NCBI GenBank assembly: GCA_006538405.1
Contig: BJKQ01000015.1
Location: 62,001 to 126,000, forward strand
From: Hansfordia pulvinata
Taxonomy: Eukaryota > Ascomycota > Sordariomycetes > Xylariales
Direction: 5' to 3'
DNA: 64,000 nt
Made by a program: the position numbers and the translations under genes. This document shows, piece by piece, positions 1 to 64,000 of this stretch; position 1 is the first letter of the stretch; every line of letters starts with the position of its first letter. Below the pieces are notes generated by a model that saw nothing but the letters and a program-made list of their open reading frames with translations, did no database searches and was not told the origin of the DNA.

Positions 1-1083
1 GCCCGCGGCAGGTGCTTGTGCGTTTCCGAAAAATAGAACCTCGACCGCGTCCCACACATTTGGCGGGCAACACCCTGACAAGCAGATGCGATAGCGTAGG
101 TCACGAGAACTTCGGTTTCTTTCTGGATTAGACTCTGCAATGAAAGCCAAACTCACGTGAGCCTGGTGAGCAGTCAGTCAAGTGAGCTCCATCCGGCAGC
201 CGTGCGGCACTGCGAAGTCAATGAGGGAAGGGTACGGTAGTATCAAGCTCTTTTTTCTCTTTTCTGCTGGGACTCGAAGTGGGTGAATTATGGATACAAT
301 CGCGGTAGGGAACACCAAAACCCGGGGACATGTCAAACCAGAAAACTCCTCCAACGGCTCGAAAACGAAAACCAATAACCCCAAAGCCCCGAGACAGTGG
401 TAAGTCTCCCGAGCAGTTCTCGTCGTCCCGTCTCATTATCCCAGACCTATGGTAAAGAAAAGGGGGAAACCAATCCATGTCTTTTTTCGCCAAGCCTGCT
501 TCATCGTAGCCTCTTCATAAACTCGTTGCAGACGGCTGCAATACGAGTGCCAGGCGGGAGGTCAACACCACGCCTCTCCGGCTGTCCTCTGAACTCGTTG
601 TGGTATCCGCGAAGAATCAAGAAAAAATATCTGTGAGGCTGGGTGTGGAAAAAGAAAACCGCAAGATGCGTTCGTTCGCAAGAGGTGCTCTCAAGACGGA
701 AGCGTACTTGCGAAAGGGGTTCAGGGGTTTCATCAACCAGACTCGGGTGATGTTGCTGCGAAAGTCATTCGTCACTGGGTGATTACGAATGACAGCCAGG
801 GCTCCGAAGGAGGCCTCTGGATATGTGGTGATCGTGTCGGCGTAATAAAGACCCCAAAGCGGGGTTTGCCGGGAATTGGGCTTCAGCTCCAATTGCAACC
901 GGCAGGCACAAAGGAAACCGTGATGCTGACAAAATTCCAAACTGGTATCGGAACACAGACGCCATGATGATTGATATGCTTGATTCGCCATGCAATTGAA
1001 GGTGATGAAAAGTTTTGCCCGCATGGACATTAGGAGGAAATGCCGGGCTGCAAGATGGCTCGACGAGGCACCCTAGTGCCACT
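1..1083. other. Intergenic, downstream of mub1
   Basis: No supported gene. The short open frames here lack recognisable domains and overlap one another on both strands. The stretch next to 1084 is the probable 3' untranslated region of the mub1 gene on the minus strand. Confidence 0.6.
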
Positions 1084-2982
1084 TCATTGCGAGGCGGCGA
1101 CGCACCAATGCCGGTGGAAGGCCCACGCGCTCTTCTGGCACTCCTTGCTGCAATATTTCGTGCGGCGGCAACGACGGCACTTAGCAAACTGACGAGTGAA
1201 CTCTTCCCATTTGCCGCACTGGTAGTACGCGCATTGCCTAATGCCTCCACGAGTGTCGTCCTTGCGGCAGAGGTTGCGCATGACGACACCAGCCCAGTAC
1301 TGCATGTCTGTGCTGTGATACCTGACAGTAAACTTCTCCACCAGCGGGAAGATGTTGAAGTCGTTCGGCAAGAGGTATTCCTCTTCAAACTCTTGCTTGC
1401 CAGCGGGCTCCGGGGTCGCGTTGTCGCCATCCAGCAGCTGCAGCTCCTTCCCGATCTTCAACCGGGGGACAAGGTGGCTCTTCTGGAAGTAGGAACGTAG
1501 GTTGCAGTACTTGGAGACATAAGCCAACAGTTGCAGAGACATAAGAACGTCTTCCTCCCTGGGCATTGCCGCGAGCATTTGCGGGTTCGACTGTGGTATC
1601 GGACGGTCCAAGAGGTAGCGGGGAACAGTGGTTTGGTTTGGGAGAGTTGGCTGGGGAGTAGGCACAATCGGCCGGTGTGGCGAAAGACCCATGGGCGGGT
1701 TGGGCTGTGGTTCGTTGTTTGTAGGAATGCTGCCATCCATGGGCGACCTGTGGGTGATGTTGAAAGTGCCGGCGTCGGGGATCTCAGAGACGGTGGGCGT
1801 TGTCAGATCAATGGCAGTGCCGTTCATGGTGCTGTCTGCCTCATCCATGTTTATCTCCTGGATACCAACACTGGGCTGGACTTCGGCGGTGCCAGACATT
1901 TCAGCGTCGGGGGACTCGTCAGATTGAGCACTCTCAGCAGTCAGCTCATCGGCGTCGGTGGTCGAATTCTGGTGGCGGATCGAAGGCCGCCTCCGGGGTC
2001 GGCTGGCGCCAGCCAGTGTCGCCGTCGGTCGCACGCTGGGCGATCGCATTTGGGCGGGAGGCAGGGGAGTGGTGGGTGAAGCTGGCTGCGAGGCAGCAAC
2101 GTTCTGCTGAAAGTTAGGCAGCATGGAGGGGAGTCTGTCCATCTCGCGGGCGGGGCGGATGAAGCCGTCGATGGCCTCCATCGTGGGTATGGCGGTCGCG
2201 ATAGGTTGTACGACAGGCCTGGATGGCGAAGCACCAGCCTGTCGGGATTCGTGTCGGTGATGATGATGGTGGTGGTGGTGATGGTGATGATGGTGTCGGT
2301 GGTTGGCGAAGGTGGACCGCTCAGGCGGCGATGTGGTGGGCATGGCGGGCAGAACTGGAGCCGCCGTAGCTTCAGCACTGTTCTGTCCTGATTGAGTCTG
2401 GCCTTGGCCAGAAGTGCTTGCAAATGTAGCCGAAACGTCAATGGATGGTGGAGGTGCTTGGCGGCGGAAAGCCCGCTGCTCCAGATCTAAACGACCAGAG
2501 CGGTTGCCAAACGATGTCGACTTGCCCTCGCGGTGCCCGCGACTTCGGTGATGATCGGCAATCTGCTTCTGCTTGGCTTCCTCGGCCTTCTCGCGGCACT
2601 TTTCAATAACTTTAATGTAGTTATCGAGAATAGTGGCGATAACTGGGACCATGTCGGCTTCGACGACCCGGGTCCTCACATTTTCGGTACCACGAACGCC
2701 AATGTTGACAACACATTGGAAGGCCAGGTTCCATTTCCACATATCCATCATATCCTTGCTGCGACCCTGCTTCAGGATGCAGACCAATCTTTCGATGCCG
2801 CCATCGACTGTCAGAATGTCTCGGATACGGGCGGAGGAGGTGGTGAGGTAGGCGAGGTGGTTGAGCGAGTTGATCAGCGGCAACGTGGAGGTGCAGTCCA
2901 AGGCGCGGCGGTCATAGAGGGCGGTCGTGATGCCCACTGACGCCTTGTTGACGTTGGGAATACTGAAATTGACCTCCCTCAT
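1084..2982 (-). CDS. mub1: MYND-type zinc finger protein Mub1/SamB
   Basis: Single-exon gene of 632 residues. The N-terminus (MREVNFSIPNVNKASVGITT, then an armadillo-like helical region to about residue 145) is near-identical, as I recall the family, to fungal SamB/Mub1. The C-terminus is a complete MYND finger: C584, C589, C602, C605, C611, C615, H623, C627. Between them lies a low-complexity, Ser/Pro/Gln-rich linker with a run of 14 histidines near residues 230-245. In yeast Mub1 partners the E3 ligase Ubr2 to degrade the proteasome-gene activator Rpn4; in Aspergillus SamB affects cytokinesis and hyphal morphogenesis. The start is the conserved methionine of the family and the frame is uninterrupted. 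Its neighbours give no functional hint. The family call is firm; the role in this species is inferred. Confidence 0.95.
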   Translation of the reverse strand: MREVNFSIPNVNKASVGITTALYDRRALDCTSTLPLINSLNHLAYLTTSSARIRDILTVDGGIERLVCILKQGRSKDMMDMWKWNLAFQCVVNIGVRGTENVRTRVVEADMVPVIATILDNYIKVIEKCREKAEEAKQKQIADHHRSRGHREGKSTSFGNRSGRLDLEQRAFRRQAPPPSIDVSATFASTSGQGQTQSGQNSAEATAAPVLPAMPTTSPPERSTFANHRHHHHHHHHHHHHHRHESRQAGASPSRPVVQPIATAIPTMEAIDGFIRPAREMDRLPSMLPNFQQNVAASQPASPTTPLPPAQMRSPSVRPTATLAGASRPRRRPSIRHQNSTTDADELTAESAQSDESPDAEMSGTAEVQPSVGIQEINMDEADSTMNGTAIDLTTPTVSEIPDAGTFNITHRSPMDGSIPTNNEPQPNPPMGLSPHRPIVPTPQPTLPNQTTVPRYLLDRPIPQSNPQMLAAMPREEDVLMSLQLLAYVSKYCNLRSYFQKSHLVPRLKIGKELQLLDGDNATPEPAGKQEFEEEYLLPNDFNIFPLVEKFTVRYHSTDMQYWAGVVMRNLCRKDDTRGGIRQCAYYQCGKWEEFTRQFAKCRRCRRTKYCSKECQKSAWAFHRHWCVAASQ

Positions 2983-5900
2983 CTTGCGGGACTTTCGCCA
3001 GGCCCGAGGGTGCTGGTATTATGTTTTGGGTATTGGTTTCAAGTCCACTGCGCGGTGCTATGACCGAATGGAGATGACCTAGCGGAGGGATGAAGGGGTC
3101 GCGGAAGAGGGCTTTCGAAGATGGCACAGCCCGTGATCCGATGCCGAGTCGTTATCCCGACAAGGCGACGAATTGCAGAGATCGAGACAATTAGTGTAGA
3201 CTAAAGGAACCGGCTGTATTGAAAACAGCCCTGGTGTCCTTTCGCAGATGAGGCACGGGATGATTTCGGGATGAGACGAGCGGAGTTGAAGAGCCCGGCT
3301 CGTGGTGGACTGCCGCTTAATCGACCAATCAGACGGGAGCCGTTAGTGTCCGATTCGAGGAGGGCAGGAACGGCGAGAAGATAGATGTAGGGCCAGAGGG
3401 CGGAGGAGAGAACGAATGGAGGTCCGGGTCTCCAGCGCGTACGGACTGTCTATTCTCCAAGGACTGTATCCATCAAGCTAAAGACAGCTGATGGTGAGCG
3501 GGGAGGAGACAGGGGTAGATTATAGGACGTCAGGAGCAGAGCGGCAGAGACCACAGGGAGGGTGCTGCGCGACGCGGCGGGACGAGAAGACTGGTGAGGA
3601 TGGCGATGTTGATGGTGATGGCGATGGCGATGGCAGGTGTAGATGAATGGTGGATGGCGTGGTCAGCCGGATGCGGGAGAATTGAGTTTGCCAGGGCCAG
3701 ACAAGGAAACCCAGGACGCTGCGAGGCCGACAAGATGGGCCGGGGTTGCGTCAGACGGGCGGAAGGGTATGAAGCGTGTCTGTCGGTTGATGATGGCTGC
3801 CTGGTGGGTAATGCCGACGGGACAGACGGGATTCTTAGGTTGAGGAGGGGGGAGGCGGCGACGACGAGGGCGGCAGCAGCGGCAGTGGGAGGTGGAGGGA
3901 GTGAAGAGCGAAGGAGTGCAGGTGTGTGATGGGTCAGGGTGGATTTTGGCTGGAGATCTGGAGGTCGGGGGTCGGGCGGGTGGAAGGCGCAGAGCAGGCA
4001 GCCCTGCCGGCGCCGCAGGGACCTGGAGGGCTGGGCGGTACAGGGCTGCCAGAGCGCTGAAAGGCGGCCTAGAGCAGAATTTGGCAGCGGACGCGGCCCG
4101 GCTGGAGCCCCGAAGGGACCTACCCAGTGTCCCTGCAGAGGGCTGTCTCCAGGGCGTGCAGCCCCCTGTACCACGGATAACCCGTGCTCCTGCGTGCGGG
4201 AGGGGGGCCCCACGGGCGGCGTCTGGGGCTCGAAATGCGCTGGAACCTATCCGGAACGCGCCAGAACCTCGACTCACCCGGGCGGCGAGCAGCAGGACCG
4301 GAACTGGCCGTAGAGGTACTCGTATAACTGAGCCAGCCCGGCTGCGGTCGATTAGATTCGATGTGCACCGGGCACTGGTACTTTCGTGCGGTGCACGCGA
4401 TCTCCAGCTGCCTGGGTTTCGCTCTCCTCCTGTCCCGCCAGCGCCAGACACCCTTCAGGCGGCCTTGCACTCAATGTCTTGGGGTCATGTGCCAGCATAG
4501 CATAGCAGCCCGGCAGACACATAGAAGGCGGGGAGTTTGGCCGTCCATTTCGCGGCAGACTCGCCCATGGCCAGCCAGCGCCCACGCTCGGCGGCGACGC
4601 TCACCGCATCACGTAAAAATGGCAATATAAGCGCCTGGGCAGCCAGAGGCCGGCGCTGTAATCGGCGAGCCCGGCGCACGTGCACACGCACATGCAGTCA
4701 TGCCACAGATATGTACGGGTAGGTTGTACCCGGTGTGTCAGGGAGCGTCCGTGGTGACGGACCAGTATCACGCTGCGAAGTAGGGGTGCGTCGCTGCGGA
4801 ATATGCCAGAACAGAACACGAGATGCCGTAAGCAAGATTGCAGATTATACAGGACTCGCACACAGCATGTCTATTGCACAGGACGCACCTCGAGTCTACA
4901 GGAGTACACGCGGTGCAAGTCACGGGGAGAGGGTTCGAGGGTTCCGAGCTTGTGGAAACGCAAGCCACGATCAACGAATGAGGCGAACACCCAAGGAGCG
5001 GTCGGGGGCTGCAGACTTCGTCCATCACGCACCAGCCCGCCGCAGCTGTCCCAATGGTGTCCCAATGACGGAACAGCGCCAGCCAGCAGCCACCACCACC
5101 ACCACCACCATAACCACAACCGGCGGTGCTCGTAGCAGAGAGGGGGCCGGGAAGAGCGCCAGCGCGAAAATCGAAAATTGCTGGAGCCCCCGATCGCATC
5201 CCATGGATCGCGCCGTGGCCGAGTTCAACAAGTCGCCACCCCCTTGCCGGCCCCAAGAGCAGCATGAACCTTGCCTAGCGCATAATAGCGCAACGCAGTC
5301 ATTGATTTCGTCCTGTCGCCGGTTCCGCTCTTGTGCGACAGTCAATGGGCAGACAGGCAGCGGCGGCGATTCCGAGCCGGCCCATCACCGCGTGTTCTGT
5401 GTCTGTGAGTCTGCTATTCAAGTGCCGTCCGATGAAGTTCATGGAGTTCTCGCAGTGGTCTGACTGCATATACATGGATGTAGATAATTTCATATACATA
5501 TACCTCCCGTACGTACCTCCCGCCGAGGTAGATTGGATACTAGCCTGTGAGTGCGTGAAAAAGGCCTTTATTAGGGGCGCGAGCTGCGGCTGCGGCAATG
5601 CATTAGGGAGACGAGACGACCTCGAGCACACGGCTCATGAATCGACGGTGACGGCAGAGTGCGATATCGTTAAATCCACTGGCTGTGCGGGTTCCGCTGG
5701 TTTCCGATTTGATTTCCAGGGACCTTGATGAATGGGATGCCCCCATTCCGACGCATGCACCCTGGTGAGAGCCAGCCGCCATGCGTGGGTGGACGTGCCG
5801 TCCCTCGCGGAACGACCAGGGCAGCCGAGACACTCATCACTGCCCCTCACGACTCTCCATCCACCGTACGAGTATCGTCAACTGGCCCAGGGGCTGCTCT

Positions 5901-6526
5901 GCTGGGCGCCGACGCATGACCTAGCGCGGCCCCGGGCTCCTCTGCTCCCACTTCCCGCACCAGCTGGACACCAGAGATCACTGGACAAGAGGTATCTAGC
6001 ACGCTTAGGTAGGTGGTAGGTACCTACCTATGGAGGTGAGCACGGGCTGCCAAGCGCTTGCCGGTACTCATCTGCTCCACCAGCCTGGCGCAGGCGACAT
6101 GTCCATTGGCAGCCGCGAGGTTGTACTCATGATCCACATCCACCCTTTCGGCCATTCTCCGCGGCCGCCGCCTTACACGCTTCTCCAGCTTTGCGCCCCC
6201 GTTCACACCCCCCCCGAAAATCAGCTTTCTGTTCCGGCTTCTCTCGTCGGGCCCGGGGGTCGGAGACAATGCAGCTACTGGCCCCCTGTGCCGCCACACT
6301 GTCGACCTGCCCATGTCGTCTGGCCTCTGGAATGGCATTCGTCGCCATGCTGCCTGCTCATGGCCATCTGAATCGTGCGGCGGCGGCGATGACGGCGGTG
6401 ACGCTGCGTGTGAGTCGTTCACCTCTTCGGCGGCTGCCGCGGCGAGGCTGGCGACCCTGACCCAGGGCTAGCGATCCCGCAATCCAGCCACGCCGAGCAG
6501 CCTCTTCTTATTCCTCGCTTTTCCCT

Positions 6527-6558
6527 CCATCGAGCGTCTTGGCCATCGAGCGTCTTGG
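6527..6558. repeat. 16-bp tandem duplication
   Basis: CCATCGAGCGTCTTGG occurs twice in direct succession (6527-6542 and 6543-6558) without a mismatch. This looks like a recent slippage or fill-in duplication. Confidence 0.9.
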
Positions 6559-7408
6559 CCGCGACCCCCTGACGTACGTGCTGACTCTCGACTGTCTTGG
6601 GGCGGAGGAGGCGACTCAGCCGCGCTTGTGGCCTTACATCACCTTGCCGCTGCCAGTGTCTCTGCCTGCCGCCGAATTTCCCCATCGCTCGCGTCTGCGC
6701 TCGGGAAAGGGTTTCTCAATCGTCAACAACGCTTCTTCTCATTAGCAGAGTCAAGCCCAGCCCCCCAGGCTTCTACGGGCATCAGCTGGGGGCCAACACG
6801 CGCGGTCGTAGAGTTCCCCAACTCAGACCTGGCACGCCTGGCTCCCTAGAGGGGAGAGTCCGTCCAGTGCAGGTGCCGCACGCCCCACGCATTCGTCGCC
6901 CGCCACCAGCAGCGCACTCAGTCAGTGCGGGAGCTAACTTACCTAGCTGCTAGCGGCTGAAGCCGGCCAACGAGTCCCTAATCAAGGACCGTTTGGGCTC
7001 ATCAGGCAGCACGGTTACGAGTACTCGTCCTCGGGCGGCGTTCATAAGGCCGCCGCGAGGAAAGTGAGGAGAGGTGGCCGCGGCGAGCAGCCAAGGTCAC
7101 GTGGAGTCCACTCGTCTGCCAGTATCCATGTCCATTCCTCATGTGCTCGTAATAAGAGTCGATGGCGCCATCTTGGCCGACCCAAAGTGCCAAGGACCCA
7201 AGCGTCCAGACGGGAAATGGTTGGCCGCCCGAGTCCGAGCGTGGAGTCCTCCGTATGCTCAGACCGCGCACTGCTCCGGCCCCGTGTGTCCGCCTGATGA
7301 GCCACGGCTAATAACTCTCGTTGCTGATTGAGCCACAATTGGCGCGGCGGCGGACGCAGGGCTCGCCATATGCAAAGTCGGCATTCTGGCTTTGGCACGC
7401 TATCCGTA

Positions 7409-7444
<36 letters not shown>
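7409..7444. repeat. (GAC)12 microsatellite
   Basis: Twelve uninterrupted GAC units in non-coding DNA, read directly from the sequence. Confidence 0.95.
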
Positions 7445-9307
7445 TCCCGCTGCAGATGGCCGTCGAGTTCTCGGGCGTGCTAACCAAGTCTCCGTACACG
7501 TAATTCAGCAGACGACGGGAAGTCATCAGTGCCCGCCGGCAACCATACACGCACGGAGTACTCGTATGAGTATCCGTACACCGGGCTTACGGGTGGCTGT
7601 GATTCTCTTGGGTCGAGTTGAGTCCAGTTCAGTTCATCGGACCCCTTGAGCGAGCGCACGCAAGGGTGTACGAGTAGGCAGGCAGAGGCGACGCCGAGCC
7701 GTTGCGTGTCCGGTGACGGATGGGGACTGGTCTGGCAACCTTGAAAAGCCGCGCCGGAACATTTACGATCTGGAAGGAACAGCAGCCAAGAAGAGTACGA
7801 GTACATCCAATGTACAGCAGATACTCGGGCTTATTAGGTACCTACCTTGGGCACCTAGGTATACCTGGAACCAGTGCATGTGGCAGAGAAGAGACGACGG
7901 CGTCGCGGTCCAGAAACGGATTGACCCCCACGGTTCATCCACAGCCAGCCCTGAAGTGCTCCAATGCTTGAATGGAGGTCAAACCTATGGCGGGAGGGGC
8001 TGGATGGGATTGATGGGTCCGATCCGGCAGATACAGAGAACCTACCTACATGAACTCCAGAGCTGCACAGTTGAGGTCTACGAGTGCATGTAAGCTTCAA
8101 TCGCTCCAAACTTCTTCGTTATTCAGAGTTTTCTTAGTAGTAGTTTTTTTTTATCCGATCTGAACTTCGACTGGGATTCCAGCCTGTCTCGCCTCTGCGA
8201 CCTACCATCCGTAACCGTTCCCAAACGGCCCGTCGGCTCCCAACGGCGGGCCTCGCGATCCACCGACACCACCTTTCCAGGCCACGACCGACCGACGTGT
8301 GGGCAAATCCGGCCGTGTGTCTTGCAAGCGTCGTGGGGTTGGCCGGCGGCCCTGCTCAGCACTCGCAGACGACCAATTGGCTCGACGTCTGAAGCCCGAT
8401 CGATACCTCATACGAATACTCGCACAAGTTCACGGCTATCCAGCGCACTCGCACGCCGTGCCTGTCGATGCCAACGCCCCAGCATCACTCGCTCGCTCGC
8501 TCCCTTCTCCAGCCCGATCCACCGTCGAGAGGGCCATGGATCCAACAAGCGCTCGCAATCTGCAACATTGCCCAAATAGCCCCCGCCGCTCCCTGCCTGC
8601 CCCAGTTGCATGAAAAGGAGCCTCGCCACAACAAGCCTCCTCATTCGCCACAACCACCAGACACGGCCAGCCAACAAGACGGCGCAGAATGATGGCTCTC
8701 GAATGCCTACGGCTACTCGTATACCACAGATGCCACCCCCTTTTATTTCCCAGGGTCTCCATCGGTGCGCCCCCATCGGTATCGACGACCGACCGACCCC
8801 CTTAACTTAGTGATTCGGAGCCAGTCGAGCCAGGATGCCCTTCCCCGTCTCCTTGCGCCAATCCCGCACAGCCGGATCTCCTTCATCGGCGGTGACCTGC
8901 TGCCGGGACGGTTTCGTACCGTACTCCGTCTGTACGAGTGCGCAGTCGGGGGTCTCTGTCGCGCCGCGGTCCAGCCACAGATCTCCGTGTACTCGTACCC
9001 GTGTACCCGTGCCCGTGCCAGCAAGCCACAACTCCAGCACCAGGTTGTCCGCACCCTTATCCTCGAAAGAGTACGATTATTCGTCGCCCCAGGACCCTTC
9101 CTCCCGCGCACGAGTAGCCGGACCCGGGCAGACGACCCGGTTATGGTCAACGGTCTGTCCCTTACTCGCGGGCCGTCCACTTACTCGTATTAGCCCATCA
9201 ACGGCGAACTGCCTGGTCTGTTTCGTGAACAGGCGGGGAGAGCCCCGTCGCAGAGACTTTTCTTCTTCTTGCCTCCGCAACAAACCTAGTCAGGGGTAAT
9301 TGCCCCT

Positions 9308-9335
9308 GCCGCGAGTCAATCGCCGCGAGTCAATC
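9308..9335. repeat. 14-bp tandem duplication
   Basis: GCCGCGAGTCAATC is present twice in tandem (9308-9321, 9322-9335), a short distance left of the inverted-repeat element at 9381. Confidence 0.9.
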
Positions 9336-9372
9336 CCAGATCGCTGAGATGATGGGTTCAGATCGCGCTGGG

Positions 9373-9845
9373 CATTCACTCGCAGCGTGTATGCCGACCC
9401 CCTTTTCGTGTGCTCATACCCCCTCCCCTGCTCATTTTCCCAGCAAAATGCCCTTAACAAAGTACAGATACCTCGTATATCGTACTGCTAAGTATCTACT
9501 AGCTTTGCTAAGTATCTATAGCTTCATATTTAAAGTCAGGAAGTGCTACTAATTGGTTTTATCCCCGGCTACCAATTTGAGTGTTAAAAAGATAGGGAAG
9601 TATATGGACCCGCGCACTCGAGGTCCAGACCTGAAGGAGGGGAGGACCCCCCGGAGGGGGACCCCCTTCAGGTCGCCAGACCGACGTGCAAGACGCTGCT
9701 ATGATTAGTAGGTACATAAGATTTAGGAGAGGTACTTAGAAAGGAAATCGGTCAAAGTAGTCAGTACTTGCAGCTTTACTATGTACTGCAGGGGAGGGGG
9801 TATGAGCACACGACGGGGGGTCGGCATACACGCTGCGCATTCACT
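9373..9845. mobile_element. Non-autonomous DNA transposon (MITE-like, hAT-type target duplication)
   Basis: The element proper is 9381-9837 (457 bp). Its left arm 9381-9431 and the reverse complement of its right arm 9788-9837 match over about 50 bp, starting CGCAGCGTGTATGCCGACCC and differing only around a TTTT/CG patch plus one length difference. It is flanked by a perfect 8-bp direct repeat, CATTCACT, at 9373-9380 and 9838-9845. Long terminal inverted repeats plus an 8-bp target duplication are the structure expected of a cut-and-paste element; 8 bp is typical of the hAT superfamily. The interior is AT-richer than its surroundings and encodes no protein, so movement would need a transposase from elsewhere. 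I see no second copy in this window. Confidence 0.85.
9628..9674. repeat. Hairpin inside the transposon
   Basis: Arms GACCTGAAGG (9628-9637) and CCTTCAGGTC (9665-9674) are exact reverse complements around a purine/pyrimidine-biased G/C-rich loop. Partial extra pairing continues outside the arms. It sits in the interior of the 457-bp element. Confidence 0.8.
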
Positions 9846-11252
9846 CGGGCACGGCACCCTTCCAGTTGTCTCACCCACGCGTCCGGCCGGCCCTGCCCGC
9901 GAGTGCCCGCTCGGACGTCCCTGAGGTGGCCCGCGCAGGCTGCCTGGCTGCCTGGCAGGCTGACGTGCTGTGCGCTTACAGAGTGCTCGTACCGTACAGG
10001 GGCATGTCCACCCTCCCCGCGCGGCGGTGTTCAGGTACATCCAATGTAGGTACCATGTATGTACGGAGTAGTAGGTGCTCGTAGCTGCGCGGCTAATCAA
10101 CGTGCGGGCGGCTAGATGGGCCTGTCAGAGGTCGTGCTGCTGCGGCCATCGAGGCACAGCCTCCGCGCGGCAAAAGTTCTTCCCTGGAGATGCTGCCCTT
10201 CCTGAGGGGGGTCTCACTCACAAGCCGCCGTGTCGTGCCGGCACTGCCGCCCTTGGAATTACGAGTACAGCGTTGGGAGGGGGCACGGGCAGGAAAAGGG
10301 CTGAGACCTGCAGTGCTGGCGCTTAAGCAGGCGCGCGTCTCCACAGGCCACGATCTGATCTGGCTCGGCGGGCGTCGTTCGTCGAGAGGTTGCCGGGCGG
10401 GCTGCTCTGCTCAGCTCAGCTCAGGGGGCTCACCGCTCGCCGCCAGCCTCGCAGGGCAGCGGGCTGTCACTCGCTCGTGTTGCGCGTCTACGAGTACTCG
10501 TACGCCTGGGTGGGTGAGCGGGCCTCGGCAGTGCATGCGTGCAAGGAACACCAAGCCTTGGACATGACGTGTGGAGGGTGAGCCCACCAGTCAGTCCTGT
10601 GCCGTAGGGCAGGTCGTCGGGTTCCCGAGGCAAGCAAGCAAGCAATCTGAAGCACCCGGGCGCAAGGGCGGGCAAAGCTACGGCAGGTAATGAGAGAGAG
10701 GTACCGTACCAGCTGATGACATGGCGTCGTCCCACCGTAACAAGGTCAGGCCATTCCTGTGGGATCATTTAGCCGCTCTCGCAGGGGGGGACAGTCGTTG
10801 CTTGGCCTGGTCATGGTCGGATCCGGAGGCTTTGCTGACGACGATGACAAGAGGCATCCGGCGAGATCCGGGCGGGCCTTGCTTTACGAGTGTTGGTACT
10901 CGACGGGCACTGCCAAGTCGTCACGTGTTGGCGCGGATAGCAGAGGCCAAAGCTGTGACCTGTCAGAGGCGCAGGTCCGCAGGGTTCCGGCTGCTCTTCT
11001 GTGATGGGCCCCCCCCCTCTCGATGAACCGTTGCACCCGGCATGTTGTTGCTTGCTTTTGTTGGCATGTCAGAAGCACAGGCATGTCGCCTTCCCTCCTG
11101 GTGTCCACCCGTATGTACTCGTACTCGTGCGAGTACTTGCAAAAGAGACGAACGAGCCTCCTGGAAACGATGCTCTGGGCTGAGCTTGGCCTTTTGCTCG
11201 GGGGTGAGATCGTGTCGCCGACTAGCTGCGTGCGTACGGAGCATCGGTGTGG

Positions 11253-11276
11253 GTGTGTGTGTGTGTGTGTGTGTGT
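11253..11276. repeat. (GT)n microsatellite
   Basis: Uninterrupted GT dinucleotide run of about 12 units in non-coding DNA. Confidence 0.9.
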
Positions 11277-11464
11277 GCTTGTTCGGCGCACGGGCTCGGA
11301 AGGGGTTTTCCGAGTCTTTACCAGATCATCACTAACACCACCAGATCGCCGCCGTTTGATCGTCGGTCGAGACGCCCGCGTGGCCCGCCAATCTATCCCG
11401 AGCTGCGCGAGCGTGTAGTCAACGCCAGTCTTCTGTCATTGCTCACCCCAGAGTATCGGGCCAG

Positions 11465-11497
<33 letters not shown>
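11465..11497. repeat. (GTC)11 microsatellite
   Basis: Eleven uninterrupted GTC units in non-coding DNA. Confidence 0.95.
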
Positions 11498-12396
11498 TTA
11501 CCCGCCCAGTTGTTTAGTGCCATGTCTGTTCGCTGCAGACGAGGCTCCGCGCGACGAGCCAGCAGCCGAACCCCCCCGCCCCCCGGCCCAGTGGGCTCTG
11601 TCCGTGCCGTGCATTGGCGTTTCGGTTCCGTATGCGATGGTCAAGTCGGGTACTCGTATACATTCCACGAGGAGGTGTTTCGCCTGTCGCAGTCTGTCTC
11701 CATGTCTGCCTACCACAGGGCCTGCCGGCCTCAAAGAATAGCCATTCCTTGCCAGTGACTACTTGGACTCTGCGCGGACCAGACTGCTCACGGGGGGTTA
11801 TTAACGGCACTCTCGAGGCTTGACTCGTGTCTCCTTCGCTCATGTGCACGGGCGCCGAGTCTGTGCGGAATCGTCGGTTCTCATACAGTAGCAGCGCTGC
11901 GGATAGTTTTCTGTAGGCAATTATGAGTGTATCTTGGGTGTGCGCGGGGAACTCACGGCTTCGCGGCTGGCGAGGGCTAGAGGCAGGTGCTCGCGGGCCG
12001 GGGGCTGTTTTCAAGCTACCTGCTCTGCCGTGTGCATGGTTTGTTCTAGATGAGTTCTTGCAGCGTCTTGGGAGGGTGGTTTCGAGTTGTCAAGTCCCTG
12101 GAGCTTCGAGGTTGCGACGTAAAGAGCACTGCTGACTCTTCTCTCCAGTCGTGGTGTTATCACGGGCCAGAGAACGCCTCGCGTGTCGGACAGTTGTGTT
12201 CCACCGGGGCATCGGTTCAGGAATGAGAGCACGGCGTGGCCTGTGTCGATTCGGGGTCGACTTCGAGATAACCTGGCCATGGCCTCCCATCCGCCACTGC
12301 GGCGCTCGCTTGGAGAAGGGGACTCATGGCTGTATCCTAACCACTGGCCAATATGGAGAGTTCGGGTGATCATGGTAGCTGACGGAGACCAACGAG

Positions 12397-12460
12397 CATG
12401 CTGTCGTGTCGTCCGCAGATTCTAGTCTCATGCTGTCGTGTCGTCCGCAGACTCTAGTCT
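12397..12460. repeat. 32-bp tandem duplication
   Basis: Two adjacent 32-bp copies (12397-12428, 12429-12460), each beginning CATGCTGTCGTGTCGTCCGC, differ at one base (AT versus AC before TCTAGTCT). Confidence 0.9.
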
Positions 12461-12825
12461 GGTCTCGCGTTCAGGTCTGTGTTCATCGATGCGCACTTAT
12501 GCCGTCTTCCAGAAGCTACCTATGAACGGATGCTCCGACTCGCATTCCGGATCATAGGCCAGAACTCCGCGTTCGTTGCCATGTGATCCGTTCCCCCTGG
12601 GCACGGTGGCTACTGCTCGGCTATTTCTTGACCGAATAAATACGGTAGGGGCTTGGCAGTCAAGCGACTTCTCACAACTCTTCACGTGTAACGAGACGCC
12701 TTGGAATATGGAGAAACTAGGCTCTACGATGAAGCCCCATGTTTCGGAGCAGCCGAGACGCGGTGCGTGGATTCAAAGTATCGTCAGGTAAGCTAGGTAC
12801 ACAACATGGTCATAATACGACATCC

Positions 12826-14360
12826 CTATGGATTACCTGAAGTAGCCGTTTGCAGACTGACCTCCCAACGCAGGCTCCCTCCCTTGCCGTACCCTTCCCC
12901 GAGGCGGTTCTGAATGAGATTGCATATACGAGTGCGCATGCGATTCAGGGTGGCATCATCACTGCCGCCCCGGGAGATGCAAAGCTTCAGGTTGGCCATG
13001 CCGAGGCCATAGTGAACTTGCCAGAACTGGGCCTCCTCCACTCTCTCCACATTGGGCTCGGTCTCAATCTCGCGCAGGATATCACTAACACCAACATCGC
13101 CCGACTTGATGGCCGAGGGGCCAGGGCGGCCACCGTAGCTCATGAGCAGCATGAAGCCCTGAGCTATGGCAAGACGGGTGCCGAGGCCAAACATGGCGAC
13201 GGCCACGAGGCCGCAGACCGCCGAGTCCAGAGCCATGCCAATGGGTATCGAAAGAAGGGGCAGCAAGACGAGGAGAAAGGCGGTGGAGAGGGTGAGAAAG
13301 TGGAAGGGGTTGGAAAGAACGCTCGGAAGGCTGGAGAGGTAGCTGACGCGCATGATGCGGGTGATCCTGACGTGGTTTTTGAGCCCGTAGGCGCTGACGA
13401 GGGTAGTGACGATGGCAGCAAGGCTGAGCATGTCAACCGAGCCGTGGGCGACGCGGGGCTCGTGGCTGTGGGGGTCGGGATGGTGAGGCGCGTGGCCCCC
13501 GGAATTCTCCAGCAGATGCTTGACGTTGTGGCTGACGAGGTCGAAGCCGCCAAAGATGAGGAAGACGCTCATGGCAAAGCCGGCCAGGACCTCGGCGCGC
13601 TCGAGGCCAAAGGGGTGGCGGATCGAAGAGCGCTTCCAGACCTCGAAGTTGCCGAGGACGTCGACGGCGACGCACACCAGGGCCGAGCCGACATCGAAGA
13701 AGACGAGATGAGAGAGGGCGGTCATGGCGAGGGAGCCGTGGCCGGAGAGGAAGGTGGACAGAGCGACCGAGAGATGGCACAAGCACCAGTAGAGGCGGCG
13801 GCGCTGGTCGGTGGACATGGAGCGCCAGGCTTCCTTGAAGGTGGGTATGGGCAGGTCGCGGGGCAGGGCGAGCGGCGGGCGGGGGGGCGGCTCGAGGAAG
13901 ATTTGGTGCTGGGCGCTGATGCTGGAGTGTTTGTACTTGTGGCCACGACGCTGGCCAACATTGGGCTTGACGGGCGAGGTGGAGATGACCTGGGTCTTGA
14001 AGTTGAAGGGATTCGGGGGTCGAGGGGCTCGAGCGAAGCAGCGCCCGCGGTGTTGTCGTCGGGCGGCGCCATCATTGAGGCTCGGCTGGGGGGCTCGGGG
14101 GTCAGGCGGCTGGTGTCGTAGCGGCGCCGGTCCGGCCTGACGGAGGGAGAGGGGGAGGGAGAGGGTGACAGCGAGCGTTCGGGGCTGTAGCTGTGGTCGT
14201 GCCGCTGGTGGTCGTGGTGGTGATTACGGTGATGGTGATGATGATGATGTTGGTGGTCGTGTTGGTGGTCGTGGTGGTCGTGATCGTGCTCGGGATAGTA
14301 GAGAGCAGGAGTGATTGCGACCGAGGGCGGCGTGGGCGATGAGGGCGGCGGACGATGCAT
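12826..14360 (-). CDS. zrg17: CDF-family zinc transporter subunit Zrg17 (one apparent frameshift)
   Basis: The C-terminal two thirds reads in one frame from about 14020 to the TAG at 12826-12828. It has the Zrg17-type signature (VGQRRGHKYKHSS, then an aromatic/proline-rich block) followed by several hydrophobic helices and a C-terminal RWEVSLQT strand. The N-terminal part, starting at the ATG at 14358-14360, lies in another frame. It is rich in His/Asp and His/Arg, as expected of a zinc-handling protein. The frames meet at a run of five C (minus strand, 14015-14019); a sixth C would give one uninterrupted protein of about 511 residues. I see no plausible intron at the junction. Zrg17 pairs with Msc2 in the ER membrane to import zinc and lacks canonical metal-site residues of its own. 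The ORF may start further upstream. Confidence 0.88.
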
Positions 14361-16195
14361 TGGGATTCCGGGGGCGAATGGACTGTGGGGTGTCTTAGAC
14401 TGGGCAGGCTAGCCGGTTTGAGGCGGGATGGCGCCAATCGCGACTGTGTGGTCTTTGTTGACGGCGACGAGGTCACGCCGACGTCTTCGGGGTGCGGTGG
14501 TTAGGTATTGTCGCTGACTGCGGGAGAGTAGAGGATAGGAGGAGGGAAGAGAGGTACCGTTGGTCAAGGTGAGGTTGAGGCAGACGGGAAGAGGGACACG
14601 ACGGATCCGGATAGTCAGACAGAGTCGGGTCCAAGTGCAAGGTGTCAAGGTCACGCAGCTTCAACATACCTACATGTAGGTAACTAATAACTGTTCATCA
14701 GGGTCGAATGCTCCTTCCTGCGCACGACCGCCACTGTCTGGCCGGCAGAGCAGAAGGAAAGACCGGGCATTTGCCTATCCCATCTACAGGAATATACCAA
14801 ATACCAGACGTACATGCATCCATTGTTTGATACGTGCCCTACATTATTAGGTTGTTGATGCTATTGAATTCATGTACATAGGTGGGTACCTAAGTATGGA
14901 TTGGTTGTGATCTTCCATAGGAGGTGCCTTTCACACGAATACCTACCTACCTGATAGATAGGTAGGTATTCAATCGAACTACCGGCTTGGGGACATGAAC
15001 AGTACCATGTGATGGAGAGTACCGCAGTGGCATCAGACCTGGTGATGCGCCGTTTTCAAGAGCATTCCACCGAGGCACGGTCGCCCTGTGTCTCAAGCCC
15101 CTGTAGATTGGCTTCTCCCTTACCCTGCATGAGTACCTGGGCATTGCCTCGCGTCTTTCAATGCTGGGAACAGATTTCCGATGATTTCCCTCCTCCAGTT
15201 GGCTGGTTGGCACTAACTGGAGATGATATACGTCCAGATGCTGAGGGGCAGTCAGTTGGGTCGGCTGTTCAGTTCGTGTGGTGCTCTTCCGCTCCGTAGT
15301 GTCATTGCTAGATCAATCGTGAGGAAGAGTGCCTTAGGTACGGGTGAATCGTAAGCTCATAAAGTGCCGCCTAACGTGTCTCGGGCTTAAGTACCTTTTC
15401 CAAAAACAGAAATGGGTGCACAGCTGCGTACCTAGCTCACCTCGCTGCTATACAGGTACTTGGCACCAAATCAAGTTAGCGCGCAGCGGTCGAGACGCGC
15501 CGAGACGAACATTGTTGCGCGTCTGGTTCTAGATCTTGGCAGATACTTGACAGCCAGCCCACAACCAGCTATGAGCGAGCGTACCATGTACCCAAGCCGA
15601 GCATCTTCATCAGCCAACCAATGTGTGTCCTCGGTGGTGCAAATAAAAATGGGCCTCTCTACCGGTAAGAGCCGCCAGTGGAATCTGATCAGCCATGAAA
15701 GCTTATCGCATGGCAGTCGCGCTGGACTGCTCTAGCCATTATAGGGATAGCTCGCACCTGCTACTCCTTATTAGGCTAAGTCCCATCTGTCGTGCTCACA
15801 GCGTACTCGCACCCAGAGGTTTCGTGGTGATTTCCATCAGTCATCCACCATCCATCCAAGTCTCGTCCGTCTGGCCCAGCCAAGTCCAGTAGTTATTCCT
15901 TTCCTTGAGCCTCAACCGCATCACGACATCGCCGCCGCCGCCGCCGCCGCCGCCACGAGTGTCTACCTGCTTTCCACCTGCCTGCGCCTCCTCCCGATGC
16001 CATCACGGAATGTGCTGAACCCTCGCCTATCCAGCACAGTTACGAGTACAACCATGACTCCACCCGTCCGGACCTACTGTCCATCTTGTAGACCCGAACC
16101 CAGCTCCTGATCGCCGTCCACAACCGCCCACATCCCACGCCTCCCGCCTCTCCTGGCGTACATTGCGACTCGCCCGCGTGCCAGCAGACTGCATC
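14361..16195. other. Divergent intergenic region zrg17 / two-span protein
   Basis: The shared upstream region of two divergently transcribed genes. It contains a 12-bp-arm hairpin at 14938-14970 and, at about 15931-15954, a GCC run in the probable leader of the plus-strand gene. No gene is supported. Confidence 0.55.
14938..14970. repeat. TACCTACC hairpin
   Basis: AATACCTACCTA (14938-14949) and TAGGTAGGTATT (14959-14970) are exact reverse complements separated by 9 nt. TACCTACC/GGTAGGTA blocks recur widely in the non-coding parts of the window. Confidence 0.85.
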
Positions 16196-17411
16196 ATGGA
16201 CGAGAACGCCCGGCCCGTCAGCTCGCCCGCGCGGCCGCAGTCCGACGAGGCTGCCACGTCCTCCTCCGCCCACCTTGGGGTGCCCCAGGAACCCATCAGC
16301 CGCAAGAGGAGCGGCTCTGGCAGCAGCATCCTCTCCAGATTCCCGTTCATCCGCACCTCCGAGAGCAGATCCAACCTGCGCGACTCGCGACACTCCCCGC
16401 CCGCCTCTGCCAACTCCCCGCCCGACGACCAAGGTCGGCTGCCCCCGCGTCCGCCGTCTCGTCCCCCGACAAGCCCCAGCGCGCCCTCGCCGTGGCCATG
16501 CAGCAGCAGTCCCAGAAGCCTCGACGGCGTAAAGGCTCCTTACGCAAGGTCGCGCTTCTCGGACGCGGCGCTGCCCGCGACCGGCGTGACCTCAAGCCGT
16601 CGCCCCTCGACACCGAGGCGGCCGCCGCCGTCCAGGCTGTCGATTTGCAATCTTCCACCGAACCCCCTCAGCCGGTCCTCCTTCACCCGCCTGGCGATAG
16701 CTCCGTGGGCCTTGGTCTTGGCATCGCCGACAGCTCTATGCACCCTGTTGACATACCCGTCGTTCTCTCTCCGGATGCTGACGACGCGACCACCGGGTCC
16801 CTTGTCGATGCCATCTCGTCTTCATATCACTCGGCGACAACGGACGATGAAGATCCCGCACCTTCCTCTGCTGCGAGGCGCATGGAGACTGTGCCCACAG
16901 CCTCTACCTCGTCTTTGCAGCTCCCTTCTCTTTCGTCGGGTTCCGACTCGTACTTTGCGCCTCATCCTCCAACGGCACCCTCGTCCGCCTCCTCCTTGGC
17001 TCGTCGCCGCTCAACGGTAAAGCACGCCAAGTCGCCCCTGTCAATGCCGGGCCTGGCGCCTAATCCGCTCTCGGGGGCGCCGCCGCCGCCGCCGCCGCTG
17101 CCGCCGCAGTGGTGGGTGCTGATGGGGACCACGACTACAGCGAGACAGAGTGGTGGGGCTGGGTTCTGCTGAGCATTACCTGGCTCGTTTTTATCGTTGG
17201 CATGGGCTCTTGCTTGAACATCTGGAGCTGGGCTTGGGATGTGGGGACCACGCCTTATGCGCCGCCTGAGCTCGAGGACGACCCGACCCTGCCGATTGTG
17301 GGCTACTATCCGGCCTTGTTGATTCTCACCGGCATCATGGCTTGGGTCTGGGTCGTCGTGGCCTGGACGGGAATGAAGTATTTCCGGCACGCCAAGATCA
17401 CCAATGACTAG
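16196..17411 (+). CDS. Conserved fungal protein with two C-terminal membrane spans (two apparent frameshifts)
   Basis: Starts at ATG 16196 (MDENARPVSSPARP) and ends at TAG 17409-17411. The first 290 or so residues are Ser/Pro/Arg-rich and predicted disordered, with a basic patch (QKPRRRKGSLRKVALLGRG) and a Ser/Asp-rich acidic stretch. The C-terminus has two hydrophobic segments (from WWGWVLLSITWLVFIVGMG, and from YYPALLILTGIMAWVWVVVA) joined by an acidic loop with YAPPELEDDP, ending in KYFRHAKITND. I recall this C-terminus as widespread in Sordariomycetes but know no assigned function. Reading requires two frame changes. Each is repaired by one extra base in a run of five: C at 16442-16446 and G at 17073-17077. 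The result is about 405 residues. Topology and role are inference. Confidence 0.75.
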
Positions 17412-18336
17412 ACGAGCGGCCCTCGGCAACGATGAAGACGACTGGTGGCACGCAGGATTCATGCCCATTGTCCCGCGGGACGACTGCGGATTACGAGGAG
17501 ATGGACTTGGTTGGTTGATTTCGGTTTGCTTGTTTTGGATTCAGCCCAGGCGTTCAGGACGCGCCATGAGGTGTGGGAGGCCTCGTCTGCCAGACGCACC
17601 AGTATACCCCCTTTTTCCCTTGGTTTTCCATGGCGGGCTTTGCCCGGCTTTCTTGCAGGACGGTTACACGAATAGAATATAGAAGCGCACACGAGACACG
17701 ACTTTACCTACTACATAATCCGCCACGGCAGCAATATCACTTTTTAATTATTTCTCCGTTCGTCTCTTCGCCAACTTCCTTTCAAGTCCAACTACGCATG
17801 GACCTTGGCACACAGTGCATTCCTTTCCTTACTGGAACGGAATTTATGAGGGTGTACTGCATCAGAAAGCTTGCCAGGTGGTTCCCGGCTGCGATGACTA
17901 TTGTGGCGGACCATAGCTTCACAGCTCGGAGTCGACATCTTTCACAAAAACGGGCGGGCGACATGGCGGGCCACGCAGTCAGTAATCAACAGTACTTCCA
18001 CGCTATCTAGCCCAAAGAAGTAGGCGGCTTACCATTAATAGAAAGTGAACCGGTGCGGTAAAGCTCTCGATTGGGTGTCGGACTTGTCGATTTCTGATAG
18101 GTAGTCAAGGCGTACTTGGGTACCCCATCATTGGACCGAGGGGCATGGCGGGAACCTTCAATGGTGTAAGTACCCCGAGCATATTACATAATGTACACCC
18201 CGGTGTACAACCGTAGCCAGCAAGATGATGTTTCGCCCGGTGCAGCCGACGGATTCTGTCCTTGAAGCTCACTGTCCCCCTCTCTGGTCCGAACCAGCCT
18301 CAGCACTCCGTGTTCAACTCGTTTCCCGTGACGGAC
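17412..18336. other. Intergenic, two-span protein to ntm1
   Basis: Tandem plus-strand spacing: 3' flank of the preceding gene, then the ntm1 promoter. No gene or distinctive structure seen. Confidence 0.5.
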
Positions 18337-19183
18337 ATGGCTGACGACCCCTCACAAGCCCACGAAGGGCCCTCGCAGGCCGATCATTCGGCTCCGGGCT
18401 TGCAGTACTGGAAGAACGCGAGCGCCGATGTGGGCGGCATGCTCGGGGGTTCCCCCAAATATCCAAAGTCGATCTGCGGGGATCACGGAGCTTCCTCGCA
18501 CAGCTAGGTATCGGCAAAAACCAGGGCCGTCAGACGACGCAGTCTGTCCTTGAAGGTGGCGCTGGGTAGGTAGGCTCCTCCGGCCCCAAGTCCATCCATC
18601 ACCACCACTGCTGTCAACCCATTTTCCGGAGAGCTGATGGCGTCTGTTCAGGATTGGCCGGATCACCACCGGCTTGCTTGTCGATATTGCCGAAAATGTC
18701 GACGTGATCGAGCCGGTCAAGAAGTTCACGGACCAGCTCCATGGTGTGGAGGGAGTTCGGAACATCTACACAATGGGGTTGCAGGACTGGATGCCCGCCA
18801 AGGACCTGAAATACGACCTTATCTGGATACAGTGGTGCGTCGGCCACCTCACGGACCCGCAACTGGTGCTGTATCTGCAGCGGTGCCAGACGGCCCTGAG
18901 ATCCCGCGACAGCCTCATCGTTGTGAAGGAGAATCTGAGCACTAGCGGTGGCGAGGCGTGGGATGACACAGACAGCTGCCTGACGAGGTTCGTGCCGACT
19001 TTTCGAACAATATTGCACACACAAAGGCTGACCTCGTGACAATCTAGGGAGGACACCACCTTCAAAAGGCTCTTCAAAGAGGCAGGCTTGAGGCTTGTGA
19101 AGACCTCCGCCCAGAAAGGACTATCAGCCAGTCCCGTGCGGCTGCTGCCCGTGCAGATGTATGCGTTGAAGGCGGCGAGCTGA
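18337..19183 (+). CDS. tae1: Alpha-N-terminal protein methyltransferase (Ntm1/Tae1 family), one apparent frameshift
   Basis: Three exons: 18337-18565, 18652-18987 and 19048-19183 (TGA). Introns are GTAGGT...CAG (86 nt) and GTTCGT...TAG (60 nt). The predicted protein is about 233 residues, matching yeast Tae1. Visible features are the N-terminal APGLQYWKNASADVGGMLGG block, an SAM-binding motif I (EGGAGIGRIT, split by intron 1), DVIEP, the WIQW motif, VVKEN, and a C-terminal FKRLFKEAGL strand. The family methylates the alpha-amino group of proteins whose processed N-terminus reads X-Pro-Lys, including ribosomal proteins. Exon 1 changes frame at a run of five G (18445-18449) in the conserved MLGG segment. 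A sixth G restores MLGGFPQISKVDLRGSRSFL, so I take this as a sequence error. An upstream TTG in frame is not a credible start. Confidence 0.9.
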
Positions 19184-20113
19184 TGGTCTTGATTGGAGAG
19201 GAACCAGACCCTGACGAAGGCAGCACCCACCACGGGAAACAAGTTCGCCACCAAACAGCCCACCGTCGTCATCCTCGTCTTTGCGAGGCGCATGTTCCGC
19301 GGACCTATCGGATCGCGAATATTCCAGGGCGAAGAAGCCTGCGGACTTCCTCAGTACGAGACGCGCATCATTAGCATCGTCGCGGATCCCTTCTCGTCCT
19401 GAACACACCTAGCCCACCCCCCAAGCCTTCGCATCCGAACTCGAGTCTCGACCTACGGACCCCCTTTCCCGCTTCGTCAGGCTCCATGAGCTCGACGTGG
19501 TCTTCACTTTTGATGGCTTCAATGTGGGAGATATTGCTTGCTGTATCGTCATCCTCACCCGGCCGCGCAACGCCAATTATTCAGCTTCAGACAGGCATGT
19601 GGACCCTTTCCCAGCTTTCCCTGGGCTGCATCTGCCCCCGAGGGGCCAGAAGCCCCGCATAGTAGGCATGGCCCGTACTTGGAGACCAGAGCCGTCTTCC
19701 ACTCTGGTGATATCGGAGCATGAGGTGAAGGCCTACGGGGCTTCCCCCCACATAGGAACCTCTGCATTCTTTGGGCGCCGAGGGCAGGCTTTCGTCAGAG
19801 GCTCGTGGGCACTTGCGCCAGCGTCCTTTACAAAGAAAAAAAAGAAAAAACAGGTTGGACTGCGCAGAGGCGCTGTCGCGAAGCGGTATCTCTTCCCGAT
19901 AGGACGAACCGAGGCATCCAGCTAGTGCAATTGCTTATTTGAGCCGTGTCACCTTCGTCGGTTTCCTTCTCGTGGCTTGTGCCTGGAGGCTTATGTCTTC
20001 ACATTGTGCGCCGCTCGGGTAATCCACCCAGCACCCTAGCCATTCATTCCCTGGGTTGTGGCCAGTATTGGCTGATACGGGACAACGTCTTGCTCCTTGT
20101 AGCTATGACTGTA
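19184..20113. other. Convergent intergenic region
   Basis: Lies between the 3' ends of ntm1 (plus) and the unrecognised gene (minus). No supported gene; an A-rich tract sits at about 19835-19850. Confidence 0.5.
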
Positions 20114-20963
20114 TCAAGACGCATCTCTAAGCCGCGTGATGAGGGCGGCCTGGGCAGGCTTCTTTTCCAACTCCTCTTGTTTTCTGACCGGGTCGAAAAC
20201 GCCCCAACTTTGTTGAGGATAAAAGATGGGCAGCTCCGTCATGTCGGCGGACAAGAGCTTGTCCCAGAGGCTTTCCTTGACTTCCACTACCCCTAACTGC
20301 TCGAATCCTCTCGCCTTTTCGACGCGAACCCCTTTTATCGCTAACTGGATGACCTTGAGCTTCTTCTCCTTCAACTCCGAGAACCCCGCGATGATCGCCG
20401 CCGCTTCTTTCAGAGCGAGGTCGAGATGCGCGAAACCCACCAGCACGACCCGGTCGTACTGACCGCCAAAAGCAGCAACTCGAGGCTGGAAATTGTCCCT
20501 GTAGAAGGCAGTTTTCTGGTCTTCTGTGGCGGGTCTCACTATGTCATAGTCGAAGGGCATGTTAACGCTTCTCCGGCTGTCTTCGTCCTGCACGTTGTAG
20601 CCAAAGGCGCTCTGGTAATCCAGTCAGCATGAGCGTCAGGCAGTATCTGATGGGTTCGGGCCGGGAACGGAAACGTACGCTGTCGGGCTCCCGATCCATA
20701 TTAGCAAGTCCTTGTCCTTGGTCAACACCACTGTTTGCTCTCTCGCTTGCTTCACTTCCTCGAGGTTTCCGGGGGCTAAGAGGTGGGCGGCGGCCTAGAA
20801 TTCAAAGCTGGTTAGAAAATCCCTGGAGACGAAGCAACGTTGCGTACCTCGGTGAGTAGTAGAGCAAAAACAAGAGCGGCCCAGAGCTCGCGTGAGGGAG
20901 TGAGCCCCTGATGGAAGAGCATTCCTGCAACTCCGAGGACAAAGTATTTGCGTTGAAGTGTTT
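20114..20963 (-). CDS. Unrecognised membrane-anchored protein (5' exon unresolved)
   Basis: Three exons fit together in frame on the minus strand: 20848-20963, 20679-20794 and 20114-20609. Intron donors are GTACGC and GTACGT, with acceptors TCTAG and CCAGAG. They encode 241 residues. The N-terminal part has a hydrophobic stretch (KYFVLGVAGMLFHQGL, then ELWAALVFALLLTEAAAHLL), probably one or two membrane spans. A soluble domain of about 190 residues follows, with no motif I recognise; features include VVLTKDKDLLIWIGSPT, YDIVRPATEDQKTAF and LPIFYPQQSWGVFDP. The first exon shown starts in phase after a CAG acceptor, so at least one upstream exon is missing; no convincing ATG exon was found. The coherent phases and splice sites argue for a real gene, but the function is unknown. 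Confidence 0.6.
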
Positions 20964-23470
20964 CTGGACCAGCTCAACTGATTGTCAATGTCAGAAAGAA
21001 GAGCTGGGGGGGTCTCGACATTGATTCGCAAAGCCCCCAGCGTATATAGACATTATTGGTGCCTGCCCAAAAACGCTGGGAGCTTGCCGAGCAGTCAACA
21101 CTGTTCAGCATTGAAATGTAGTTCGATGCCATCTGACCCTGTGCCCCGTGTCGTGCGAGGGCATATCGAGTGATGGAGCGGCCCTCTGTGTGCTATTCCT
21201 GAGCCCCCCCCCCCCCCTTGTCAGTCGCCGACACTCGACGAGGTTGTGGTGCCCGGCCGGCGCCCCTCGACATCGAGTAGGGGCGGCTTTCTGTCAAGAC
21301 GCGCGATACAGGATGAATGAATTCCCCGCCCGAGAAGTCAACCACGTACATCACCATGACAAGTCGCCACGGTGGCGCCGCGCCGTTTGCCTTCCAAAGA
21401 ACGTGAAAGCCGAGGCCGAATAGGTGGCTGAGACATCTGCCAAGAGAGACTGACCGCGCGCGGACAGCCACCGCCGCCTGCGTACTCGAAAACGAAGAGC
21501 GGTGGAAACCTCTTCCCATGGTCATCTGTGTCTTAGCTACCTATAAACATGCCAAGGAAGTCGGACGAGCGATCCTTCTTGTGTGTCCGGCATGATTGTC
21601 ACCACATTCAACCAGACGTCGCTGGTGAGCCACACTACCAAACCCCGGTGCGCTGTGCCGCATTCACTGTGTCCACCGTCCCGGGTCGGCTGGTGTCTCG
21701 GGGATAGCCTCGTCTTCCCGTGCCTTTCCCTGGCTTTCTCCCCGGGTCTGTCTTCCCACGGGAACGGGAAACAGAGCGAAGAGAAAGCAAAGCGTGGGTT
21801 TCACGGATACGTGCCACGAATTTAAAGGGGCCCCCCTCTCCCGGTGCCCCGGCGCCTCGGTCCCCGGTCCCTGAGGCAAGGTCGCTGCCGCCGACGAGAC
21901 ACTGCTTTTTTGAGACATGGCCATGCTCCCGCCGACAAGATGGGCCCTTCGTCGCGGTAAGATTGCTGCTCCGTCGAGATGGAGAAGCAGGGAGCTCTCC
22001 GGCGGAGGGAGGGAGAAGAAGTCCTTGCAACGGACAAAGACACACCCCCTTGCGAACTTGCCAACTTGCACCTCCTCCCTTGAGCCAGGGAAAGCGAGCC
22101 CACCGTGTGTCTCTGTGCCTGGCTCTTCGGCCCCTCCCTCCCACTTCTACTCATTCTTTCCGGGTTTCCAACTTTTCCAGGCAGTCGAGCGCCACCAATA
22201 ACAGAAACAAACTGCACACAGAGCCCGCTCGCTGCGGGCGCCGGTGACGGAAACGCATCGCCTTCCAGGTACGACTACTCTGGCCCCCCCTCGTCCCCCG
22301 ACGATCCCCACGCCTCGCCGGGCCCTGAGTCGCGAATACCCTCATCACTGTTGACTTGCTCGTCCTGGCCCACACCGGACGCAGCGTTGGAGTTTCCACT
22401 GGGACCGGCGGCTTGCCTGCTGGGCAGACGGTGGATTATCCGTAAAAGACTACAAGTAATGGGGTCCATTTAGGTCATTACTAGGTACCTAGCTGGATGT
22501 AATGTGTTGACCGACGGCAAGTATTGAAACTGCGATGCGCCCCTGAGATGGATACCCTTACGGGGACACGAGCTACCGTAGGGAGGTACAGTTCTCAAGT
22601 TCCTTCATCTCCCGTCTCTACCCAGAAGCCCTTCCGTTTTCACAGAGAGAAAGACGGAGAGTGGCACCCGCGTGTCTTCGTACTCGTACGGCCGTGAAGC
22701 CCGAATTGCCTATTCCGGTAAGTGGGAGGGCCCGGCACTGGCTGCCCGCTACTTTGCACGGGTTCCGTACAATCGAGTACATACTTACTTGACTAATTTC
22801 ATACAATGCAATCCCTGCCATCCCTCCGAGCAGTAGCTTCCCCAATCTTACAATCTCATCACTTCCACCAACCGGTCCGACCAAGATCGAGACTGGTATC
22901 GGACTACCTTCCTTCACTTAACCGGGCGGATACTGGAACGGAGCACGAGACCGAAACAGTACAGTCGCGGAACGGAGAGCATCTCGCGCACCGTCGCCCA
23001 GATACCAGTATTTACGTAGTCCGTAAATTCCAGTGCCACGAGCATCAAGGAACGCAATGGGGAAGTACCTATACTCGGAAGCCATGATCGTCGTCATCAT
23101 CATCAACATCATTATCACCGAGCCTGTGGTCAGGCAAAAGAACCCATAAAAATCAGCAAAAGTAGTGTGAACGTTTCTTCGTTTTTTTTGATAATCCGTC
23201 ACGTGTCAGACGGGCAACGCTGTCTTGCGAGGCCATCTCGTGTCCTATCCGGCTTTCTTGAGTCGTTTTACTTCGTTACATCATTGGGGCTTGGCCCGGG
23301 GTATCCTCCTGTCCTTCCAAGTCTCATGGGCGCGCAGCTGCCATCCGGCCTCGTTGGGGTTTGTCGCCTTGCGACGAGCCGAGTGGGCAAAGCTGCCAGA
23401 TCTGAGTGTTCAACGCCGGCGGTGACTTCTGCATCCTTGTTGCCCTCCTCTCTCCTGTGTCTGCGCTGAC
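20964..23470. other. Intergenic 21.0-23.5 kb
   Basis: Upstream region of the minus-strand membrane protein, including its unresolved first exon, then the 3' flank of the next minus-strand gene. Open frames on both strands are low-complexity and overlapping. No other gene supported. Confidence 0.5.
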
Positions 23471-24508
23471 TTATTCGTCTTGCTCCTCCCCGTCACTGTC
23501 CTCTTCCGCCTCGTCCTCGGTCACCGGTGGCTCCCACGCCTCCTCCAGCTTCAGGCCCTGACCCCTGCGGTACGTCGACCCCAAAAGCTGCGAGGTCGAC
23601 GTGCGGTAGTGGTCCAATCCAGGGTCCGAGTCTGTCTTGTCCGGTGCGTCATACAGGCCCATGCCCACCAGAATCTCTCCCTCCTCCTCGGCCCCGTCCA
23701 TGGGCTGGTACTCTTGGCCGGAAACCTCGGGCTCCTGTTGCGGCGCGCATTGGTTGTCGTTGGGTGTCGGCGGCGAGTGGCTGCCCGCCATCTGCGACGG
23801 GAAACTCGCGTACGCCTCCCACATGGGCTGCGTAGTGAAGGCCGGGAAGGGCTCAGGGCCGCCGGGACTGCCGTTGTTCGAGTGCGCCATGTCGCCGCTG
23901 CAGGGATCTAGTGAATACGGCGCGACGGACGCCTGCGCCGAGGGCGCGTAGGGAGAATAGTGGGCAGTGGGTGAGGCTTGTGCCGAGTACGCGGGCGTCG
24001 AGCCGGCGGCGAAGTGGTTGAAGTAACCCGTGTACATGTCGGCCTGGGGTTGCGATGCGGGAACCGAGTTGATGTTCAGGGTGAAGCCGGGCTGGGTCGC
24101 TTGCTGATATGCCTGGGGCTGCTGCTGCTGGGGGTGCCAGCTCATCGGACGCCCTTGTCTCCTGACTGGCGGCTGGGCGCCGCCGCCGTAAACCATGGTC
24201 CTGGCTTGCAGCTGCTCGTACAGGGCCTGGTCCAGAACTTGCTGCCGCCTCCTGTCCGCGCCGTGGGCGTCATTCATGTAGGTCCTCCTCCGGCCCATGG
24301 CCGAGTTTGGGCTGCTGTTGGCGCTGCTGGGCTTGACTACACGCATGCCCTGGCCGGGGCGGGGGTGGGATATCGTGCGCTGCATGTTGTGCCTGACTTG
24401 CTCGGGGTAGTAGATCTGGGGTGCCATGTTCTCGTACGAGGGGCCCATCATGTTGTAGGAGGGGTGCCCGTGGCTTTGAAGGGGATGCCCCATGGCTGAG
24501 GGGACCAT
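23471..24508 (-). CDS. Disordered Gln/Pro/Tyr-rich fungal protein with conserved C-terminus
   Basis: Single exon, ATG at 24506-24508, TAA at 23471-23473, 345 residues. The upstream in-frame extension lacks an ATG. The bulk is low-complexity (Gln, Ser, Pro, Tyr, Met) with a short basic segment GRRRTYMNDAHGADRRRQQ. The C-terminal 80 residues look conserved: EILVGMGLYDAPDK, then LLGSTYRRGQGLKLEEAWEPP and an acidic tail (EDEAEEDSDGEEQDE). I recall a similar C-terminus in uncharacterised Sordariomycete proteins. Composition resembles nuclear or RNA-associated regulators, but no domain supports that, so no function is assigned. Confidence 0.75.
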   Translation of the reverse strand: MVPSAMGHPLQSHGHPSYNMMGPSYENMAPQIYYPEQVRHNMQRTISHPRPGQGMRVVKPSSANSSPNSAMGRRRTYMNDAHGADRRRQQVLDQALYEQLQARTMVYGGGAQPPVRRQGRPMSWHPQQQQPQAYQQATQPGFTLNINSVPASQPQADMYTGYFNHFAAGSTPAYSAQASPTAHYSPYAPSAQASVAPYSLDPCSGDMAHSNNGSPGGPEPFPAFTTQPMWEAYASFPSQMAGSHSPPTPNDNQCAPQQEPEVSGQEYQPMDGAEEEGEILVGMGLYDAPDKTDSDPGLDHYRTSTSQLLGSTYRRGQGLKLEEAWEPPVTEDEAEEDSDGEEQDE

Positions 24509-25524
24509 TATGTGTGTGCGAATGGCCCGCGAGGTGTCTGGGCGGTAGGTGTTGGTGAGGGCAAAGAGTAGTTTAAGTTGTGTGTGTGGACGGAGAGCTG
24601 CGGCGGGCAAGGCTAGGATATCAATTTGATATGAGTGGGCTGCGTTCCTCTAGATGGGCTGCTTGGTGTCTGTCTGTCTGCTGGGAGGGGCGGCGGGCAG
24701 GCAAAATATTATAATTATCGAGGTCGGGTGCCTTGCGAGTTGGGAGTTGCTGTGTGGCCAAGGTGTTGGTCGAAGAAGATGATGGGCTGATTATATGTAT
24801 TATTAGACAGGCAAGGGAGGACAAGATATATTGGATGGTCGGAGAAGCAAGGTCGGGTTTGAACCAGAAGCAGGCGTACAAAGCGAGGTGGAGGTATGCA
24901 TATGTATGGCCCATGGCTGTCTGGTGTATGATGCGGGCGAAGGTATACTCGTAGAAGGCGCTTATAGACGATGTCGTACCAGGCCCACCCGCGACAGGGC
25001 CGAGAGACAAGGCAGATTGGGGAAACATCTGGATGGATGGTGTGGTTCGGTGTGCACGAGGGCGCCGTCCTCCTACGAGACGAGTGCTAAGTTTGTACGT
25101 GGTGAAGGGGGGGGGGGGTTGAAGGGGTGTGTGGCTCTGCTGTGCTGTGCCGTGCCTGCTTGGTGGTACATGCATTAAAGTCGCCCCCCGGGGCGTACCA
25201 ATAGTGCCATGTTGTCGGTGGAAGGTGGTAGGGGACCTTACCTACATGTGGTGCAGGTACGACTGAAGTGGGGGAGGAAGAACAACCTTCCATCATGCGG
25301 GTAGGTACATACTTCTCTACATGTGTACGGAGCACGTTTGAGTAGATGCAGGCAGGTCCGGTCCAACACTCGTGTGACGGCAAGGTTCACGGCCTGAGGG
25401 GGGGGCGTTGGGTGCTGATGAATCTCGTAGTACAATGCGCACGGGCGGTTGCTTGCAGTGACAGGGAGGTATTGGGGCGTGGTCCGGCTTCTCGCCAATC
25501 AAGGCCACTAGGCAGTACGGGTAC

Positions 25525-25538
25525 TACGAGTACTCGTA
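25525..25538. repeat. 14-bp palindrome TACGAGTACTCGTA
   Basis: Perfect palindrome and one of the longer members of the dispersed TACGAG/CTCGTA motif family. An identical 14-mer is at 10489-10502. Confidence 0.95.
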
Positions 25539-28500
25539 GGCAGCCGGTGGGTGGTGCCGCCGCTTCGGCTTCTGCGTCATCTGGCCTGGGCAGGGATCCG
25601 ACCCAGCTGCGCGGAATCCCAGTCTCCGTCAAGATGGAGTGGGGAGGGGGCCCCCGGGGGCTGGCACCAGGTACGGAGCACGAGTACGAGTAATCCAGTC
25701 GTACAGAATCTGGGATTGCTGTTCGGGTTGCTGACTACCTAACCGGGTGCGGGCCACGACATGATCGGAGGCGGATTGCTGGTGACCTGTACTGTCTGGG
25801 ATGGGTAGGTACTGTGTGCTGGTCAGGTCGTACGCTGATAGGGAGTGCAAGGTATATGGGTAGGTACCGTCTAGATAGCGTCTCAATGGCGTTGGTCATG
25901 TCTGTCTGAGAGTGGCGACCAATAGGAAAGGTAGTGCAGGTACCTCTCGTCTTGTACTCTTAGGCCTCAATGGACCGGAGGTTGCTCTGGGCGGGCTGGC
26001 CCTGGTTGCGGGGACGGCCAGCCGCGAGAAGCCCGAGCCACGACAGCTGGAGCCTGCAGTGCCCACTCGCTCGTCAGGGTGGACTGGGGCGGGAGGTGCC
26101 TCCGGGCTTCCAGGCTCGGCCCTGCAAGTGCGCACCAGCCAGTGGGCCTTTAGCAATCCATGCACCCGGCCTGCCCAGGTCTCGTAGGCACATTATGTAC
26201 CCTGGCTGCCTGGCCGCGCTCACGCTTGCGCGCGGCGCGCTGCGAGTCTACATTGGGGCAAGTACCGGGCTTTGCCATTGATTTCAATCCGATCCATTCA
26301 ATGGATGTCGGTCTGCGGAAGTCTCCCAGCTAGGGGCCTGACGGAGTACGGGCACTGCTAGACCGGCCCGTACGGGTCACTTCCAGACAATCTTGTAGAT
26401 GCTTAGGTATTCGTAGGATGTACCTTCTGGCTGGGACACCCTGATCCTACCTAACGGAGTACTTTAGATATCCACATAGGTTTGTAGGCAGGCATGTGCC
26501 CAAGCCGCAAATCGAGCAGCCCAGGACGGCGACGGGCGCGTACGTTCCAGGCAGGCGCGGCAAGGTACCTGACCTCATGTATGGACTTTGCTTTCCCTCC
26601 AGACCCTCGTACCCCGAGAGTTACAGCACGCCAGGGATGGACTTGTGTGAGATGGCCGCGACCATCACATTGCCCGTGCTGACGTGGAGCGATACTCGAA
26701 CTCCTGGATGCGAGTACTTTGCACAGACGCAAGTGGTGGCTGGCACGACCCGCTCGGCATGCCTCAGCTCATCAACCCCAGGACGAGTACTCGTCTACGA
26801 GTTGCATCCATCTCCGTCTCCACGGGATGGAACCCTTGAAGGTTAGTTAGAAGGCGCCACAATAACAATTAGACATCCAATACTTGCATTTCCCCTCTAC
26901 TCGTACTCGTGCCCCATGCGATCCGGATTCCTCACCAACGCGCCTCTCCAGCCGTACACGTCCCGCCCCCCTTCCTTTAGGCCTCTTATACACGCCTACG
27001 AGTACCTACTCGCTCGTACACCCCCTTCTTAGCGCCGCTGGGTCTGCCCCCGTCTCAAGCGGCACGCCGGCCGGTCGCCTGGCAATGCGTGATCTAATTG
27101 CGCCGCAGCGCCCTCTGCAGCTGTTCTTGCCGCAGCAGGAAGAAGACAAAGGTGGGTCTGACCTTTGCTTTCTCCTTTGTGAGTGGTACTCGTACGTAGG
27201 TACTGAGTCCCCCACAGTTTGCAGCTGTCGCAAGCAATATCGGATTAATCCGTAGAAGTAGAGGTGCTCGCTCGTGGGGCCGACAAGCATACATCCACCT
27301 GAAAGAAATATCGACGGGCTCAGGTACTCGTACTCGTCTCGTGCAATTCGCAGGCTCAAGCCAGTCGACTCCCATCCATGCCGGTGGAGTCGGCCGGGGG
27401 AGGCGGACACCATCACTACGGAGTACTCGTAGTAGGAAGCTTTTCGCCAGAGAGAAGAACCCTGGAACCCGAGCCCGCCCAGGACCCTACCTAGCGCAAG
27501 CTCGTAGTCGGCTGGCCCTAGCCTGTCACCGTCGACCTTGTTACCCGTTTGGGCGGCCCCGGCGCGTGTGAAGAAAAAGAAAAGGCGGAAGGGTGGAGCG
27601 ATGACCAGGGCGAGGGCGGGGTGGCCAGGGGATCCGAACCGGCTCCGGGGCGTGTGATTTATTTCCGGAGCCTTGCCGCTTGGCTGCTGATTTGCCAGGG
27701 GGGACTGGGGGTGTGAGTAGTACGAGTAAAGGGGACGAGAGAGTCACACATTCTGCATTTGGTCCCGTACGCGCAGACGGAGGGGTGTTGGCTTAACATG
27801 ATCAGCTTGTCCACACTTGACGCTCGGGTCTGCCAACTGGAAACCTCCACTCCCTCCAGGCCTGGTTCCACGGTGACTGGCAGGCCCTGCGCGCGCCGAT
27901 CCCCGGGCCTTGTCGCCCTGCAAGAGGGACAGAGAGAGATATATATGCGGGTGCTCATCACCGTCCCTTGTTCCTGTGGGAATCCGACAAGTCGCAGCCT
28001 GGCTCACTCTGCCAGTAGCTGGTCCGACCCTGCGACCTGCGCCTGGCCCAGCGGCTTTTGTCTGTTTGGGAACAAGTTCCGAGAGGAAAGAGGAAAACGA
28101 GCCCCTTTCGACAATTCCGCCCAGAGGGCATGGGCATACGAGGAGCAAACCGGTCCATCACGAGCGTACGGATACTAGCAGTCTACCTAATAAGCGTACT
28201 GGGGGCTCATGATTTCTCGCAAAATTTATTAGACAGGAGCCGGACCGCCTGGACTTGGTCCCCACTGCCGAATAATCTACGAGTCCCCGAACATTCATGA
28301 TTATGATTCCCTCCCCGCTCCCGGGGGCGCTTCGGTGTTGCAAAACCGTGTAGCGTACGGGTCGGTGACTCGAGGCGCTGCGGCCCTCCTGAGCGCCGTG
28401 ACGCATCCATGGCTCTGCTCACAGGCGACAGCCGAATTGCCTCGCGGAACGCTCAAGACCCTAGCAGAATCCTCTTTTGCGAGTCCTGCTACGAAGATGG

Positions 28501-29810
28501 GTGGTGAACGAGCAGTGGGGGCGGCGTGTTGACAAAGACGGTTTCTTCTCTTGTCGGCCATGCACGGTCCACAATTTACCTGCCTGCCTACCTACATGTA
28601 CCTAGGTATCTATTCAGAGTCTCCATGTCCACCATCCACCAAACGCCAGTGACTCTTTTTTTTTTCCTTTTTCTTTCCTCGAGAACTAATCCGACGATGA
28701 TTGCCCCGGGGCTAGTCGCACCCGCTTGACCGGCACGAGCACGAGTACCCGTACTCACTACTCTCTGCGTGAAAGGGCCAACGTAGGATCGGCTTGTTTT
28801 CTTACTCGGTGGTGACGCATCCACCCACCTGGCGGGTTTGCGTCTCTTCGGCTGTCTCGTGGCAATCTACCAGTCTCCATTCGTAGGGTGGCCTCTATTT
28901 TTCTGACATTTTTTTCCCCCCTCAGGCGCATGTGACAACCATGGCGGGCATGGGAGGGGGGCCCGGGTGACGCAGCAGGATGGGCAAGGTGGTCGTCCCG
29001 TACGAGTAAGACGCCCGAGAGGCGCCATACGTGAGCAGTCGCATTTCACCCTACGAGTACCCCCGGTTGCGGGCAAAAAGAGCTGCAGATACAAGGCTAC
29101 TCGCCCGTACAAGGGAGGGGGGCGGACGGAGATGTGGCTGGTGGTGTTCGAGTATGCACGGCACGGCACCCGTGTAATCGTAGCCCCGTCGTAGCCGTAC
29201 CCTATGCATCATGGTCGGTACGCCAGGTTGTGCCGAAGCGGCGGCGGTGCTGGTCGCCTCTCATCACACTCTCACTCTGCCCGACGGATGGCAGTGCCGC
29301 TGTGGAGAGAGGAAAGGAGGGGAGGAGGCGGGCGTGAGGGGCGTTGCTCGCAGATTGGAGCGTGGGGCAACCCTCGTCCAGGGATGTCGTCTGTCGGTCT
29401 GTGTGTTGTCTGCCTGTCCACGGGCGCTGCCAGCGAGTGAGTACTCGCGCGAGTAATGGATAGTCGCGGAACAGTCAGCCTCTCCGTCATCTGGTGCGTG
29501 CTCCGCTGACGCACAAGCGGGGCTCATCAAGTGCCTCAACCGGACACTATGGGAGAGAAGTGTGAGTACACGCACTATGTAGGTTAGTTGGCTAGGTGGC
29601 ACAAGTGTGTGCCTAGACGATGCCAGAGGTGAGGACCTACCGAGCCCCGGTAAGCGATGGAGCACAGGGACGACGGCCGCAAGCGCAGACGGAGGCGGGC
29701 GGCGCTTCAAATAGATCGTTGTCTCATCAGCGGAGGGAACATGAAGCCCTTGGAAGGCCTAACGCCACCACAGACGGCCGGCGGGGGCGTGCATTGCAGG
29801 CAGGTGGTTA

Positions 29811-29827
29811 GGGGGGGGGGGGGGGGG
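29811..29827. repeat. G17 homopolymer
   Basis: Seventeen consecutive G on the plus strand in the gene desert. True length is uncertain for any read-based assembly. Confidence 0.9.
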
Positions 29828-31910
29828 TTTCGGTCAGCTGGCCGACAGGATGCAGACCAATCCGTGCAATGGAACCGGGCAACATCGATGACCTCCAGTT
29901 GTGGAAGTGTCCCCGTGCTAGCGCAGCCGGGCAGGCGCTGTCGTAGTCCATCAATCCGTCCTCTTGTAGGTACTTGGAAGTTGGATCCCCGGCAACGGCG
30001 GTGTCCACCCACATGGCACGAGGGACAGCCCGGTCGGACCCATGCTCGAGATATAAGTACATAGTGGACCTAGATAACTAAGTACACCATCCATCTCTCC
30101 GTGATGCTGGGGAGGTGCGTGCACTTGCGTCTGGTCACTCATCTGAGGAAGATACATGGAAGCCGGCTATTGAACGCGCCTGGATGAAGTCGCTCAAGAA
30201 GCATGTCGGAGAATGGATTGTACCTGCTTCTGCCTCTGGCAAGCTCATACACGTAGGGTACAGGCACTTCAAGTTCCTCAGCACCTCGGGAGCGGGCATA
30301 CTCGAAGGTACATGTCTGTGGGCAAAGGTAGACTCGGCCACTCGGCAGTATGGACGTCTATCAACGAGTACTTCCATTCCGTGTACGAGTACCTTCGGCG
30401 TGTCGACCCGCTACTCGGGCGTCCCGAACCTCATGTTGCTGGAAGAATCACGGAGGCGTCCGCGGTTGCTTGTCAAGGGACCCCATTGAACCGACAGTCG
30501 TACCGTGCTCCTTACCGGGGATGAGGCTACTCAACTACCCTCCTACCCCTACTGTGCTCCGTAGGTATCTATCACGCCTACGGCCTGGTGGAGTTGCCTA
30601 TTTGCACGCGTGGATGATATTAACTCGATCCTCGAGTCCTGTCTCTGAACCCCTTTTGCCACCATTGGATACCAGGGCGCCGATAGACAACCACCGTACT
30701 TACAGACTGAAAGTTAGTACCCACATTCGACGCCTGCGCCAGCTACGCGTACGGAGCACTCGTTCGAGTTTGTCGTCGCCCTTCGAGCTGGCACGCGCAT
30801 CAACCAGATGCCCGCCCGGTCCCCACGTCTCGTCTCGTCTGGCCAGAGCCACACAGACACTTGCGCGGCTGCCGCGGGCCAAGTTTCCAGTTTCTGATGG
30901 TTCATGGTGCCTCCGTCCCTCTTTTCTTCTTCTTTCTCATAAATACGCGTACGATTATACCGACCGGGTCATCAGGCAGGTACGACTAGGTGGTTGAACG
31001 AGCAGCGTTACGGCGTACTCGTACGGAGTGCCTAACACGCACGAGTGTCAGTGTCGCCCGGCGTCCAGTGTTCCTCAGCCTCCTCTCCGCAGAGCGGTGC
31101 TCTTCCCGAGCAACCCCCGGAGCCAGTGTGGGCAGGCGGTATTATAATTAGATTGAGGACTTTTTCCTTTCCTTCTCTCCGGTCTACCGGCCATGCCCGT
31201 ACCTCTTTTCGCCATCTGCTCGTTCAGGGTGCGAGATCCTCCTCTGCGAGCGAGGCTGTCCGAGCAAGGCCGCCCGCAAAGTCGTTGCTTGGCGTGACTC
31301 CGCGGCACCTGCTGCGCCGTCGCCTGTGAGCTGGTGGCGCCCCGGCCGGACAAACTCGCAGCGGCTCCCTGGTCACTACATACATACCCAAGTTGGACGT
31401 ATTCGCACGCCGGCGCCGGCTCGGGGCTTCGCTTGTGGGCTGGGCGAAGTCTGTTCTCGTACGAGTAGTGCGGGCCTGTCTCCAGATGGAGCCTGTCAGT
31501 GCTTGGCTTCTGTGGCTACCTAATAAGTGAGAAACCGTGATACGCGTAGGCATGGATTCCTCGCCTCAGAACGGCGTAGTCGCGGTACGAGTGCGTCGAG
31601 TGGCACCAAGCCCCAATCATGGTGGTAACTCTTTTCCTTCTGATTTGTTTATTCGTAGGCGAGGAGCGCGCAGGCTCACGCACGAGCCGTGAGATCGGCG
31701 GGAAGGGGAGGCGCGCTCCCATTCTTCTTGGGCGGGCAAATTCCCGAGCGTTGCCTAACACGCAAACTCTGGTTCTAATAAGTTTATGTACTCGTAGTCA
31801 GGAGGCGTGCGATACTTAGGAGGCCAGTGGATCAAATTCTGTGTCGAGATGCCCCTTGTGGGCTTACAACTACAAGGAAGAGCACAGGAGACAAGTTGGT
31901 AGGTAGGTAT

Positions 31911-31926
31911 GTACTCGTACGAGTAC
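31911..31926. repeat. 16-bp palindrome GTACTCGTACGAGTAC
   Basis: Perfect palindrome followed at once by GAGTAG, so the TACGAG unit is repeated here. Confidence 0.95.
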
Positions 31927-34900
31927 GAGTAGACATCAGCCGCAGATCGGACGCGAATCACGAGAAAGACGCCTCTCTCCGTTGCGGAGTCTGCAACTGC
32001 AAAGCGGATGGTGGGGGGGGAATGTTCTTGGTTCTTCAATGTCGAACAAGGTCCATGGATCCAATGGGACACCTACGAGTACCTATAGAGATACTTACCT
32101 ACCTACCGTACGTACGAGTTCCTTGGGAGGCGGTTGCTGAGCCTGAGGCCACAACCTCTGCTCTCAGTCATCAGTCATCCAACTCTCGTGCAAATCTCTG
32201 CACGCGCCCGTGCCGGGTGTCTGATCGTCTGGCGCGGGTCTACGCGCGAGTTGCCCAAGACGGGCAAGTTCCCAGAACCCGGCCGCGCGCCTTCGCGTCC
32301 ACGGGGCGAAGTGGCCCCGCTACACTCGTGACTCGGCTTTGGCTGGCTTGCGCATCTGTCCCCCCATTGATCCGCGGTTGGTGTTTCATGGATGTGTAGG
32401 CGGGCGTTGGTATGTCCGAATCTACCTATGTGGTGCAAGGCGGATTACTCGTCGACACCACGGGAGACCATAAAGCCTGTTTTGGATGCACATGATCGAG
32501 GGTGGCTAGCAGAGCGGGCAGCTGGGGTACCTTGAGCTTGGCTCACACAAGGAGATATACTCGCGCGAGTGCATGGATAGCGAGAGGTTGAGGCGGCCAT
32601 ACGAGTACTTCGTAGTCACGTCGGCGGTGGGGTGGCCTCCAATCTGCACGGTACTCGTACGCGTGGTTAATAAGAGCACCCTAGGAAAGGGGGGAGGGGG
32701 GGGGGGTTTGGCTTCCAGCTAGGGATGTACAGCCGGACGGGCTCCAGGTACGACGGCTACGCACCTCCGACGCGAGACCTGCGACATTTACCGCAGCGGG
32801 AGACTTCGGGGGCGAGTCTCCGCTGCGCCGGGCAGGTACACGTACGAGGCTCATGCCTCGCCGCAACCCTGCCTCTTCACACCTGGTGGGGGAGACAGAT
32901 ACATACATAAGCACGGGCAGTAGTATGAAGTACTTCTTGGTATGCGCTAACAATGACCGGCAATGCTGTACATCGATCAATCAATGCTCGGCCCTTGATC
33001 GCCTGCCCGTGTGAGGCATGCATGCACACTGGACGCATGGGATGGCGGCGACCATCCATCCGCAGCCCTGGCTGATATCACCGAGATGTGCCATCTGGTT
33101 CTGGCATGCCTGCCCCACATTCGCCTGGGAAGCTGCATTGGACCCGACCTGACCGGCCCTCGCACGCGTCGTCTACTCGTAGGTGCTGTGGACGTCGTGT
33201 CGTGTGGTACCCGAGTCAGGCGTGATGACCGACGAAGAGCAGACTCTGCACCTCCTCAGCCAAGACCTAGTACGTGGCCGGTGTCGTCTCGTCTCTCGGC
33301 TCCTCTCGTCTCATCTCGTCACTACTCGGCAACCCTGTGGATAGTCGTTCTCCGTACGAGTACAGAGTTATTATGGATCTATCCGTACATGTAGGTCAGG
33401 TAGGTACTCGTAGTTACAGACATGGGTGCTTCTCTGCGAATCCTACCTTTGGTGCAAATGCTCGCGTGTATGAGAGACTCGTAGGCTGGCTGGCTGGCTT
33501 GCGCAACGGCACGGGATGGGTCAAGTGTTTCCCAATCAAATGCCCCATAGAGCGCCGATTCGGGCTGTCCCTGGCACTCTGCACGGCACGCACGCACGCA
33601 CGCTGTCCCGCTCAGGGCTCTTGCCCGCGTCTCCACTTAGGCTGGACTACCCGGGTCACTCTCCTGCTTGCCGGGTTTGCCACTGGGCTTGCACGGCTCG
33701 TCGCAAACGTCCGGTGCACACGATTGGCCCCATGTAGAACCTGTGAGACGCGCGAAGGGGGCGACCTTCGGTACTTGGCGCCGGTGTGCGACCCGCGTGC
33801 CCGCCCGGGGGGGGGAGGGGGTGGGGGGGGCGCGCCTGCACTGGTTTTGGTCAGCCCCCTTCGGTGGTGCGTTTCTGCCCTGCAGGGTGGGACCTTCCGA
33901 ATAGAGAAGTTTGATGGAAAGAAGGAAAACTCAAACTGGCTTGTGCGCTACCGTCCAGCGCTCCCACGCTGACTGCCGCTCGCTACCCACGCGCCCCCTC
34001 CCCCCCTCGTCACCGCCGCTTCGCCACGCCCCCCGGGGGCCCCCGTGGTTGAGAAGCCTCTCTGATGACTGCGCCTATCCCGGCCAGTCACACTCCGCAG
34101 GCTCTTGCGCAGGCGCCTCCATCCATCCCTACGGGCACACGGGGCGTGAGTGGGTGTGGCCCGGGCTTCCGAGGCTTCGACCCGCCCCGGCCACTTTCTT
34201 TCTTGCAGGGCCCCTTAGGGCGGGCGAGCGGCCGATGGCGATCTGCTCGTACGAGTACGCATGTCGAGGAAGAGGGCGCCACGAAAGCACATGGATTCTC
34301 CATAGTGCCATCTGGACCGACCGATCGCCTTCCCAGCGGTTCATGCCCCCACATTAGTAGCCTTTGTGTGTGTCGTGCCGACGGACGCGAGGCCATACAA
34401 TCCTCGCGAATGCCCCTCCGGACGAGTTCTCCTGAGAAGTGCGAGTACCTAGCTACTCGTAGGTACGTATCTCTCGCAACTGTCTGCCACTCGCTCCGGA
34501 AACTGGCTGGCTCTGGCTGTAGCCATGCGCCCGGGCCTTTACGTGTAGGCCCGGGGCCAGAGGCAACGTGAACATGCTGCGGCTTTGTTTGCCAGCCCCC
34601 ACCTCTTACCTGCTCCTACGGGCGACCCGAAAACCCCGTTACCCCGGTACCCAGTCAGTCTCCCAGGCTCGAGGGATGGATCATGTTAATCACCAAATAG
34701 GGCGAGGCGTGGCGAGGCGAGGCCGCAGTTTGCCAAATCTGCTTGCCGGGAGTAGCAAATTCTCGTACCTAGTGGCGGACAAATCTCAGAGCCGCGACAG
34801 GCACGTGACAGGGTAGCGCAGGTGGGTTGGGGCAATGCTGCAGAAAGCCGAGTCCGGTCTAGACAGGTGCGGTGATTGCCATGACGTCGACCTACGGTCG

Positions 34901-37900
34901 CGGAGGTTGACGGGAGAAGGGAAGATGAAGCGAGACAGGGGGAGGGCAGAACCGTGACCGCAACGAATTGGTACTCATACTGGTCCTAACGAGTACTCGT
35001 ACTGCTCGCCGCCAACGAAGTGGCGTCTCCCTGTCATTGAGTGGGAATGGCACAGGTGCGCCTGGCGACCATCTACAAGTATGGAGATATCTACTTTCTC
35101 GGGTGGGGCTGATGTCTGCACTTAAATCGGCCAGGTAGGTACTCGTAGGCAGATACCTACCACCTACGTGTACTCCGTAAATATCCACCTCGGCATGCTT
35201 CACGTGCCGCTTGGTACCTCTAACCCCTACAGTTGTCGCGCATCTCCAGCTACTGCTCCTAGGCCGGTGCTGAGGCCGATATATTAGATCAAGGTACTAA
35301 TCTACCAACGAATACTCGTACTACCTTAGTGTCCGGCCCTGAGCTACGCGGGAGTAGCTGCACTCGTACCTAATGGAAATGTCCCAATCAAAATTCAGCG
35401 CGCTACCTACCTAGGTACCTAAGGTTCTTTTTCCGCGCGTCAGCCGCCATCCACGGGCGTGGACCTGCTCCGGCCTGTCAGACATCTACGAGTATTGGAT
35501 GGTGGTTGTGCTCCAGGTTCGATACCAGGGAGGGGCCCGGGCACGGGTTCCCAAGTGGCAACGACGGGGCTGGAGCCGCGCAGTCGACGGGGGCAATGCA
35601 CCAGACGCTCGTGCCGGCGAAACCCAGTCGATGCAAGGTTTCAATAACCCGGCCGCCCATCCTCCGCTGCCCGGCATGTCCCAGATTCCGACCCAACGGC
35701 CGGTCCGCGGGCGTGCACCACCTGACACGGGTCGCTTTTCCCCCAGAGACAACCGCCGGAGACATGCTACGAGTACCGAGTCAAGATGCCGTCGTTCGTG
35801 AGAACAGCCAGAGCTCGAGGTCGTGCTCCCAGTCCTCAAGAATGCGAGTGTGTGTCGTTTATTCGTTTGAATTGGAGACAAGGCCGTCCGCATGGGCGCA
35901 ACCAATCCATGTCGAGCACTGGAGGCCCGGCAAGACAGAAATACAGGAGTCCAAGTCCCGTCGAATGAGAGAAATATGTACGGAGTGCCTCAAGCCCCCC
36001 TTAAGACTTGCTGGGATGCCTTCCCGCTGCATCTATCCTGCTCTTTCGAGGCCCGTGAGTCAGTACGTCAACACCCCTTCAGGCCCTCGTCGGTACCTAC
36101 CGCATTGAATAGGGTCCTCAGACATCACGGGAGGTATGGATGCCTTGACTCCCCTTCACCCCTTACGACCGGGGCATGGCGCCGCAAGGTCTGATGACGG
36201 CCCCATTTCCGTACGAGAAACACTTGATATATCCTCAACTTGGCCAGGGTACTCGTCAGCCTGTGGCGGGCGTCCAGCAAGGGTGGCAAAATTGTACTAG
36301 AGGCACTGCGCCCTCACCTGTTGTAGGAGTAATTCTGCATCTGGTGTGCCCCGCCCCCCGCCGGCACACTCGCAAGCATTCGACAGGCCCGTACCCAGGC
36401 CCCCCGTTCCTACCATTGCTGACGAGAGGGCCGGGGGAACTTTTGTGCTTGGAGGAGGGAGGATGGCGGCTGTGCGGTCGATACTGGCAGGCCCTACGTC
36501 CCATGTCGGCATTTGGTCAAGTAGCTGGTATCCATAGATGTGTCCTACCGAGAACCTTACACCCTCAGTATTGGGGATCACATTCACGGATCCATGCTCC
36601 TGACACAAAGTAGACAGCGGTCAGTGCGTCTGGACGGCATCAGAATGTGGAGAAGCGTAGGTAAGTTTGGGAATTTCTCACCAGTAGGTACTACGGATAC
36701 GTACGCTACAAGTATCTTGAATAGATTTTGATCCAAGTCTATGCGTACTAGAAGGCACATGTACGTACGCGTACGGGTTTTTGGACTGGACTGGACAAAC
36801 GGGGGGGTAAAGGTCTCGAATCATCCACTTGTATGCGTCCTTTTGCGCCTTGGAGCTTGGAGGCGGTGCCTCGTGCCCGTGCTTGTATGCCCGCGGTGGC
36901 TAGCCCAAAGGGCGGTACGCGGAGAAGAACGACGGCTCGCACCTGACAATAGAGGGCTGACGACTGGAGCACGGGTACCTACCTCATTACCGGTACTCGT
37001 ACGAGCTCGTAGAGCATAACCAGAGAGAGGTACGCGCCAAGTAAAGCTCGTGCCGGTACTTCTACCTCGGACCGCCAGCCCCCCAGCTGCGCCAGTCATC
37101 CATCCTATCCATGATGTATCCCTGTACCTCGGGTCTGTCCTTCCACCATCCGTCCACCTCGGAACCAAGGGTTTCGTCGCCAACGTGGAAGTACTCGTAC
37201 TCTACGGAGGGTGCAGGCCGAAGTTTTACACCGGCTCAAGGTACCGCGCCAAAAAACTAGGCCTGTTTCTCCAGACGTCAAGTAGGTTTACATCCGTATT
37301 TACACTGTTTGCATATTATTTTATTCAACATTCATCGACTGCCATTAACACACAGACCAGACACTAAGATCGCTACCTGCGGCCCGGCGTAAAACTTACC
37401 CTTGACACCTCCGTAAGCCAGAGGTACGGGCACTGCCCAGCGGCCCAAGTGTTGGTTGTCTTAGAGGCCCCGTAGATTAGGTACCTGGGCTGCCTTACGC
37501 AGGTGCCACCTGGAGGTCCTCAGCCCCAGATGGATCCATCGGGGTTGGCAAACCGCTGCCAACTCAAACCCTGGGAGCCCCTGGTTGCCCACGCACCCGC
37601 GCTGTTAGACGTTGCCCCCACCCGCCCGAGCCGCCCTCCAGAAAAAGCAGCCAGCCGACTCCTTCACCCGTCTTTTCCGTCGCCCGCTACGAGTACGGAT
37701 ACCTACCTCTGTGCTCTCTCACTCTCCCTCGCCTCGTCGCTCTACCCGGTTCTCGACACCGGCATGGTGGGACCCTAGACATCGCCCCTGGGCCCGCGAT
37801 CTCTCCCCTTGAGCATGTGGCGCCTGTGCCGGCCTCGCCTGTGGAACCGACCCGTGCCGACCGTCCTGACTGACCGTCCACGGCCTTCCTCCTCCACGCA

Positions 37901-38387
37901 GCCACTCGGCGAGAACGAGGCCCGAGAGGCTCGCAAGGTTTCGCCCTAATAACCTCGTCATGGATCCCCGCCTGCTTGCCCCATTCCTCCAGCCTGCGAG
38001 TCAGAGACCGGCGTCACGCCGCCCGCTCACGAGACGAGGCGAGTACGGACACTGACCGCATACGAGTGCTCCCACCTGCCCGCGCACGGCTCCCGTCCCC
38101 GTCGTGCACACAGCACGAGTACTCGCACGCGTCGCGATACGAGTTAGTCCCACACGCCGTCTACCTAATGAGAGGTATCTAAACGACCGAGCGCGCCCTC
38201 CACCCCTCTTGCGATGCGCTACAGATAGAATCTGGGTCTCGTCCCCTGCTCTCGGTCTTGCCTGGTCGCTGTTATGCACGGCACCTCTACGCGTACGAAG
38301 TACTCTTACTACTATGCACGCAGTGCCACCCTCCCCAACAGTCAAAGACTCGTGGACACTCACACCAAAAACCACGAACGGGGCACC

Positions 38388-38416
38388 ACACACCACACCA
38401 CACCACACCACACCTC
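38388..38416. repeat. CCACA pentanucleotide repeat
   Basis: A short array of ACACC/CCACA units in the gene desert, slightly degenerate at the right end. Confidence 0.8.
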
Positions 38417-40282
38417 ACCACGCGAGACTCATCAGTGAGGCGCCAGCCCGCCCCGCGGCTCCAGTGGCGGTGCACCTCAATTTCCGCCCTACTGCCACCA
38501 CCAGCGAGACATTGCCTGCGACGAAACGCCACCATGCCATATCCCATAATCGTACGCCATCAAGGCCTCGCGTGCACTCCTTGTCCGAGACGGCATCTGG
38601 ACCGCCGTTGTCTGTGCGCCTTGCCGCGCTGCGTATTCTCGCTCGCTGTGGCACCGCGGCACCATCCTGTCCTTGAGACGAGAGGGGGGCGCTGGGTTTG
38701 CTTGCATGGGTGATTTGCCGGGCCAGCCGCTGGTAGCAACTTTACCATGCATAACGAGGCAAGTCGGATTTGCGCGGCGACGATCAACAAGGAGAGGTAT
38801 CAAGCCAGATTAGATCCTCCCACTTTCCCTGCTGCATCAATTGTGGTACCCGGTCACGCCGTTGCCGCTGGCCAGCTAGCCAAGCCCTTGGAGTCGCCAT
38901 CCTCGAACCTCCCCTGCGAGCGAGTATGGGGCACGCGGTGCCGCTGCTGCGCTGGTCGTGGCGGCCTGCCAAGGGGCAACACCACTACGAGTACGTACCC
39001 GTAGACATGCGGGTACTACCACAGGTATCAGATTGGAGCCTACGGATACTCATACTCGTATGTAGCTCTCACATAGTGGGTAAGCTGAAAATCATGGCGG
39101 ATGGTCGAGTCGGGCAGCACACTAAACCATGTCCAGTCATATCTGGGCCCTTTCTACCTGCCCGTCAACAAGCACAAACGAGCACGCACGCTCACAGCCT
39201 CTCACCGCCTGCCTGCAGGTTCCTTTTCCTGGTACCGGCTGCACACGCCGCCGCTTGGTGCTGTTCGACCTCGAGCACTTGGGCCGGGCCACGCGGGGCC
39301 ATTCTCGTTTAATTCAACCGCTTCAACCTTACAGGGGAGTTGGTCAGCCAGGGTTTCGAAGGCCTTCGGGGCTCCCTGCCGCGCGCTGCTGCTATCCACG
39401 ACAGCACGAGGACCAGCCCCCTGCGAGCGGGCGGGACGAATACTTGGCGAGCATTCGGGCGCTCGTGCCTCGTACCGAGTGAGTAGCGTGACAAAATGCT
39501 GTCCCGTCAGCTCTCGCGCTTCGCCAGGTACGCGCAGGTATCATCGTATGTGATCCCGTGCCTTGAATCGAGGATGACCTTACATTGGATGCGACAAAAC
39601 GAGGTTGGTCTCTCCAGGAGGTCTTCCCCGGGGCCTGGTGGATCGGCTGCCCACCTCCACCCAACCGAACGCTCGCTACTACTCGTACTCCAACGACTGC
39701 CTGCGCCGTTCTGGGTGGGAAGGGAATGATGAGACTTTACCAACATTTGTTGGCAGTCATTTTCCGGGCCAGGAAACGATCAGGGCGACCAGCTCCGCCG
39801 GTGCGACTTCCCAGAGCCGAAGTAGGCAAATATCTCACCTTCAGCAGCACCCAGCATCCAGCATCCAGCACCCGGCCCCCACGTCTGCTAGTACGAGTAT
39901 CACCGGTATTTCCGCCGCAGAGAAGACAGCCGATCCCTGCGCTGTCGACGGCCAGACCCTCTCCACAGGTCTTGGGCACATTATGGGAGCCTATGCTTGC
40001 ACTCCAGCGCCAGGGATGACACAAACATGGGCGGAATGCTCGCAGGCGAGTCCAAATCTCCAAGGAACGTTTGTGGTTGTGTGGCCACCACGACCGACCG
40101 AGATGCTGAACTGAAGACGCCACCAATGATGAACGTCTCAGATAGACTTCATCGTATACCCACTGAAGCGACTGACAAGGGATCTTTCAGGCACTCGCAC
40201 ACGCACGAGCATGACTCTGCTGCATGTCTATGACTGGGAGTACTCCGTGTATGTGTGGGGCACTCCCTGGCTGCATGCAACT

Positions 40283-40300
40283 GGTACTCGTACGAGTACC
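40283..40300. repeat. 18-bp palindrome GGTACTCGTACGAGTACC
   Basis: Longest perfect member of the dispersed palindromic motif family that I found in the window. Confidence 0.95.
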
Positions 40301-40972
40301 TCCTTGGAGTCGATAATTGCGAGCAGTCTCTTCTGTCTATGTGCCTAATCAAATATTAACCAACCGCAGAGTTCGGCTTACCACAACTCTATCAAACGCA
40401 CCCAGGCTACGCGATTCGCAGACCACGAACGGCACACAACTTATTACTGGACTTGTCTGCTGACACTGTCCCGCAACGGGGAGGTCTGAGGTGACTCAGA
40501 AGATTATCGGATTGCGTCGCTATTCTTCTTGACGACTGGCGGCGCAAAGAGCCATGCGCCCGGCCGGCCGGACTACCAATGCACGCGCTTACGAGTACTC
40601 CACGACAGGCATGCCCCGTAACCCCCATCCATGTCTCTGCACAACCCCGTTTGAGAGCGATGCTTGCATCGGTGAGGTTTCTGGCGGCACCTACAATTCT
40701 CTCAACCACGGAGACTCTTGAGTATGTACTCGCATTCAAGGATAGAGCGTGAGAGCACGTACGAGTATCCGTCAATGGTCACGACAACTCGCACAGATCT
40801 GAGTGATCGGCAAGCCGCGGCATCACGCCCTGGTCTCCGAAAAGACAACCCCGGCAACTTGCCACGATTGAGAGCGGCGCCGCTCATCATCATCATCATC
40901 ATCATCAGTGCTCGCCGTCACCAACGCCACGGAGACGGCGGGCTAGTGCAGCGCAAAGCCGTCTCATTCCAG

Positions 40973-40989
40973 CCCCCCCCCCCCCCCCT

Positions 40990-41067
<78 letters not shown>
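40973..41067. repeat. Composite C16-(CA)n-(GA)n tract
   Basis: A C run (40973-40988), a short T tract, a long CA run to about 41036, and a GA run to about 41067 lie next to each other, giving about 95 bp of simple sequence. Confidence 0.95.
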
Positions 41068-41068
<1 letters not shown>

Positions 41069-42456
41069 CGCCGGGCCTGGGCAGTTCATCAGAGCATGTG
41101 GCAGGCAGTGCAGGGACGCGTGTGGGAGGCAGTCCAACTTGCAGTCGACTTCATGCCTTGGATTCTGGCAGGGTGCGAGTAATGAAACAAGGGATATTGG
41201 ATCGAATCGAAGCCCACGGTTGTACGGGTACTCGTACCTCTGGGGCTGGGACCGCGACAGGGTGTCAGGGTCGCATCCGATCCGTCGTGTCGTGGCTGAG
41301 GCGCCGCCCCCGGCTGGACCTGGACGACGCCGGCGGCGCTGGGCGAGTGCTGAGCCAGCCAATGTGCAGCCTTGCAGTCATCCATCCCTCGCCGATCGGC
41401 ATGGGATAAGACGGCGGGCCGTTCTTGGTGCCATCCATGCCGCCTTCTTCTCGCCTTCTTGTTACACTCTGCGCTTTCGCCCTCCTCGCACCCCCTTGCC
41501 AGACCGAGCCGAACCTAACCCGGCCAACACGACTGGGCTGGCGATGACGACCGCAACACTGATGACGAGGTCGCCTGGAGTTGGCTGGCAGCACACGCAA
41601 AGGCCCAGGCCCGGCGCGAGGATTATGCAGCGTCCCTCTCCTTTGCTACGGCGAACGGACGCATGGCTATCGGCAGGCTCATTGACGGGCACGCAGCGTT
41701 GCCGGTCTTGCTCAGGATGCTCCCCGTCTCCGCCGTTTCATGCGTTCCGCGCACCTACGACCCATCACTCCCCGTAGTACGTTCAACCTGCCACCGTCTG
41801 CTGCGCCCGAGCTGCACGGCAGCGGCATCACGGCAACAGGAGCCACCCGGGTCTGCGACTATCCGCGGAGCATCGCAGCGCTTGACGGGGACTACTCGTG
41901 CTTGCGTCTCGCCACCATCCAACCAACCGCACACCTAACTCGATACGATCCCTTCCAGGGGTGGGGGAATCATCTCAGGGCGCTTCGCCCCCCCTCCTCT
42001 TAGGGCTGACAGATAGTCGCCAGCTCGCACGTTCCTTGGGGTCTTCACCGTCGGAAGGACGGCGCGCTTTACTTGACGGCGTCGGCGCTCGGGGTGGAGG
42101 AAATTCCCAGCCCTTTTTTAGGAATGCGTAGCCGACGCTTCTTGGCCCTGGGTCCAGAATGGAGTGCCACCAGCACTTTTAGCCCCGGGGACTTTGAAAG
42201 CCCGCCACCTGCCAGTTCTTGTTTCTGCAAGCCTGCTCTATTCTTCCACTGCCGTCCCTCGACGGGGTGGCATTAGCTGGCAGGCTGACCAAGAAGGAAG
42301 GCCTCTGCAGACGGCTTGCGAGCGGTTCCGGGCTGATGCTGATGAGAGAGAGCAACGATCCACCACCACCATCAATCTCGCCATCCTGTCATGGGCAATA
42401 GCATGAGAGGGTCGGGGATACAGTTCGCTTTCCAGCAGGAGTGGGGTTTTCTTCTG

Positions 42457-42476
42457 CCCCCCCCCCCCCCCCCCCC
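42457..42476. repeat. C20 homopolymer
   Basis: Twenty consecutive C on the plus strand, followed by further C/T-rich sequence. Confidence 0.9.
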
Positions 42477-43837
42477 TTCCCCCTCCCCTCCTTTTCCACT
42501 CTTCCCGAATTCTCATACGCGCTGGAACTCCACATGGACTGAATATCCCGAAAGGCGAATCTATTCCCAGCGTCTTCCAGCTCGATTACTCAGGCAACCG
42601 CCATCCTACGCGCCCTCAACCCAAGTCACAGATGGCAAGTATATTTTGACTCTGGATCTTTTTTTAGTCCGTTTTCTTCTCATCATTCACCCTTTGTGGT
42701 GATTGACTTCGGGCGCTCAGCTTTGGGCCTTTTGCTGTTTGTACGGGCAGTCCTGATAGAACCCCGAACAACAAGGGCAGCGGCGGTTATTTGGGTCTGT
42801 CTTTTTTCTTTTTCTTTTTCTTTTTCTTTTCTTGCAGACCGCCGACCCGGAGCGGAGCCACCGGTGCCTGGCTTTCGCCGTCCCCTTACATCTGGGGCAA
42901 CCAAAACACAATTCTTGGAATTTTGCCCGCCCGTCACTCCCACGACTCCGAAGCGCAAGGCTGAGCAGCGAAACAGGGCGCCCGCTCCTAGCGAGTTCCT
43001 CCCCCACCCAACTGTTCGTCTATTTGCGCCATGATTGCTTGACCGAGCCGGCGCCGCCGCCGGTCTCCGCCGTTCGGATCTTGTGTGGATGTACGAGTAA
43101 AGGGATGTCGGTTTTCGTTTTGCTTCTGGTACCTTGCTGTCTATTTTTCTTTCTTCCTTTCCCTTTCCCTCTCTTACTGCCTCCTTGTCTTCTCCAGCGA
43201 CGAGACCAATCCCAAGACACGCAGATGGGGTCGAGCCGACCTGCCGGAAATGCACGCCAATCCTCTCCTGTTGGCATTGTTTATTATTAGTTGTAGCCCG
43301 GGCCTGTGTGGCTGAACCGCCCATTCTCGATCCGTCCACCTGCACACACACGCGCGCGCGCGCATGTTCCCTATTCCTCGAGGGAGACAGCCCGCGGCAC
43401 AGGTGGCTGACATCATGCACGAGGGTTCGGCATGGTGATCATGATGATGGGGATGAAGGTGACGATAGGGGGTGGGCTTCTGGGTGTGAAGCGAGTGATC
43501 CCGGGACACCTGCCCGCCCACCTTTCATCGAGTCTCACATCCGTGGTCCCAGCAGCTGCTGACGACGCGAGTACTCTCTTACGAGGAACAGGACGTTCCA
43601 GGCATACCGTTCCAGGAGTCTGGATTTTGCACCCCTCGTTCGCGGCAGGCCTCCACGGAGACGAGAGAGAACGAGACTCACCCGCCCGCTTGCTCGTGAG
43701 GCAGTGTGCCGGGTACCACAAAGAGGTAGGTACGAGTAGGTTATTGTTGATTGCGGCTTCAGAGGCTTCTCCAAGTCATACCCGTGGACTCGAGCCTTCT
43801 TTCCCCTCTCTACTTGCCTCCTTCCTCGCCTCTGGCT

Positions 43838-43855
43838 CCTCTCTCTCTCTCTTCT

Positions 43856-43894
<39 letters not shown>

Positions 43895-43925
43895 TCTCTC
43901 CCTAGCTCTCTTCTTCTTCTCTTCT
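43838..43925. repeat. Polypyrimidine (CT)n tract
   Basis: About 90 nt of almost pure C/T with a central CT dinucleotide run on the plus strand. Confidence 0.9.
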
Positions 43926-45457
43926 CATGTTTCCACTATTGGAGCTCCTCGAGAAAGGGGAAAAGAGGGGAAGGGGTCGGCGGTCCGGTCGGTCATGTGC
44001 CGCCGGTTGCGCTCTCTGTGCGCCCCGTGCCGTGCCAATGCGTGATATCCCATCCTGTGGGTGCAGGTGGGGTCGGAGAGTATTGTATTGGCGTCGTCCC
44101 TGTGGCGAATACAGCAACTTGTATTGAGTTGGCCAGGGCTGAAGACTCAACAGATGGACTACGAATTAGGTACTCCGTACTCAAGGCACTCGTACGTCAA
44201 GTACATGTACGTGCTGGCCTCAGTACTGCGCCATCAGAGAAGGACGTACACCGTGCCGCACACACCACGAAACTACATCCAGTATGTAGGCCACCACCAA
44301 CGTGCACGTACCTTTGGAAGATATCTTGGAGAATACGAGTGAAGATACTTCTGCTCCGCGTACTCATACTCGTAGACATTGAAGTAGTACGGCAACACAT
44401 CCAATAATGCCCAGGGCTACGCGTACCTCACGAGAAGCCTCTCATTCCCCCGGGGCCAAAGCTTCAATGCGACACTTGACTCGCGGTGTCGGGGTGGGTG
44501 TGGACTCGCAGGTCTTTTACTTACAACTTGCTACAGTTACGGAGTCTTCCATGTCATGATTACCACGGCCGTTATTATTAGCTTACGAGGGGTCGAGCCG
44601 GGCCATGGTTCAAGGAGCTTGGAAATTCACGCGCAAGGGTGGGATCAACCAGCTAGCTGCACTGCACCGTGGATAGAATACTCGTACTGCAGGAGCCCGC
44701 TATCCGGGACCGACACACGGGGGCGATTCCAGTAGGTGGTAGGTGGGGAGGCTCCGCAGAAGACAAGCGAGAGATACGAGTACCTGGTAATCCCGTAGAG
44801 GCCATTGCGGTGCAACTGCCTGCTGCAATCCAAGCGCACCTTCCTTTCAGAAATAGATGGTCCTCGAATGCTCGCACCCCGAGATCAGCCCGGTACCTGT
44901 GTTCAGGTACATGGGTATCTAGGTACTCGCACTTAGGTACGGGGGGCCCTGACCTACTCGTACGACCAGGTTGTCAGGTACGTTCTATTGGATACCTACC
45001 CAAGCGCAGATAGCTGTCGACAGAAGCTAAGTTAGGAGATACGAGTACAAGATGTCACTAGGGGTGGGCATTCTCCATCCTACCATTGTCCTCCTCCTCC
45101 TCCCCACACTACCACCACTCTGACTTCTAAGGCACCTTAGGTAGGTACGGAGTACTACACGTACTCGTACCCTATGAGACGACCTATTGACGCCCACACA
45201 CACCAAACCAACGACCACGACGACGACCGTCCATCCCTTGACGTCCTCTCACCCTCCCGTCACCCCCTCGCACACCCCGCCGACCCCTCCTCCCCTGCAT
45301 CCACGAGCATGGCATCCGAATTGTGCTCCGCCCCCCCCTTCGAGTACTCGCACACACGAGGGCCGCCTGCCGGGCACCCCCATACGACATGGAGTACCCG
45401 TAAGCCTGGGTGGTCTCCACCGACGGCACCAGCCAGCCCACGCTTCCCAGACACTCG

Positions 45458-45482
45458 CCAGCCAGCCAGCCAGCCAGCCAGC
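45458..45482. repeat. (CCAG)n tetranucleotide repeat
   Basis: About six CCAG units in non-coding DNA. A second array of the same unit lies at about 46381-46401, and a TGCC array lies between them. Confidence 0.9.
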
Positions 45483-45650
45483 ATACGATTCCACCGAGGA
45501 CCAACCAACCTGCCTGCATCGTCCTCGTCGCCACGGCAGCACACGAGGCGCCGCTCCACGCGCCGCTCAGCTCCAACTACGACTCGTCATTCGACCACCC
45601 CCCGTCTTGGAGCCGCCCAGGTTTACTTTACTAGTCTGCGAGTGCTGGAA

Positions 45651-45652
45651 TG

Positions 45653-45688
<36 letters not shown>
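45651..45688. repeat. (TGCC)n tetranucleotide repeat
   Basis: More than nine uninterrupted TGCC units. Confidence 0.95.
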
Positions 45689-46557
45689 ACCGGCTAGGCC
45701 AGTAGGCGTGATACAGTTACTTGGGTGTCAAGCGGGCAGCCGAGGTGCTTGTGTCACACAGCACCACCGACTGGCTTGACTGGGATGCGTGAGGAGGTAC
45801 GAGTACCCATTCATCCATTCATCACGGTGTACATTACTGCCCATCGCGCGGATACTCGTACTCGTGCCTTGTCTCTCCGCCAGCCGACTCGAGTTGCCCA
45901 CGACTGCGGCCCACGACACTCTCACACACACTCTCACACACACACACACACACACAAGTCGCAACACTAACAAACACAACGGAGCCACCGCAATCAACCG
46001 TCAATGCCTGCTCAACCCCCTCTCCGCCCACCCGCCCGCATGTTGCTGGCTGCCACGCCGCCCTGGTCGCCCTGATGGGCTGCAGACATGGCAAACCCAG
46101 CGGTTGTCTCGGCTTGGCCCCCTCTTCCAGTTATGGACCCAGTACCGTACCAGTGCCGGTGGTCAGTGGTGGGATAGGAGTTCAGGGCACGACGCCAGCG
46201 AGACACGACCAGTCGAGACACACATAGTCTCGTACGAGTACATGGTCGCAGCGCTCTGGTGGATGGATGCCTGGTGACCAACCCCAAGGTACCTCCTAAC
46301 GAGTCCTCTTGCGGACAAGCATGGATTGGATGAATCCATTCGACACAAAACAGACCCCCCTCGGCCGTGCGACGACTCCGCCAGCCAGCCAGCCAGCCAG
46401 CCAACTTGCCTCTTTCTCATCCCCCCTCGCCATCCATGCTATCCACCGCATGCTCGTCCTGTTTATGCTGCGCGACCCCTGACGCCCAAAGCCCGACGAC
46501 TGACGATTGACCATGAACGACCGACTGCTCCACCACCCTCGCCCTCGCGGCGCCTCC

Positions 46558-48458
46558 TCACGCCTCGTCATCTCCAAACGCTGCCATCACGTCGGCTCCC
46601 ACGCCAGCAAATCCGTCGCGTTGCACCTTGCATGTCGCAAGCTGCACCGCAAACCTCAGCCCCTTGGGCCCGTCCCAGTCTCGCCCATGGCACGTTAGCG
46701 CAAACAGCGCGCCCGCTATGAATGTATCACCTGCGCCCACCGAGCTAATCGATGTTGGCCGTGATTCTCGTCATTAGCCCGCCTCGTTCTAGATCGCCCG
46801 CCCTCGTGCGTCTGTGCATTTCCCTCTCTCTCCCCCTCACTCGGGGAAAGCCCCTCAGGGCGGTCTGCCCCTCCCTCCTCACTGGATGGGGCACAGCACT
46901 GGGCGCTGCAACTTACTCGACTGCCACCACCGCCTGCCCCGACGCTGTCGCTGGCCAAGACATGGTCTTCCCCGTCTGCCTGCAAAGGCCCCATGCCCCT
47001 TGGGCTCCCCATGTGCACAAGAGGAGCCGCCTGCATCCGGTCAGCCAGCAACACTAATAACACCACCACCACCAACCTCACCAGCCGCGACTCGTCTCGC
47101 CGCCGCCGCCGCCGTCTCCGCCCGCTGCTTTTCCTTGACAAGGGCAGCCGATCGTTCATGAAAGGTATGGTATGACCCACGCTATTCGGGCCACCCCCGA
47201 CTGGGCTCTGAGGCACTGCTCCGCGTCTCGGTAGCCCTGGGCCTGCATTTTGTATCAGCACACCGACTCTGCCAGCGCCGCCGTCGTCGTCGTCATCGTC
47301 ACCACCCACTACCCCTGCTGCTGCTGCTGCTGGGACGGGCCAGGAGCCGATGATTGGGCTTACCTCTGCCCAGCTTCGCGAATAGAAGACGACGTCCGCC
47401 TCTGCCGCCAGCTCCTCCAGCCCTGGCCGGCCCGGCTTCTCGACCTCGACGCTGATCCGGACGTGGGGGCTGCGGCGTCTCAGGTGCTGAATACACCGCA
47501 GCGTCGTCTCGGGCATGCGCCCCTAGCCACCGCGCAAGCCGTGTCAGTAATAGAAGGAGCCCGGTCCGATGTTGGCTCCGCGCGCGAACCCCGTATGTAC
47601 GGGGTCACCCCCCTTTCCCTTGGATCGTCACGTTTTTCATGCGGATGGTCGTACCTCAAAGTGGAACCAGACAGGCTCGCCCTCATCCTCGCTTTGGCCG
47701 CCGCCCTCGCTTTGGTCGCCGCCCTCGCTTTGGTCGCCGCCCTCGCTTTGGCCGCCGCCCTCGCTTTGGTCGCCGCCCTCGCTTCCGCCGCGGATGTGGC
47801 CACCGCCGCCGATCGCATCTGCGGCCCTTGCGAACTCGTCAACCGTCATCTCGGCCAGGTCGTTGTAGTTGACCAGTGTGCGACTGCCCGAGGCCCCGCT
47901 CCGTATGATGTAACTGCTCGCCGCCTCGGAGCGGTCTGGCCGGTAGATGCAGTGGGAGCAGTCGACGACGGGGGAGCCTGCACCGAACGAGGCCCGGATC
48001 CTCTTGCTGGCCTCGGAGTCTTGGTGGGGCAGGCATGAAATCAGGTAGGTGAGATGGTCATGGCCGGGATGCCACTGCAACAGCTGCTGCAGCACCTCGA
48101 GGGTGTTGGGGCAGTTGCCGCCACGGCGGACCTGCAGGCTGGTCGCACGCAGCTTTTCGTCTTCTTCTGGGTAGTGAGGTACGCTGCAGTCGGTCAGCCT
48201 CCGTCCGTCGGGCCACGGCTGTAAGGTTCACGGGATGGTCCCCAGAAGAGGAGAGGCTTCGCAGGTTAAAGGAAGGGCTGTGACCCCTTGCGAGACCCCT
48301 CCGACTCTGGCTCCGACTCTGGCTCCGACTCTGGCTCCGACTCTGGCTCCGACTCTGGCTCCGACTCTGGCTCCGACTCTGGCTCCGACTCTGGCTCTGA
48401 CTCTGACTTGCCTGAGGATAGTGTCGAGATAGCACGCCCCGACACAAGCGAGCTTCAT
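46558..48458 (-). CDS. pfkB-family carbohydrate kinase (ketohexokinase-like)
   Basis: Six exons on the minus strand, all phases consistent: 48412-48458, 47655-48183, 47364-47522, 47181-47242, 46917-47030 and 46558-46744; 365 residues. It opens MKLACVGACYLDTILSVP, has the pfkB glycine motif RRGGNCPNTLEVLQQ (about 35-49), WFHFEGRMPETT (about 188), a CTWGAQGA strand, and the C-terminal signature DSVGAGDTFIAGALFA with catalytic Asp310. The family phosphorylates sugars or nucleosides; the best fit is the ketohexokinase-like fungal group, but the substrate is not determinable. Intron 1 begins GCAAGT, a GC-AG intron, and holds a 12-bp minisatellite. The others begin GTACGA, GTAAGC, GTGGGT and GTAAGT. 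Exon 2 carries an in-frame 18-bp repeat insertion (about residues 141-185). The exon 4 donor is the least certain. It is an isolated gene in an otherwise empty region. Confidence 0.9.
47688..47785 (-). repeat. 18-bp coding minisatellite in the pfkB kinase
   Basis: About five copies of an 18-bp unit within exon 2, encoding alternating SEGGDQ/SEGGGQ hexapeptides on the minus strand. Being a multiple of three, length changes keep the frame. It lies in a loop between the conserved DEFARAADAI and WFHFE segments. Confidence 0.9.
48301..48408. repeat. 12-bp intronic minisatellite (nine units)
   Basis: Eight perfect CCGACTCTGGCT units (48301-48396) and a diverged ninth. The array is inside intron 1 of the pfkB kinase (48184-48411) and reaches to within a few bases of the GC donor. 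Confidence 0.92.
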
Positions 48459-50375
48459 GGCGGCCGGCCGACGGGCCCAGCCAGCGAGGTCGTCGGTATG
48501 TGTTATGTGATGCTTGGCCGACTGCGGCTGTCCTTGCTGTACCTACCTTAGGTAGGTCTTGACTGTAAAGTAACGGGAGACGAAACGTGCGAGACTGAGG
48601 TGCCAGGCAGGCCTGGCCTACATGTACCTTGGGTAAAAGAGGTACCGTTTGCTCGGCTGCCGACCGGGCGTACAAGTACTCGTACTTGGTGCACAGTCGT
48701 CGCAGGGGCAGGGGTGTGTGAGGCGGCTTAGGTACTCGTACGTGTTGTTTGCTTGTGGTGCCAGTGGCCGGCAATCATTCCGACAGGTGTGCAGTGCAGA
48801 GGAGAGGCGTTTGTTGAATGGACGCGTGCTCGCAAGAGGGGGAAGAGGTTGCCCTGCATGGGAGGCCTATGTACAAGCGGCGAGTACCTACATAGAGGTA
48901 AGGATGTAGGTATGCGCCAATATGAGTACCCCGTCGAGGGATACTCGTACATACATGTAGGTCAGAATGCCACCGCATTTTTGGGTCGGGGCACAGAGAC
49001 TCCCGTCGACATCGATGGGCGACGTCCCTGGTATACGGCGGATTGCTCGGATCGGGGAACACGCCTCGTCCCCTTTCTTGTTCTTGTTCGACGTACAGCC
49101 AGCAGCCAAGGTGAGTCGAGCACGGTTCCGGCTTCCCACCTGTCATGTCACGTTGTCTGAGCCTTGTTCCCACACGGGGCCCCCTGCGCTCGCCTGTGCC
49201 GCGGCCCGACATATGAGATGCTTCGCCTGTTCTTCCACTCTGTGTAACGAAGGCGGCAAACCACACGCGGGACGGGCTTGTGTGAGGCATGGCCCGCTAC
49301 GCGTACTCGCCTCACTTGGAATCAGACTTGTTTGCTCGACCAGCCAGCCACCCTGTCCGCGAGAACCGTCATCAGGCCCAGCCCGACGGACGACGTCTCC
49401 GCGTCTGCGTTCCTGTCCAGTCTTCTATCTCTCTTTTCTCTCTTTCATCGTGCCTGACTGTGTGTTGAAGTCATCTTCCCCTGATACGTACCTTTTTCAA
49501 CTGGGCTCCGTGGGAGTCTCTAGCGCATCACCCAAGTTGTATCGATTGCAAAGTCTGTCTCGTCATCCGTGTCGGCTTCCTGATCCTCTTTTGGTGAGGC
49601 CTGATTCCCCTTTCCCGGAGTGACCCCACAGTCGTGTTCTTCTCGCGCCAGCTTCATCGCGGCTTCTCCGATCCTGTGACTACAGTAAGGTGAGGTAAGT
49701 CCCCAGAGAGTCTCAGAGAGATGGCTGTCTGCGTTGCAAGATATCGCAAAGCTCGGACGCCATGGCCTCTAGGATGTCCAGCCTGGCGCTGTCTCCCTCG
49801 TGATTTTTGCGCAATTCTTCCTTGCTTCCAACTGTTTCCCCACCAGAGCTGCCACAACTGTGCCGACTCCTGGAAGTATGTCAGGCGCGGGCCCGAGCCT
49901 TGGGATACGAATCACAGTATCACTGTCAACCCGTGCTGAGGGTCACTTTGAATGATCCAACCCTTTCTAAGTGGTTTCTGGGTAGGAGCGCTCCGGCATT
50001 CAGAGGGGTCCGCCCCGGAAGAGAGGCGAAGCAGCAACAGTAACACGAGTCTCTGGTAGATAGCCCGAGGGGCGCCTCAGGCAATGCTGCGACGTGAGGC
50101 TGCCTCTGCCCGGTTTTACTCCGTGGACGAGCTTCGCAGCAACAACTCGAGCTGCCGAAATGCCGTGATCGATATTGATAGAATGCAATGAGATCGACAC
50201 GCTGTTCCGGATGCCGAATGACTCTGTCACCGCCGTGTCCGGTCGGGGCTGCTGACTTGATCGGTGTCATGCCTTGGCCATAAGGAATTCTCATGTCCCG
50301 AGATCCAACTTCGTAGGTATGCATATCTCGCGGCGTCCGCATGCAAAGGCAAGTGGCGATGGATTGAGTTCCCTA

Positions 50376-51479
50376 TCACGGGATGATGTTCCCTCTTGTG
50401 TGTCGTCTCCGATCTCCTCGATATGGAAGTCCTTCAAGTTGCACCTGGAACAGGGAGATCTTCAAAATGCTGAGCTGAAGAACTCGGCCCTGGCAATATG
50501 CATCAGACCACCTTCGGCGCCGGTGCCCATTGTGGTCTATAGGGCACTCTTGAAGGCGCACCGATGCTCCGCGGAAAAGTCCCCATTGGCCAAGACAAGG
50601 CAACTACCCTATCAAAAGCACGCCAGCCGTTATTGAATAGCGACTCCGGTCTGTCTCTGGCTCGCTTCAAGTCGTGTTCAAGCGAGTTGGCGTCCTCCGC
50701 CAGCAAAGCCTGGAAGATCGGGACGTCCATTCCGCCCACTGTGTGATTGTAACCGACCTCGTTGAATCGAGAGCAACGATTCTGAGAACTCGTCACTGTC
50801 TACGCTGTTCTGAGCGATGGATGTCAGATAAGAACAGATGCGCTACCGACTCCGGTTGTTCTTCTCCAGGCGGGGATGGCGGCCATGCTAAGTCCCCTCC
50901 AACAACGAGATCGATCGTCACAAGAATACGCTTCGCACCTCCGTCGAAAAGCGTGGCCCGAATCTGATCAAGACCCTGCTCTGGGCCACGGTAAACGATC
51001 GAGACATTGCCTTCACAGTTCAGCATCCACCCCTCCGACTTGATTCAGAGATTCACTCACAAAGGTGACACCCTGGATTGAGGGCTGTGCCGGTGATACC
51101 CACGGGCCCGGACATGGACAGCGGAGAGCGTAGAGTCGGGGCACGGGGGCCGGGGGAGTGTGGCATCTTGAGGGGAGCTTGACGGCGTTCGCAAATCGCG
51201 CTTCCGTGAAGAAAGGCCTGGCTGAGGCTCCGAGTATGCCTGCACTCGCTGTCCGGTGATGGACATGACCTCGATGATCTCATGCTATGTGCCTGGGTGC
51301 CATTCCGGCTGGAGCCCCCACACATCGTCGGTTACCACCCGATATAGGCCGTCGCAGAGGTCGCCGATAGCTGGGCGCTGCCACTTCCCAGATGGCAACC
51401 CAAGGCCGAAGCAATAGGCAGGGTTAAGTGGAATTCTATCTAATGAGGATAAATCAAGGCGATAATAATCATCGTTCAA
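50376..51479 (-). pseudogene. Possible decayed ankyrin-like coding relic
   Basis: Several minus-strand segments look protein-like but do not join. One at 50560-50796 includes VPIFQALLAEDANSLEHDL and NNGWRAFDRVVALSWPMG, which resemble an ankyrin helix pair; the likely continuation (LFRGASVRLQ, IDHNGH) lies in another frame. Upstream, 50793-51026 includes VSIVYRGPEQGLDQIRATLF, and 51285-51479 includes RPAIGDLCDGLYRVVTDDVW. The last is in frame with more sequence after one TAG, which could be a mutated CAG. No start, splice chain or full domain could be established. This could also be chance open frames; low confidence. Confidence 0.35.
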
Positions 51480-52721
51480 GGAATAAGCATGGTCATACCT
51501 AGCAAACCAGCACGGGCGCCTTTCGATACAAGGTATAAGTGGTGGTTACCTATCAATGCATATAACAAATAAGCGTCAAGGTCGTTGCGTTCCGAGCGAA
51601 CGTCGGGAAACAACGCCACCATCTAATCCACCGTCGTCTTCCACCGTCAAAGGGGGGATTGGAACAGAGAAGTGAAGAAGACGAGGCGTTTTACTCGAGA
51701 CACCTACCTGATACCTACAGCAATGGGGAACAATGGGGAACAACCGCATTTAGAGCCCGGGAGGCGCATGCAGCGCCCGAGAGCTTGCCGGGGAGCCCGA
51801 CGCCGCAGCCGGCCGTGAGGCTCCGAGGGTGCGACTGAGGGCCATGGGCTGCTTGCTGTTGTTGGATCTGTACGTATGTATGTATGTATGTATGCGCTGG
51901 GAGCCGAACCTGGTCCAAACGACCTAAGGTACCTATATGTACCGGAGTTGTGCAGAAGACGCCGCGATGCTACCCTTTCGCGGGCTGCGAGAAGCCCGGT
52001 TTCCGCCGGTGTGGGAGTTTGGTTGATTCGACTTGGCCTCATGGGGTGGATGCTGCTGGTGGGCGGGCGGTTGCTCATCGACATCCATTGCTTGACCGAT
52101 GACTCTTTGACTGGGTGGCTGTCGCAGATCGACCAAGTTGAAGGACGTCGTACCCAATTGACTGAGTGGAAAGAGTCGTAGGTACCTAGGTTCTTACCTT
52201 ACCAGGTACTGATGTCGCTTGATGTTTCCATCTCAGTGGCAGGCGGGTGCGCAGACGGGCAGCCCGGCAGCAGATGGGCAGCCCGGCATCGGACCGGCAA
52301 GCAGGTAGATATCTAGATACATGAAGCCACAATCTAGGGACCTCATGTGTCCTACGTTGTGTAGCTGTCTATATGTACATCGCCTTCCTGAGGAGTACCT
52401 ACCTATTCGCACACGTTCATGGATATCCATTCTCAGTCCCGCTCGCCCTCCAGCTGGACCCCACCCCCGCCAGCGATATTAGGGGTACCCGGGTGGTGGG
52501 GGAACCCCGGGGACCCTCTGCGGCCGGGCTGCTGGAGTGCTCAGGCAGCGCACCCGCTGTACCTTACGGGCGCATGTACGGAGTACGCGTTAGGTAGGCG
52601 CGCGTGTGGGCATCTGGGGCAGGGGCGGCTCATCACTTACAACCTGGAAGTGCCTGCCCCGCCGTTATCGCAGCAGCCGGTGCCCCTCCATCCATCGACC
52701 CCTCCTCGAGAAATTTCGGCC

Positions 52722-52727
52722 TGACTC
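52722..52727. promoter_or_regulatory. Candidate Gcn4/CPC1-type site upstream of lys9
   Basis: TGACTC, the core of the fungal general amino-acid control element, lies about 145 bp before the lys9 ATG. Lysine genes are classical targets of this control. A six-base match occurs often by chance, so this is only suggestive; another TGACTC is near 52099. Confidence 0.3.
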
Positions 52728-52868
52728 TTCGGCGTGCTGCCAATCGACCGACCTCATCACTATCAGCATCTACTATTTCTGGTCCTGCTTCTAGTCGCTG
52801 CATCACCACCCGCGTTTTCCCCCAACCACATCCCTACACCCTCACAGACCGCTCAACCAACCCTCAAC

Positions 52869-54413
52869 ATGGCTTCCCAGTAAGCAACCCGGCCCTGCCC
52901 TAACCCCCGCGCTGATGACCATCACGTCCGCATCCAATGCATGTGTGCACCATCTTCTGCCGCCGCCTCCGCCGCCGCTAACTTTGGCCCCCCTTCTCCC
53001 AGCAAGGTCCTGATGCTCGGCGCCGGCTTCGTCACCGCCCCGACCCTCAAGATCCTCAGCGAGGCTGGCATCCCCGTCACCGTCGCCTGCAGGACCCTCG
53101 CCACCGCGCAGGGCCTCTCCCAGGGCATCGCCCACGCCAACCCCGTTTCTCTCGACGTCAACGATGACGCCGCCCTCGACGCCCAGGTCGGCCAGCACGA
53201 CCTCGTCATCAGCTTGATCCCCTACACCTTCCACGCCCAGGTCATCAAGTCCGCCATCCGCCAGAAGAAGAATGTCGTCACCACTAGCTACGTCTCCCCC
53301 GCCATGATGGAGCTCGACCAGCAGTGCAAGGACGCCGGCATCACCGTCATGAACGAGATCGGTCTCGACCCCGGCTTGGACCACCTGTGTAAGTATCTAG
53401 ATGCGTTCCCTAGCCGCATACCCCCGCCCCCTCAACCCGCCTGCTAACTGAACCCCCCTCCCTCCAGACGCCGTCAAGACTATTGATGAGGTCCACCAGG
53501 CCGGCGGTAAGATCCGTGGCTTCCTCTCCTACTGCGGTGGCCTGCCCGCCCCCGAGGCGTCCGACAACCCCCTGGGCTACAAGTTCTCGTGGTCGTCGCG
53601 CGGCGTGCTGCTGGCCCTGCGCAACGCGGCCAAGTACTGGAAAGACGGCCAGGTCGTCGACGTTCAGTCCAAGGAGCTGATGGGCACGGCCAAGCCCTAC
53701 TACATCTACCCGGGCTTCGCCTTTGTCGCCTACCCCAACCGTGACTCGACTCCCTACAAGGAGCGCTACAACATCCCCGAGGCCGAGACCATCATCCGTG
53801 GCACCCTGCGGTACCAGGGCTTCCCCCAGTTCATCCGCGTGCTGGTCGACATTGGCTTCCTCGAGGACAAGGAGCACGACACCTTCAAGCAGCCCGTCGC
53901 CTGGAAGGAGGCCACCCAGCAGGTCCTGGGCGCCGCCTCCAGCAACCAGGCCGACCTGGAAGCCGCCATCCTGGCCAAGGCCACGTTCGACTCGGAGGAG
54001 GAGAAGTCGCGCATCATTGGCGGGCTCCGGTGGTTCGGTATCTTCTCCGACGACAAGATCACCCCCGCGGCAACCCCCTGGACTGCCTGTGCGCCACCCT
54101 GGAGAAGAAGATGCAGTACGAGCAGGGCGAGCGTGACATGGTCATGCTGCAGCACAAGTTCGACATTGAGCACAAGGACGGCAGCCGCGAGACGCGCACC
54201 TCGACGCTGGTCGACTACGGCGATGTCAACGGCTACTCGGCCATGGCCAAGCTGGTCGGTGTCCCCTGCGCCGTGGCTGTCAAGCAGGTGCTGAGCGGCG
54301 GCATCTCGGACAAGGGTGTCCTGGCGCCCATGAACTCCAAGATCAACGACCCCCTGATCAAGGAGCTGAAGGAGCAGTACGGTATCTACCTGGTCGAGAA
54401 GACCATTGCGTAA
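52869..54413 (+). CDS. lys9: Saccharopine dehydrogenase (NADP+, L-glutamate-forming), one apparent frameshift
   Basis: Saccharopine reductase, the penultimate step of fungal alpha-aminoadipate lysine synthesis. Three exons: 52869-52879, 53003-53388 and 53468-54413 (TAA). Introns of 123 and 79 nt have GTAAGC/GTAAGT donors, and the second has a TGCTAAC branch site. About 447 residues, as in yeast Lys9 (446). The N-terminal Rossmann motif KVLMLGAGFVTAPTL is intact, followed by LISLIPYTFHAQV, NEIGLDPGLDHLYAVKTI and FLSYCGGLPAPE, all characteristic of the family. Near the 3' end the frame changes at a run of five C (54062-54066). A sixth C restores DKITPRGNPLDCLCATLE and an open frame to the stop. 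Given the gene's biosynthetic role and otherwise perfect conservation, I read this as a sequence error. Confidence 0.95.
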
Positions 54414-54872
54414 GGCTGCAAGCTTCTCGGACCCCCGCTGGGACAGGGAAGCTCTGGGCGGGATAGATAAAAGTCGCAGATAGACACCAAAACTGTCGTG
54501 AAGTACAAAAAACTGGAAGACAAGACGAAGTATGCTTTTTCGTGATGGTTCGCGATTGAAGACGCAAGTGAAGGTTGTAAGCGGCGCACTGGAGAGAGAC
54601 TGCCTGCAGGGCGCGCTTCAGTGGCTGCAGAGCGCCCCACCTAAAATACCCGCCTGCACCAATAAATCTTTGCGCGAACCTCACTCTGAACCATTGCAGC
54701 ATTGGCTTGTCTGCGTTCTCGATCCTCAACCTTGTACTTGATCAATTCCAAGGCAGCTGGTCGACGTCTCGTCGGTGGCCTCAGGAAATATTATTCGACC
54801 TTCTTGCTCTTTTGGAGATAATCAAAGTCAGCCCCCCCTTCATCCGGACGGGACCCTGAATCGGCGGTCATC
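54414..54872. other. Intergenic, lys9 to las1
   Basis: Tandem spacing of 459 bp: lys9 3' flank then the las1 promoter. No gene or repeat noted. Confidence 0.6.
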
Positions 54873-55043
54873 ATGGTGCAGTACATCCACACGCCTTGGC
54901 GGGACCGCGCAGAGCTGCTGAGGGTCCGCCGGCAGTTCTACCCATCGGCGACCACCCCCGCCACCGCCGACGATTATGACGAAGACGGCGACGAGGATGA
55001 ATCGGACGACCACCGCCAGTCGACGCAGAGACATAAGAGGAAG

Positions 55044-55093
<50 letters not shown>

Positions 55094-56514
55094 GGAAGAG
55101 CGAGAGGCTCAACAGCAGCACGCCGTGTCCCGGGTCGCCATGTGGATGCAGCGCGGCAGCTGCCCGCACCTGGTCGAGTCGACGGCGCTGCTGACGGCGG
55201 CAGCGCTGGGCGACGCCCACGAGGGGCGCGCCCCGCGGCGGACCGGCTCGTCGTCGTCGTCGTCGTCATCGTCGTACGCCGTGCGCGCGGCGTACGCGGC
55301 GGCCTTTAGCCGGTGAGTTTCCGGGACCCTATTGAGATTCAGAATATTCCCCTTCATTTTCATTTTCTCTTTTTGCACACACACACACACACTCTCTCTC
55401 TCTCCCTATCTCAGGCCGTCATCGTCAGAGAGAGAAAATCGTTTTGTTTTGTTCCTCCCGGGAGATCAATATTATCGTTGGCGCCGTGTGGCTAACCCTG
55501 GGACCGGCCCCCCCCAAAAATAGCTTCGTTACGGGCCTCCTGGACAGCCAGCAGGACAAGCAGCGCAAGATGAGCATGTACGCGGTGGCCAAGACGATCG
55601 GGCTGCCGGCGACGTTCGTCGAGCTGCGCCACCAGGCGACGCACGAGCAGCTGCCGTCGCTGCTCAAGCTGCGGGCCGCGGCGCAGAAGGCGCTGGCGTG
55701 GATCTGGGACTTTTACTGGGCGGGCCTGGCGGCGGCGGCGGCGGCGGTGGAGGGCGGGCATGTCGACGACGACGACGGTGGTGATAGGAGCGCGGATGGA
55801 AACGCCGGGCCGCGGCGGAAGCGGGCGCGGAGGACGGCTGCGGGTGCGTCTTCTGGTGCTCCTCCCGGAGAGCGGGAAGGGGCGAAGGCAAAAGGGGCGG
55901 GAGGTCATGATGATGATGATGATGACGTTGACGAGGCCTCCGGGGACCCCTGCAGACTCGCGCTGCTGGGCTGCCTGCGGGCCGGGGACTGGGACGAGGG
56001 GCCAGATGACGGGGGCGTCGACGGAGGGGAGCAGCGCACGCGCCGTCTGGGCGGCCTGGCGCGCTGGGGCGAGGCGCGCCTGCTGCAGACGCTGGGCGAG
56101 ATCGGCGACGACGAGGGCGACGCGGACCCGGCGCTGTTCCGGCGGTCGCTGCAGCTGTCGCGGGTCATCGTCGAGGGGGGCCTGGGCGCTGCCGCTGCCG
56201 CCGCCGCTGCTGCTCCTGCGGCGGAGGCGGAGGCGACTGGCTGTGGTGGCCGCAGCGACGAGGGTGGCAGCGATGACGACCTCGACCTGGAGGCCCTGCG
56301 GGCGGATTTGCGGAGCGCGCGCGAGGACGTGGACGACGCGGCTGGCGCTGTCGGGGGGGAGGTGGATGGCAATGATGAAGGGAGTGGGGAGGACGACGAG
56401 GACGACGAGGACGACGAGGACGGCGAGGATGACGATGAGGCCGGAGGCTCTGACGATTTTGGCTGGGCGCGCTACGAAGGTGCCTGGAGGCCCAAGCCCA
56501 TCGGCGTCGTGTAG
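54873..56514 (+). CDS. las1: Pre-rRNA processing endonuclease Las1
   Basis: Two exons, 54873-55312 and 55524-56514 (TAG), joined by a 211-nt GTGAGT...TAG intron containing CA and CT runs. The product is about 476 residues (yeast Las1 502). Las1 is the HEPN-type endonuclease that, with Grc3, cuts the ITS2 spacer during 60S maturation in the nucleus. The start [19 protein letters not shown] and the core [19 protein letters not shown] are family hallmarks. The catalytic HEPN R-x4-H motif is visible in [13 protein letters not shown] (R182, H187). Unusual for the family are a 15- or 16-Gln run and a poly-Ser run in the N-terminal part, and an Asp/Glu/Gly-rich C-terminal third. G/C runs of six and seven in exon 2 remain in frame. 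Confidence 0.93.
55049..55092 (+). repeat. CAG repeat encoding poly-Gln in las1
   Basis: About 15 CAG codons in a row in exon 1 of las1, inserted between a charged segment and [11 protein letters not shown]. Boundaries are approximate by a codon. Confidence 0.9.
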
Positions 56515-57130
56515 GCTACCTGTTCCTGCGAACCGCGGCTGAGGGCAGGGTGGCGGGGCTGGGGGCTCGTTGCTGCCCGTAGGCCCAAGTCTGGCGGCCC
56601 ACGAACCGTCGACCCGGAGCAGGGACCAGCCGACGAACGTCTCTAAAGCCTGGGGGCGACCTCGGCAAGCCTGGCTGGCTCAGATCGTGGTGGTCCGCGA
56701 TGCGCCGAGGGGCCCCGTTGGACCGCCAGCGCGCGACTGGCTGGCCTCGCCCAAACCGGCGGGATCGCCGTCGTGAGTTCTGGGGATGCCGGTATGTCGC
56801 GGCAGACGGCAGACCCGCGGGCGTCTCGCGAGCCACAAAGTCACGTCCGCGGCGCGGCAGACGCCACGGGTCATACGAGTCGCCGGCGATCGGTCTCACA
56901 GGGGGTCGGCGATGAGCGAGGCGGAGAGGCGATCTTGCTCATATTGGATTCACAGAGGTCACGATGTTCTACGATGGCATCAGAATGAAAAGTGATCGCA
57001 TCAATTCAAGCGGCGGGTCTGCTCTGCTGTTATGAGGACGCCTTCTTCTCGCGTGCTCTTGTGTCTGCACCAGGTCTGAGTTCGTATCGAGGTTTTAGAT
57101 CATGGTGCCGCTGTTCCTGTGTCCCTAGCA
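56515..57130. other. Convergent intergenic region las1 / small nuclear-type protein
   Basis: Between two convergent 3' ends. No supported gene; open frames on both strands are short and lack domains. Confidence 0.5.
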
Positions 57131-57601
57131 TCAAGCCTCCTCGACCTTGGTCTTCTTAGACGCCCTTCCCTTCTTAGCAGCGCCAGCCTTGCGCTTCTGA
57201 GGAGTGCCGGCGTCGTCATCATTGTCGTCATCCTTATCGGCCTCTTCGGCCTGGTTGGCGTCGCCAGCCTTTTCGGCCTCGCCAATCTTGATGACTCTGC
57301 CTGCCTGAGGTAACGGATATCAGTACATATGCGGCAAAAGGGCAAGCAGAGACATACCTTGAGCTCAAAGCCCCGTGGGTTGATGATGGAGTTGAGCTTG
57401 CGAGGGCTTCGTCGGGTCAGCTAGTGCCGCGAACGATCGTAATGAAGCGGGCCACACTCACACATTCTTCGGAAGCTGGTTGATGCATTTGCCGACCACT
57501 TGAGTGTCGACTTTTCCGTCACTGCTCATAAGAGCAATGCACAGAATCGCAACATCGTCGGTCGCGCTAGGTGTACCGCCGTTCTCCTTCTTGGGGGCCA
57601 T
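57131..57601 (-). CDS. Small acidic/basic protein, probably nuclear
   Basis: Too fragmented to appear as one open frame. Three exons on the minus strand: 57462-57601, 57358-57406 and 57131-57304 (TGA). Introns are 55 nt (GTGAGT...AAG) and 53 nt (GTATGT...CAG). 120 residues. The ATG has a good context (TCACCATGG). The N-terminal 60 residues form a probable folded unit (DDVAILCIALMSSDGKVD, then VPRKLNSIINPRGFELK). The C-terminus runs from an acidic block (EEADKDDDNDDDAG) to a lysine-rich tail (PQKRKAGAAKKGRASKKTK) that looks like a nuclear localisation signal. I do not recognise the family. Phase agreement across both introns is the main evidence. Confidence 0.75.
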
Positions 57602-58987
57602 GGTGACGAATGTTGGCAAGTTGGGAAGAGGGACTGAGCTCGGAAGCAGTCAGCATGCAGATCGAAAGGGTACCCAGCACCTGTGGGAGGAAGAACATGT
57701 GGCTCAGGTATGGCAAGAGTGTGCAATAAATATGATAGATGAAGCTTACCTGAAAGAAAAAGCTGTCAAGATTTTGAGATCTCTGCACGGAGAGACGCTC
57801 AAGTTGCTTCCTGGATGCTTATGTCTGGATGGGTGTGTGCGAGTGGGAGTGGAAGAAGGCGGAGGGAAAGATGAATCTCAGAGACAGAGCTTCTTTTATA
57901 AGGCAACTGCCCTGGGACAAATAGCCTTCAGGCATGGAAATAAACGCGTTCCCAGCTGATCAAGTTGCTGGGCGACCGGTCGGCTGGGTGTCTGGGTTCC
58001 TAGTGAATGGAGGCTTGCTGTCACCACCTGCCTGGAAGTAAAGATGAGAACGTTTAAGTAAGTGGGTTAATGGCCCCTGATAGTGAGGTGAGTGAATACC
58101 AGGCCGCACTGCCCATCTGACTTGGCCAGCCTCAGCAAGCAGGGAGCTGGATTCTTAGGCCAGTGTACTAGGTATCTTTCAGAAGTCTTCTAAAAGTCTG
58201 ACCTTTCTTCTATTAATTAGGTGTTCTCTTATTTACCCTCAGTCTAAAGTATGGATACACGAACCCCGCAAATGGACAAGAATAACCTTACTCGTAGCTA
58301 TTAAACCATATCTTCCTTGTGCAGCCCCTTAGGATTAAGGAAATCAGAATGGGTGACTTGACCAAGTCGTAGAGGATAGAGAGCCCGCCTAGCACCTGAT
58401 ACAAATTCATCCATAATAGTGTATTGCGTGTACTGAGAAATCAGTCGTTTTGGTCATCGAGCGCGAGCGGTCTCCCCTTATTCAGCCTTGGTTATTTACC
58501 TCGTAGCTGTTGATAACAGCCTTTGATACCTGAGATCAAAGCTAAATTACCTGGGCAGTCGAGCAAGCTGTATAGCCAGATGGAAACAGCACCTAGATAT
58601 CAAGTCCATTAACTCTGAATGGCAACTTGGCGAAGACGACCGTAGTGACGTGGTCATTAATGTATCTCACCTTGCTCCTGAGACGACCGGACCTCAGTGT
58701 GCACCCAAGGGGAACTGGGCGGTCGGAGGTGCATAGATCGCAGCTGGCCGCCAGCTGGCAGTGAGAGCTGTGCCACTCCACTTGGCCCTCCAGAGCACTC
58801 GGGGAAAGTACCTAGATACCTACGGGTGCCCTGGAAGCCTGTGACTGGCTCACCGTGATGACCTCATCGCTACAGGCGCGGCGATACGTAATCTTTGCGC
58901 TCTGATTGGGTTGTGACCGGCTTCAACCCTCAGGCAATTCAGCCCATCACCTCCCACCGCATCACCAAACAGCTTGAAGCCGTTTTC
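57602..58987. other. Divergent intergenic region with locally AT-richer segment
   Basis: Upstream of both the small protein (minus) and glyoxalase II (plus). About 58140-58600 is noticeably richer in A/T than its surroundings and could be a decayed repeat, but I see no terminal repeats or coding remnants. Confidence 0.5.
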
Positions 58988-60537
58988 ATGAACTGCTTCG
59001 CAAGAGCCTCCATCTCGGCTGCACGAAGACCGATCCTAGGCCTCCGCCACGTTGCCGTGCGTCCCCACTGCCCATCCCCTCACTCGTACACGCCGCCATT
59101 GTCGGCCCTCAAGGTGTCTGTGTCTGTGTCTGTGTCTGTCAGGCTTGCCAGCCTCAAGCGGCCCCATCCAGCGCCGGCGACGGCCCCCCCTCCCGGGAAC
59201 GTAAGCTAACCCCCGCCGATCGCCCGCAGCCGGCTGTCCGCGCCATGCATATCAAGTCCATCCCCATGTGTAAGTCGAGTGTGCCCGGCCCTAACTACCC
59301 AGCGCGTTCCGGCCCACACAGACTGACGGGCGCGAACTTCAGGGGTGGGGAGTAGCAACAACTACGCCTACCTGGTTGCCGACGACAAGTCTCGTGATGC
59401 CGTTATCATCGACCCCGCCAACCCCGAGGAGTGAGTGCCTGGCATGACATCCCACCTCACGCATGGCTAGCGACGCGGAGCACTTCCCCGCTGACGCACA
59501 TCGCCAGAGTCGCCCCCGTATTGAAGGAGGCAATCGAAAAGGGCGACATCAATCTCAAGGCCATTGTCAACACGCACCAGTAAGTCAAGTCAGCCTTCAT
59601 GCCGTGCTGCAGCATATGGGCTCAACTGCTGACTTTGGCCAGCCATTGGGACCATGCCGGCGGTAACAAGAAGCTGGTTAGTTGGGTCATCCGGGATCCA
59701 TGCCCCAACGCCCTTGGCTGTTGACTGATCGGACCATACAGCTTGCCGAGCTGAAAGGCGTCGTCCCCGGAAATCTCCCCATCATTGGTGGCCATGACTG
59801 CGAAGGGGTCACCGAGACGCCGAGCAACGGCGCGGGCTTCAAGTTTGCGGACATCGACGTCAAGGCGCTGTACACCCCTTGCCACACTCAGGACAGCATC
59901 TGTTGGTTCATGCAGGACGGCCCCCAGAAGGTTGTCTTCACTGGCGACACCTTGTTCCACGGTGGTGAGTTGCGGCCACTCCTGTCCTCGTCTACCACAC
60001 GTACACAAGACTGACTGCAACGACCAGGCTGCGGGCGCTTCTTCGAGGGCACAGCCGAGCAGATGCACACTGCTCTGAACAAGACGCTTGCGTCTCTCCC
60101 TGACGATACCAAGGTCTTCGTACGTCTGGCCTCGTGACAAAGTCCCATGAGTCAACGAAACTGACCCCCGGCAGCCAGGGCACGAGTACACCAAAGCCAA
60201 CGTCAAGTTCGGCATCTCTGTCCTCCAGAGCGCCGCTGTTAAGAACCTGCAGTCCTATGCCGACGCCCACGAGGAGACTCAGGGGCAATTCACCATCGGG
60301 GACGAGAAGGTGAGGCCCGGGTGACCGGAAATCTGCAAGCTGCTGGCTCTCGCTGACGTAAGGAACAGGAACACAACGTCTTCATGCGTGTCCAGGTAGG
60401 CCCCAGCGAAGGCCCGAGACTCGGGGCGTATCCGCTAACACAGTCTGCAGGACCCGGAGATCCAAAAGAAGACTGGCAAGACAGACCCTATCGAGGTTAT
60501 GGCCCAGCTGCGCGAGATGAAGAACAACTTCAAGTGA
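58988..60537 (+). CDS. glo2: Hydroxyacylglutathione hydrolase (glyoxalase II), probable mitochondrial and cytosolic forms
   Basis: Hydrolyses S-lactoylglutathione to lactate, completing methylglyoxal detoxification. Exons: 58988-59200, 59230-59269, 59343-59430, 59508-59579, 59643-59676, 59742-59964, 60028-60119, 60175-60309, 60369-60395 and 60451-60537 (TGA). The metallo-beta-lactamase motif THHHWDHAGG is rebuilt across introns; other ligands are visible in [24 protein letters not shown] and FPGHEYT. Two starts are in frame. ATG 58988 adds a 76-residue leader ([18 protein letters not shown]..., basic with few acids, a mitochondrial-type presequence). ATG 59245 (MHIKSIPM) gives a standard 260-residue cytosolic enzyme. 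The first intron as drawn is only 29 nt, with GTAAGC, CTAAC and CAG, so the leader splice is uncertain; a donor near 59114 is the alternative. Confidence 0.92.
59114..59140 (+). repeat. (GTGTCT)n in the glo2 leader
   Basis: About four copies of GTGTCT, which would encode Val-Ser repeats in the mitochondrial leader if exon 1 extends to 59200, or be intronic if splicing starts at about 59114. Confidence 0.85.
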
Positions 60538-62840
60538 GCGATGATGACACCGCGTCCGGCAGAAGACAAGATTCGCTGTTGGGACATGACGGCTTATACC
60601 AGGCAGACCACCCTCCGAGAGCAAGATCTGAGTGGCCTGACAGCCTGGCCGCCGATTGGACGGACGAGCGCAGCAGTTCACGATACTCGAAGGGAGGAAC
60701 TACCATACACAACTTCAAGCGAGTCCCCTGCGACAGGGTGTGCTCAATCTCACTCGCAGCATAATGATATGTTTCCAATAGGCCCCAAGCACCGGCTCAT
60801 GTGACAAGCCAGGTGACAGCGAGTGACCCAAGGATTGCCGGACCCAATTGATGAGGACTGACAAGGTTTTTTCAATTTTGCTTCATTGTCCACACTTGCT
60901 CGCTGTAAGGCATAACGAGACGGCAAGCTCTAGCATATGTTGAAGCGGATGGAACGAATGCGTCTCTGCATTGTTTCTCCATGTCACTGAACCTCTCATC
61001 TCCACGCGCCGGTTGGCGATAGAGCAGGGCTACGAGCGGCGACAGGCCGGCAGACTTACCGTCGACACGACTGTCCTGGTCCTCGGTTTCTTTCTCTGCG
61101 CCCGCCAGCTGGTGATGCGGGGAGCCGGGATTGCAGGACCTTCTTTTCTTTGTCAACAAAGGCGTAGGGAGGATGCGTGGTGTCGCCTGCACTGTCGTCG
61201 CGAGTTGGTGGGGGAGGTGAAGATGAAGAATGAGGACGACCGGCGACGGGTGCGATCCGAGTTTTATTGCAGGACGTTGGGTGATGGGATGGAGGCTGGA
61301 GTGGAGGCCGGCCCGCGGGCGTTGGCGACCCAGCTGCCAGCAGGTGGAGTCCCGCCCCTGGGAAAGGCACCTATTTTAAAGGTACCTACGAGTACCCAGC
61401 ACGACCTACCTCACGTAGTCCCGTCCCCGTACGCGTACTATGATCGCAGCGATCATGTCGTAGCGGAGGTTGGAACTTGGATATACCTCTGAATTGTAGG
61501 TGATTTCCTAGTGGGTCTTCGCTAGCTGTGGGAAAAGAGAAGACGATGCAATTGTTCAAGTTCAACATAATGGGGCGATGGCCAATTTCTCATGAACTTG
61601 GCCGTGGCATTTCATTTTCGCAGCAGGTGCGTATGTTCTTACCAGTGGTAGGTATCCGTAGAGTGGCAGGGCACTGATAGACCCGACGGCCTCGGCGGGT
61701 GCAGGAGGCCCATGGGTAGGGTACCTACCTCCCATACACGTCCACTGAAACCCCAACGAGCACTCGCTGTCTCTGCTCTCCAATGCCTTAGGGAGGCCTA
61801 GGAGACCACGATTAACAGCCGAAGCTAACGGGATGAGAGTGGAGCTTTGCCTCAGAGCTCTGGCAGAGTATTCGTCACTTATGCTCCGCGTCGTGTAAGT
61901 CACGTCCTCTCGGGATATTCAGACTTGGGATCCTCCTTTCCAGCAAGTATTCTGCATATCACTCGACGGAAGAGGTCCGCGGGTGTAGTAATCTTCGAAT
62001 TGCAAATCAGCATTGCATTTGATGCCTATACCTTTGTGCCACGCGTCATCCCACGTGCAGAAAGCCGGGCTGCGTTCACCGGCTTAGGTGGCCGCATCTC
62101 AGACTCCAGCCAAGCTTGGTGGGGTTGGACGCTGACTGTAGACCGGAGTACTTCTGATCGGCTGCTAGGTAGATTGAGCCAGACGTGTACCCGCTTCTCA
62201 GCTTCCTGACGCTGCTCTCGAGGGGCTAGAAGCTGACGAGTTAAAGGTACCCTCGGGAGGCTTCGATACTTACTGTCAAGACTAAAGATACTTTCTCGCT
62301 CTGCCTGGCTGGGTGGCATTGTGGCAACCCCCCAAGCATCTTGAAACCGGGACCTCTTCTACGCCGAACCTCCAGCACTGATTTCCAACTTCATCGACAA
62401 GCACAGCAACGCCGTTTTGGACAGCAGCGACGACAACGAGGACAGAGGACAAGCTGGACCCATCCACCCGCCAGCCTGGAAACCCAGCGTCAAGTTACCC
62501 CACGGTCTGCGTAGCTCCAGCTACCATTCCCCCCCGCCCATCCGACAGCTTCGCGCTCCCCCACGGCCCCGACGCCTCGAGGTTCAACCGCCATCAACTA
62601 TTTAGAGACGGGCCCTTGATATTGCACCGCGACCTTGCTCGAAGGGGTGCTTCCAATTTGAAGACACTCAGCGACAACCAAGACAGCATCTGCGACAGTG
62701 GAGGCCGATAGCTCGCGTCTGGCTGCCGCCACCACTGACTTTCGACCTTCCGCTACCAGCTCGGCGCCATCTGCCGCGCGTCGCCACGCAGCCAATTCTT
62801 CGCCCTCAGCGGCATGATATGACCTAACCGACCCGCCGTC
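60538..62840. other. Intergenic, glo2 to hid1
   Basis: 2.3 kb of tandem spacing. No supported gene. A TACGAGTACC motif lies at about 61386, an outlier of the desert motif family within the gene-dense block. The last few hundred bases are the probable leader of hid1. Confidence 0.55.
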
Positions 62841-64000
62841 ATGGGTGCCAGCGACTCCAAGCTCGTCTTCAAGAAGGGCATCTTTCGGTTGTCTGAGGAG
62901 CGACACATACCCGCCGACGATCCCTACTGGACTTCGGTGCGTTTTGTGTCTTCTGATCTTCGTGCCCCGCCCCCATCGACCCCAGCTTTGCCGCTGTCAT
63001 TGATCGGGCGCCCGTGATCCGGAACTTTTATCGAAACCACTTGCTGACTTGCCATCTCAGTTTTGGGAACTCCCCGAGTCGTCCGAGGATATCTTCAGCC
63101 TCTTCGCCCCTGCCGACATTCGACGAACCCGCGACAGAGCCATAGAAAATATAGAAACCCTCGTGCTGGCTGTCACCTCCCGCCTTTTCTTGCTGCGCCA
63201 CCACCCGTCCTTCCCCGACCCCGAGCTTGCCCCCGAGCGCGACGCCCTCAACTGCATTCGCGTTCTGACCCGCGTCCTGCCATACCTCTACGAAGTCGAT
63301 CAGCTGCAATCTTGGGAGGACAAGTTCTTCTGGGGCACCCGGAGGAAACGCACCCGACGCTCCGCCATTGCCAACGAGGTTTTGTTCGACGAGGCCCAGG
63401 AGGACGAGGAAGCTCCCGAGACGCGCTCACCCGTCGACGAGTTCGAGGACGTGAAGCCCCTAGGAGAGGAGCTCATCGATACTCTGCTCGACCTGCTCTT
63501 CTTCTCCGACTTGACAGTCCCCAGACAGGCAAATGGCAAGCCCAAAGTCACCTATGCCATCTGGCAAAGCGGCGTCGGCTGCAACACGGCGGTCCCCACC
63601 ACCAAGGAGTTCGAGAGCAATCGTTGCGAGATTCTGCGCTTGCTGCTCACCATGACCAGCCAGAGCATGTACATGTCTCCCAATCTCCTGCCCACCAAAG
63701 GCACCAAGGCCCTGACCTACATCTGCTCGTGCCCCGAGAAACAGGTCGTCTTGTCTGTCCTCTGCTCGCTGCTCAATACCGTAAGTCTTGAGTAAGCCTC
63801 GTCGTCTAGAAACCCGCTAATACTTCTTCAAGACCCTCAAGTACAATCCTGCAAGCTGGCGCGTTCCCTACAATACGCTGGTCTTCAAGGATCCCAAGGA
63901 GATTCTCGTGACTTATACCCTGCAGTTTCTGCTGGTCGTCTTACTCTACCCGATCCCAGAGCCAGCGACAGGATCTCCAGCCAAGAACTACTACCGGCAT
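62841..64000 (+). CDS. hid1: Hid1 family protein (partial, runs off the window)
   Basis: Exons 62841-62936, 63061-63780 and 63833 to the window end, with GTGCGT and GTAAGT donors. The 328 residues seen are an N-terminal fragment; the family is usually 750-900 residues. It begins MGASDSKLVFKKGIFRLSEE, a perfect N-myristoylation context (Gly2, Ser6), then DPYWTSFWELPESSEDIFSL and DIRRTRDRAIENIETLVLAV, which mark the Hid1/dymeclin-like family. In animals Hid1 is a myristoylated Golgi protein needed for dense-core vesicle and secretory cargo sorting; fungal relatives (Ecm30 group) are less studied. There is an acidic insert (EAQEDEEAPETRSPVDEFED) near residue 130. Family call firm, fungal role inferred. 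Confidence 0.92.

What the first reader, a model, noticed from the sequence alone, without database searches (positions are those of the whole stretch)
9373..9845. 457-bp inverted-repeat element with a perfect 8-bp target duplication
About 50-bp terminal inverted repeats (9381-9431 and 9788-9837) are flanked by the direct repeat CATTCACT on both sides. This is full structural evidence of a transposition event by a non-autonomous cut-and-paste element. The intact duplication and well-matched arms suggest fairly recent insertion. I do not recognise the TIR sequence, so it may be an undescribed MITE family.
Basis: seen in the sequence. Interest (0 to 1): 0.75.

Follow-up and report, generated by a model that had tools for sequence, protein, structure and literature searches.

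The report
Fungal mini-transposons sharing one central module
The element is a small borrowed-machinery jumping gene in a fungus, and it belongs to a set of such elements that keep a similar middle piece while their ends, which the jumping enzyme must recognise, have changed.

Summary
In detail: window 9381-9837 is a 457-bp element with 51/50-bp inverted repeats (94% identical) and a perfect 8-bp duplication, CATTCACT. It is a non-autonomous DNA transposon (MITE) in a Xylariales-like fungus. Three more copies with this end type, each with its own 8-9-bp duplication or remnant, lie in the same genome.

The hAT label is not supported: perfect duplications are 8 bp in some elements and 9 bp in as many others, and no autonomous partner was found.

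The unexpected part is modularity. A central core of about 160 bp (window 9541-9713) was found at 23 places. In the 20 elements delimited, the core stays related (0.82 or more to the window in 11 of 19), ends fall into several types, and the stretches between are largely dissimilar. The core can form a long hairpin with moderate covariation support. One end type also occurs without this core, and its centre has two versions. In 37 of 48 ends a hexamer recurs exactly 21 bp on; it differs by end type.

MITEs with conserved centres and variable ends are known from corals (CMITEs). This is a fungal, longer-duplication variant. What the core does is inferred, not shown.

The parts
9373..9380 (.). 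left target-site duplication CATTCACT
   Evidence: identical to 9838-9845
9381..9837 (+). 457-bp non-autonomous TIR element (end type A)
9381..9431 (+). left terminal inverted repeat
   Evidence: 94% to 9788-9837 reversed
9397..9402 (+). end hexamer ACCCCC, first copy (TIR position 17-22)
9418..9423 (+). end hexamer ACCCCC, second copy, 21 bp on
9541..9713 (+). shared central core, found at 23 places in the genome (a lower bound)
9614..9689 (+). possible long hairpin in the core (GCAC/GTGC, GGTC/GACC, GACCTGAAGG/CCTTCAGGTC, CCCCC/GGGGG)
   Evidence: in the window copy the predicted minimum forms the inner part only
9788..9837 (-). right terminal inverted repeat
9816..9821 (-). end hexamer ACCCCC, right end, first copy
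9796..9801 (-). end hexamer ACCCCC, right end, second copy; pitch 20 here, so not counted as a 21-bp repeat
   Evidence: read from the sequence
9838..9845 (.). right target-site duplication CATTCACT

Best explanation
A non-autonomous cut-and-paste transposon (MITE) of a modular group. Most of its relatives' ends carry two direct copies of a hexamer two DNA turns apart, which a transposase supplied by another element probably binds; insertion duplicates 8-9 bp of target. The hexamer differs between end types while its copies within an element mostly agree, so end types probably answer to different transposases. The middle is a module kept across end types: it was passed between elements by recombination (for example template switching during repair after excision) and is held by selection on the element itself, most likely as a cis-acting hairpin in DNA or RNA that helps copies spread. 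Shown: copies, duplications, shared core, hexamer pitch. Moderately supported: hairpin conservation. Inferred: transposase binding, exchange mechanism, function of the core.
For: Copies with the same end type at three other loci. Of 26 elements examined, 7 have perfect 8-bp and 7 perfect 9-bp duplications, 4 have 9 bp with one mismatch, 4 have 8 bp with two mismatches, 4 have none convincing (for 20 elements; 6 read by eye). Core identity to the window is 0.82 or more in 11 of 19 other elements, while left and right subterminal stretches are 0-0.46 and 0.23-0.58. Core exceeds subterminal in 14 of 14 same-type pairs, drawn from 14 of the 20 elements. Hexamer repeated at 21 bp in 37 of 48 ends, against at most 5 at any pitch in 1000 shuffles. 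Hairpin: 89.4% of cells paired against 29-45% when slid; 6 of 23 pairs with changes on both sides against 3.2 in shuffles. An end type without the core, with two alternative centres; one of these centres also lies behind a decayed ACGCCA-type end.
Against: No transposase was tied to these ends. The core tree does not significantly reject end type A as one clade (AU p 0.119), so exchange of cores rests mainly on element C9:1399749-1400178 and, more weakly, on the second centre, whose ACGCCA-type carrier is decayed and shows no duplication. Clustering of invariant core columns is not significant (p 0.08). The number of further pair types in the hairpin is no higher than in shuffles (15 against 14.0, 147 of 500); the structure was drawn from these sequences, which favours it over slid versions; part of the paired changes are C-to-T/G-to-A, which repeat-induced mutation could make on both arms. 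RNAalifold alone found a weak structure (-7.24 kcal/mol), and in 1 of 6 copies folded singly the hairpin is not the minimum. All but the four elements of the window's end type were found through the core or its carriers, which biases the set towards conserved cores. Within one end type the core exceeds the ends in only 4 of 14 pairs.
Confidence: 0.55

Rival explanations
1. The core has no function; it is shared because MITEs of different end types exchange centres by gene conversion or template switching, which keeps re-copying one abundant centre.
For: Centres look exchangeable: one end type with and without the core, and a second centre in two settings. Clustering of conserved columns in the core is not significant.
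Against: Core is more conserved than subterminal stretches in 14 of 14 same-type pairs, which are not independent; hairpin pairing is kept with changes on both sides at 6 of 23 pairs.
Confidence: 0.3
2. The core is itself a mobile element (SINE-like or smaller MITE) nested in the middle of other MITEs.
For: Its sharp edges and recurrence in unlike elements.
Against: All 20 delimited copies sit inside a TIR-bounded element. Of the other 3 core places, one shows both ends and one shows its right end by eye, the left not looked at; one decayed copy shows none. No tRNA in the 6 loci scanned; no Rfam match above cut-off.
Confidence: 0.05
3. A hAT MITE family; its autonomous partner is one of the hAT-like loci now degraded by RIP. 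(This and the next rival concern the superfamily only, and compete with each other, not with the modular reading.)
For: 8-bp duplications in part of the elements; 8 hAT dimerisation-domain matches in the genome, 7 of them in loci of 21-28% G+C as expected after RIP.
Against: Perfect 9-bp duplications are as common as 8-bp. No clear end match in the pieces held, about 1.5 kb on each side of the domain at most, even allowing C-to-T and G-to-A; the best of 64 tests was 2 mismatches of 22 in L063 against 3.6 for shuffles.
Confidence: 0.25
4. Mutator-like or Merlin-like MITEs (superfamilies with 8-10 or 8-9-bp duplications, recalled).
For: Mixed 8/9-bp duplications and ends of about 50 bp.
Against: No match to the MULE domain PF10551 or the Merlin-type domain PF12762 in this genome; the partner may be absent from the assembly.
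Confidence: 0.35

Closest known systems
CMITEs of Acropora corals (Wang et al. 2010, PMC2872659; main text read in parts 1-3 of 4)
   Same: [quoted passage not shown] a short terminal motif kept; origin of the internal region unknown; authors speculate on a role in transposition.
   Different: CMITEs are about 100 bp, with TTAA duplications, piggyBac-type ends of 13-14 bp and many copies; one family seems derived from a piggyBac-like element. Here 280-539 bp for the 20 core elements, 8-9-bp duplications, ends of about 50 bp with a 21-bp-spaced hexamer pair, few copies, other exchangeable centres, no partner found.
CORE-SINEs and other SINEs with conserved central domains (recalled, no call)
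   Same: A central domain kept while heads and tails change.
   Different: Those are retroposons; these are DNA elements with inverted repeats and target duplications.
Maize Mu elements (PMC3276141, search listing only)
   Same: One end type with unrelated centres (recalled).
   Different: Here the reverse is the main finding: one centre with several end types.
mimp and other fungal MITEs (PMC3599309, search listing only)
   Same: Fungal non-autonomous DNA elements.
   Different: mimps have TA duplications (recalled); I did not open this paper.

Membership tests
MITE (non-autonomous TIR DNA transposon) | short, non-coding, inverted repeats | tested here: met
   457 bp, 94% inverted ends; no ORF of 60 aa or more lies wholly inside the element
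MITE (non-autonomous TIR DNA transposon) | target-site duplication differing between copies | tested here: met
MITE (non-autonomous TIR DNA transposon) | autonomous element with the same ends | tested here: inconclusive
   none found; only a 2118-bp element with weak C2H2 finger matches below cut-off and no protein relatives for the one frame searched
hAT superfamily | 8-bp target duplication | tested here: not met
   not for the group: 8 bp in some elements, 9 bp in as many others
hAT superfamily | hAT transposase in an element with these ends | tested here: inconclusive
   no clear end match, but only a stretch around each of 8 domains was held and 7 are RIP-degraded
Mutator superfamily | MULE transposase domain in the genome | tested here: not met
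   0 matches to PF10551; 4 of 14 control genomes rang
Merlin superfamily | IS1595-type transposase domain in the genome | tested here: not met
   0 matches to PF12762; 1 of 14 control genomes rang
KDZ (Kyakuja/Dileera/Zisupton) | KDZ domain in the genome | tested here: inconclusive
   0 matches to PF18758, but no control genome rang either
CMITE-like (conserved centre, variable ends) | centre more conserved than ends between families | tested here: met
   mean pairwise identity 0.79 core, 0.64/0.62 ends, 0.43/0.46 between
CMITE-like (conserved centre, variable ends) | TTAA duplication and piggyBac-type ends | tested here: not met
   8-9-bp duplications, CGCAG ends

The most novel reading that the evidence does not exclude
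The core is a selfish cis-acting hairpin module that lives only by riding in whichever mini-transposon currently has a working transposase: end types turn over as transposases come and go (or are destroyed by RIP), and the module passes to the next set of ends by recombination. That would be a layer of parasitism below the non-autonomous transposon.
Probability: 0.25. Interest if true: 0.75.

Novelty: new variant of a known kind. Interest (0 to 1): 0.52.

Why it matters
MITEs are usually sorted by their ends, and centres are often taken to be filler. Here the centre is the more constant part across end types, as reported for corals, and the ends differ in a two-turn hexamer pair. This makes an open question testable: whether the centre of a MITE acts in its mobilisation, and how such elements survive loss of a transposase.

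Tried and rejected
Nested mobile core, tRNA-derived or Rfam-known core: unsupported. hAT, MULE, Merlin and KDZ partners: not found or not tied to the ends. The 2118-bp element at C1 (L012:2947-5064) as autonomous partner: two open frames with weak C2H2 matches below Pfam cut-offs; the one frame searched has no protein relatives. Single ends at C40, C43 and C45 as ends of large elements: a second end was sought in 6.4 kb at C40 and 5.5 kb at C45, none found; C43 was only read. Pattern search for ACGCCA-type ends: of 19 exact hits, 16 lie in core elements, 1 in a short derivative at C4, and 2 are new (C8, C16); these belong to stretches of about 741 bp (ends decayed) and 422 bp, neither with a duplication by eye nor an open frame of 150 aa. 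Exact 20-mer of the core in viral contigs and in prokaryote genomes: 0 in each; no fungal genome collection was available. Block-wise conservation inside the core: not significant. Core tree against end tree: not decisive; for that tree 4 of 20 elements were dropped beforehand (C8_1057, C18, C8_2617, C5_2809). Of the 23 core places, 20 entered the element alignment and 21 the core alignment (C8_1057 and C13 left out). The 48 ends come from 24 elements (20 with core, 3 coreless, the C1 element); the coreless C9 and C6 and the C8, C16, C2 and C7:1701 elements were not in that count.

Full report
What was checked. The window holds a 457-bp stretch at 9381-9837 whose ends are inverted copies of each other (22 nt at 100%, 33 nt at 91%; 94% over 51/50 bp), flanked by CATTCACT on both sides. 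The end is not a chance match: 2 occurrences of its first 20 bases in the window against 0.01 expected. An 11-base match surrounds both junctions, so this copy alone allows a duplication of 8 or 10 bp.

Host. The gene at 12826-13818 (minus strand) encodes a cation-efflux protein; the first 20 relatives listed are 76-79% identical, and those that bear names are Hypoxylon, Hypomontagnella, Anthostomella, Neoarthrinium, Truncatella, Apiospora and the like. That these are Xylariales or close to them is partly recalled; I made no taxonomy call. The genome held is 46.8 Mb in 63 contigs and has no relatives in the collection, so empty sites could not be tested.

More copies. In the same genome the window's end type recurs at C9:183548-183965 (perfect 9-bp duplication CTAAACAAT), C5:1838331-1838745 (CAAACGTG, 8 bp) and C8:447908-448322 (8 bp with two mismatches). 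A 2118-bp element at C1 (L012:2947-5064) has ends of the same type; its 8-bp flanks differ at two places, read by eye. Inside it are two open frames with weak C2H2 matches below Pfam cut-offs; the one searched has no protein relatives at E 0.001. It is not shown to be the autonomous partner.

A shared centre. Element bases 161-333 match many places that lack the window's ends. In all, 23 core places were found (22, one more); the tool calls such counts lower bounds. Twenty were delimited as elements with inverted ends. One search chose ends and duplication length together so as to lessen mismatches, which favours finding duplications. Of the 20, 7 (the window included) have a perfect 8-bp duplication, 4 a perfect 9-bp one, 2 a 9-bp one with one mismatch, 3 an 8-bp one with two mismatches, and 4 none convincing. 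Against the window, core identity is 0.82 or more in 11 of 19 others and 0.53-0.77 in the other 8, gaps counting as differences. Left and right subterminal stretches are 0-0.46 and 0.23-0.58. Mean pairwise identity without gaps is 0.79 for the core, 0.64 and 0.62 for the ends, 0.43 and 0.46 between. Within end types that I grouped by eye (14 of the 20 elements, the window's own type only through its three relatives), the core exceeds the subterminal stretches in 14 of 14 pairs and exceeds the ends in 4 of 14. So within a type the core is about as conserved as the ends; between types it is more conserved.

The clearest chimera is C9:1399749-1400178. Its core is 93% identical to the window's while its ends share little beyond CGCAG and scattered positions. 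Its end type, or a close variant, occurs in five other elements without the core: C10, C15, C5, C9:1176813-1177337 and C6:1992273-1992881, 525-609 bp, with 9-bp duplications read by eye (3 perfect, 2 with one mismatch). Among these five the centre has two unlike versions (C10/C15/C6 against C5/C9). One of these versions is found again, at 66-71% over 80-140 bp, in a stretch at C8 (L093) with a decayed ACGCCA-type end on each side and no duplication. Ends and centres therefore appear to recombine, the C8 case being weak. The trees are weaker: core data do not reject the window's end type as a clade (AU p 0.119), while end data reject a grouping that I suggested after looking at the cores and that the core tree itself does not support (p 3e-11).

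End architecture. In 37 of 48 ends the hexamer at positions 17-22 is repeated, with at most one mismatch, exactly 21 bp further in; other pitches give at most 5, and 1000 shuffles give at most 5 at any pitch. The position was chosen after looking at the ends, and the two ends of an element are not independent. The hexamer is ACCCCC in the window's type, ACGCCA in most core elements, ACATCC in the left end of C8:1057416-1057954 and ATACCC in the coreless type; in C6 it is AGGCCA, read. Exceptions, 11 of 48: the window's own right end (pitch 20), both ends of C9:1399749 (2-3 mismatches), C8:2617 and C5:1837, and one end each of C9:1485, C5:2809, C8:1057 and the C1 element. Two direct sites two helical turns apart, mostly agreeing within an element and differing between types, is what one expects of a transposase-binding pair; binding is inferred.

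Hairpin. The core can form GCAC/GTGC, GGTC/GACC, GACCTGAAGG/CCTTCAGGTC and CCCCC/GGGGG as one long hairpin (window 9614-9689). Over 21 copies, 89.4% of 463 cells pair, against 29-45% with partners slid by 1-3 columns; 6 of 23 pairs have changes on both sides against 3.2 in shuffles (6 of 500 shuffles reach 6); further pair types are no more than in shuffles (15 against 14.0). The structure was drawn from these sequences, which favours it over slid versions. Of six copies folded singly (z -1.2 to -4.9), the minimum is the full hairpin in L014 and L018, a variant in L019, the inner part in the window and in L015 (whose stretch was cut short at its 3' side), and another fold in L017; the window core has z -2.0. 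RNAalifold alone gave -7.24 kcal/mol with little covariation. Some of the paired changes are of the RIP kind. The structure is supported moderately, and DNA and RNA roles cannot be told apart. Rfam gives no match above cut-off.

Superfamily. hAT domain: 8 matches, 7 in loci of 21-28% G+C, with no clear match to these ends in the pieces held. MULE and Merlin-type domains: none. KDZ: none, but uninformative. The duplication length, 8 or 9 bp, fits hAT poorly and Mutator or Merlin better (recalled), so the superfamily is left open.

Comparison. The closest case in print that I found is the coral CMITE group (PMC2872659, main text parts 1-3 of 4 read), with the same unusual feature in piggyBac-type MITEs of about 100 bp. 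In my other searches I saw listings and starts of abstracts only; they named no fungal case, and the library lacks most subscription journals. I rate this a new variant of a known kind.

Mechanism and confidence. That these are transposed non-autonomous elements: about 0.95. That centres are exchanged between end types: about 0.75 (0.8 before I rechecked how decayed the C8 carrier is). That the core is kept by selection for some cis function: about 0.55, which is also the figure for the whole explanation, since it includes that step (first written as 0.7). The rival, exchange without function, keeps about 0.3.

Noticed in passing
L060-L066 (hAT-like loci in G000): Seven hAT-like loci have 21-28% G+C, and all eight hAT matches hold stops in the transposase domain, as expected of repeat-induced point mutation in this genome.
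   Followed up: partly
L012:3371-3997 and 4320-4874, minus strand: Two related open frames with C2H2-like motifs inside the 2.1-kb element with the window's end type; no relatives for the one searched. Possibly captured sequence or an unknown protein.
   Followed up: partly
L078 (C10:1959671-1959781) and L069 (about C4:8366-8490): Very short derivatives, 111 and about 125 bp, of little more than the two ends; the C10 one is flanked by a perfect 9-bp duplication TTCGCCCCT, read by eye and not in the count of 26.
   Followed up: no
window 9486-9524: A 20-bp unit repeated twice in the left subterminal part of the element, not seen in the aligned copies.
   Followed up: no
L068 (C40) and L082 (C43): Two near-identical stretches begin with CGCAGCGTTTATGCCTAC next to the same flank; they look like a duplicated region rather than a transposon end.
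   Followed up: partly
L086 (C45:33800-39300): A long open frame on the minus strand that by eye resembles a Ulp1-type protease, about 3 kb from an orphan 32-bp element end; not tested against any library.
   Followed up: no
window 9308-9335: Perfect 14-bp tandem duplication GCCGCGAGTCAATC just left of the element.
   Followed up: no
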